NCBI GenBank assembly: GCA_945875435.1
Contig: CAMCKH010000011.1
Location: forward strand, 1 to 36,874
From: an uncultured Erysipelotrichaceae bacterium
GTDB taxonomy: Bacteria > Bacillota_I > Bacilli_A > Erysipelotrichales > Erysipelotrichaceae
Length of the DNA stretch: 36,874 bases
Direction of reading: 5' to 3'
Shown here: one piece after another, positions 1-36,874 of the stretch
How the letters are laid out: each line of letters starts with the position of its first letter
Position numbering within the stretch: the stretch's first letter is position 1
Position numbers and translations under genes: made by a program
Notes under the pieces: generated by a model
What the model saw: only the letters and a program-made list of their open reading frames with translations
Told to the model about the DNA's origin: nothing
The model's database searches: none

Positions 1-440
1 TTCTTCACTTGATGAAGGTGTTTCAGTTTCAGAAGTAGCTTGACTATCGTTTTGACCTTCTTCATTTGATGAAGGTGCTTCAGTACTAGTTTGAGTTCCT
101 TCACTTGGAGAAGATGTTTCAGTATTGGTTTGAGTTCCTTCACTTGGAGAAGATGTTTCAGTATTAGTTTGTGTTTCTTCATTAGCATTACTTGAAGGTG
201 TTTCACCACTTGGGGTTCCTTCATTAGGTGTTACATCACTTCCACCACTTGGTTGTGTTGTTTCTTCACTTGATGAAGGTGTTTCAGTTTCAGAAGTAGC
301 TTGACTATCGTTTTGATCTTCTTCATTTGATGAAGGTGCTTCAGTACTAGTTTGAGTTTCTTCACTTGGTGAAGATGTTTCAGTATTAGTTTGTGTTTCT
401 TCATTAGCATTACTTGAAGGTGTTTCACCACTTGGGGTTC
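1..440. repeat. Long direct repeat encoding the Ser/Thr/Glu stalk
   Basis: The block beginning at position 1 recurs from about 262. The left copy carries one extra internal unit of about 39 bases (near 105-165) that the right copy lacks. The repeats stay in frame, so copy number can change stalk length without breaking the gene. Confidence 0.85.
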
Positions 441-831
441 CTTCAGTTTTAGTTGGAGCTACAACATTAGTATTCGAAGGTATAGTACCAGCGTATGACA
501 CTTCAATTTTTTTATTATCATCATTGTTACTTACAATTGTTTGTATTGGTTTTGTTTCGGTTTTAATACTCGAAACAGTATCATTTGAATTGCTATTTGA
601 TTTTTCATTTTGATTTTTAGCTATAGAATCATTAACTACAGATTGTTTTTGAGCCTCTTTATCATCAACTTTTTTTGTTGAAGTTACTTCGGCTTGATTA
701 GATTTATTTTTATTTTGCATTAAAATATCAGATTTGCTTAATAAGCTACCTCCAATAAATAACGCTCCTAGACCAACAGTTAGCTTTGCGTAAGGAAAAT
801 TTTTTCTTTTCTTTCGCAAGGATTTTTTCAT
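1..831 (-). CDS. N-terminal part of a YSIRK-like, Ser/Thr/Glu-repeat surface protein (partial)
   Basis: The minus-strand frame is open from the ATG at 831 to the window edge, 277 codons without a stop, so the 3' end lies outside. A strong ribosome site (GGAAGGAGAAA) sits about 8 bases upstream. The first 35 residues are basic (KKSLRKKRK) followed by YAKLTVGLGALFIGG, which resembles the YSIRK-G/S signal peptides of cell-wall-anchored proteins. A low-complexity Asn/Lys/Ser/Thr stretch follows, then imperfect repeats such as SSPSEETQTSTEAP and TPSGETPSSNANEE. Such regions usually act as stalks for LPxTG-anchored surface proteins. No binding domain or sorting signal is visible in this fragment, so its function is unknown. 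Confidence 0.85.
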   Translation of the reverse strand, partial: MKKSLRKKRKNFPYAKLTVGLGALFIGGSLLSKSDILMQNKNKSNQAEVTSTKKVDDKEAQKQSVVNDSIAKNQNEKSNSNSNDTVSSIKTETKPIQTIVSNNDDNKKIEVSYAGTIPSNTNVVAPTKTEGTPSGETPSSNANEETQTNTETSSPSEETQTSTEAPSSNEEDQNDSQATSETETPSSSEETTQPSGGSDVTPNEGTPSGETPSSNANEETQTNTETSSPSEGTQTNTETSSPSEGTQTSTEAPSSNEEGQNDSQATSETETPSSSEE

Positions 832-889
832 TATCACTTTCTCCTTCCATGATTTTAAATATTTCAATACACCGCATTAAAAACAACAG

Positions 890-909
890 TATATATATAT
901 ATATATATA
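890..909. repeat. (TA)10 simple repeat in the intergenic region
   Basis: A run of alternating T and A lies about 60 bases upstream of the minus-strand surface-protein start. It is a slippage-prone tract in the probable promoter region, so it could vary surface-protein expression. That role is inference; I see no clean -35/-10 pair around it. Confidence 0.5.
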
Positions 910-1008
910 ATACATCATAATGCATAAAAAGTAAATAAAAAATCTGAAAAATAAATCTTTAAAACAGCTTGTCAATATAAAAACTAGCTATAAAAATAAT
1001 AATTATAG

Positions 1009-1014
1009 TATAAT
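1009..1014 (+). promoter_or_regulatory. -10 box giving a leaderless methyltransferase mRNA
   Basis: A perfect TATAAT ends six bases before the ATG at 1021. Transcription starting seven bases downstream of the box would begin at the start codon itself. No Shine-Dalgarno sequence precedes this ATG, unlike almost every other gene here. No good -35 is visible 17 bases upstream. Confidence 0.5.
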
Positions 1015-1020
1015 TTAATT

Positions 1021-1878
1021 ATGAAATTTAGTAATGATTGGCAAGAATATGAACTTTTAGATTCAGGTAATGAAGAAAAGTTAGAAAGATGGGGTAAATA
1101 TATTTTAAAAAGACCTGATCCTATGGCTATTTGGAAGCAGAGTGAAACAGATATTTACAATAAAGTTGACGCTTACTACACAAGATCTAATAAAGGTGGA
1201 GGTAAATGGACAATTGTTAATAAAATTCCAGATAGTTGGATTATTAATTACAAAGATTTAAAATTTAAAATATCTTTAACTAATTTTAAACATACCGGTC
1301 TTTTTCCAGAACAGGCTTATAATTGGGATTTAATTGAGAAAGTTATAAAAAATAAAAAAGATATTAAGGTTTTAAATTTATTTGCTTATACCGGTGCTGC
1401 TACAATGGCTGCCAGCAAGGCTGGTGCTAGTGAAGTTGTTCATGTTGATGCATCAAAAGGTATTATCAGTTGGGCTAAAGAAAATATGGTTATAAACAAT
1501 CTTACCAATAATAAAATTAGATTTATTGAAGAAGATTGTATTAAATTTATGCTCAGGGAACTTAGAAGAGGAAGAAAATATGATCTTATTATTCTGGATC
1601 CTCCTTCTTATGGTAGGGGTAATAATAACGAACTTTTTAAATTTGAAGAAAAAATAAATTTCTTGCTTGAAATGTGCAAAGAATTATTAAGTGATAATTA
1701 TATTGGAGTTATTTTAAATTCATACACTACAGGATATTCAAGCATCGTGCTTAAAAATGTTATGAGCCATCATTTTAAAGATTTAAAAGGGGAAATAGAA
1801 AGTAATGAACTGTGCATACCTTTTAAAGATAAATTTCTCCCTTGTGGTTTAACTACCAGTTTTATTAGATATGATTAA
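1021..1878 (+). CDS. Class I SAM-dependent rRNA methyltransferase (RlmI/RlmK-like)
   Basis: This 285-residue protein matches the bacterial SAM-dependent methyltransferase family related to RlmI/RlmK (PF10672 type), which methylate 23S rRNA bases. The N-terminus (DWQEYELLDSGNEEKLERWG) is the family's usual beginning and supports this start. Motif I is VLNLFAYTGAAT at about 117-128, an acidic residue follows in VVHVDAS, and the catalytic-type loop is DPPSYG at 193-198. The exact rRNA position is not predictable. The start lacks a ribosome site and lies just downstream of a TATAAT, suggesting a leaderless transcript. Its last 8 bases overlap the pseudouridine synthase gene, so two RNA-modification genes are translationally coupled. 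Confidence 0.88.
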   Translation: MKFSNDWQEYELLDSGNEEKLERWGKYILKRPDPMAIWKQSETDIYNKVDAYYTRSNKGGGKWTIVNKIPDSWIINYKDLKFKISLTNFKHTGLFPEQAYNWDLIEKVIKNKKDIKVLNLFAYTGAATMAASKAGASEVVHVDASKGIISWAKENMVINNLTNNKIRFIEEDCIKFMLRELRRGRKYDLIILDPPSYGRGNNNELFKFEEKINFLLEMCKELLSDNYIGVILNSYTTGYSSIVLKNVMSHHFKDLKGEIESNELCIPFKDKFLPCGLTTSFIRYD

Positions 1879-2524
1879 GGTAATATACGAAGATAATCAT
1901 TTGTTGGTGTGTGAAAAACCAATAAATATACCAATGATGGAAGATGAAAGCAAGGATTTAGATTTTTTAAATATTTGTAAACAGTATTTAAAAGAAAAAT
2001 ACCAAAAAGAAGGAAATGTGTATTTGGCTTTACTGCATAGATTAGATAGACCGGTAGGAGGTGTTTGTGTTTTTGCAAAAACTTCAAAAGCTGCCAGCAG
2101 ACTTAGTGAAACCATCAGAACACATCAAATGGAAAAAGAATATATAGCTGTTGTTTTAGATAAGGAAAATAAACTTTTGAAAAAAGATACCTTCAAAGAT
2201 TATTTATTAAAAGATTCTAAGACAAATACCACCATTGTTTCTGCCAAAGGTAAATACAGCGAATTATCTTATGATTTAATTAAAAATCACCAAGATTTAA
2301 AAATGGTAGCTATTAAATTAAAAACTGGCAGAAGCCATCAAATAAGAGTACAATTCTCAAGTAGAAATTTCCCGCTTTATGGCGATCAAAGATATAATAA
2401 ATTTGCCGAAAAGGGACAACAAATAGCACTATTTGCTAGAAAAATATCATTTATTCACCCAACCACAAAAGAATTAAAAGAATTTGAGTGTCAAATTCCA
2501 AATAGATTTCCATTTAATATATAG
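1871..2524 (+). CDS. RluA-family RNA pseudouridine synthase
   Basis: This 217-residue enzyme isomerises uridine to pseudouridine in rRNA or tRNA. The RluA-family signature HRLDRPVGG is at about 56-64 with catalytic Asp59, and the later motif KTGRSHQIRVQ is intact. There is no N-terminal S4 RNA-binding domain, so it is one of the short stand-alone members of the family. It overlaps the methyltransferase by 8 bases (ATG inside ATGATTAA). A strong AGGAGG after its stop belongs to the next gene. The target site cannot be told from sequence. Confidence 0.9.
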   Translation: MIKVIYEDNHLLVCEKPINIPMMEDESKDLDFLNICKQYLKEKYQKEGNVYLALLHRLDRPVGGVCVFAKTSKAASRLSETIRTHQMEKEYIAVVLDKENKLLKKDTFKDYLLKDSKTNTTIVSAKGKYSELSYDLIKNHQDLKMVAIKLKTGRSHQIRVQFSSRNFPLYGDQRYNKFAEKGQQIALFARKISFIHPTTKELKEFECQIPNRFPFNI

Positions 2525-2533
2525 GAGGAAGTT

Positions 2534-3607
2534 ATGAAAATAATCGTAAATAAAGCACTTAATAGCAAAATTTTAACAATAATTTCAATTGTAGGATTAG
2601 TTTTAATTTTGATTTTTAAAGTTCCAAGTTTTATTGAAAATAGAAACTTATCAGCATTAGGGTATGATGAAAATGCATTAAATGCTATTAAAAAATTAAA
2701 GATTAGTAATAAAATTATTCAAAACAAACTATACTCACCTTATCTAAATAAAGAAGTAGTTAAAAATGATTTTAAAGTGGATTATTTAAAACTTTATACT
2801 GTTAGAGATAATTTAACTGATAGATCTTTTAAAATTTATGACGCTTTATCAGTTAAGGGGTATAGTGAAGAAAATATTTTAAAGTTATTTAAAAATTTAA
2901 AAGATTATGATTTAGTGGCATTATTAGTATTTGATTTACAAAACGATGCAGGAATAGACGCTTACATTCAAGATGCTACAAGTGTAACTACAAATAATGA
3001 AAAAAGTTATCGTTTAAACGGAACATATATTAAATACTTTGAAAATATTAAAGAAAAAGATTTTAGTGTTGATATTTTGGTTAATCAAAATAATTCTTTA
3101 AAACAAGATAGTGTTATTAATTTAGTGGATATGTCGGTGCAATACGCAACAGAGGGACTTAAACTACAAGAAGAGGCTTATCAGCATTTTAGAGTTATGG
3201 TCGATGCTTTAAGTGCGGCTGGTATGAAGTTGTATGCGATAGAAGGATATCGTGATTTTAAAACTCAACAAGAATACTATGATCAAGCTAAAAATCCAGA
3301 TGAATTAGGAATAAGTAGAGCTGGTCAATCTGATTTTAATACCGGATTAGCAGTTCAAGTTGTAAGCAGTGGTTCATCTTTCAAAAGCTCAAGTGAATAT
3401 CAATGGTTAATAAACAATGCACACAACTACGGTTTTATCGTGAGATTTCCTGAGGGTAAAGAATACATTACCGGCAAAGATGCTTATTATAATATTTTAA
3501 GATATGTGGGAAGTGATATCGCAACAATAATGAAACAAGAAAATTTATCATTAGAAGAATACCATGCATTATATGTTGATAATATTAAAAAAGTAAATAC
3601 TAAGTAA
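2534..3607 (+). CDS. Membrane-anchored VanY-like protein lacking the zinc and catalytic residues
   Basis: This 357-residue protein starts after a good TAGGAGGAAGTT ribosome site. It has one N-terminal membrane segment (about 13-30), a helical middle region, and a C-terminal VanY D-Ala-D-Ala carboxypeptidase fold (about 205-330). Fold landmarks are present: EGYRDFKTQQEYY, WLINNAHNYGFIVRFPEGK and RYVG. The zinc motif normally SEHQTGLAxD reads SDFNTGLAVQ, with Phe268 for His and Gln275 for Asp. The EPWH motif before RYVG is replaced, with Tyr318 for Glu and Ile321 for His. It is therefore probably not a peptidase but a wall-binding or scaffold protein. The MBOAT gene starts 15 bases after it, suggesting a shared envelope role. 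Confidence 0.8.
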   Translation: MKIIVNKALNSKILTIISIVGLVLILIFKVPSFIENRNLSALGYDENALNAIKKLKISNKIIQNKLYSPYLNKEVVKNDFKVDYLKLYTVRDNLTDRSFKIYDALSVKGYSEENILKLFKNLKDYDLVALLVFDLQNDAGIDAYIQDATSVTTNNEKSYRLNGTYIKYFENIKEKDFSVDILVNQNNSLKQDSVINLVDMSVQYATEGLKLQEEAYQHFRVMVDALSAAGMKLYAIEGYRDFKTQQEYYDQAKNPDELGISRAGQSDFNTGLAVQVVSSGSSFKSSSEYQWLINNAHNYGFIVRFPEGKEYITGKDAYYNILRYVGSDIATIMKQENLSLEEYHALYVDNIKKVNTK

Positions 3608-3622
3608 TAAAAGAGGTAAAGC

Positions 3623-4921
3623 GTGAATTTTATAGCTATAAGTATTGTTTTGTTACTACTGCATTTAATTGTTTTTTTAAATTATTTTTTAAGCAAATAT
3701 AAATTAAATAATTATTTTATATTTATAATTTCTATTGTTTTTTACTGTGTATTTTCAATTAATTTCTATGACATTTTAAATATTTTAGCTATTATATTAA
3801 TCACCTATTTTATAGGAAAAATTTTATTTAAAAATAAAAATAAGTTATTAGTTTTTATATATTTATTTTTAGTTGTAGGTAATCTGGCGTTTTTTAAATA
3901 CAATAATTATTTTTTAAAAAATAATTTTATTATGCCACTAGGTATTAGTTTTATAACTTTTCAAGCAATCTCTTATGTGTTAGATATTTTTAATAGTAAA
4001 ATTCACAAGATAAATATTTTTGATTTATCAAGATATCTTTTATTCTTTCCTACTACCTTTCAAGGACCTATTATTCGTTATAATGATTTTATAAGTTTTA
4101 AATATCATAAAGTTAAGTTAGATGATATTTTAGATGGTTATCGTCTTTATATTATTGGTTTTGCTAAAAAGGTGATTATTGCTGATACGCTTATTATTTT
4201 AGCTAACTATACTTTTGCTAACAAAGTTCCTTATTATTTAGCTTTTTTAGGTGCATTAGCTTATATGCTGATGATTTATTATGATTTTAGTGGTTACAGC
4301 GATATGGCTAAAGCAAGTGCTAAAATGATAGGCTATGATATTATGAATAATTTTAATTATCCATATAGTGCTAAAAGCATTACTGATTTTTGGAAGAGAT
4401 GGCATATTTCTTTAAGTTTATGGTTTAAAGATTATGTTTATATAGCTTTAGGCGGTAATAGATGTGGGATTATTAAGAATATTTTTAATTTATTGGTAGT
4501 GTGGTTGATAACAGGAATCTGGCATGGTAGTAAATTTAATTACATTTTATGGGGTTTATATTTTTTTGCGCTTTTGGTAATAGAAAAATATATTTTTAAA
4601 GGCAAAAATAATTATTTTGTTACAATGTTTTTAGTATTTATTTCTTGGATTATTTTTAGAAGCGAAGATCCTTTTTCGTATTTTAAAATGATGTTTGATT
4701 TTAGTGTTTCTTTTAATTTAATTTATTTAAAATTACTAGATGTTTTATATTTATGGCCTATTATAGTTATAGCTTTAATTGGTATTTATCCAACATTTAA
4801 TGAAAAAATATTAAATAGAAATCCATTATTTAAAGATATTTATTTGGTTTTAATTTTAATTATCGGCATTATTTTTTTAATAAATAATAATTTTGAGTTT
4901 TTTAGCTATGTGGGGTTTTGA
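3623..4921 (+). CDS. MBOAT-family membrane O-acyltransferase (AlgI/DltB-like)
   Basis: This 432-residue polytopic protein belongs to the membrane-bound O-acyltransferase family, which moves acyl groups across the membrane onto extracellular polymers. Family landmarks are FFPTTFQGPIIRY (about 141-153), YYDFSGYSDMAKASAKMIG, the conserved DFWKRWHISLSLWFKDYVYI (about 255-274, His261) and GIWHGS with the catalytic-type His301. The start is a GTG preceded by AAGAGG. The stop overlaps the next ATG (TGATG), so it is coupled to the DHHW/SGNH protein, as in AlgI-AlgJ and PatA-PatB pairs. The likely role is O-acetylation of a cell-surface polymer; the polymer is unknown. Confidence 0.9.
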   Translation: MNFIAISIVLLLLHLIVFLNYFLSKYKLNNYFIFIISIVFYCVFSINFYDILNILAIILITYFIGKILFKNKNKLLVFIYLFLVVGNLAFFKYNNYFLKNNFIMPLGISFITFQAISYVLDIFNSKIHKINIFDLSRYLLFFPTTFQGPIIRYNDFISFKYHKVKLDDILDGYRLYIIGFAKKVIIADTLIILANYTFANKVPYYLAFLGALAYMLMIYYDFSGYSDMAKASAKMIGYDIMNNFNYPYSAKSITDFWKRWHISLSLWFKDYVYIALGGNRCGIIKNIFNLLVVWLITGIWHGSKFNYILWGLYFFALLVIEKYIFKGKNNYFVTMFLVFISWIIFRSEDPFSYFKMMFDFSVSFNLIYLKLLDVLYLWPIIVIALIGIYPTFNEKILNRNPLFKDIYLVLILIIGIIFLINNNFEFFSYVGF

Positions 4922-6063
4922 TGAAAAAATATTTTATACTAGTTCCATTATTAATGTTTTTAACAGGTTTATTTATATTATTTAAAGAAGATAAACAATC
5001 TTCTAGTTTTGATAGAAGATATTATACTACTAAAGAAGATTTAAAAATGTTTGATCAAAATTATTTTAAAAAACTTAACAATTTTTATGAAGACCAAATC
5101 CTTTATCGTGATAAAATGTTTCAAGTTTACCATAAATTTAAAAGAAATAGTTATTTTATGTTTTCTGATGAGCTTTTAAAATTAACTAATGAGGTAGTTC
5201 ATTTGAAAGATGGTTATTATATTTTAGATTTTAAACAAAATTTAAAAGAAATCGCAGCTAAAAAAGGTTATAATCTAAGTTTGATTAAGAAGAAATACCC
5301 AGATATTAAAATGTATGTTTATCACATTAGAAGAATAGAAGACACCAATGTTTTAGATGATGATAAATTAAAAACCTATGGTGATGAATTTTATAATGCA
5401 TTTAAAATAAATTTAATACCTGATATTAAATATCAAGAATTTACAGTATCTAATTTTGAAGAATATCAGAAATATTACTACAAAACTGATTATCACTACA
5501 ATCATATAGCTGGATATTTTGCGTATAGTGAATTAATAAACACCATTAAACAAGATTTTTCAATTGAAGATGTTAAGAATATCAAGAAAGAAAAATGTTT
5601 CAATAATGAGTTTATAGGAAATATGGGACTTAGTTTAGGGTTAGAAACAAGTCAAGATCGCATTTGTGTTTATGAATTAGAAAATATTTCTAATTATGAT
5701 TATTTCGCTGAAGGAATCAAATTTAATGAAAATGAATTATTAATAAATTATGAAAATGGCTTTGATTTTAAACCTTTTTCAGATTATGATTATGTTTTTG
5801 GTAATAATTATCATTTAAGACATTATGATTTTAATCAAGAAGATAAACCTAATATCTTGATTTTCGCAGATTCTTTTATCAACCCGATTAAAACTCATAT
5901 CGCATCACATTTTAATAATACTTATATTTATGATTTAAGGAATAATAGTGCAGATTTTGATTTAGATAAGGTAATTAAAGAGAAAAATATTTCAATAATT
6001 GTGGATTTTAAATCTTCAGCAACTTTTGATAATGGTAAATTATTTATACCAATTAATGAATAA
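4921..6063 (+). CDS. DHHW/AlgJ-like SGNH acyltransferase partner
   Basis: I start this gene at the ATG at 4921, which overlaps the MBOAT stop, giving 380 residues; a TTG three bases earlier is an alternative. There is an N-terminal signal anchor (about 4-21) and an extracellular domain of the DHHW family, related to AlgJ/AlgX. The DxH dyad is in KTDYHYN (Asp190, His192), and a nucleophile-type serine is in IFADSF (Ser318). In this family's model, the MBOAT passes the acyl group to the SGNH protein, which puts it on the polymer. The second His and the Trp of the DHHW signature are Tyr here, but the putative triad is intact. Confidence 0.82.
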   Translation: MKKYFILVPLLMFLTGLFILFKEDKQSSSFDRRYYTTKEDLKMFDQNYFKKLNNFYEDQILYRDKMFQVYHKFKRNSYFMFSDELLKLTNEVVHLKDGYYILDFKQNLKEIAAKKGYNLSLIKKKYPDIKMYVYHIRRIEDTNVLDDDKLKTYGDEFYNAFKINLIPDIKYQEFTVSNFEEYQKYYYKTDYHYNHIAGYFAYSELINTIKQDFSIEDVKNIKKEKCFNNEFIGNMGLSLGLETSQDRICVYELENISNYDYFAEGIKFNENELLINYENGFDFKPFSDYDYVFGNNYHLRHYDFNQEDKPNILIFADSFINPIKTHIASHFNNTYIYDLRNNSADFDLDKVIKEKNISIIVDFKSSATFDNGKLFIPINE

Positions 6064-6084
6064 TTTTTTCAACTATGAAATTAT

Positions 6085-6101
6085 TTTCATAATTTATGAA
6101 A
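6085..6101. promoter_or_regulatory. Palindrome upstream of the liv promoter
   Basis: TTTCATAA and TTATGAAA form perfect 8-bp arms around one base, ending five bases before the -35 box. This position suits a transcription-factor site. It does not clearly match the CodY consensus, and a weak hairpin ending the DHHW transcript is an alternative. Confidence 0.4.
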
Positions 6102-6106
6102 TAATA

Positions 6107-6135
6107 TTGAAAATAACTAATACAGATGTTATAAT
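6107..6135 (+). promoter_or_regulatory. Sigma-A promoter of the liv operon
   Basis: TTGAAA at 6107-6112 and TATAAT at 6130-6135 are separated by exactly 17 bases, with an extended -10 TG at 6127-6128. It lies 35 bases upstream of the substrate-binding protein start, so the five transporter genes have their own strong promoter. Confidence 0.8.
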
Positions 6136-6169
6136 TTGGTCATTATTTCAATTTAGAAAGGAAATATTT

Positions 6170-7300
6170 ATGAAAAAATTATTTAAACTATCGATGGTTT
6201 TATTGGTAGCGTTATCTTTAGTGGCTTGTAAACAAAATGAAGAGACAAGCACAAATGTTACTACTGGTGAATCATCTAATATTATTGGTTTTGTAGGACC
6301 GTTAGAAGGAGAATATTCGGTTTATGGAAATTCTGTTCTTAACGGAGCTAAGTTATATCTTGAAGAATATAATAAAGCTAATGGAACTAATTATGTTTTA
6401 AAAACCTACGATTCAAAAGGAGACAACAGTCAAGCTGTAAGTGCTTATCATAAATTAGTAGAAGAAGATAAGGCAGTTGCGATTTTTGGTGGAGTTACTT
6501 CTGGTGAATCAATTGCGATTGCGAGTGCTTCTCAAAGCTATAACACCCCTGTAATTTCTGCATCTGCCACAGCAGTTGATTTTACTAAGGCTGGTAAAAA
6601 TATTTTTAGAGGTGCTTTTACTGACCCATTCCAAGCTAAAGTTTTAGCGGAATTTACCTTTGATACATTAAAAGCAAAAAAAGTTGCAATAATTTATGAT
6701 ACCGGTAGCGATTATGCTAAGGGTGTTACTGAAGTTTTCAGCAAAGTTTATACTGAAAAAGGTGGTAATATCGCATTAAGTGAAGGTTATAACAGTGGTG
6801 ATGTTGATTTCACTTCACAACTTACAAAAATTAAAGCTGAAAATGTGGATGTTTTATTAGTTCCTAACTATTATAAAGATGTAGCTTTAATTCTTAGCCA
6901 AGCTAAAAATTTAAATTTAGATGTTCAAATTATTGGTGGAGATGGATGGGACGGAGTATTAAGTGTAGCGTCTGATGTTTCAATTTTAGAAAATGCTATT
7001 TTTGTGAATCATTATGCACCTGATAACCAAAAAGTAGTTGATTGGTTAGAAAAATACAAAACAACTTATGGTATTGATGGTAATTCTTTCTCAATTTTAG
7101 CTTATGACACTATGGGTATTTTGCTTGAAGCACTTGCGAAAAGTCCAAACAAAAACAATGAAGAAATCATCAATAATCTAGCACAAACTTCTTATGATGG
7201 TATTTTGGGTCATGTGGAATTTGATGAAAACGGCGACCCAGTAAAAGATTTAGGATTTATTGTAATTAAAAACGGAGTTTACACAACTTATTCTAAATAA
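6170..7300 (+). CDS. Branched-chain amino-acid ABC transporter substrate-binding lipoprotein
   Basis: The start is the ATG at 6170, behind AGAAAGGAAAT; the open frame extends further upstream but without signal-peptide character. The 376-residue protein has a lipoprotein signal peptide ending in LSLVAC (lipid-modified Cys20). The mature part is a type I periplasmic-binding fold of the LivJ/LivK kind: IIGFVGPLEGEYSVYGNSVLNGAKL, then the ligand-pocket regions FGGVTSGESIAIASASQ and ISASATAVDFT. It captures a branched-chain amino acid or similar ligand outside the cell and delivers it to LivHM. It is first in the operon and followed by a hairpin that could raise its expression over the membrane subunits. 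Confidence 0.92.
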   Translation: MKKLFKLSMVLLVALSLVACKQNEETSTNVTTGESSNIIGFVGPLEGEYSVYGNSVLNGAKLYLEEYNKANGTNYVLKTYDSKGDNSQAVSAYHKLVEEDKAVAIFGGVTSGESIAIASASQSYNTPVISASATAVDFTKAGKNIFRGAFTDPFQAKVLAEFTFDTLKAKKVAIIYDTGSDYAKGVTEVFSKVYTEKGGNIALSEGYNSGDVDFTSQLTKIKAENVDVLLVPNYYKDVALILSQAKNLNLDVQIIGGDGWDGVLSVASDVSILENAIFVNHYAPDNQKVVDWLEKYKTTYGIDGNSFSILAYDTMGILLEALAKSPNKNNEEIINNLAQTSYDGILGHVEFDENGDPVKDLGFIVIKNGVYTTYSK

Positions 7301-7302
7301 TT

Positions 7303-7325
7303 AAAGGGGTTTACCCCCCTTTTTG
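7303..7325 (+). terminator. Intra-operon terminator or attenuator
   Basis: AAAGGGG and CCCCTTT form a stem around a 6-base loop, followed by a T-run. It sits between the binding-protein gene and livH, with the livH ribosome site (AGGAGG, 7331-7336) just downstream. Partial termination here would give the usual excess of binding protein, and the hairpin may also stabilise the upstream mRNA. Confidence 0.75.
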
Positions 7326-7340
7326 TTTATAGGAGGATAT

Positions 7341-8225
7341 ATGGAATTATCACAATTTATTATGCAGTTTGTGAATGGTTTAAATGTAGGAAGTATCTAC
7401 GCCTTAATTGCACTTGGTTATACTATGGTTTATGGTATTGCGAAATTAATAAATTTTGCGCATGGAGATCTTATAATGGTGGGTTCTTATGGGGTATTTT
7501 ATTTTTATACCGTATTAAAACTACCTCTTTGGATTGCGATTGTTTTAGCAATTTTATTATGTGTTATTTTAGGTGCTTTGATTGAAAAAATCGCATATAA
7601 ACCACTTCGTAAAGCATCAAAAATATCACTTTTAATAACTGCGATAGGAATGAGTTATTTACTTCAATCAACTTTTCAATTAATATTTACTGCAAATCCT
7701 AAGGTGTTTCCTAATTTTATTAATTTACCAGCTTTAAAACTAGGAGATATTTTGATAGGTGCTAATTATTATTTAACTTTTTTAATATCAATATTTTTAT
7801 TAATTGCTTTAAACATTTTAGTAAAACATACAAAAGTTGGTAGAGCTATGCGTGCTGTTAGTCAGGACGCTGGGGCAGCACAATTAATGGGTATTGATGT
7901 TGATAAGACAATTTCTATTACTTTTATGATAGGTTCAGGTTTAGCTGCGATTGCGGGTATTTTATATTGTTGTTTATATCCAGTGGTTAGTCCTTATTTG
8001 GGTGCTGTTCCTGGTATTAAGGCTTTTATTGCGGCAGTTTTAGGTGGAATTGGATCAATTCCTGGTGCAGTTTTAGGTGCCTTTATTTTAGGAATGGTAG
8101 AAGTTATGAGTAAGGCTTATTTGTCTTCTGCACTTTCTGATACAATTGTTTTTTCTATTTTGATAATAATGCTTATTTTTAAACCAAGTGGCATTTTAGG
8201 TAAAAACTTAAAGGAGAAAGTATAG
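7341..8225 (+). CDS. livH: LivH-type branched-chain amino-acid permease
   Basis: The ATG at 7341 is chosen because AGGAGG lies five bases upstream; the open frame runs 18 bases further without support. This 294-residue polytopic protein has the LivH signature GSIYALIALGYTMVYGIAKLINFAHGDLIMVG near the N-terminus. The GRAMRAVSQDAGAAQLMGID loop, which contacts the ABC ATPases, is at about 170-190, followed by AAVLGGIGSIPGA. It forms the transmembrane channel with LivM. The next gene starts one base after its stop. Confidence 0.92.
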   Translation: MELSQFIMQFVNGLNVGSIYALIALGYTMVYGIAKLINFAHGDLIMVGSYGVFYFYTVLKLPLWIAIVLAILLCVILGALIEKIAYKPLRKASKISLLITAIGMSYLLQSTFQLIFTANPKVFPNFINLPALKLGDILIGANYYLTFLISIFLLIALNILVKHTKVGRAMRAVSQDAGAAQLMGIDVDKTISITFMIGSGLAAIAGILYCCLYPVVSPYLGAVPGIKAFIAAVLGGIGSIPGAVLGAFILGMVEVMSKAYLSSALSDTIVFSILIIMLIFKPSGILGKNLKEKV

Positions 8226-8226
8226 T

Positions 8227-9138
8227 ATGAAATTAAGATTTAATAATAATTTTAAGTATATAATTTTTACCACTTTAATTTTCTTGTTTATACAATTACT
8301 TTCTAGCTTTAATTTTCTTAATCGTTATTATCAAGGTATTTTAACTATAATGTGTATTAATATTATTTTAGTGGTAAGTTTAAATATTATAGCGGGATTT
8401 TTGGGTCAATTAACCTTAGGACACGCAGGTTTTATGGCTATAGGTGCTTATTTTTCTGCTTATATCACAAAACTACTTTCAAATACTTATTTTTCTTTTC
8501 CAATAGCACTGTTTTTAGGATCGCTTATGGCTGGAATTTTTGGGATTGCGGTAGCTTTAATAACTTTAAGGCTTAAAGGAGATTATCTGGCGATTATAAC
8601 TTTAGCTTTTGCGGAAGTTGTGCGTAATATTCTTTTAAATCTTGATGTGGTTGGAGGAGCTAGTGGTTATGTCGGCATTGTTAAGCATACTAATTTTGCT
8701 TACGCTTATTTAATAATGTTTGTAGTAATTATCTTAACCATATCAGTAATTAAAAGTAAAAGTGGAAGAGCTATTTTAGCTATTAAGGAAGATGAAATCG
8801 CAGCTAGTGCCAGTGGTGTTGATGTTGGTAATTATAAAATATTAGCCTTTGTCTTTTCTGCATTTTTTGCAGGACTTGCGGGAGGTTTATATGCTCATTA
8901 TATGGGGATTTTAGAACCTAAAGCATTTAGGTTGGATAAATCGGTTGAGATTTTAGTTATGTGTGTTTTAGGTGGTATGGGTAATTTAAAAGGATCGATT
9001 ATTGCTGCAATTATCTTAACTTTACTTCCAGAGTTACTACAAGGAATTTCAAGCTATCGTACTTTATTATATGCAGTAGTTTTAATTGTAATGATGCTTG
9101 CGAAAAATCATTTAACTCTTAAAGGAGGAGTTAAATAA
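8227..9138 (+). CDS. livM: LivM-type branched-chain amino-acid permease
   Basis: This 303-residue polytopic partner of LivH has the family motifs LNIIAGFLGQLTLGHAGFMAIGAY (about 52-75), LKGDYLAIITLAFAEVVRNI and the ATPase-contact loop SGRAILAIKEDEIAASASGVD, then CVLGGMGNLKGS. AAAGGAG lies about 9 bases upstream of the ATG. The stop overlaps the livG start by one base (TAATG), a sign of translational coupling in the transporter operon. Confidence 0.92.
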   Translation: MKLRFNNNFKYIIFTTLIFLFIQLLSSFNFLNRYYQGILTIMCINIILVVSLNIIAGFLGQLTLGHAGFMAIGAYFSAYITKLLSNTYFSFPIALFLGSLMAGIFGIAVALITLRLKGDYLAIITLAFAEVVRNILLNLDVVGGASGYVGIVKHTNFAYAYLIMFVVIILTISVIKSKSGRAILAIKEDEIAASASGVDVGNYKILAFVFSAFFAGLAGGLYAHYMGILEPKAFRLDKSVEILVMCVLGGMGNLKGSIIAAIILTLLPELLQGISSYRTLLYAVVLIVMMLAKNHLTLKGGVK

Positions 9139-9896
9139 TGTCAATTTTAAGTGTTAAAAATTTAGGAATTAATTTTGGTGGACTTCGTGCTTTAGATAAA
9201 TTCCATTTAGAGATTAATAAAGGCGAACTTATTGGTTTGATTGGACCAAACGGTGCAGGTAAGACTACAGTTTTTAACTTACTTACAGGGGTTTACCAAG
9301 CAAGTGAAGGTGAAATAATTTTAGATAATCAAAAAATTAATGGTTTAAGTAGTGATAAAATTGCTAGGATTGGTATTTCAAGAACTTTTCAAAACATTCG
9401 TTTATTTCAAAATCTGAGTGTTTTAGATAATGTTAAGATTGGGATGCACAGCAAATATGAATATAGTTTTATTGAGGGTATTTTAAAATTAAAAAAATAC
9501 AAATTAGAAGAAAAAATTAAGGAAGAAGAAGCACTTAAATTACTTAAAATTTTTAATTTAGATGTTTTTGCTTCATATAAAGCAAGTAGTCTTTCTTATG
9601 GTAAACAAAGAGAGCTTGAAATCGTTAGAGCTTTAGCGGGAAAACCAAAATTATTATTATTAGATGAACCAGCTGCTGGAATGAACCCTAATGAAACAAT
9701 AGAATTAATGAATACTATTAAAAAAATTCAAGAAAGTTTTGAAGTTGCGATATTACTGATAGAACACGATATGAAATTAGTATTAGGTATTTGTGAAAAA
9801 ATAACTGTTTTAAATTATGGCAGAGTTCTTTCTTGCGGTAAAAAAGATGATGTTATTAATGATAAGGAAGTTATTAAGGCTTATTTAGGTGAATGA
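9138..9896 (+). CDS. livG: LivG-type ABC ATPase
   Basis: This 252-residue ATPase has Walker A GPNGAGKTT (about 35-43), Q-loop SRTFQNIRLFQNLSVLDN, an ABC signature of degenerate form (LSYGKQRELEIVRAL), Walker B LLLLDEPAAGMNP and switch-His region LIEHDM. The SYGKQ signature and AAGMNP D-loop are typical of the LivG subfamily. It pairs with LivF to power uptake. The ATG overlaps the livM stop, and AAAGGAGG is located about 9 bases upstream within livM. Confidence 0.92.
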   Translation: MSILSVKNLGINFGGLRALDKFHLEINKGELIGLIGPNGAGKTTVFNLLTGVYQASEGEIILDNQKINGLSSDKIARIGISRTFQNIRLFQNLSVLDNVKIGMHSKYEYSFIEGILKLKKYKLEEKIKEEEALKLLKIFNLDVFASYKASSLSYGKQRELEIVRALAGKPKLLLLDEPAAGMNPNETIELMNTIKKIQESFEVAILLIEHDMKLVLGICEKITVLNYGRVLSCGKKDDVINDKEVIKAYLGE

Positions 9897-9897
9897 T

Positions 9898-10599
9898 ATG
9901 TTGAAAGTAAAAGATTTAGCAGTTAAATACGGAATGATAGAGGCGGTTAAAGGTGTCAGTTTTCAAGTTAAAAAAGGTGAAATTGTTTCTTTAATTGGTG
10001 CGAATGGTGCAGGAAAAACAACTATTATGCACGCTTTAAGCAAACTTATTGATTATGAAGGAGAGGTTTTTTTAGAAGATAAAAATATTAGTAAATTAAA
10101 AGCCTTTCAAATAGTTAAAGAATCTTTAGCTCAAGTACCTGAAAGAAGAAGAGTGTTTTCGGATATGAGCGTTGAAGAAAATTTGAAATTAGGAGCCTAT
10201 CTTAATTCTAATAATCAAGAAATACAAAGTGATATGGAAAAAGTTTATAAGTATTTCCCTAGACTTAGCGAAAGAAAAAACCAATTAGCTGGAACTTTAA
10301 GTGGTGGTGAACAACAAATGCTGGCGATGGCAAGAGCATTAATGTCAAGACCAAAAATATTGCTTTTGGATGAACCAAGTATGGGACTTGCTCCACTTTT
10401 AATTAAAGAGATATTTAATATTATTCAAGAGATCAACAAAAATGGAACTACTATTTTATTGGTGGAACAAAATGCTAAGATGGCTCTTGCGATAAGCGAC
10501 TATGCTTATGTTTTAGAAACTGGTAAAATTATTTTAGAAGGTAGTGGTAAACAACTTAGTGATAGCCAAGAAGTTAAAAAGGCTTATTTAGGAGGTTAA
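9898..10599 (+). CDS. livF: LivF-type ABC ATPase
   Basis: I place the start at the ATG at 9898, with AGGTGA five bases upstream; a GTG at 9889 is an alternative. The 233-residue ATPase has Walker A GANGAGKTT (about 35-43), the LivF-type VPERRRVFSDMSVEENL, signature LSGGEQQMLAMARAL, Walker B ILLLDEPSMGLAP and LVEQNA at the switch position, where LivF proteins have Gln rather than His. It completes the ATPase pair of the branched-chain transporter. The CBS-ACT gene follows after one base, with its ribosome site (AGGAGG) inside the livF end. Confidence 0.92.
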   Translation: MLKVKDLAVKYGMIEAVKGVSFQVKKGEIVSLIGANGAGKTTIMHALSKLIDYEGEVFLEDKNISKLKAFQIVKESLAQVPERRRVFSDMSVEENLKLGAYLNSNNQEIQSDMEKVYKYFPRLSERKNQLAGTLSGGEQQMLAMARALMSRPKILLLDEPSMGLAPLLIKEIFNIIQEINKNGTTILLVEQNAKMALAISDYAYVLETGKIILEGSGKQLSDSQEVKKAYLGG

Positions 10600-10600
10600 A

Positions 10601-11242
10601 ATGTTTATAAAAGATCGTATGACCAGCAATCCTTATTGCATTAATCAAGATACTTCAATTTCTAACGCTTTAGATATTATGGAAAGTAATTCTTTCCATC
10701 GCTTACCTGTTGTTGAAAATGGTAAATTAATAGGTTTAATTACGGAAAGCACTATTGAAAATAATACACCAGGTCAGGCAACTAGTTTATCTATTTATGA
10801 ATTAAATTATTTATTGTCTAAAACTTCGGTGAAAGAAATTATGATTAAAGATGTAATCACAATTTCTAAGGATGCTTTAATAGAAGAAGCAGCAGTTTTG
10901 ATGCGTAAACAAAACATTGGTTGTTTAGTTGTGGTAGATGAAGATAATTTAGTAATAGGTATAATTACTAGAAATGATATTTTAGATGCTTTTATAGATC
11001 TTCTTGGATATAATCGTAAGGGTAATAGATTTGTGATATATGATGTAGAAGATAAACCAGGAGCTTTTCACAAAATTACTGAATTATTTTATAATTTAGG
11101 TGCTAATATTTATAATTTGGGAGTTTATCACCAAAATAACCAAGTTGATGTGGTGGCAATAGTTAAAGGAGATGATCCTAAACTTTTAAAACTAAAATTA
11201 GAAGAACTCGGTTATGTAGTAAGTGTTAGTGAATATAAATGA
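10601..11242 (+). CDS. CBS-pair plus ACT-domain regulatory protein (AcuB-like)
   Basis: This 213-residue protein starts MFIKDRMTSNPYCINQDTSISNALDIM, a classic CBS beginning; the first CBS repeat spans about 1-60 and the second about 77-135. Residues about 140-213 look like an ACT domain (IYDVEDKPGAFHKITELFYNLGANIYNLG). CBS pairs bind adenosine nucleotides and ACT domains often bind amino acids. As the last gene of the liv operon, joined by one base and AGGAGG, it is a plausible energy- and amino-acid-sensing regulator of the transporter or its pathway. This layout resembles AcuB. No enzyme or DNA-binding domain is present. Confidence 0.85.
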   Translation: MFIKDRMTSNPYCINQDTSISNALDIMESNSFHRLPVVENGKLIGLITESTIENNTPGQATSLSIYELNYLLSKTSVKEIMIKDVITISKDALIEEAAVLMRKQNIGCLVVVDEDNLVIGIITRNDILDAFIDLLGYNRKGNRFVIYDVEDKPGAFHKITELFYNLGANIYNLGVYHQNNQVDVVAIVKGDDPKLLKLKLEELGYVVSVSEYK

Positions 11243-11250
11243 TGATAATA

Positions 11251-11284
11251 AAAACACCTAGAATTAAAATTCCAGGTGTTTTCT
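11251..11284. terminator. Bidirectional terminator between the liv operon and the minus-strand island
   Basis: AAAACACCT and AGGTGTTTT pair, with GAATT/AATTC stacked inside after one mismatch. The A-run on one side and T-run on the other let it terminate both the liv operon and the convergent minus-strand genes. Confidence 0.85.
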
Positions 11285-11425
11285 TTAACTCATAAATATG
11301 GAACTAGAGATTTTTATGGCGAGTGTTAAAATTGCTTTGCTTAGAATGTAACTTACAATTATAGATCCTATAATTATGCTTATTTGTAGATTATACTCTT
11401 TAATTAAATTTATTAGTTTTTTCAT
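11285..11425 (-). CDS. 46-residue membrane peptide, paralog of the next one upstream
   Basis: The ATG at 11425 follows the previous stop after one base (TAGTATG) and uses GAGGTAG as ribosome site. The peptide is 46 residues: a basic N-terminus (MKKLINLIKEYN), then LQISIIIGSIIVSYILSKAI as a membrane helix and a polar tail ending IFMS. It aligns end to end with the neighbouring 46-residue peptide (MxKLIxxxKxYxxQISIIxG; ends FM[RS]), so the two arose by tandem duplication. Its function is unknown. Possibilities are a bacteriocin-like peptide, a small membrane toxin or a signalling peptide. The gene ends against the shared terminator. Confidence 0.7.
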   Translation of the reverse strand: MKKLINLIKEYNLQISIIIGSIIVSYILSKAILTLAIKISSSIFMS

Positions 11426-11426
11426 A

Positions 11427-11567
11427 CTACCTCATAAACAATGCATCTTGTATCATTTTTTCTGCAATATTTAACGAATACATAACCGAAAATATTATTA
11501 TTGCGATTCCTACAATGATACTTATTTGAATACTATACTTTTTTAAAAATAATATTAGTTTATTCAT
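11427..11567 (-). CDS. 46-residue membrane peptide, first of a tandem pair
   Basis: The start at 11567 overlaps the last 8 bases of the 159-aa secreted protein gene, indicating translational coupling. The peptide begins MNKLILFLKKYSIQ, has one hydrophobic helix (ISIIVGIAIIIFSVMYSL) and a short tail ending in FMR. It is a clear paralog of the following 46-residue peptide, with the same length, the same QISII core and the same end. No known family is recognised. Two small hydrophobic peptides downstream of a secreted protein and two small membrane proteins resembles a two-peptide bacteriocin locus, but there is no leader or processing site to prove this. Confidence 0.7.
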   Translation of the reverse strand: MNKLILFLKKYSIQISIIVGIAIIIFSVMYSLNIAEKMIQDALFMR

Positions 11568-12039
11568 TTTCTGGATATAACTCATAAATGCCATTAAACA
11601 TTATATCTTTTTGGTAATGCGAGATATTTTTAGTGGTATTTATTAAAGTAAATCCCTCCTTTTCTAATTTTTCGTTAGTTTCTTTATCGTAACTTCTGAT
11701 GTATAAAGTTCCCTGAAAAGTATAGTATAGTTTATCCGTAGGAAATTTATCAGCCCATACGCTATGGCTGGTATTTTTTATTTTTGAAAGCATGGGAATA
11801 TTTGTGAGTCCGACAAACCCGCCTTGATAAGAGTTTATTTGTCTAAATGACCCATTATTATAAAGTTCCACATTCATTCTAAAAGCAATATTAATTCCAC
11901 AAACATCTTTGTTTATTGATATTATATGTGGATATGTATTGTTGTGGGTGTATCTTGGGATAGCGTTTGTATATTTTGGGGTTAAAGTTGAAAATACAAT
12001 TAAAAAACCAAAGATTAAAAATTTTAAATACCTTTTCAT
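11560..12039 (-). CDS. Secreted protein of unknown function (159 aa)
   Basis: AAAGGAGG lies 5 bases before the ATG at 12039. Residues 1-26 form a signal peptide (KRYLKFLIFGFLIVFSTL, probable cleavage after TNA). The mature part, about 133 residues, is polar with one cysteine (DVCGINIAFRMNVELYNNGSF) and looks like a compact beta-rich domain. I do not recognise a family. It sits between a pair of two-helix membrane proteins and a pair of single-helix peptides, all within one minus-strand transcript, so it probably works with them at the cell surface. Confidence 0.75.
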   Translation of the reverse strand: MKRYLKFLIFGFLIVFSTLTPKYTNAIPRYTHNNTYPHIISINKDVCGINIAFRMNVELYNNGSFRQINSYQGGFVGLTNIPMLSKIKNTSHSVWADKFPTDKLYYTFQGTLYIRSYDKETNEKLEKEGFTLINTTKNISHYQKDIMFNGIYELYPENE

Positions 12040-12061
12040 CCAAACCTCCTTTTAAATATAA

Positions 12062-12241
12062 TTAATTATTTTCTTTGCGTTTTCTTCTAGATAAGGAAAC
12101 AAATGTGGTAATAGCTATAGTTAATAAAAAGCGAGTAAGTCTTGACATTTCTATATCTTTAATTACCACCATGTATATTAATATCAAGATTAAAATTATT
12201 GATAGATAATCGTATATATTAAATTTACTAAAGAATTTCAT
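12062..12241 (-). CDS. Small two-helix membrane protein (59 aa), paralog of its neighbour
   Basis: I start at the ATG at 12241 because it aligns with the neighbour's start (MKFFSKFNIYDYL against MKWLNKFTIYDYL); an ATG 12 bases upstream sits too close to AAAGGAG. There are two hydrophobic segments (about 13-29 and 36-50) and a very basic tail (SRRKRKENN). It is a paralog of the 68-residue protein at 12260-12466. Small two-helix proteins with basic tails include bacteriocin immunity proteins, but the sequence does not prove that role. Confidence 0.7.
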   Translation of the reverse strand: MKFFSKFNIYDYLSIILILILIYMVVIKDIEMSRLTRFLLTIAITTFVSLSRRKRKENN

Positions 12242-12259
12242 TTTTATACCCATTCTCCT

Positions 12260-12466
12260 TTAATTATTTTTTCTATGTTTATTTTCTATATTTATTTTTT
12301 TACTATGCTTCCATTCTGATAACATCAAAAGTACTACGATAGTTATTGAGTATAAAGAAGTTAAAAGTACTGAAACTTTTATATCATTAACGATTACATA
12401 TACTCCTATTAAAACAAAAATCAGAAATAGATAATCGTATATAGTAAATTTATTTAACCACTTCAT
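12260..12466 (-). CDS. Small two-helix membrane protein (68 aa)
   Basis: AAGGAGG with 7-base spacing precedes the ATG at 12466. The protein starts MKWLNKFTIYDYLFLIFVLIG, with a second helix at about 33-47 (LTSLYSITIVVLLML) and a basic, Asn-rich tail. The KFxIYDYL element is shared with the next gene, so these are tandem duplicates. It is the first full-size gene after the divergent promoter and 16-codon leader. Its function is unknown; membrane immunity or accessory protein for the downstream small peptides is a guess. Confidence 0.7.
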   Translation of the reverse strand: MKWLNKFTIYDYLFLIFVLIGVYVIVNDIKVSVLLTSLYSITIVVLLMLSEWKHSKKINIENKHRKNN

Positions 12467-12505
12467 TCAACACCCTCCTTAAATATTAAAAACACCTAAA
12501 ACTAA

Positions 12506-12556
12506 CTAATTATCTCCATTCTTATATCTATGGAGATTATAAAGTATAACTTTCAT
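12506..12556 (-). CDS. Possible 16-residue leader peptide with overlapping hairpin
   Basis: AAGGAG with 6-base spacing precedes the ATG at 12556. The open frame is 16 codons (MKVILYNLHRYKNGDN). Its 3' half can fold into a stem (ATCTCCAT with ATGGAGAT, 12512-12537). It is the first ORF of the minus-strand island and may act as a translation-coupled attenuator for the genes behind it. The peptide itself may have no function. Confidence 0.45.
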   Translation of the reverse strand: MKVILYNLHRYKNGDN

Positions 12557-12580
12557 AACAATCTCCTTATTACTACTTAT

Positions 12581-12641
12581 ATTATATAAGTTATATTGAT
12601 TTAATATAAGCCTTATATTAAATATCCATTTATGGTATAAT
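12581..12641. promoter_or_regulatory. Symmetric divergent promoters over a 25-bp palindrome
   Basis: A perfect palindrome with 12-bp arms spans 12599-12623 (half TTTAATATAAG). On the plus strand TTATAT (12613-12618), a 17-base spacer and TATAAT (12636-12641, with extended TG) form a promoter. On the minus strand TTATAT (12609-12604), 17 bases and TATAAT (12586-12581) form its mirror image. A second palindrome, ACTTATAT/ATATAAGT at 12575-12591, covers the minus -10. The two -35 boxes lie inside the palindrome, so one repressor dimer could silence both directions. Confidence 0.65.
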
Positions 12642-12647
12642 ATAATT

Positions 12648-12720
12648 TAGGAGTTTTAAAAACAATATCTTGGTAAGGTTAAGGGTTAAATGAGAATATT
12701 AAGAAATATTCTCATTTTTT
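12648..12720 (+). ncRNA. Candidate small RNA of about 73 nt with a perfect terminator
   Basis: The plus-strand divergent promoter should start transcription near 12648. A 12-bp perfect stem (AATGAGAATATT, loop AAGA, 12689-12716) followed by six T ends it at about 12720. There is an AGGAG near the 5' end but no ATG, GTG or TTG at a usable distance. The product is therefore more likely RNA than peptide. Its target is unknown. Confidence 0.45.
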
Positions 12721-12721
12721 A

Positions 12722-12749
12722 TTGACAAAGATGATTTAATATGTTAAAT
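12722..12749 (+). promoter_or_regulatory. Promoter for the structured leader and the 381-aa gene
   Basis: A perfect TTGACA (12722-12727) is followed after 16 bases by TTAAAT (12744-12749), a moderate -10. Transcription would begin near 12757 and give a leader of about 400 nt before the ATG at 13165. Confidence 0.5.
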
Positions 12750-12799
12750 GCAAAAAATATCAATTTTAATAAAAAATGATGTTCTTTGAAAAAAATAAG

Positions 12800-13048
12800 A
12801 TTTGTTGGTTTTTAGAACAAAGGTTGTGAGTGAAAGCATATTTAATATTTTTTTTGAAAATATATTTTGCTTTGATAATGTTGATACTAAACTTTTCAAT
12901 GAAATGTTAAAATGATGATTTTTTTAGAATAAAATGATGTTATTAAAAAAACATTCCTCCTTTCAATATTAAATGGATGTTTAATAATAATAATTTTTAT
13001 TTGAACTTTGTAATGTAAAAACAACCTTTGTTCTAAAAGCTAGCAAAT
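12800..13048 (+). ncRNA. Structured leader RNA closed by a 28-bp stem and carrying antisense sequence
   Basis: Positions 12800-12827 pair with 13021-13048: the inner 18 pairs are perfect and the outer 10 include three G-U wobbles and no true mismatch. Wobbles pair only in a plus-strand RNA, so selection on RNA structure is suggested. The 193-nt loop contains 75 nt (12833-12907) exactly complementary to the coding sequence at 13872-13946, and an anti-Shine-Dalgarno-like CCTCCTTTC (12957-12965). It may be a leader or a separate RNA controlling the downstream gene. I do not recognise a known RNA family. Confidence 0.55.
12833..12907 (+). repeat. 75-bp perfect inverted repeat, upstream copy
   Basis: This noncoding block is the exact reverse complement of 13872-13946 inside the following gene, 75 of 75 bases without gaps. 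The match ends sharply at both edges. Confidence 0.95.
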
Positions 13049-13164
13049 ACAAAAAATTTAAAAAAATGAGTTAATAAAAAAAAGACAAGTTGCGAAAGCA
13101 AGATGTTAAATATAACTAGAGGGTGAAAATTTTAATTAATAAAAGAGAGAGGTAGGATAAGAAA

Positions 13165-14310
13165 ATGGCACAAAAGATGTATATAGAAAAGAGTGGTGAA
13201 TTTAAAAATATTTATTTTAAAATGTCAGAAGTATATAGTGAAGATTATGAAGAAAAATATATGAGTAATTTAAAACAAAAAGTAGTTTATACGAATTTTG
13301 ATAGTTATGATAAAAGTAAGCTGCAAAAATATTATGAAATTTTTGGAAAAGAAAGTATAAAAAAGGAATATAAATATGTTAAACGTCCAAATTATAGAAA
13401 TAGAGTTGCTTATGAGTTTAAAATTTTGCTTCCTATGAAAAATAAAATCGTTAATGCTGATGAAAAAATTAATGGTTACACTATGAAAGAACTTTTTGAT
13501 GTGTCAAAAAAATTAGTAAAAGAGTTAATAGGCGAAGAAAAAGGCTTAAAAGCAACTAGCTTTTTAGAAACAAATAAGAATATTACTTATGTGAATATTT
13601 TCATATTGGATAGAGAGTATCATTATGTTAATACTTATGCTACTTATTCTAATACATCTTACCAAAATAAAAACACACTTAGTTTTTGTAATAAAAATGA
13701 CCCAGACGCTATTATTGCTTACAAAAAAGGTGATTTAAAAAAAGATAAAAATGGTAATTTGATTAAAGTAGAAAGATATTTTAAAACAACTAAAACAAGA
13801 AGATTTATTCTTTGGGAAAAAAATAGAAGTGCTGTTAGAAATGAATTTGCTAAACTAATTTACCAATGCTTACATTTCATTGAAAAGTTTAGTATCAACA
13901 TTATCAAAGCAAAATATATTTTCAAAAAAAATATTAAATATGCTTTTAATCGTTTTGCTAAAAGAAATATCATCAATATAAATAGAACAATCTCATTAAT
14001 TCAAAATGAATTAAATTTATTAATAGATAATGATATTAAATACTCCTATGATTACAAAAATCCTTATCACATACCTGAACTTATCCCTAATGAATTTCCT
14101 AAAAATTATTTAGATTTATATAATAAATACAAAGATATTTTTAAAACTAATAATTTTATTTTTGATGATACTGAATATAATATTAAATTCACTTGTAGAA
14201 GTGATGTTTTAGAAAAGAATTTAAGGTTGCTTTTAAATGTTTTTTACGAAGATCTACATTTAAAAAAATTAGAAAATGCAGCTAATAAAAATATACTTAA
14301 TTTTGTTTAA
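13165..14310 (+). CDS. Unrecognised 381-aa protein, candidate replication or mobilisation initiator
   Basis: The ATG at 13165 follows GAGAGAGGTAGGATAAGAAA. The protein is basic and Lys/Asn/Tyr-rich with no membrane segment. A central beta-rich stretch (ITYVNIFILDREYHYVNTYATY, about 143-164) resembles the palm of nuclease-like folds, but I see no HUH or other catalytic motif. The C-terminal half is helical. It lies directly upstream of ParA and ParB, where plasmid-type elements often carry their initiator gene; this context is the only reason for the role proposed. Codons for about residues 237-261 (LHFIEKFSINIIKAKYIF region) are duplicated in inverted orientation in the structured leader, suggesting RNA-level self-control. 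Confidence 0.75.
   Translation: MAQKMYIEKSGEFKNIYFKMSEVYSEDYEEKYMSNLKQKVVYTNFDSYDKSKLQKYYEIFGKESIKKEYKYVKRPNYRNRVAYEFKILLPMKNKIVNADEKINGYTMKELFDVSKKLVKELIGEEKGLKATSFLETNKNITYVNIFILDREYHYVNTYATYSNTSYQNKNTLSFCNKNDPDAIIAYKKGDLKKDKNGNLIKVERYFKTTKTRRFILWEKNRSAVRNEFAKLIYQCLHFIEKFSINIIKAKYIFKKNIKYAFNRFAKRNIININRTISLIQNELNLLIDNDIKYSYDYKNPYHIPELIPNEFPKNYLDLYNKYKDIFKTNNFIFDDTEYNIKFTCRSDVLEKNLRLLLNVFYEDLHLKKLENAANKNILNFV
13872..13946 (-). repeat. 75-bp perfect inverted repeat, copy inside the coding sequence
   Basis: This is the coding-strand partner of 12833-12907. It lies entirely within the 381-aa gene, so the coding copy is presumably the original and the leader copy the derivative. Confidence 0.95.
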
Positions 14311-14350
14311 AAAAATTTAATTCATAGTTAGAGAAAGGAGATATGATTAA

Positions 14351-15106
14351 ATGATTTATTCACTTATTAATTTAAAGGGGGGAGTTGGAAAAACTACCAC
14401 TGCTTTAAATATTTCTGCAGGTTTACACAAGAAAGGAAGAAAAGTATTATTGATAGATTTAGATGGGCAATGTAATGCTACTTATCAATTATTGGAAGAT
14501 AAAAAAGAATATTCAATATGTGATGTTATTAATGATATTAATAATTTAGATAAAGCTATCTATCAAACAAATTACGGTTTTGATATTATTCCTGCAAGTT
14601 TTGAACTTTTTAGGTTAGAAAGTCTTACAGTACAAAATGTAGAAGAACCTTATTACAAAAAAATTAAAAAAATTATTTTAAAATTAAAAGATAGATATGA
14701 TGATATTGTAATTGACAATAATCCTAGATTAGAAGCATGGGCGATTAATTCCATTTTTGCAAGTTATCCAAATGGGCAAGTAATTATTCCCATAAAAATA
14801 GATAAATATGCTTTAGATGGTTTTAAAGAAGTTATGAACAAAATAGAAAAAATCAATGATAATTATGAAATTGATGTTAAATGGAAAATTATAATCACAA
14901 TGAAAACTAAAACAAAGATTAATAATGAAATTATTGAAACTTTAAAATCTCAATTAAATGAAAATCAAATTTTTGATACTACAATCAGATACCAAAGCAA
15001 TCCAGTTACTTTATCAACTTTTAATAAAACTTTACTGGTTGATGATTTAAAAAATGGTTTAGGTAAAGATTATCGTGATTTTGTAGATGAATTAATGAAA
15101 GGTTAG
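14351..15106 (+). CDS. parA: ParA-type partition ATPase
   Basis: This 251-residue ATPase of the ParA/Soj/MinD family begins with the deviant Walker A KGGVGKTTT (about 9-17). The LIDLDGQCNAT switch region is at about 35-45, and a Walker B-like region with unusual wording (DIVIDNNPRLEAW) follows. It lacks the N-terminal DNA-binding extension of type Ib plasmid ParAs, so it is the short chromosomal/Soj-like form. With ParB it ensures inheritance of the element. AGAAAGGAGATATGATTAA lies upstream. The stop is followed by a partial copy of the boundary hairpin (GGGGTTCAAATAAACTC). Confidence 0.9.
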   Translation: MIYSLINLKGGVGKTTTALNISAGLHKKGRKVLLIDLDGQCNATYQLLEDKKEYSICDVINDINNLDKAIYQTNYGFDIIPASFELFRLESLTVQNVEEPYYKKIKKIILKLKDRYDDIVIDNNPRLEAWAINSIFASYPNGQVIIPIKIDKYALDGFKEVMNKIEKINDNYEIDVKWKIIITMKTKTKINNEIIETLKSQLNENQIFDTTIRYQSNPVTLSTFNKTLLVDDLKNGLGKDYRDFVDELMKG

Positions 15107-15135
15107 GGGTTCAAATAAACTCTTATGGTTAAAAT

Positions 15136-15288
15136 ATGACTGAAAATATAGAATTATTAAAAAAAATTAAAAAGATAGAAAAAGAAATTTTAGAAAATGA
15201 AAAAAGATTAAAACAATTAAATTTAACATTAAGAATTTTTAAAGGAAAATTAGATAATTACAATAAAGGAGAACTAAAAAATGTTTAA
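15136..15288 (+). CDS. 50-aa coiled-coil protein between parA and parB
   Basis: This is a short open frame from the ATG at 15136 to TAA at 15288, overlapping the parB start by 8 bases. The peptide is almost all helix with heptad-like Lys/Glu/Leu/Ile (ENIELLKKIKKIEKEILEN), i.e. a coiled coil. The ribosome site upstream is weak, but the overlap with parB is the same ATG...TAA pattern seen at other coupled genes here. It could be an accessory partition protein or a translational coupler for ParB. Confidence 0.55.
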   Translation: MTENIELLKKIKKIEKEILENEKRLKQLNLTLRIFKGKLDNYNKGELKNV

Positions 15289-16003
15289 AACAGGACTTGA
15301 AGATGTCTTAAATAAAGGAAGTTTAAAAGAAATTAATCAAAGTAATTTTAAATTTATTGATAAGGAATTAATTATTGAAAATCCATTTAATGCAGATAGA
15401 CAGACAGAAGAAAATATTTTAAAAGTTAAAAATTCTATTTTAGAAAGTGGTTTAATTAACCCCTTAATTGTTGTGGAAAAAGATGGTAAGTATATGATTA
15501 TTAGCGGTCATGCTAGATTTGCAGCTTTACAATCTATCCCTGAATACAATTTTCAAGGAAACAAAAGAAGTAATGAACTTATCCCAGTTCTTATTGATAA
15601 AACAATGAGAAGTAGTTTAGAAAAAGATTTACTAGTTCTTAAAGCTAATGCACAAAAAGAAGAAACACAAAAAGATAAATTAAATAATGTGAAAAAAGCA
15701 CAAGAGATTTACTTAAAATTAAGAGATGAAAAAATTATAACTAATCAAGACAAAGTTAAAAAAAGAGAATGGATAGCACAATCTTTAGGATATAGTGAAA
15801 GTACAGTTCAAAGATATTTAAGTGAAATTAATACCGATGAAAACTCTAAACAAATTAAAGAAATTGATGAATGTACCACGTTATTGAAAAAAATAGATGA
15901 TATTTATAAAAAAATAGATAAAATTTTTCTAAATTTAGAAAATGAAGAAAAAGAATTAATTAAAACATCTTTAGAAACACTGTTGATTAAAATTAAAGGG
16001 TAA
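15281..16003 (+). CDS. parB: ParB-type partition protein
   Basis: This 240-residue ParB/Spo0J-family protein has an N-terminal nuclease-like/CTP-binding domain (about 30-110) with ENPFNADR, SGLINPLIVVEKDGKYMIISGHARFAAL, where GHARFAA stands for the usual GERRxxA. An HTH-type segment follows (REWIAQSLGYSESTVQRYLSEI, about 164-185). The C-terminus is a helical dimerisation region (about 200-240). It binds parS-like sites and is moved by ParA. AAAGGAGAAC precedes the start. No parS-like inverted repeat was recognised. Confidence 0.88.
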   Translation: MFKTGLEDVLNKGSLKEINQSNFKFIDKELIIENPFNADRQTEENILKVKNSILESGLINPLIVVEKDGKYMIISGHARFAALQSIPEYNFQGNKRSNELIPVLIDKTMRSSLEKDLLVLKANAQKEETQKDKLNNVKKAQEIYLKLRDEKIITNQDKVKKREWIAQSLGYSESTVQRYLSEINTDENSKQIKEIDECTTLLKKIDDIYKKIDKIFLNLENEEKELIKTSLETLLIKIKG

Positions 16004-16008
16004 AAAAT

Positions 16009-16485
16009 ATGAGATTCAAAATAAATGAAATTTTAAAAGAAAAAGGTTTAAAGTATAAAGATTTGTATGAAGCTACAGGCATTAATATTATGTTTAATCA
16101 GGATATTACGCTACTTGAAGCAAAAATATTAGCTAATTTTTTAGAATGTAAAATTGATGATTTGATAGAAACAAGACAGACAAAAATTACAAGCGAACAA
16201 AATAAAGATATTCAAAGTATAGAAAAAGAAAAAGTTAAAAGGTTTACAAATTTGTATGATAGAAAAAGAGGATTCTCGAATAAGCAATTAAAAGTTTTAA
16301 TTGAGGTTACTAGATTTGGAACTATTGAGCAATTAGAACTTTTAAGACATAATCATTTGTCGGCTAAAAAAATGATTTTTCTAGCAAAAATGATGTTTAA
16401 CCAAATTCCTAATTCAGTGCTTGAGATATTTATTAAAAATGAATTAAGTGAAGAAGAATTAAAAATACTTGCGAATAATTTATAA
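16009..16485 (+). CDS. HTH (Cro/C1-type) regulatory protein, 158 aa
   Basis: The gene starts 5 bases after parB. Residues about 3-55 look like a Cro/C1-type helix-turn-helix (INEILKEKGLKYKDLYEATGIN, then LLEAKILANFLECKIDDLIE). The remaining 100 residues are charged and helical (KLKVLIEVTRFGTIEQLELLRHNHLSAKKMIFLAKMM) without a recognised domain. As the last gene of the rep-par cluster before a strong terminator, it probably autoregulates the partition operon or helps the partition complex. It is less sure than ParA and ParB because the HTH is short and diverged. Confidence 0.65.
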   Translation: MRFKINEILKEKGLKYKDLYEATGINIMFNQDITLLEAKILANFLECKIDDLIETRQTKITSEQNKDIQSIEKEKVKRFTNLYDRKRGFSNKQLKVLIEVTRFGTIEQLELLRHNHLSAKKMIFLAKMMFNQIPNSVLEIFIKNELSEEELKILANNL

Positions 16486-16529
16486 AAAGCTATTGCAAAA
16501 TTTACCAAAAAATGCTAAAATAATGATAA

Positions 16530-16573
16530 GATAGGTTAGTTTTATTTAAAACTGTAAAAACCCATCTTTTTTT
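16530..16573 (+). terminator. Terminator of the par operon
   Basis: An outer stem (GATAGGTT with AACCCATC, one mismatch) encloses an inner AGTTTTA/TAAAACT hairpin, followed by seven T. Confidence 0.75.
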
Positions 16574-16856
16574 AATTAAAAATACTATTTTTTAATAATT
16601 TAGTGAAATTTTAATAAAAATGTTTAAAAATATTCTTTTAAAAAAGTATTAAAATTAAATTTTTTTACTGATTTGTCAATAGGTAATGTATATAAAATGT
16701 AACCGTTTGTATTTCAATAAAATTAATATGGTTAATATTTTACCATTAAAAATTTATTTTTATTCAAAAAAACAAGGTTATTTTAATTTTTTCTAAATTA
16801 TTTTAAAAATATTATAAAATTTTCTAATTTATTAATTAAAATTAAATAATTAACCT
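16574..16856. other. 283-bp extremely AT-rich noncoding stretch
   Basis: No ORF with a ribosome site is visible. It is nearly all A and T, with a small ATGGT/ACCAT hairpin at 16728-16746. Such a tract could be an origin unwinding region of the element, but no iterons are seen, so this is only a possibility. Confidence 0.35.
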
Positions 16857-16926
16857 CAGGGGTTCAAACAAACCCCTGACCAAAGACAACAATTAAGTTG
16901 TCTTTTTTTGTGAAAGGAGAAAGAAA
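16857..16926 (+). repeat. Gene-boundary cassette, copy 1
   Basis: Hairpin one is CAGGGGTT/AACCCCTG (16857-16878). Hairpin two is AAGACAA/TTGTCTT (16883-16904) plus T-run. The ribosome site GAAAGGAG follows, then ATG at 16927. No DYEPNI codons precede this copy. Confidence 0.85.
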
Positions 16927-17055
16927 ATGTTTTTTCAAAATAAAGAAAAAAAGAAAATTAAAGAAGAATTAAAAAAATACAAAAACCAAGGTTTTGATGA
17001 ATGGCAAATGAACCAAATCTGTGAAGATTTAGAGAAAGGATTATTTGATTTATGA
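16927..17055 (+). CDS. Short QM-repeat protein with a single repeat (42 aa), possibly truncated
   Basis: AAAGGAGAAAGAAA precedes the ATG. The peptide has a Lys-rich coiled-coil head (MFFQNKEKKKIKEELKKYKN), then a single partial copy of the 26-residue repeat (QGFDEWQMNQICEDLEKGL) before TGA. Other members carry several repeats followed by DVSIYA; here the frame stops where DVS would begin. It is probably a decayed copy cut short when the toxin-antitoxin pair was placed downstream, though a minimal functional version is possible. Confidence 0.6.
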   Translation: MFFQNKEKKKIKEELKKYKNQGFDEWQMNQICEDLEKGLFDL

Positions 17056-17172
17056 CAATGAGTGAATTTATACAGTTAATGCCTATGTTTTATTTTTTTT
17101 GTTTTAAGTATCCTATATCTCACAAGTGTGTTTGTTGAATATTTTTTAAATTATTTTTTGGTGAAAACCTGC

Positions 17173-17178
17173 TATAAT
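17173..17178 (+). promoter_or_regulatory. Extended -10 promoter of the Panacea toxin-antitoxin pair
   Basis: TATAAT with TGC directly before it forms an extended -10 box, 25 bases upstream of the antitoxin ATG. No convincing -35 box is seen. Confidence 0.55.
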
Positions 17179-17203
17179 AAAATAAAAGGAAAGGGAGTAA
17201 GCT

Positions 17204-17674
17204 ATGGTTTATAAAGTATTAGATGTCAGTAGATATATTATTAATTATGGGCGTGATAATAACTGTAATGTTTCTAATTTGAAATTACAAAAGTTATTAT
17301 ATTTTGTTCAAGCAGAATTTTTAGTAAGTGAAAATCGCCCTTGTTTTGAAGAAAAAATAGAGGCATGGGCATTTGGTCCAGTTGTTCCAAAAGCATATTT
17401 TGAATATATGAATAATGCAGGTTTAGAAATTCCCAAGATAACAAAATTTTATGAAGTAACTTCAAATTTTGAAGTGAAAGAATGTATTTTTGATGAAACC
17501 ATAATAGCCGAGAAAGACCGTGAAAGCATTAGAAAAGTAATGGATTATTTTAAAGATTGGTCTGCTTGGGCGATGTCAGAATTAACACATCAACAAGCAC
17601 CATGGAAAGATGTGTATGAGGTTAACAAAAAAAATGAAATTACACTTGAAGCAATAAAAGGATTTTTTGTATGA
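17204..17674 (+). CDS. Panacea-domain (SocA/DUF4065) antitoxin
   Basis: This 156-residue protein has the Panacea hallmark layout: VLDVSRYIINYGRDNN, SNLKLQKLLYFVQAEFLV (about 24-41), then EEKIEAWAFGPVVPKAYFEY (about 48-67), and a C-terminal WAMSELTHQQAPWKD. Panacea proteins neutralise many unrelated toxins encoded next to them. The gene overlaps the following membrane-toxin candidate by 4 bases (ATGA), the usual two-gene arrangement, and has its own promoter and ribosome site (AAAGGGAG). It likely stabilises the element or protects against phage. Phage-associated GepA-like proteins belong to the same family. Confidence 0.88.
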   Translation: MVYKVLDVSRYIINYGRDNNCNVSNLKLQKLLYFVQAEFLVSENRPCFEEKIEAWAFGPVVPKAYFEYMNNAGLEIPKITKFYEVTSNFEVKECIFDETIIAEKDRESIRKVMDYFKDWSAWAMSELTHQQAPWKDVYEVNKKNEITLEAIKGFFV

Positions 17675-18477
17675 ATACAAGGTATACTAAAACTTCTAAA
17701 GGTTCAAATGAATTTTTTTCCTATAAAGGAGAAAAACTATATAATAATAACAGTTTTTTAAATTCCAAAAAATTTATAGAGGATTTTTGTCAAAGTTTAA
17801 GTCATGAACATATACAAGATTTCTCGGATATAGTGAATAAAATAAATGAATATTCTACACAGAAACTTAAATTTGAAAGAGTATTATATTCTACTATGAC
17901 ACAAGTGATATTTTCTTTTAATGAAGAAAATAAGGGTGTATTTTATTCTAATTTTAATGGTTTGCTTGATTATATTTTGAACAATCATAATTCTGAAGAT
18001 GGTTTAAAGCGTTTGGCAACTAAACTCTACGACCATGCACAGTTGGCAGCTCATCAATTAAATCTTTCTAATGAAAAATTAAAGAAATTAGAAGAGGCTT
18101 TAAATGAGAAATATAAACAATTAGAAGAAAAGTATGGGGTAATTTCCCAAGAACTTAAATCTTCTCAAAAAGACTATATTTCTATTCTTGGTATTTTTTC
18201 AACTGTGGTACTTGCATTTTCAGGAGGTATGACATTTTCTAGTTCAGTTTTACAAACAATGAATCAAGTAAGTATTTTCCGTTTGATTCTAGTTATAGAT
18301 ATATTAGCTTGTGTTTTACTTAACGCAATTTATTTATTAACAAGTTTTATTTTTAGAATTAATGAGAAAAAAACAATACAATTTATAAAAATCATTTATT
18401 GGAATGTAGCTTTTTTACTAATTGCAGTAGTTATAGTAGGTATTTGGTTTTTAAATAAATACATTAAATTTTATTGA
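17671..18477 (+). CDS. Membrane-associated toxin candidate paired with Panacea
   Basis: This 268-residue protein overlaps the antitoxin stop by 4 bases. The N-terminal half is soluble and helical. A coiled coil occupies about 130-165 (LNLSNEKLKKLEEALNEKY). The C-terminal third has three membrane segments (about 169-190, 203-229, 239-262). Several described Panacea partners are membrane-acting toxins, so the same role is inferred here from gene order. It shows no known enzymatic motif. It has no DYEPNI tail of its own, although DNA for that tail follows as a noncoding relic. Confidence 0.65.
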   Translation: MNTRYTKTSKGSNEFFSYKGEKLYNNNSFLNSKKFIEDFCQSLSHEHIQDFSDIVNKINEYSTQKLKFERVLYSTMTQVIFSFNEENKGVFYSNFNGLLDYILNNHNSEDGLKRLATKLYDHAQLAAHQLNLSNEKLKKLEEALNEKYKQLEEKYGVISQELKSSQKDYISILGIFSTVVLAFSGGMTFSSSVLQTMNQVSIFRLILVIDILACVLLNAIYLLTSFIFRINEKKTIQFIKIIYWNVAFLLIAVVIVGIWFLNKYIKFY

Positions 18478-18491
18478 TAACACTACTTTTT

Positions 18492-18583
18492 AAGATTACG
18501 AACCAAACCTTTAGGGGTTCAAATAAACCCCTGACCAAAGACAACAATTAAGTTGTCTTTTTTTGTGAAAGGAAAGAGAAAGT
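18492..18583 (+). repeat. Gene-boundary cassette, copy 2, with noncoding tail relic
   Basis: Bases 18492-18513 still read as Asp-Tyr-Glu-Pro-Asn-Leu-stop, but lie after the toxin stop and are not translated with it. Hairpins follow at 18513-18532 and 18538-18559 (plus T-run), then GAAAGGAAAG before ATG 18584. Confidence 0.85.
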
Positions 18584-19003
18584 ATGAACATTGAACAAAA
18601 ATTACAGGAATATAAATATCAAGGTTTTGATAATTGTCAAATGAAACAAATCCGCCTAGGATTAGAACAAAACCTTGATGTATCTATCTACGCCAATCCT
18701 GAATTTGATGAATACCAAATGTTCCAAATCCGCGAGGGATTAGAACAAGGATTAGATGTATCAATCTACACAAACCCTAAATATACTCATTGGCAAATGC
18801 AAGAGATCCGTTACGGATTAGAAAAAGGATTAGATGTTTCAATTTATGCAACTCCTAAATTTAGTGATAGTCAAATGCACCAAATCCTCCTAGGGTTAGA
18901 AAAAGGTTTAGATGTATCCTTATACACCAACCCAAAATATCACTGGAGGCAAATGACCCAAATCCGCCTAGGATTAGAACACAATGAAGAAATCAAACTT
19001 TAG
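18584..19003 (+). CDS. QM-repeat protein with five repeats (139 aa)
   Basis: The protein starts MNIEQKLQEYKYQGFD, the head shared by this family, followed by five tandem 26-residue repeats. Each has the pattern QMxxIRxGLExGLDVSIYA then xPKF/Y and a variable triplet. The even spacing and alternating Leu/Ile suggest a helical solenoid for protein binding. Similar repeats occur in hypothetical proteins of Firmicute mobile elements; I cannot assign a named family. It ends in EEIKL, not in the DYEPNI tail, and its stop overlaps the next gene's ribosome site. Confidence 0.8.
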   Translation: MNIEQKLQEYKYQGFDNCQMKQIRLGLEQNLDVSIYANPEFDEYQMFQIREGLEQGLDVSIYTNPKYTHWQMQEIRYGLEKGLDVSIYATPKFSDSQMHQILLGLEKGLDVSLYTNPKYHWRQMTQIRLGLEHNEEIKL

Positions 19004-19019
19004 AAAGGAGATAATAATT

Positions 19020-19325
19020 ATGAAATCTTGGATACCCACTAAACAAAGTAAAATGATGTATGCACATAAGATGAACCAAATCCAACATTTTTGTATGGAT
19101 AAGGAAATAATCGTTAGTCAAAATAGTTGCAGCTATTTTTTCAAATTAAATGGTAAAAATTATATTGTATATAATCGTAGTAAAAATTCTAAAGAAAAAA
19201 TTTTAGAAGAAATAAGAAACATACACAATCTGAATATTGATGAAAGCAATATAAACTATATTTTTTCTAGTAAATTAAAAATAATTGATGTATATAATAG
19301 TCTTTTAACTAATGAAAAAATATAA
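19020..19325 (+). CDS. Unknown 101-aa protein
   Basis: I use the ATG at 19020, 7 bases or so after AGAAAGGAGATA; an upstream in-frame ATG at 18984 lacks a ribosome site and would overlap the repeat gene. The protein is basic and soluble with no membrane segment (KSWIPTKQSKMMYAHKMNQI, later NYIVYNRSKNSKEKILEEIRN). No family is recognised. A degenerate copy of the boundary hairpin (GGTTC/GAACTCC, about 19347-19362) lies downstream, and the next gene has its own promoter. Confidence 0.6.
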   Translation: MKSWIPTKQSKMMYAHKMNQIQHFCMDKEIIVSQNSCSYFFKLNGKNYIVYNRSKNSKEKILEEIRNIHNLNIDESNINYIFSSKLKIIDVYNSLLTNEKI

Positions 19326-19424
19326 TTGTTGTCAATTAATTTTAAGGTTCAAACGAACTCCAAATCTAAAAGAAAATGAATGAATTATTTTTTAAAAAAA
19401 TTCAACATTTTCCCATAAAAGCAC

Positions 19425-19453
19425 CTGACATATAGTTATAAAAATAGTATAAT
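19425..19453 (+). promoter_or_regulatory. Promoter of the NlpC/P60 gene
   Basis: CTGACA (19425-19430), exactly 17 bases, and TATAAT (19448-19453) form a near-consensus sigma-A promoter. It is 31 bases upstream of the ATG at 19485 and probably starts the long adhesin and transfer operon. Confidence 0.75.
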
Positions 19454-19484
19454 TATAGTATAAAAATAAAGGGGAAAGGAAACA

Positions 19485-20684
19485 ATGCAAAAAGAAAAAT
19501 TAAAGAAATTATTACCAATAATAATATTTGCAGTACTTGTAATTATTATTCCATACTATATTAATAAACAAAACATTCAAAAAGAAATTGTATCGCAAAA
19601 ACAACTAAAAACTGAAGAAAATACTAAATATGTTTTAGATATTATTAATAACGAAGAAAAGAAATTAGTTTTAAGTGTTAATGAAAATATTGATATTAAT
19701 GATGTTTCATTACCTGAAACTTACATTAACTTAAATACAAATCTTAATTTAGCTAAAGAGGGTATTTATTATTTCAATTATGTTAAAAAAGATAATGGTG
19801 TTGAAACACAAATATCTAAAACAATTAAAGTGGTTAAAGATAAAGATACTTATTTAAAAGAAAAAGAAACTAAAGAAAAAGAATTAATAGCTTTTAGAGA
19901 AAAACTACAAAAAGAGAATGAGGAAAAAATTAAAGAACAAAAAGAATTAGAACAAGCTAAAATAAATAATTCAGTTGAAGAATACGGCACAATTGCTCAG
20001 CCTATAAATAATTATGTGGGTTCAGTTGATAGTTTGGATAATTCTAACCCTTTAGTAATAGCAGCTAAGGAATTGGTTGGTGTTGATGGTGTGTGTTCAT
20101 CGGTAGTTCAATGGGCGTATGATAAAGCCTATCCTAATATGGTTCTTAAACAAGGAAGAGTTATTAATGGACAACCAACAGGAGATGGTTATGTTGTATC
20201 TGAAGCAGAAGCACAGATTGGAGATTTAGTAATGTGGGGATATAGTGAAGCTGCAGGAACAGACCATGTAGCTTTATATTTAGGAAATGGTATGGCTCTT
20301 CATGGAAATTTAAGAAGTTTTGGAAAAAAAGCAGCTATAACAGGTGTACATCTTAATAATATGGGAACTCCTTTATTCTTTAGACCTAATTTAATAACTA
20401 AAGAAGAAAACCAACAAAAACAACAAGAAGAAAAACAACGTGAACAACAAGAATTAGAAGTAGCTAGACAAAAGTTGAGAGAGGAAAACGAAAGAAGACG
20501 CAAAGAGGAAGAAGCAAGAGTTGCTGCTATGAGCGAAGAAGAAAAAGCACAATATGATATAGAGGTATGTAATGTGATAATAAATTCATATCACGATTCT
20601 TCTTTAAAAGAATATCAAAGTAAATTTAAAGAACATTACGATAATAACCAATGTTTTGAAAAAACAGGAAAACCATTAGAATAA
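19485..20684 (+). CDS. Membrane-anchored NlpC/P60-type peptidoglycan hydrolase
   Basis: This 399-residue protein starts after GGGGAAAGGAAAC. One membrane segment (about 9-24) is followed by an extracellular region with a charged coiled coil (about 120-160). An NlpC/P60 fold follows with Cys204 (DGVCSSVVQWAY), His261 (GTDHVALYLGNGMALHG) and His273, matching the Cys-His-His triad; the IGDLVMW motif lies between. The C-terminal tail is a highly charged helix (EEKQREQQELEVARQKL). It should cut peptide cross-links. Conjugative elements of Gram-positive bacteria commonly encode such a wall hydrolase to let the transfer channel through the wall. Confidence 0.85.
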   Translation: MQKEKLKKLLPIIIFAVLVIIIPYYINKQNIQKEIVSQKQLKTEENTKYVLDIINNEEKKLVLSVNENIDINDVSLPETYINLNTNLNLAKEGIYYFNYVKKDNGVETQISKTIKVVKDKDTYLKEKETKEKELIAFREKLQKENEEKIKEQKELEQAKINNSVEEYGTIAQPINNYVGSVDSLDNSNPLVIAAKELVGVDGVCSSVVQWAYDKAYPNMVLKQGRVINGQPTGDGYVVSEAEAQIGDLVMWGYSEAAGTDHVALYLGNGMALHGNLRSFGKKAAITGVHLNNMGTPLFFRPNLITKEENQQKQQEEKQREQQELEVARQKLREENERRRKEEEARVAAMSEEEKAQYDIEVCNVIINSYHDSSLKEYQSKFKEHYDNNQCFEKTGKPLE

Positions 20685-20708
20685 TATAATTAACCCTATA
20701 TAATATCT

Positions 20709-20734
20709 AAACCGTATCTTAATACGGTTTTTTA
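20709..20734 (+). terminator. Intrinsic terminator after the NlpC/P60 gene
   Basis: AAACCGTAT pairs with ATACGGTTT around the loop CTTA, followed by a T-run. It is perfect over 9 pairs. Confidence 0.85.
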
Positions 20735-20755
20735 TTTTGAAAGGAAAAATAAAAA

Positions 20756-20812
20756 ATGAAATATACTAATAAATCACCACCTTGTTTTTATTATTTTTTA
20801 GCTAAAAAATAA
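20756..20812 (+). CDS. Possible 18-aa leader peptide with attenuator-like palindrome
   Basis: GAAAGGAAAAAT precedes the ATG at 20756. The frame codes MKYTNKSPPCFYYFLAKK and stops inside a perfect 24-bp palindrome (20790-20813) followed by TTTT. A strong terminator stands upstream and the 1523-aa adhesin starts 30 bases downstream. This layout resembles ribosome-controlled attenuation leaders. It is speculative; the stem is all A-T apart from its AGCT tip. Confidence 0.4.
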   Translation: MKYTNKSPPCFYYFLAKK

Positions 20813-20842
20813 TTTTAATATTAAATATCAAGAAAGGAAACT

Positions 20843-23800
20843 ATGAAAAACATATTTAAAAAATTAATTAAATTATTAATAATACCAATAATAACTATTG
20901 GTATTTTTTCTTTTAATCCAAACATTATTAAAGCAGCTGTTCCTAGCGAATATCAAAGTTGTGCTAGGATAGATGAGTATATAGATGACAAAAGAACTGA
21001 ACACATTTCAAGACCTAACCCTAATTCAGCTAATTTATTACTTGAAGCACAACAATGGAAAAGAGATAATTGTACTGCTTGTACTCCTCATAATAGTTTT
21101 AATGATGAAAACTTAAATATTCCACTTATAGAAAGTGGTTATATTATGCATAGATTTAGTGTTGATGGAAATTTACTATATTGTATAGAGCCAGATACTA
21201 TATACAGAAGTTGTGCTACTTATGAAAAAAGAATATCTCAAGTTGGTGGTGAACAAAAACTGAAAATTGCTAAAATAATGAAAGCCGCAACTGAATTAGG
21301 AGCAAATAATAATACAGATGTTTATTTAGCAGCACAATTATATATTTGGGATATTTTAGGATTACACAGAAATATCTCAGGTATTGATAAAAATTCTATG
21401 AAATCAATGATAGATAACAAAATCAATGAATTAGAACAATCTTTTGCACCTACCTTTAGTCAAGAACATTACGAAGTAGAATTTGAACAAGATTTTATTG
21501 CACAAGGTACAAATGATGTTCTTACAAGAATAGGATATTCTCTTGAAAATTTAACTACAGGATTTTTAAAAAGTGAAATCACAAGTAATAATGTTATTGT
21601 TAATATCAATAAAATCTATCCAGTAATTAAAAAAGTTAAATTAAACCCTCATAACAACATATCTAATTATGAAAGTTCAATCTATGTGAGTACAAGTAGT
21701 CAAGATGTAATGGGTTTTGACCAACCATTAGATAATCTATATTTAGATAAAACAATTAGCTTCAAACACAAAACAGGAAACCTTACAATAACTAAAAAAG
21801 ATGAATATGGTAATACCCAATCAGGTGTAGAATACAAGTTATATTTTGCTTTAGATGATAATACTAAAGGTGAAGAAATTAGAAAAGAAGATAATAGTAG
21901 TTTTGTAACTAATGAAAAAGGTATTATTGAAATTAACGAAACTTTACCTGTAGGAAAATATTTCATAGAAGAAGTTGTAACCACAAATCCTTTGGTGTTA
22001 AATAGTAAACCTTTTTTAGTTGAAATCAAACATAATCAGACATCTTACTTTACACAAGAAAATGATTTAAGGCTTGTTGATGCAGAAGTGTATAAAAATG
22101 ATATAGAAGAACTTAATCATTTGAATGATACTTATTTTAAAGTGTTTGATATTTCAGAAACTTTGAAAGGTAAAGATACTGAAGAAATTATCTTGATTAA
22201 AGTTAATAAAACTTTAGCTTTAGATGATGTTTTTGGTACAAATAATGTAGTTTATGTAAAAGATGATTTACATACTACAAATTATCTAAATATCACAAAT
22301 AACAATATCACTACCATTAAAACAAATAGAATTTCTTTATCGGTGGATGGAAAAGAAAAAGATGTATATATTATTAAAGATGATAGTTCTATAATGAATG
22401 AAGATTTTAAAGTAATTAGTGGTATAAATGTTTTTAATGGAAAAACAGGAAATTACTATTTACAAATTAAAGATAGAAACAATTTTAATTTGTTTAATGA
22501 AAACGTTAAAAGTATAAAATTATATTCAGATATTTCACTAAGTGAAGAAAGTTTAATAAAGGAATATCCTTTAAATGAATTAGCTACTTTAAATCTTACT
22601 GAAATTAAAGAAGAATTACCTGAAACTTTCTATTACAAAGAAATTTCATCTGTAAAAGATAAGGTTCATATTTTAGAACCTGAAAAGGAAGAAAAACATT
22701 ATAATAATGATGATAATTTAGAAAAAATTAAAGAAGTTAAAAAAGAAAAAATAAATTATGTTGAAAATGGTAAATTGTTGATTGAAGATTTACTGCATAG
22801 TAGAAAATATTTAGTGCTAGAACATACGCCTACTCTTAATCATGATAATATAAGTACAGGTTATGTAATAGATACTAACTATCCTATAGATACTATCAAA
22901 ACTAACTTAGATGTATCTAATGAAAAAGGAAAAGGAAATTTAAAAGTTTTAAAATTAGATGAATTTAAGGATAAATTACCTGGAGAAACAACTTTTAATA
23001 TTTATAAAGCTAATCTAAATCCTAATACTAATCCTTATCATTTAAAATTCCAAGATTTAAGCTATGAAGAATTAAAAGGAATTAAAGGAGAATTAAAAGG
23101 AACTTATACTACCAATAATTCAGTACTTGATTTAAAAAATGAATTGGTGTTTGGTTATTATTTCTTAGAGGAAACATCTACTCATCAAAATTATGAAGTA
23201 AATAATACCTTGTATTTATTTGAAATCAAACACAATGAAGAAACTGAACTTGAATTTTTAAATAAAAATAAAGATTATGGTATTAAACTTGATAAGTATG
23301 ATTTAGAAGAAATCACAAAAAAATTAGATGGTGCTAAATATACACTATATGATATTAGTGATAGTTTAGATTTTGATAATGAAAATACTTTATTGGGTAG
23401 CCCGAAAGAATTTACTAACACTGAAACAACTCTTTTAAATGAATACTACAATAAAAATTTTAATAACAACAATACTAATTCTTACAATGAAACTATTTTA
23501 ACTTACGCTAAGACTAATACTGATTTAGACTTAAAGAAAATTGCGAAAGAAGTTAAAAAAGATTTAGATTTAGAATTGCCTGTTTATTTTAAAACCTCTA
23601 ATAATAAAGATTTAACAATCACTACCAACTCAATTATTAATGTGAATAGTACAAATAGAGTTAAAATCCAAGTTTTTGGTGGGAATTTAGAACTTTATAG
23701 TGCAAAGAAAAACAATAAAATCTTACAAAATGATTATTTTAATCCTTACGATTTAGAATTTTTCAAAGACAAAGACGGTAAAGAAAAACTAAATATTAAA

Positions 23801-25414
23801 TCTTTAACTTATGTAGGAACTTTAGATACCAGTATTTTAGGAAAAACTAAATTAGACTATGAATTAATTACTGTTGATAGCACCAAATATAATTTTTCTT
23901 TAGAATACGAAGTTGTTGAAAATAAAGAAAACAAACCTCTATACGATGTTAATAATGATGTTTATTATGTTATGAAAGACGGAGTTAAAGAGGTTGTAGA
24001 CAAAAATACTATTAAAATTACTAAAAAAGAAATTGTGCCTATTATTGTAAGTAATAATAAAGATTTACCAAAATCTTATGTTAATAGTTTATTATTAGAA
24101 TTTACTGTTGATTTTGTTAATAACGATACTATTTTAAAAGATAATGACTTCATAGTGATTAAAGGTTTAAAAGTTAATGAAGCAGTAACTGGTAAGAAAT
24201 ATCTAAACTATATTAATTATCTCAATCACAATTTAAATGTTAATAATGTTAAAGAACTTACTTTATATCATGATAGTGATTTAATAATTCCAGCTGCAAT
24301 AATTAAATTAAATAATGAGGGAAGATTTGATTTAGGAAATTTAAAATTAAATAAGGATAGATTGATTGCTACAAGTGATCAGGCTAGAATTATTAACAAC
24401 AATTTTAGAAAAGAAAAAGATGTAAATAATATCAATAGTGAAAATGCAATAGCTACAAATTATGAATTTAAAGATATTGATGGAAAAAATATTAAAATTA
24501 CATTATTTAAAGATATTGAACTGAACAAAACATTATATTATAAGGATTATAATATTAAAGATAAAGTAAATAGTATTGTTTTAGATCATCAAGAAAGTGG
24601 AACTATTACTTTAGAAAATCTTTTGTATGGTAGAAAATACATTTTAGTAGAAACAGAGCTTCCTAATTCTTACGATTATATTGATACAACCTCAATTTTA
24701 ATAGAAGATGGAAAGGTATATACTGATAGAAATACTAAAACAGAAGATTTAAACATCACAGATTATAACAAGCGTAGAAGAGTTGATGTGGTTGTATATA
24801 AGAGTGATGAAAGTAAAAGTATTAAATTAGATGGAGCTATTTTTGATGTTAATATTATTGAAAAAGATACTAATAACAAAATTGGTTTAGGAAAATATAT
24901 TTCTGGTGGAATTATGCAAAGGTATTTAGATGATAATAATACTCCTCTAATTAACGCAAAAGTGCTAATTTACACTGATGATACTTTCACCAATTTAGTT
25001 AAAACAGCTACCACCGATAAAGATGGATATATTAAAGTTTTAGGTTTGCCGCAAGGAAAATATTTCTTGAAATTAGAAAGATTGTTAAAACCTACATTTA
25101 AACCTAAAGAAATCATAGATGGTAAAGAAATTATTAATATTGCTACTGAAAATGATTATATTGATAAAAATTCATTGCCTAAAGTATTTGATGAAACAAG
25201 AATTGCCTATATTAACAAAGGTATGATTTACCTTCCAGAAATTAAACATAATGATAAGATAGAGCTAATTGAACTAGAAGCTCCGATTGGTTATATTTTG
25301 GATAGAAATTCTTATATTATTGAAACAAATAGTCCTTACGGAATTAATAGAATAGAAAAATTTAGAGAAAATAAGAGTGAAAAACCTCACTTTACAGGAG
25401 TTAGATATGAGTAA
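20843..25414 (+). CDS. Giant thioester-domain/SpaA-like surface adhesin (1523 aa), no sorting signal
   Basis: A signal peptide (about 1-32, ending IIKAAV) leads into a thioester domain: YCIEPD with Cys114 and AAQLYIWDIL with Gln165 match the Cys-Gln pair that forms the reactive bond in TQXA-type adhesins. Several SpaA/Cna_B-like beta domains follow, visible near 312 (GNLTITKKDEYGNTQSGVEY), 697, 812, 1311 and 1370 (TDKDGYIKVLGLPQGKYFLK). Such adhesins attach covalently to host or partner surfaces. It ends PHFTGVRYE with no LPxTG or membrane helix, unlike typical members. The stop overlaps the next ATG by 8 bases, so this end looks genuine. GAAAGGAAACT is the ribosome site. Confidence 0.85.
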   Translation: MKNIFKKLIKLLIIPIITIGIFSFNPNIIKAAVPSEYQSCARIDEYIDDKRTEHISRPNPNSANLLLEAQQWKRDNCTACTPHNSFNDENLNIPLIESGYIMHRFSVDGNLLYCIEPDTIYRSCATYEKRISQVGGEQKLKIAKIMKAATELGANNNTDVYLAAQLYIWDILGLHRNISGIDKNSMKSMIDNKINELEQSFAPTFSQEHYEVEFEQDFIAQGTNDVLTRIGYSLENLTTGFLKSEITSNNVIVNINKIYPVIKKVKLNPHNNISNYESSIYVSTSSQDVMGFDQPLDNLYLDKTISFKHKTGNLTITKKDEYGNTQSGVEYKLYFALDDNTKGEEIRKEDNSSFVTNEKGIIEINETLPVGKYFIEEVVTTNPLVLNSKPFLVEIKHNQTSYFTQENDLRLVDAEVYKNDIEELNHLNDTYFKVFDISETLKGKDTEEIILIKVNKTLALDDVFGTNNVVYVKDDLHTTNYLNITNNNITTIKTNRISLSVDGKEKDVYIIKDDSSIMNEDFKVISGINVFNGKTGNYYLQIKDRNNFNLFNENVKSIKLYSDISLSEESLIKEYPLNELATLNLTEIKEELPETFYYKEISSVKDKVHILEPEKEEKHYNNDDNLEKIKEVKKEKINYVENGKLLIEDLLHSRKYLVLEHTPTLNHDNISTGYVIDTNYPIDTIKTNLDVSNEKGKGNLKVLKLDEFKDKLPGETTFNIYKANLNPNTNPYHLKFQDLSYEELKGIKGELKGTYTTNNSVLDLKNELVFGYYFLEETSTHQNYEVNNTLYLFEIKHNEETELEFLNKNKDYGIKLDKYDLEEITKKLDGAKYTLYDISDSLDFDNENTLLGSPKEFTNTETTLLNEYYNKNFNNNNTNSYNETILTYAKTNTDLDLKKIAKEVKKDLDLELPVYFKTSNNKDLTITTNSIINVNSTNRVKIQVFGGNLELYSAKKNNKILQNDYFNPYDLEFFKDKDGKEKLNIKSLTYVGTLDTSILGKTKLDYELITVDSTKYNFSLEYEVVENKENKPLYDVNNDVYYVMKDGVKEVVDKNTIKITKKEIVPIIVSNNKDLPKSYVNSLLLEFTVDFVNNDTILKDNDFIVIKGLKVNEAVTGKKYLNYINYLNHNLNVNNVKELTLYHDSDLIIPAAIIKLNNEGRFDLGNLKLNKDRLIATSDQARIINNNFRKEKDVNNINSENAIATNYEFKDIDGKNIKITLFKDIELNKTLYYKDYNIKDKVNSIVLDHQESGTITLENLLYGRKYILVETELPNSYDYIDTTSILIEDGKVYTDRNTKTEDLNITDYNKRRRVDVVVYKSDESKSIKLDGAIFDVNIIEKDTNNKIGLGKYISGGIMQRYLDDNNTPLINAKVLIYTDDTFTNLVKTATTDKDGYIKVLGLPQGKYFLKLERLLKPTFKPKEIIDGKEIINIATENDYIDKNSLPKVFDETRIAYINKGMIYLPEIKHNDKIELIELEAPIGYILDRNSYIIETNSPYGINRIEKFRENKSEKPHFTGVRYE

Positions 25415-26192
25415 TGAAATTAGAGATTTTATATTGCGGCTTAAACAAAATCCAGATACAAAAAAATTAATGATACAAAAATACACCTATGATTTAGTTA
25501 AAAGTTATGGTGTTTGGAAAATCGGAAACGACGATTATTGGATTGATTATTATTTTGATAATGTTAAAAATTATAAAAGTTTTATTGAAATTGACAGAGA
25601 TAAACGCCTAATTAATTATATTTATTTAGAAATTTCGTATAATGATTTGATTGAGGAAGTTAAAAAAACTATTGATTTGACTAATCTTGATGAAGAAGAA
25701 TTATTAGATACTTTAGAAGAAAGATTTTGTGAAGTTGAAAGTCTTTTTCAGGTGCAGATAGATAATAGTAATTTTGAAAAAATCGCATTAAATTTTTTAA
25801 ATAGATATGATGTTAGAGGTACTTATGATTTAGAGAAAATTAACGAGCATATTTTTGATGCAAGCGTTCGTGAATATTTAGATTATTTAGATAATCACAT
25901 TGATTTATCTAATGTTAATAATTATCAAGATTTAAAAAGAGAAATAGAAAAAGAATTATTTTATATAGAAAAACACGATAGTTATTCAAATTTTTATTCA
26001 CCTTCAGAGTTTGAAAAATTTAAAAATTATATCAACGAAATAATGGTTGTAGACGATTTAGAAAAATTTGTAAAAAACCTAAAAGATTTAGAAAATGATT
26101 TTGATGTAAGTTTTGATGAAATTGAAGAAATCATTAATAATCTAACTTTAGAAAATCAAAAACTACAAGAAGATTACGAACTTGACATTTAG
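25407..26192 (+). CDS. Acidic 261-aa protein with the DYELDI tail
   Basis: The ATG at 25407 lies inside the adhesin's end and follows AGGAG; an earlier in-frame ATG at 25377 has no ribosome site. The protein is acidic, largely helical and soluble (SNEIRDFILRLKQNPDTKKL, then long Asp/Glu-rich helices). It ends KLQEDYELDI, a variant of the shared DYEPNI tail. No family is recognised. It precedes boundary cassette copy 3. It may be an element-encoded cytosolic factor; no enzymatic motif is visible. Confidence 0.65.
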   Translation: MSNEIRDFILRLKQNPDTKKLMIQKYTYDLVKSYGVWKIGNDDYWIDYYFDNVKNYKSFIEIDRDKRLINYIYLEISYNDLIEEVKKTIDLTNLDEEELLDTLEERFCEVESLFQVQIDNSNFEKIALNFLNRYDVRGTYDLEKINEHIFDASVREYLDYLDNHIDLSNVNNYQDLKREIEKELFYIEKHDSYSNFYSPSEFEKFKNYINEIMVVDDLEKFVKNLKDLENDFDVSFDEIEEIINNLTLENQKLQEDYELDI

Positions 26193-26258
26193 GGGTTTAA
26201 ATAAACCCCAACTAAGACAATGTTATATTGTCTTTTTTTTATAGAAAGGAAAATTAAA
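26173..26258 (+). repeat. Gene-boundary cassette, copy 3
   Basis: Codons for EDYELDI and stop are followed by GGGGTTTA/TAAACCCC (26192-26209), AAGACAA/TTGTCTT (26214-26234), a T-run, AGAAAGGAAAAT and ATG at 26259. Confidence 0.9.
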
Positions 26259-26585
26259 ATGAAAAAAATTAAATATACATCAATAGGAAATTTTGATATT
26301 AACATAATTGATGAAAACAAAATTACAGGTACAAGAAAATTTGAATGTGATTATGAACTTTTAGAAACCATTATTAATTTTTGTAATATCCAAGGGAAAG
26401 AATTTAGTACAGGAAAAATCACTAATTTAAAAATATCAGGGAATAAATTTACTTTTACTGGTGGAGTTGGATATAACATTTTAGATACTGATTTATTTAA
26501 TGATGAAACAGGGAAATTTAGAAAAGATTTAGAAAATTATATTTTTGATTTAGAAAAAGATAAAAATATAGAAATGGGTTTTTAA
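26259..26585 (+). CDS. Unknown 108-aa protein
   Basis: The ATG at 26259 follows the cassette's AGAAAGGAAA; the frame is open further upstream but through the hairpins. The protein is small, soluble and mixed alpha/beta (MKKIKYTSIGNFDINIIDEN, later KISGNKFTFTGGVGYNILD), with an acidic C-terminus. No family is recognised and no DYEPNI tail is present: it ends IEMGF. The stop overlaps the next ATG (TAATG), coupling it to the membrane coiled-coil protein. Confidence 0.6.
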   Translation: MKKIKYTSIGNFDINIIDENKITGTRKFECDYELLETIINFCNIQGKEFSTGKITNLKISGNKFTFTGGVGYNILDTDLFNDETGKFRKDLENYIFDLEKDKNIEMGF

Positions 26586-27271
26586 TGATTTTTCCAGAAA
26601 TTGATAACACCACCTTTTCTTTAGTAATACTTTTAATATTACAACTATCTTTTTTAATGTTTGGTGTTATATTTAAAAAATTAATGATTATTAATGTTTT
26701 TATATCTTTGTTTTGTTTTAGAATTTTGGTATGGAAAGGAAATTACGAAATGGACACTACATTAATAATAACTCTAACAACTTTATTCATCACTTTTTCA
26801 ACAGCCTTATTTACTTATCTACAAGTTTTTGGTGCAATCAAAAAAGATAGTGAAAAATTAAATGAAATTAAGGAAAATACCTCTTTTGTAAACTTAATAG
26901 ATATGAATACTAAAGAAATTAAATCCTTAACTTCTTCAACCCCACAAATATCATCTACCACAACTGAAATTAAAAAAATATTAAATGAGGGTAGTGATAG
27001 TATAGTATACAAACTTAATGATTTATATAATAATCACAAAAATACTATTTCTAATCAAGAAATATCAAGTAAACTAATTAATCAAAATGTAAGTGTTGTA
27101 AATACTATATTGAATGAACTAGTTAATAAGATTGTGTTTTTAGATAATCACAATAAAGAGTTAGAAAATAAAATTAAAATATTAAATGAAAAAATAATTA
27201 TTTTAAATCAAGAATTAGAAAAATCTAATTTAAAACAAGAATTAAATCAAGATTACGAACCAAACATCTAG
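26585..27271 (+). CDS. Membrane protein with cytoplasmic coiled coil and DYEPNI tail, copy A
   Basis: This 228-residue protein has hydrophobic segments at about 10-31, 33-50 and 58-82, then a Ser/Thr linker (SSTPQISSTTTE) and a long coiled coil (about 170-218, NKELENKIKILNEKIIILNQ) ending NQDYEPNI. The last 113 residues are practically identical to those of the protein at 33666-34292, while the membrane parts differ. An internal ATG at 26751 behind AAAGGAAAT could give a shorter form with one membrane segment. It may be a channel-associated or scaffold protein of the transfer apparatus; this is inference. Confidence 0.7.
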   Translation: MIFPEIDNTTFSLVILLILQLSFLMFGVIFKKLMIINVFISLFCFRILVWKGNYEMDTTLIITLTTLFITFSTALFTYLQVFGAIKKDSEKLNEIKENTSFVNLIDMNTKEIKSLTSSTPQISSTTTEIKKILNEGSDSIVYKLNDLYNNHKNTISNQEISSKLINQNVSVVNTILNELVNKIVFLDNHNKELENKIKILNEKIIILNQELEKSNLKQELNQDYEPNI

Positions 27272-27395
27272 GAGTTCATTCGGACTCCAACCAAGACAAT
27301 GCATATTGTCTTTTTTTTAAAGAAAGGAAACAAAAAAATGAATATAGAACAAAAATTAAAAGAATATAATATAAAATTAGAAGATTTTAATCCTC
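26933..27395 (+). repeat. Long direct duplication, copy A
   Basis: This segment recurs at 33954-34416 with constant offset 7021 and only a few differences. It spans the coiled-coil end, boundary cassette and start of the next QM-repeat gene. Confidence 0.92.
27250..27337 (+). repeat. Gene-boundary cassette, copy 4
   Basis: DYEPNI codons and stop are followed by GGAGT/ACTCC hairpin (27271-27288), AAGACAA/TTGTCTT (27293-27312) with T-run, GAAAGGAAAC and ATG at 27338. Confidence 0.92.
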
Positions 27396-28147
27396 TGCAA
27401 ATGGAACAAATTCGATATGGATTAGCTCAAGGACTAGACGTTAGTATCTACGCAAAACCTGAATTTAACGTTAATCAAATGAACCAAATCCGCAAAGGAT
27501 TAGCTCAAGAACTAGACATCAGTGTGTACGCCGACCCAAAATTTGATTGGCTGCAAATGAAACAAATACTCAAAGGCTTAGAACAAGAACTAGACGTGAG
27601 CGTATATGCCAATCCAGAGTTTGATTGGCAGCAAATGCTGCAAATCCGCAAAGGATTAGAGCAAAGACTAGATGTAGATATATACGCTGACACAAAGTTT
27701 AATTCTAACCAAATGCACGAAATCCGCCAAGGATTAGAAGCCGGACTAGATGTAAGTATCTACGCTGACCCAAAATTTGATTGTTACCAAATGCAGCAAA
27801 TCCTCTGGGGATTAGAACAAGGATTAGATGTGAGCGTCTATACTGACACAAGGTTTAATTCTCTGCAAATGAAAGAAATCCGTTTGGATTTAGAGTTCTA
27901 TACTGACCCAAAATATAATCCTGACCAAATGAAACAAATCAGTTTGGGATTATTAAATGGGCTAGACGTTAGTATCTACGCTGACCCAAAATTTGATAGC
28001 TATCAAATGAACCAAATCCGCCAAGGATTAGAGCAAGGATTAGATGTGAGTGTCTATATTGATCCAAAATTTGATTGGGAACAAATGCAACAAATCCGTT
28101 TGGATTTAGAAAAAGAAAAACAAGAGAATTTTGAACTAAACATCTAG
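27338..28147 (+). CDS. QM-repeat protein with ten repeats (269 aa)
   Basis: The start is the ATG at 27338, after the cassette's GAAAGGAAAC. The head MNIEQKLKEYNIKLEDF is shared with sister genes, then ten repeats of 26 residues (QMxxIRxGLExGLDVSIYA). The seventh is short by about nine residues (LDLEFYTDPKY). Repeat-to-repeat differences cluster just before QM, as expected of a solenoid with a variable binding face. It ends EKQENFELNI, a diverged form of the shared tail. Its function is unknown; protein-protein binding is the natural guess. Confidence 0.85.
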   Translation: MNIEQKLKEYNIKLEDFNPLQMEQIRYGLAQGLDVSIYAKPEFNVNQMNQIRKGLAQELDISVYADPKFDWLQMKQILKGLEQELDVSVYANPEFDWQQMLQIRKGLEQRLDVDIYADTKFNSNQMHEIRQGLEAGLDVSIYADPKFDCYQMQQILWGLEQGLDVSVYTDTRFNSLQMKEIRLDLEFYTDPKYNPDQMKQISLGLLNGLDVSIYADPKFDSYQMNQIRQGLEQGLDVSVYIDPKFDWEQMQQIRLDLEKEKQENFELNI

Positions 28148-28209
28148 GAGTTCATATAAACCCCAAGGAAATTTTAAATTGTATTTTTTAAAAAAAAGGA
28201 AATAAAAAT
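28128..28209 (+). repeat. Gene-boundary cassette, copy 5 (degenerate)
   Basis: FELNI codons and stop are followed by GGAGTTCATATAAACCCC, in which the stem is partly lost, and a decayed second hairpin (AATTTTAAATT, T-run). A GAAAT-type ribosome site precedes ATG 28210. Confidence 0.75.
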
Positions 28210-29673
28210 ATGAAAAAAAGTAAATTAAAAAATATTCCTGAAGAGTTACAGTCTATTAAAAGATGGATTAATTACAAATTAATTTTTAACGAAGAAAGAG
28301 GAAAATTCGATAAAATTCCTTATGATGTAAAAACTAACAAACCAATTTCTATTATTGACAAAAATAATCATATTTCTTTTGATGAAGCATGTTATAATTT
28401 TTCAGAAAATATAGGAATAGGTTTTGTATTCAGTGATGAAGATGATATTATCGGTATTGATATAGATAATGTTCAGAATTTAGATAGCATGACTTTTAAT
28501 GATATTATCGCTGGATTTAATTCATATTTTGAATACTCACCATCTAAAAATGGTGTACATATCATAGTAAAAGGTAAAATGCCTAAAAATTCAGGAAATA
28601 GAAAAGGAAATTTTGAGGTTTACGAAAAAGAACGTTTTTTTACCTTTACAGGTGATGTAGTTTTTCACGGTTATAACATAAATCATAATCAATCATTTTT
28701 AAATTATTTTTGCAATAGATTTTTAAATAGAAAAGTTATTGATATTAATATTGATGATGATTTTAAAAAAGTTAAACAATTAAAAAATTTTGATGTAAAA
28801 AAATATCAATCTTATCTAAATGGAACAAACGATTATTTTATTGAAAGCAGTAGTCATAAAGATTATTATGTGGCAATAGGATTATTGTTAGAAAATGAGT
28901 TTGATATAGAAAAAATTAAAAATATTATGAAAAATAATCCTTTTTTGTATCGTAAAAAATATGATAGAAAAGATTATTTAGATAGAACAATTAAAAACGC
29001 AATAAATTATATTAAAGGAGAATTAAACAAAATGAACTATATTAATAAAAGAGTAAAAATTATTAGAGATGTTGTAGAAATAGAGAATGAAAAAGGTACA
29101 TATCTTTTAACATCTGGAATTTTTTACAACAAAGAAAAACAAGAAAGAGAATTTTTAAATATTGCTGTTAGAGATGATAGCCTTTTGTACGAACAATTAA
29201 AAGATAATAAAGGTAAAGAACAGTATATAAATTTAAAAGGTTATTTTAGTAAAAAAGAAAATACCATTATACACAACAATTTCTACTATTCATTTGTTGC
29301 GATTAGTGGAAAAATAGAAAAAGAAATCACTCTATATGGTAATATTTGTAAAGACTATGTCATCAAAACAGTAGGTGAGGGCGATAAAATTACTCATATC
29401 GCACAATTTTCAGTTGCGATTAACGATAGAGAAACTGAAAAATCAAAATTTTTAAACGCTTCTTATTTCTTAAAAGATGTTAATGAAGATTTATCACTTT
29501 TTACAAAAGGAACTTTTTTAAAAATTAATGGCAGAATTACACCTAATGAAAATCCTGAATTTAATGATAATTTAACTATTACAAGTTTTGAAAAAATAGA
29601 AAAAAAGTTGAATAAAGAAATTTCTGAAGATATAAGCGAAGAACTACAAGAAGATTACGAACCAAATATTTAG
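28210..29673 (+). CDS. Primase-polymerase-like protein fused to an SSB-like OB domain
   Basis: Residues about 1-180 match primase-polymerase (prim-pol) proteins of phages and plasmids: KRWINYKL, metal motif GIDID (Asp84, Asp86), YSPSKNGVHIIV (Ser110-His117) and RFFTFTGD. A helical region follows (about 195-275), then a C-terminal part (about 365-465) resembling a single-strand-binding OB fold (YGNICKDYVIK, AQFSVAINDRE, FTKGTFLKINGRI). There is no helicase domain. It likely primes replication or second-strand synthesis of the element after transfer. It ends ELQEDYEPNI, so a cytosolic DNA enzyme carries the shared tail. Confidence 0.75.
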   Translation: MKKSKLKNIPEELQSIKRWINYKLIFNEERGKFDKIPYDVKTNKPISIIDKNNHISFDEACYNFSENIGIGFVFSDEDDIIGIDIDNVQNLDSMTFNDIIAGFNSYFEYSPSKNGVHIIVKGKMPKNSGNRKGNFEVYEKERFFTFTGDVVFHGYNINHNQSFLNYFCNRFLNRKVIDINIDDDFKKVKQLKNFDVKKYQSYLNGTNDYFIESSSHKDYYVAIGLLLENEFDIEKIKNIMKNNPFLYRKKYDRKDYLDRTIKNAINYIKGELNKMNYINKRVKIIRDVVEIENEKGTYLLTSGIFYNKEKQEREFLNIAVRDDSLLYEQLKDNKGKEQYINLKGYFSKKENTIIHNNFYYSFVAISGKIEKEITLYGNICKDYVIKTVGEGDKITHIAQFSVAINDRETEKSKFLNASYFLKDVNEDLSLFTKGTFLKINGRITPNENPEFNDNLTITSFEKIEKKLNKEISEDISEELQEDYEPNI

Positions 29674-29733
29674 GAGTCCAAGTGAACTCCAAAACAATTT
29701 AAAATTGTTTTTTTAAAAGAAAGGAAAATTAAA
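29650..29733 (+). repeat. Gene-boundary cassette, copy 6
   Basis: EDYEPNI codons and stop are followed by GGAGT/ACTCC (29673-29690), a diverged second hairpin AAAACAATTT/AAAATTGTTTT (29691-29714), GAAAGGAAAAT and ATG at 29734. Confidence 0.88.
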
Positions 29734-30291
29734 ATGAAAAAAATATTTATTGTTACAACTTTGATTGTTTTTACAATCGTTATGAAAGTAAGTGCTTTTA
29801 ATGATAGTGGTACTGTTTCAGTTAATGAAAATTCTAATATAGAAATTATTAAATCAGAAGAAAACAATCAAATTACCAATCCTGAAAACAATATTAATCA
29901 AGAAAGTGAAACTACTGTTGAAACTCAAGTTACAAGTGCTGAAGCTCAAATTGACGAAACTGTAAATGTAGATGAGGTTGTTAGTGATGATGTAGAAAAA
30001 GTAGTACATGAAAATACTTTAAATGAAAGTGAAATTGAACCATTTAATCTAGAAATTTTAGAAAAGAAATTAGAGTATTTTAATAATGTTATTTCTAAAC
30101 CTATGGCAGAATCAAGTTATGTGGTTGATGAAAGCCAATTATTTACTTTTGTTGAAATTAAATATGAAGAAGAAACTAATCATAGTGTTGATATTGAAAT
30201 CAGCGAAGAAAATACGATTACTCATGAAGAAGTAATTGAAATCGAAATCAATCATAATGATATTGTGCATGGTGTTGAGATTGAGGAATAG
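29734..30291 (+). CDS. Secreted acidic protein of unknown function (185 aa)
   Basis: A signal peptide (about 1-21, IVTTLIVFTIVMKVSA) is followed by a strongly acidic, Glu/Thr/Val-rich low-complexity region (ETTVETQVTSAEAQIDETVN) and a somewhat structured C-terminus ending HGVEIEE. There is no anchor. The next gene, an LPETG protein, starts 3 bases after its stop, so both are translated from one mRNA and may form a surface complex. No family is recognised. Confidence 0.65.
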   Translation: MKKIFIVTTLIVFTIVMKVSAFNDSGTVSVNENSNIEIIKSEENNQITNPENNINQESETTVETQVTSAEAQIDETVNVDEVVSDDVEKVVHENTLNESEIEPFNLEILEKKLEYFNNVISKPMAESSYVVDESQLFTFVEIKYEEETNHSVDIEISEENTITHEEVIEIEINHNDIVHGVEIEE

Positions 30292-30293
30292 AG

Positions 30294-33137
30294 ATGAAAA
30301 AAATAATTAAATTAATGATGTTAAGCCTAGTTATTATAACTGGGCTTTTTAACACTAAAATTAATGCTCAAATACCTGAATTTAGAAAAATGATGGGTGA
30401 TGAAAATGGTAGAACCCCTTTAACTGTTGATAATTCTTTAGAAAGAGGGTTAATACGCAAAAATTTTAATGGAGTAAGCATACCTGCTTATGAAGTTTCT
30501 AATCAATCTTGGGTGTCAAGACAAGAAAGGTTTTTATCTAAACCGTTTGGTTTTGGTGTAGATATTAATGGTAGAGATAAAAAAGGTGTTACATACGATT
30601 TCATAGATTTAGATGGTGCTGTTGTACAATTTTTTGATGATAATGGCATACAAAAACCGATTATAGAATATGAACGTAGAGTAGGAGCAACAGCAACCTT
30701 TAAAAGTTTAATTCCATTGACTCAAATTAACGGTAGAGATGTTGTTCAACATGTCAGATATAAAGTTGCTGTGTTAGACCCTAACCCTAGTAAAAGACCA
30801 CATATAAGAACATTTGATAAATCAAATGTTATGAATTTAAATGGTGCTCTTTTTGATGTTAAAATTTCTTATCATTATTTAGATACAGGGGAAAAAGCAC
30901 CTTTTCCTTTTAGACACGCATTTTTAGGTTTAAGTAAGGAAGATACCGATACAGAGGCACTTCAAGTTTTGAAAGGAAGTCGTATTCTTATTTCACATTA
31001 TGATTTTGACCTTTACGGACCTATAGGCAGGGGGCATTTATCGAATGAAAATGCATTTAGAGTACCGGCAAATGTAGGACATCAGAATTTTGATTTATTA
31101 GTTGAACCGCTTAATGACGAGGTGGAAGTTAGAGTTTTGATGTCGGGTATGGATTTTGCGATTAGACAATATTCATTACATATTTTATATAGTCAACAAA
31201 ATGGAATTTACGGACCAGAGTACAATCATATTCCTTACAATCCTGTTAAATATTGGGCGACTAAAGATGATGGTTTTACCACTAGACGAGGAAATATTGA
31301 AAATATTGTTGTTTCACAAAGATTTTTACATAACCCATCAGACGCAAAAAGAAAAGTTAATAGATTTACAATTATTGATGATGTTAGTACAGATGTTGAA
31401 GTTTTAAGTAGTAAGGTGTATAAAGTAAATAGAAATAAAGAAGTTACCGACATTAGTAATCAATTTGATATTAGAACTGTTACTCAAGACAGTAAAAAAC
31501 AAATTCACGCTAATGCAAAATCAAGTTTTTTAAGTGAAGATGCTAATTATGACGGTTCTGATATAGTTCTTTATCATACAGTTAAGATTTTAAAGCAAAG
31601 TTCACAAGTTGAAACTATTAATATGAAAAGTGCTGTTAGTATTTTTGATGATTTAACATTAAATCCTACTGCTACTCCAACAGCTAGATTTATTCCTGAT
31701 ACATTCACCATCACTACTCAAATTGACAACGGTACAATCACTCCTAGTGATAATAATGTGGTTTATGGCAGTGATAGAGAGATTAGTTTTGATTTATCTA
31801 CAGGATATGAACTAGCAGCTGCAAAAGTTAATGATGTACTTGTAACGCCTGTAGGTAATAGAATTTCATTATCAAACATTACAGAAAACAAAAATGTGGT
31901 AGTTACAACTAGATTAAAAACCTACAATATAACAACAAATATAGATGATGGTACAATTACACCATCACACACTAAAGAACATGGTTCAAGCAGCACTATA
32001 ACCTTTACGCCACCAAATAATAAATTAATCTCAACTGTTTCAGTTAATGGAATACCACAAAATAGTACGGATAGTCCTTTAATTATTCCTAACATTACAG
32101 AAAACAAAACTGTTGATATTACAACGGAACTTAAAAAATTCACCATCACTACTCAAATTGATAACGGTACAATCACACCTAATGAGAATGATGTAGTTTA
32201 TGGTAGTGATAGAGAGATTAGTTTTGATTTAGTTACAGGATATGAACTAGAAGCTGCAAAAGTTAATGATGTACCTGTAACTCCTGTAGGTAATAGAATT
32301 TCATTATCAAACATTACAGAAAACAAAAATGTCGTGGTTACAACTAGATTAAAAACCTACAATATAACAACAAATATAGATGATGGTACAATTACACCAT
32401 CACACACTAAAGAACATGGTTCAAGCAGCACTATAACCTTTACGCCACCAAATAATAAATTAATCTCAACTGTTTCAGTTAATGGAATACCACAAAATAG
32501 TACGGATAGTCCTTTAATTATTCCTAACATTACAGAAAACAAAACTGTTGATATTACAACAGAACTTAAAAAATTTAACATCACTACTCAAATCGATAAC
32601 GGTACAATCACTCCTAGTGATAATAATGTGGTTTATGGCAGTGATAGAGAGATTAGTTTTGTGGTAAAAAAAGGTTATAAATTAGTTGAGGCATTAGTTA
32701 ATGATAAAACTGTTGAAATTAAGGATAATAAAGTTATTTTAAATGATATTACAGAAAATAAAGATGTAGTTATTAAAACAAGAAGAAATATATTTAACGT
32801 TACTACTGAAATTAACTACGGAACTATTGATAATTCATTTGAGATTGAGGAAAATAAACCTTTTACAGTTAATTTTTATCCACCTACAAGCTATCGTGTA
32901 CATCAAGTATTTGTTAATGGTAAAGAATATAATCATCAATATCGTACATTTGTAGATATTTCTGGTATTTCTGAAGATACACATATTAAGGTTGTAATGC
33001 TTCCGCCTTTAGTCGTTAAAAAAGAATTACCAGAAACAGGTAATTCAATAATGGTTGATATTTTAGGTTGTGTATCTATAGTAATTGGTTTTATATTTAT
33101 TTTTATTAGCATTTTTAAGCGAAAGGATATTTTGTAA
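30294..33137 (+). CDS. LPETG-anchored surface protein with InlB-like beta repeats (947 aa)
   Basis: A signal peptide (about 1-26, ending KINA) is followed by an N-terminal region of about 440 residues without recognised domain, possibly the binding head. Repeats of about 72 residues from about 475 on (FTITTQIDNGTITPSDNN, KTYNITTNIDDGTITPSH) resemble divergent InlB B-type repeats. The C-terminus has LPETG (912-916), a hydrophobic helix and the basic tail FKRKDIL: a complete sorting signal. The class B sortase at 35924 is the likely anchoring enzyme. Its stop overlaps the nuclease ATG (TAATG). Similar proteins mediate adhesion or mating-pair contact. Confidence 0.85.
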   Translation: MKKIIKLMMLSLVIITGLFNTKINAQIPEFRKMMGDENGRTPLTVDNSLERGLIRKNFNGVSIPAYEVSNQSWVSRQERFLSKPFGFGVDINGRDKKGVTYDFIDLDGAVVQFFDDNGIQKPIIEYERRVGATATFKSLIPLTQINGRDVVQHVRYKVAVLDPNPSKRPHIRTFDKSNVMNLNGALFDVKISYHYLDTGEKAPFPFRHAFLGLSKEDTDTEALQVLKGSRILISHYDFDLYGPIGRGHLSNENAFRVPANVGHQNFDLLVEPLNDEVEVRVLMSGMDFAIRQYSLHILYSQQNGIYGPEYNHIPYNPVKYWATKDDGFTTRRGNIENIVVSQRFLHNPSDAKRKVNRFTIIDDVSTDVEVLSSKVYKVNRNKEVTDISNQFDIRTVTQDSKKQIHANAKSSFLSEDANYDGSDIVLYHTVKILKQSSQVETINMKSAVSIFDDLTLNPTATPTARFIPDTFTITTQIDNGTITPSDNNVVYGSDREISFDLSTGYELAAAKVNDVLVTPVGNRISLSNITENKNVVVTTRLKTYNITTNIDDGTITPSHTKEHGSSSTITFTPPNNKLISTVSVNGIPQNSTDSPLIIPNITENKTVDITTELKKFTITTQIDNGTITPNENDVVYGSDREISFDLVTGYELEAAKVNDVPVTPVGNRISLSNITENKNVVVTTRLKTYNITTNIDDGTITPSHTKEHGSSSTITFTPPNNKLISTVSVNGIPQNSTDSPLIIPNITENKTVDITTELKKFNITTQIDNGTITPSDNNVVYGSDREISFVVKKGYKLVEALVNDKTVEIKDNKVILNDITENKDVVIKTRRNIFNVTTEINYGTIDNSFEIEENKPFTVNFYPPTSYRVHQVFVNGKEYNHQYRTFVDISGISEDTHIKVVMLPPLVVKKELPETGNSIMVDILGCVSIVIGFIFIFISIFKRKDIL
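31707..32576 (+). repeat. Two near-identical 435-bp tandem repeats plus partial third
   Basis: A 435-bp unit (145 codons, two B-like repeats) occurs from about 31707 and again from about 32142. A third begins near 32577 and diverges after about 85 bases. The second half of each unit is almost invariant in DNA, indicating very recent duplication or gene conversion. Confidence 0.9.
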
Positions 33138-33682
33138 TGAAATTTTTTAAAAAAATAATATTATTAATTTTATCCTTAGCTGCCATTTCGTTTATTGGGA
33201 TAAGAAAAAGTTTAAGCGAATTTACAGATTTTCATAGAAATTCACCAGAAGAAATAAACCAAAATTCTAATATTGAAACAAAAGAGGTTGTCAACGATGA
33301 CAACCTTTTAATTTTAGTTAAAGTAATTAAAGTTTATGATGGCGATACAATAACTATTATTAATGAAAATGGTGAAAAAGAAAAAATAAGACTTTACGGA
33401 ATTAATGCAAGGGAACTACAAGAAGATTACGGAACAAAAGCTAGAGATTATCTTAGAGAATTAATTTTAGAAAAAGAGATTAAATTAGAAAGGTTGTATA
33501 AAGATAGATATAATAGAACTGTTGGAAAAATTTTTTTAAATGATTTAGATATAAGTCAAGAAATGGTAAAACAAGGACAAGCCTTTATTTATCACAAATA
33601 TAATCATGATTTAGATATATATAACCCTTTAGAAAATTATGCTAAAGAAAATAAATTAGGAATGTATGAACAAAATAATTAA
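33137..33682 (+). CDS. Secreted or membrane-anchored SNase-family nuclease
   Basis: This 181-residue protein has a signal anchor (about 7-22), a polar linker and a staphylococcal-nuclease fold (about 58-180). Landmarks are VYDGDT (68-71), Arg85 in IRLYGI, Glu93 in NARE and Arg127 in DRYNRTVGKI. The usual DxPE reads NARE, so one calcium-ligand Asp is Asn90; activity may be altered. It probably degrades extracellular DNA or acts at the transfer site. A terminator-like hairpin lies inside its linker codons. Its DNA at 33413-33431 shares 19 bases with the tail codons at 29641, perhaps by chance. Confidence 0.82.
   Translation: MKFFKKIILLILSLAAISFIGIRKSLSEFTDFHRNSPEEINQNSNIETKEVVNDDNLLILVKVIKVYDGDTITIINENGEKEKIRLYGINARELQEDYGTKARDYLRELILEKEIKLERLYKDRYNRTVGKIFLNDLDISQEMVKQGQAFIYHKYNHDLDIYNPLENYAKENKLGMYEQNN
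33285..33309 (+). terminator. Terminator-like hairpin inside the nuclease gene
   Basis: AGGTTGTCA and TGACAACCT form a perfect 9-bp stem with loop ACGA, followed by TTTT. It falls in the linker codons just before the catalytic domain and could reduce nuclease expression. Confidence 0.5.
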
Positions 33683-34292
33683 AAATATTATTAATGAAAT
33701 TATAGAAATAAACTATAAGTTATATCCTTTTGTTGCTATATATTTAATTTTATCGGGTTGCTTTGGTATTATTAATTATAAAGGAGATTTTATGGAAAAT
33801 TATTTTAATAAAGAATTTGTGGCAATAGTTATTGGTTTTGTTTATACTTTAATATTTTTATTTAGGGATAGTAAAACAACTGAAAAGATTTACGATAAAG
33901 TTAAAAATAATAATTTAGACAGTGAAAAAATCAAAAAAGTTGAAGAAAACACATCTTCAACCCCACAAATATCATCTACTACAACTGAAATTAAAAAAAT
34001 ATTAAATGAGGGTAGTGATAGTATAGTGTACAAACTTAATGATTTATATAATAATCACAAAAATACTATTTCTAATCAAGAAATATCAAGTAAACTAATT
34101 AATCAAAATGTAAGTGTTGTAAATACTATATTGAATGAACTAGTTAATAAGATTGTGTTTTTAGATAATCACAATAAAGAGTTAGAAAATAAAATTAAAA
34201 TATTAAATGAAAAAATAATTATTTTAAATCAAGAATTAGAAAAATCTAATTTAAAACAAGAATTAAATCAAGATTACGAACCAAACATCTAG
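33666..34292 (+). CDS. Membrane protein with cytoplasmic coiled coil and DYEPNI tail, copy B
   Basis: The ATG at 33666 overlaps the nuclease end by 17 bases and gives 208 residues. A second in-frame ATG at 33792 has a far better ribosome site (AAAGGAG) and would give 166 residues, so both forms may be made. Hydrophobic segments lie at about 19-37 and 50-66. From SSTPQISSTTTE to NQDYEPNI, 113 residues match the protein at 26585-27271. The pair looks like two channel or receptor variants with different membrane parts on one cytoplasmic module. Confidence 0.7.
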   Translation: MNKIIKNIINEIIEINYKLYPFVAIYLILSGCFGIINYKGDFMENYFNKEFVAIVIGFVYTLIFLFRDSKTTEKIYDKVKNNNLDSEKIKKVEENTSSTPQISSTTTEIKKILNEGSDSIVYKLNDLYNNHKNTISNQEISSKLINQNVSVVNTILNELVNKIVFLDNHNKELENKIKILNEKIIILNQELEKSNLKQELNQDYEPNI

Positions 34293-34416
34293 GAGTTCAT
34301 TCGGACTCCAACCAAGACAATGCATATTGTCTTTTTTTTAAAGAAAGGAAACAAAAAAATGAATATAGAACAAAAATTAAAAGAGTATGAACTAAAATTA
34401 GAAGATTTTAATCCTG
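33954..34416 (+). repeat. Long direct duplication, copy B
   Basis: This is the partner of 26933-27395. The few differences (for example ACC to ACT and GTATAC to GTGTAC) are mostly silent. Confidence 0.92.
34271..34358 (+). repeat. Gene-boundary cassette, copy 7
   Basis: Identical in layout and sequence to copy 4: DYEPNI codons, hairpins at 34292-34309 and 34314-34333, T-run, GAAAGGAAAC, ATG at 34359. Confidence 0.92.
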
Positions 34417-34484
34417 ACCAAATGCAGCAAATCCGTTTGGATTTAGAAAAAGAAAAACAAGAAGATTACGAACCAAACATCTAG
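34359..34484 (+). CDS. QM-repeat protein reduced to one repeat (41 aa)
   Basis: The frame starts with the family head MNIEQKLKEYELKLEDF, has a single QMQQIRLDLEKEK and then the shared tail QEDYEPNI before TAG. It has a perfect cassette ribosome site. It is a minimal member: head, one repeat and tail, as if the internal repeats were lost by recombination between first and last. The intact start, stop and flanking cassettes suggest it is still expressed. Confidence 0.75.
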   Translation: MNIEQKLKEYELKLEDFNPDQMQQIRLDLEKEKQEDYEPNI

Positions 34485-34550
34485 GAGTTCATTCGGACTC
34501 TAACCAAGACAATGCATATTGTCTTTTTTTAAAGAAAGGAAACAAAAAAG
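34463..34550 (+). repeat. Gene-boundary cassette, copy 8
   Basis: QEDYEPNI codons and stop are followed by GGAGT/ACTC hairpin (34485-34502), AAGACAA/TTGTCTT (34506-34525) with T-run, GAAAGGAAAC and ATG at 34551. Confidence 0.9.
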
Positions 34551-34850
34551 ATGAAAAATAAAATATATAATTCACTGGTTTTTTTAGAAACCAACAATTT
34601 ACCAACTATCAATGATGTACAAGTTATTGATACTATTAGAAATTCCATATCTCCTGTTGTAAATATACTAATGGTTGTTTTACCACTATCTTTTTTCTTA
34701 GCGATTTTAATTACCGGAATTTCACATTTTTCTAAAGATGAAAGAGAAAGAGAACAAAAACCTATTGGCTCTTCCATAAAAGTTCTTTTGGTAGGTTATT
34801 TAATTTTACAAATTATTATAGTTATAGTAAAAGTATGGGTTGGTTTTTAA
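34551..34850 (+). CDS. Small two-helix membrane protein, candidate transfer-channel subunit (99 aa)
   Basis: Residues about 1-33 are polar, with hydrophobic helices at about 34-59 (VNILMVVLPLSFFLAILITGI) and 77-97 (VLLVGYLILQIIIVIVKVWVG), separated by a charged loop (SKDEREREQKP). Size and two-helix hairpin resemble VirB2/TrbC or Maff2-like small proteins of conjugation systems, but sequence identity to any is not evident to me. It has no DYEPNI tail; a cassette lacking the tail codons follows. The role is inference from context. Confidence 0.6.
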   Translation: MKNKIYNSLVFLETNNLPTINDVQVIDTIRNSISPVVNILMVVLPLSFFLAILITGISHFSKDEREREQKPIGSSIKVLLVGYLILQIIIVIVKVWVGF

Positions 34851-34861
34851 ACTAAATTATG

Positions 34862-34919
34862 AACCCCAACCAAGACAATCTTAGATTGTCTTTTTTTTAA
34901 AAGAAAGGAAACAAAAAAG
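34862..34919 (+). repeat. Gene-boundary cassette, copy 9 (half)
   Basis: The first hairpin is reduced to GAACCCC. The second is very strong, AAGACAATC/GATTGTCTT (34872-34892) with T-run, then GAAAGGAAAC and ATG at 34920. Tail codons are absent. Confidence 0.85.
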
Positions 34920-35246
34920 ATGAAAAAATTAAAAATAATTATGGATAAAATTACAAAAAAACAAAAATCAATAAGTGAATTAAATAAAGAAATTGAAGAA
35001 CTTCATATTCAAAAAATAGAAATTTTTAGAGAAATATTTGATGATATTATTAGAAACAAAAAAATGAATGATTATGAATTAATAGAATATTTTAAATTTT
35101 TAAAGGACGACAACAATTTACTTTTAAAGAAAAGTGATAAAAATTCTCATTTTCAAAATATTTTAAATGAAAATTTAGATGATGAAGAAAAAAATAATGA
35201 TTTTAGTAATGAGATTACAATTAATGGTTTAGAGAATGTTGAATAA
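34920..35246 (+). CDS. Coiled-coil protein of unknown function (108 aa)
   Basis: The protein begins with a long basic/acidic heptad helix (MDKITKKQKSISELNKEIEELHIQKIEI, 8-35 in part), then a second helical section and an acidic end. No membrane segment or known motif is seen. It is preceded by the cassette ribosome site and overlaps the next gene by 11 bases, so the two are translationally coupled. It may be an accessory protein of transfer. Confidence 0.6.
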   Translation: MKKLKIIMDKITKKQKSISELNKEIEELHIQKIEIFREIFDDIIRNKKMNDYELIEYFKFLKDDNNLLLKKSDKNSHFQNILNENLDDEEKNNDFSNEITINGLENVE

Positions 35247-35460
35247 TGAAGAAAAAATCGCACCTAACAATATAGATTTGGTGTATTCTTATATAAAACA
35301 AAATAGAAACAATAAAAATTCTTTATACAATAAAGAATTTACAGAAAAATTGGTTGTAATTTTAGAAGAAATGAAAACAAACAATGATTTTAAAAATTTA
35401 GATAGTATATATACGATTATTGAAGAAATTTTATTTGTTTTGTCTAATGTAGAAGAATAA
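35236..35460 (+). CDS. Small helical protein of unknown function (74 aa)
   Basis: The ATG at 35236 lies within the end of the preceding gene, a coupled start without strong ribosome site. The protein is helical and soluble (NIDLVYSYIKQNRNNKNSL, KLVVILEEMKTNNDFKNLDS) and ends LFVLSNVEE. No family is recognised. Downstream, a QM-repeat gene follows after a short spacer in which only the GAAAGGAAAC part of the cassette is conserved. Confidence 0.6.
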   Translation: MLNNEEKIAPNNIDLVYSYIKQNRNNKNSLYNKEFTEKLVVILEEMKTNNDFKNLDSIYTIIEEILFVLSNVEE

Positions 35461-35507
35461 GAAATAATAGATAGAAAAAATAGATGATAGAGAAAGGAAA
35501 CAAAAAA

Positions 35508-35867
35508 ATGAATATAGAACAAAAATTAAAAGAATATAAACTAAAATTAGAAGATTTTAATTCTGACCAAATGTATGAAATCCGTTTAGGTTTAGAAAAT
35601 AATGTAGATGTGAATATCTATGCCCACCCAAAATTTTATTGGCAGCAAATGCGACAAATCCGCAAAGGATTAGAAAAAGAACTAGACGTGAGTATCTACG
35701 CCAATCCAAAATTTGATAGCTTTCAAATGGCTCAAATCCGCTTTGGATTAGAAGCCGGACTAGATGTTAGTGTTTACGCCAATCCAAAGTTTGATTGGGA
35801 CCAAATGAACCAAATCCGCAAAGGATTAGAAAAAGAAAAACAAGAAGATTACGAACCAAACATTTAG
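35508..35867 (+). CDS. QM-repeat protein with four repeats (119 aa)
   Basis: The ATG at 35508 follows AGAAAGGAAACAAAAAA. The head MNIEQKLKEYKLKLEDF leads into four repeats of QMxxIRxGLE with GLDVSIYANPKF linkers, and the protein ends EKEKQEDYEPNI. The head and tail are nearly the same as in the 41-residue gene at 34359, so the two differ mainly by repeat number. The function is unknown. Confidence 0.8.
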   Translation: MNIEQKLKEYKLKLEDFNSDQMYEIRLGLENNVDVNIYAHPKFYWQQMRQIRKGLEKELDVSIYANPKFDSFQMAQIRFGLEAGLDVSVYANPKFDWDQMNQIRKGLEKEKQEDYEPNI

Positions 35868-35923
35868 GGTTCGTTTGAACCCCAACCAAGACAATTTTAA
35901 TATCAAGAAAGGAAACAAAAAAG
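35846..35923 (+). repeat. Gene-boundary cassette, copy 10
   Basis: QEDYEPNI codons run into GGGTTC/GAACCC (35867-35882), partly inside the stop. The second hairpin is decayed (AAGACAATTTTAATATC, no TTGTCTT). GAAAGGAAAC and ATG 35924 follow, so read-through to the sortase should be free here. Confidence 0.88.
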
Positions 35924-36643
35924 ATGAAAAATAAAAAATTAATAATATTTTTACTTTTGATTCTCATTATAATTGTATTAAGTTTTTTTACAATCAAATT
36001 ACATCAAAAACTTTTTAAAAACATATTTCATGAATATTCAAAATACGAAAATAATACTAGTGCTGTAATGTACGATAAAGAAACAAAAACTCTAAATGAA
36101 TGGAAAAACATAAATAAAGATACATTATTCATTTTAAAAATTAACGGTAAAGAATTTCCTGTTGTAAAAGGTAATGATGAATATTATTTACACTATGATA
36201 TATACAATAAAGAAGATAAATTTGGAACCGTATTTTTAGATAATGATTTTACAGATGAAAATTTACTAATTTACGGACACTCTAGTACTAAAAAAGATAT
36301 TATTTTTACTTTTATGAAAAAATATCTAAATGATGATTTTTACAATGAAAACAATACTTTTAAAATTACTTTAGAAAATGAAGAAAAAGAATATCAAATA
36401 GTAGCTTTAAAAAGTTTAAATTTAGAAGTTGATAATGATAGAAGTTTTTTTAAAACTAATTTTGATACCTTAGAAAATAAATTAAATTATATTAATAATT
36501 TTTACGATAAAGCTGACAAAATTTTCACTGAAAATATATCAATTTCCAAAAATAATAGATTAATAACCTTTGTTACTTGTGATTTAGAAAAGAAAGACGC
36601 TAGATTTTTAATTTTAGCTAGTGAGGTTGTAAAAAATGACTAA
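35924..36643 (+). CDS. Class B sortase
   Basis: This 239-residue transpeptidase has an N-terminal membrane segment (about 5-24) and a class B sortase fold. The catalytic residues are His119 (NLLIYGHS), Cys219 (LITFVTCD) and Arg227 (DARFLILAS). It cuts a sorting motif and joins the protein to the wall or a partner. The natural substrate in this window is the LPETG protein at 30294, although many class B sortases prefer NPxTN-like motifs. Sortases of this kind occur in conjugative elements next to their adhesins. Its end overlaps the next membrane gene by 8 bases (ATGACTAA). Confidence 0.88.
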   Translation: MKNKKLIIFLLLILIIIVLSFFTIKLHQKLFKNIFHEYSKYENNTSAVMYDKETKTLNEWKNINKDTLFILKINGKEFPVVKGNDEYYLHYDIYNKEDKFGTVFLDNDFTDENLLIYGHSSTKKDIIFTFMKKYLNDDFYNENNTFKITLENEEKEYQIVALKSLNLEVDNDRSFFKTNFDTLENKLNYINNFYDKADKIFTENISISKNNRLITFVTCDLEKKDARFLILASEVVKND

Positions 36644-36872
36644 TATTTTTTCAGAAATAGTAGTATGGTTTTTAAGATTTCTCTTTTACGCATTTTTCAT
36701 TCCAATCAATTCTTTTTTAGATTTAAGCTATAATGTTATTCTTTTTTTACTCACATATAATATTTTTGAAATTATTATTGTAAAAAAATTATATTATATA
36801 TGCACACTATGTTTTTTGTTTTTATTTGGTTATGTCAAGAACACCCGTGACTTTAGTCATGGGATGAATTGA
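36636..36872 (+). pseudogene. Membrane protein apparently interrupted by an insertion element end
   Basis: The start overlaps the sortase stop. Residues 1-63 are strongly hydrophobic with two or three helices (FSEIVVWFLRFLFYAFFIPI, LSYNVILFLLTYNIFEIIIV, YICTLCFLFLFGYV), consistent with the start of a polytopic transfer protein. The last residues (KNTRDFSHGMN) come from a hairpin that resembles an insertion-sequence terminus, and the frame then stops at TGA. I read it as a 5' fragment of a longer gene broken by a transposon, though a genuine 78-residue protein cannot be excluded. Confidence 0.5.
36844..36863. mobile_element. Hairpin resembling an IS200/IS605-family (TnpB-type) terminus
   Basis: CCCGTGAC and GTCATGGG pair around TTTA with one G-T wobble. 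Flanking sequence (TATGTCAAGAACA and ATGAATTGACA) resembles what I remember of ends of IS605/TnpB elements in Firmicutes. The element body would lie outside the window. This is recognition from memory, without a search. Confidence 0.45.
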
Positions 36873-36874
36873 CA

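What the first reader, a model, noticed from the sequence alone, without database searches (positions are those of the whole stretch)
11285..12556. Minus-strand island of tiny proteins built as two paralogous pairs
In order: 16-codon leader, two related two-helix proteins (68 and 59 aa), a secreted 159-aa protein, and two related 46-aa single-helix peptides, each with a good ribosome site or overlap. Both 46-aa genes were found by reading the strand directly. The composition (paired peptides, paired membrane proteins, one secreted protein) suggests an undescribed antimicrobial or contact-dependent system with immunity.
Basis: partly seen in the sequence, partly recalled or inferred. Interest (0 to 1): 0.65.

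Follow-up and report, generated by a model that had tools for sequence, protein, structure and literature searches.

The report
Leader-controlled secreted protein and membrane partners

Summary
The six minus-strand ORFs at 11285-12556 are real and beyond chance, and both paralogous pairs hold up. A profile built without S159 finds it at E=2e-12. In 12 of 12 relatives whose flank is present, the next gene on the same strand encodes a small membrane protein (9) or a lipoprotein (3). (2) The 16-codon leader is the best conserved part. Its promoter-leader block occurs four times in this genome, before four unrelated secreted/lipoprotein/small-membrane operons. The peptide core YN[LP]xRYKNG also precedes similar operons in other genera. 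(3) In 5 of 7 leaders tested, RNA folding pairs the core codons with the next gene's ribosome site, as in a translational attenuator. Best explanation: a leader-controlled regulon of secreted, probably antagonistic proteins with membrane-bound self-protection. Here S159 is the likely effector and A68/B59 and/or p1/p2 are protection proteins. The antimicrobial role is inferred; no activity was shown. The two 46-aa peptides have no detectable relatives, so their being the antimicrobials is possible but less likely. New variant of a known kind, with a possibly new leader peptide.

The parts
12557..12645 (-). promoter/operator region with palindromes (CTTATATAATATAAG at 12576-12590; 34-nt imperfect inverted repeat), part of a promoter-leader block repeated four times in the genome
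   Evidence: the sequence recurs upstream of the other three leaders; pairwise block identity 129-153 of 151-164 aligned nt
12506..12556 (-). L16 leader peptide MKVILYNLHRYKNGDN, core YN[LP]xRYKNG
   Evidence: core recurs at C4:6612, C4:45952 and C13:12354 of the same genome and in G014, G043, G119 and twice in G156; Arg codons AGA/AGG/CGG and Gly codons GGA/GGC/GGG/GGT indicate conservation of the peptide
12473..12480 (-). ribosome site of A68, predicted to pair with the leader's AAUCUCC (12532-12538)
   Evidence: pairing probability 0.42 against 0.08 in shuffles, 14/300 as high; 5 of 7 leaders behave alike
12260..12466 (-). A68, two-helix membrane protein, candidate self-protection
   Evidence: no Pfam/NCBIfam family; no relatives in the sampled order
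12062..12241 (-). B59, paralogue of A68
11560..12039 (-). S159, secreted protein, candidate effector; corresponds to the C-terminal two thirds of the family profile
   Evidence: found at E=2e-12 by a profile built from relatives only; family search; no Pfam match
11427..11567 (-). p1, 46-aa one-helix protein, in the slot where relatives carry the membrane-anchored partner
   Evidence: overlaps S159 by 8 nt; paralogue of p2
11285..11425 (-). p2, 46-aa one-helix protein, paralogue of p1
11250..11282 (-). strong terminator hairpin closing the operon, also usable by the convergent CBS-ACT gene
   Evidence: RNA fold z=-6.0; inverted repeat I6
12688..12717 (.). perfect 13-bp stem palindrome upstream, a likely boundary (terminator or operator)
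   Evidence: RNA fold z=-7.0

Best explanation
The island is one operon of a regulon. A palindrome-rich promoter drives an mRNA that starts with a short leader peptide (core YN[LP]xRYKNG). The leader's core codons contain an anti-ribosome-site sequence (AAUCUCC) that can pair with the ribosome site of the first structural gene; translation or ribosome stalling on the leader would free that site (inferred translational attenuation). The structural genes make S159, a Sec-exported protein of an all-beta family that probably acts on other bacteria, and small membrane proteins (A68/B59 before it, p1/p2 after it, each pair a tandem duplication) that probably protect the producer. Shown: ORFs, paralogy, operon ends, S159 homology, constant membrane-anchored neighbour, repeated and conserved leader. 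Inferred: transcript, attenuation, toxicity, immunity.
For: S159 homology: a profile of four relatives without S159 finds it at E=2e-12; the 9-row profile finds members in 13 of 272 family genomes. Gene next to the secreted gene, same strand: small membrane protein in G103, G155 (two loci), G177, G270, G193, G644, G653, G151; lipoprotein in G146, G156, G290. AgrB plus LytTR regulator plus GHKL kinase beside one relative (G155), LytTR regulator plus kinase-like gene beside another (G146). Leader: four copies in this genome, before A68..p2; a lone 65-aa two-helix protein; a lipoprotein plus secreted C39_2-like protein (Pfam E=1e-7); a 129-aa secreted protein plus membrane proteins resembling ABC permeases. 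In G014 the order is leader, two-helix protein, secreted 220-aa protein, terminator, as in the window. In G156 two leaders precede two different secreted-protein operons. The core-pattern search gave 8 hits in 4 of 75 genomes against 2 for the reversed control. Pairing of the next ribosome site to the leader core: 0.42-0.75 in 5 of 7 leaders, reached by 3-14 of 300 shuffles each.
Against: No member has a known function or recognised toxin domain; fold searches gave no clear match. A68/B59 and p1/p2 show no sequence relation to the partners in relatives and have no relatives of their own. Window leader folds are not more stable overall than shuffles (z -0.7 to -1.3), and 2 of 7 leaders do not show the pairing. 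Only two other S159-family loci carry the RYKNG leader (L029, L081); four others have different short SD-led ORFs, seen by eye only. Transmembrane helices were judged by hydropathy, not by a dedicated predictor.
Confidence: 0.5

Rival explanations
1. p1 and p2 are a two-peptide leaderless bacteriocin or helper peptides that form membrane pores, A68/B59 are immunity proteins, and S159 is an accessory exported protein.
For: Paired, short, cationic (+3, +4), one hydrophobic helix each, translationally coupled; leaderless bacteriocins of one to four peptides with membrane immunity proteins are known (PMC8538875).
Against: No relatives of p1/p2 in 288 order genomes, viral contigs or plasmids, whereas S159 has a family. 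No export gene in the operon. The p1 slot is where relatives carry the membrane-anchored partner.
Confidence: 0.15
2. A non-antagonistic envelope system: S159 is a surface or stress protein and the membrane proteins are its assembly or sensing partners, all induced by translation or envelope stress through the leader.
For: All-beta fold without a toxin match; the regulon also includes a lipoprotein plus C39_2-like protein operon.
Against: Patchy presence, strong divergence of both secreted protein and partner, agr-type neighbours and a secreted-protein/permease operon under the same leader look more like antagonism and self-protection.
Confidence: 0.25
3. The small hydrophobic proteins are type I-like toxins of a toxin-antitoxin or maintenance module next to the ParA/ParB element.
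For: Small one-helix proteins; partition genes lie to the right.
Against: Coupled to a secreted gene and to a regulon leader found at other loci without partition genes in view; no antisense promoter stands out above chance (25 sites against 24.3 expected).
Confidence: 0.07

Closest known systems
Lactococcin 972 type bacteriocin loci (for example streptococcin B, scbABC)
   Same: Sec-exported beta-rich secreted protein first or early in a small operon with membrane proteins predicted to give immunity (PMC11796350); another operon under the same leader here (C13) has that layout
   Different: S159 and the C13 129-aa protein have no Pfam match, so not Lactococcin_972; partners of S159 are one- or two-helix proteins, not an ABC transporter
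Translational attenuators of erm/cat type (own knowledge)
   Same: short leader ORF with a good ribosome site, and alternative pairings that can hide the ribosome site of the next gene
   Different: different leader sequence, controls secreted/small-membrane operons, inducer unknown
Tandem membrane immunity arrays of Firmicute toxins (TspA-TsaI)
   Same: non-identical paralogous membrane proteins in tandem next to a secreted toxin gene (PMC9484751)
   Different: TsaI is a five-helix DUF443 protein and TspA is a T7SS substrate; here the proteins have one or two helices and the effector has an ordinary signal peptide
TMcin bacteriocins
   Same: secreted small proteins with transmembrane helices in a locus unlike older bacteriocin clusters (PMC12328743)
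   Different: TMcin comes from a 297-bp structural gene processed to 5.8 kDa with a disulfide and a DsbA-like gene; none of this is seen here

Membership tests
Lactococcin 972 family | match to the family profile | tested here: not met
   hmmscan of S159 and of the C13 129-aa protein against Pfam, no family at E<=1
Lactococcin 972 family | predicted ABC-type immunity/transport genes next door | tested here: not met
   none in 11285-12556; present-looking only in the separate C13 operon
DUF5626 secreted proteins (PF18540) | match to the Pfam profile | tested here: not met
   no hit for S159 or four relatives at E<=1; none in 60 class genomes, though the controls were also silent
Secreted effector with adjacent immunity gene (what it works like) | secreted gene constantly followed by a membrane-anchored gene | tested here: met
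   12 of 12 relatives with the downstream flank present
Secreted effector with adjacent immunity gene (what it works like) | effector toxic and neighbour protective | not testable with these tools
   needs experiments
Leaderless two-peptide bacteriocin (p1/p2) | active unmodified peptides without leader | not testable with these tools
   size, charge and pairing are compatible
Leader-peptide translational attenuator | conserved leader ORF whose RNA can hide the next ribosome site | tested here: inconclusive
   leader conserved; pairing favoured in 5 of 7 leaders but overall folds not unusually stable
Leader-peptide translational attenuator | ribosome stalling on the leader induces the operon | not testable with these tools
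   needs toeprinting and reporters

The most novel reading that the evidence does not exclude
YN[LP]xRYKNG is a previously undescribed regulatory leader peptide, perhaps ribosome-stalling, that co-ordinates a whole set of unrelated antagonism and self-protection operons in Erysipelotrichaceae, and S159 founds a new family of secreted antibacterial proteins with one- or two-helix immunity proteins.
Probability: 0.35. Interest if true: 0.8.

Novelty: new variant of a known kind. Interest (0 to 1): 0.62.

Why it matters
A conserved leader peptide shared by several secreted-protein operons would be a handle for finding hidden bacteriocin-like systems in gut and rumen Erysipelotrichaceae, where annotation finds nothing. 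It would also make a precise question testable: does translation state control bacterial antagonism here. The S159 family plus its constant partner gives a compact effector/immunity pair to test.

Tried and rejected
Pfam, NCBIfam, PHROGs and PADLOC: nothing for the five proteins of the cassette (L16 is too short to scan). Plasmid, phage and viral collections: no relatives. Weak A68-like hits L008 and L018 looked like chance when their surroundings were read. PDB profile search: nothing; fold searches: no E<=0.001 match, best VIA-align Z 7.0 to a part of OspA. S159's own model is poor (pLDDT 56); a relative's is better (79). The 23-nt repeat D4 first looked like a cassette-flanking repeat or a long-range pairing with the terminator; rejected as explanation because the upstream copy is simply part of the repeated leader block (same in L095). 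An RNA-family origin of the leader: no Rfam hit at gathering thresholds. RYKNG in the literature: no paper. Empty-site comparison at the CBS-ACT gene was uninformative: the genes downstream of it differ from the window and from each other in the two relatives read.

Full report
Observation. The six ORFs are present at the stated coordinates on the minus strand. The strand is far more open than chance: ORFs of 45 aa or more cover 1157 of 1351 nt, against a maximum of 552 in 1000 dinucleotide shuffles. The unit is bounded by a strong terminator hairpin at 11250-11282 and a perfect palindrome at 12688-12717. A68 and B59 are clear paralogues. p1 and p2 are too, on alignment against hydropathy-preserving shuffles (z=5.5) and at DNA level (first 60 nt 77% identical). 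Both copies of each pair stayed open through 62-63 base differences, which a neutral simulation does in only about 3% of trials. This supports translation of the 46-aa frames, though no footprint data exist here.

The secreted protein. S159 has no Pfam, NCBIfam, PHROGs or PADLOC match. A whole-genome search of its order gave four weak relatives. A profile made from those four alone, without S159, found S159 at E=2e-12, so the relation is real. A nine-member profile finds the family in 13 of 272 genomes of its taxonomic family, a patchy spread. Named relatives are Erysipelotrichaceae metagenome assemblies, two of them with RUG isolate names. The proteins have a signal peptide and a beta-rich domain with GSFRQ, FPT and L..(A)GF motifs. 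S159 lacks the N-terminal third (profile match 69-197 of 198). A model of the G103 relative is all-beta with pLDDT 79 and matches no solved fold clearly.

Its neighbours. In all 12 relatives whose downstream flank is present, the next gene on the same strand encodes a membrane-anchored protein: nine small proteins of about 70-86 aa with one or (mostly) two hydrophobic helices, and three lipoproteins. In G103 and G177 the unit read in detail is just these two genes. One relative lies beside AgrB, a LytTR regulator and a GHKL kinase; another beside a LytTR regulator and a gene of kinase size without a Pfam match. In the window the same slot holds p1 and p2, overlapping S159, and the two-helix pair A68/B59 lies upstream. 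None of these four is related in sequence to the partners elsewhere, so they are equivalent in position and type only. In one assembly a member is interrupted by a frame break (L049); it was searched as found.

The leader. The 16-codon leader MKVILYNLHRYKNGDN turned out to be the most conserved element. The core YNxxRYKNG is present upstream of the S159-family genes in G156 (L029) and G119 (L081). A degenerate pattern for it hits 8 places in 4 of 75 family genomes, against 2 for the reversed control. Four of the eight are in this genome and share the promoter palindromes as well (129-153 identities over 151-164 aligned nt). They precede the window operon; a lone 65-aa two-helix protein followed by a hairpin; a lipoprotein plus a secreted C39_2-like protein; and a 129-aa secreted protein followed by membrane proteins resembling ABC permeases. 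In G014 the leader is followed by a two-helix protein, a secreted protein and a terminator, the same order as in the window; no family match links the proteins. G156 has a second leader before a 126-aa secreted protein and an ABC transporter locus. Two hits (G018, G043:C15) were not examined and may be chance. Codon changes in the core are synonymous at Arg, Gly, Asn and Tyr, including AGA to CGG, so the peptide itself seems to be selected.

How it may work. In 5 of 7 leaders the next gene's ribosome site pairs preferentially with the leader's Asn-Leu/Pro codons (AAUCUCC or AAUCCUU), with probability 0.42-0.75 against 0.08-0.13 in shuffles. In the window the same AAUCUCC can also pair with the leader's own ribosome site or with a later GGAGAU in the leader, giving mutually exclusive forms (sequence). 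Ribosomes stalled on or finishing the leader would change which form exists. This is the logic of translational attenuators (own knowledge). It is inferred: the total fold energies are not unusual, and two leaders do not show the pairing.

Interpretation. Secreted proteins with constant membrane-anchored neighbours, tandem duplication of small membrane proteins, agr-type regulators near some relatives, and a shared leader over several such operons together fit bacterial antagonism with self-protection best (confidence 0.5). Tandem membrane immunity paralogues beside a secreted toxin have precedent in TspA-TsaI (PMC9484751). An envelope or stress role remains open (0.25), as do p1/p2 as the antimicrobial peptides (0.15).

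Novelty. No member of the S159 family, and no RYKNG leader, was found in the family libraries or in the searched papers. As a kind, secreted effector plus small membrane partner is known; the proteins and the shared leader appear new. I therefore rate it a new variant of a known kind, with a 0.35 chance that the leader is a new class of regulatory peptide.

Noticed in passing
window 13165-16485: ORF 13165 (no Pfam or PHROG match), ParA, ParB and an HTH protein follow on the plus strand, so the island borders what looks like a plasmid-like or integrated element; the contig ends with the window.
   Followed up: partly
window 12800-12827 and 13021-13048: 28-nt inverted repeat, 89% complementary, in the intergenic region between the island and ORF 13165.
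   Followed up: no
window about 12940-12970, minus strand: A strong ribosome site followed by ATG TTT TTT TAA, a three-codon mini-ORF; its surroundings are partly duplicated (D3).
   Followed up: no
window 11249-11260 and 12487-12498, minus strand: TAGGTGTTTTTA occurs both in the terminator 3' arm and in the leader block just upstream of A68's ribosome site; chance or reuse.
   Followed up: partly
L046 6010-6035, L078 about 4530-4550, L049 about 1335-1375, L079 about 3905-3945: Other S159-family genes are preceded by different very short ORFs with strong ribosome sites (for example ATG GAC TAA), hinting that leader ORFs are common even without the RYKNG core.
   Followed up: no
window 18584-19003, 27299-28147, 35484-35867: Repeat proteins built from a unit like QMxQIRxGLExGLDVSxYAxPxF occur three times in this contig.
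   Followed up: no
window 20843-25414: 1523-aa surface protein with thioester and SpaA-type domains, preceded by an NlpC/P60 protein.
   Followed up: no
L027 1856-4419: AgrB, LytTR regulator and GHKL kinase genes diverge from the S159-family operon in an Erysipelotrichaceae MAG.
   Followed up: partly
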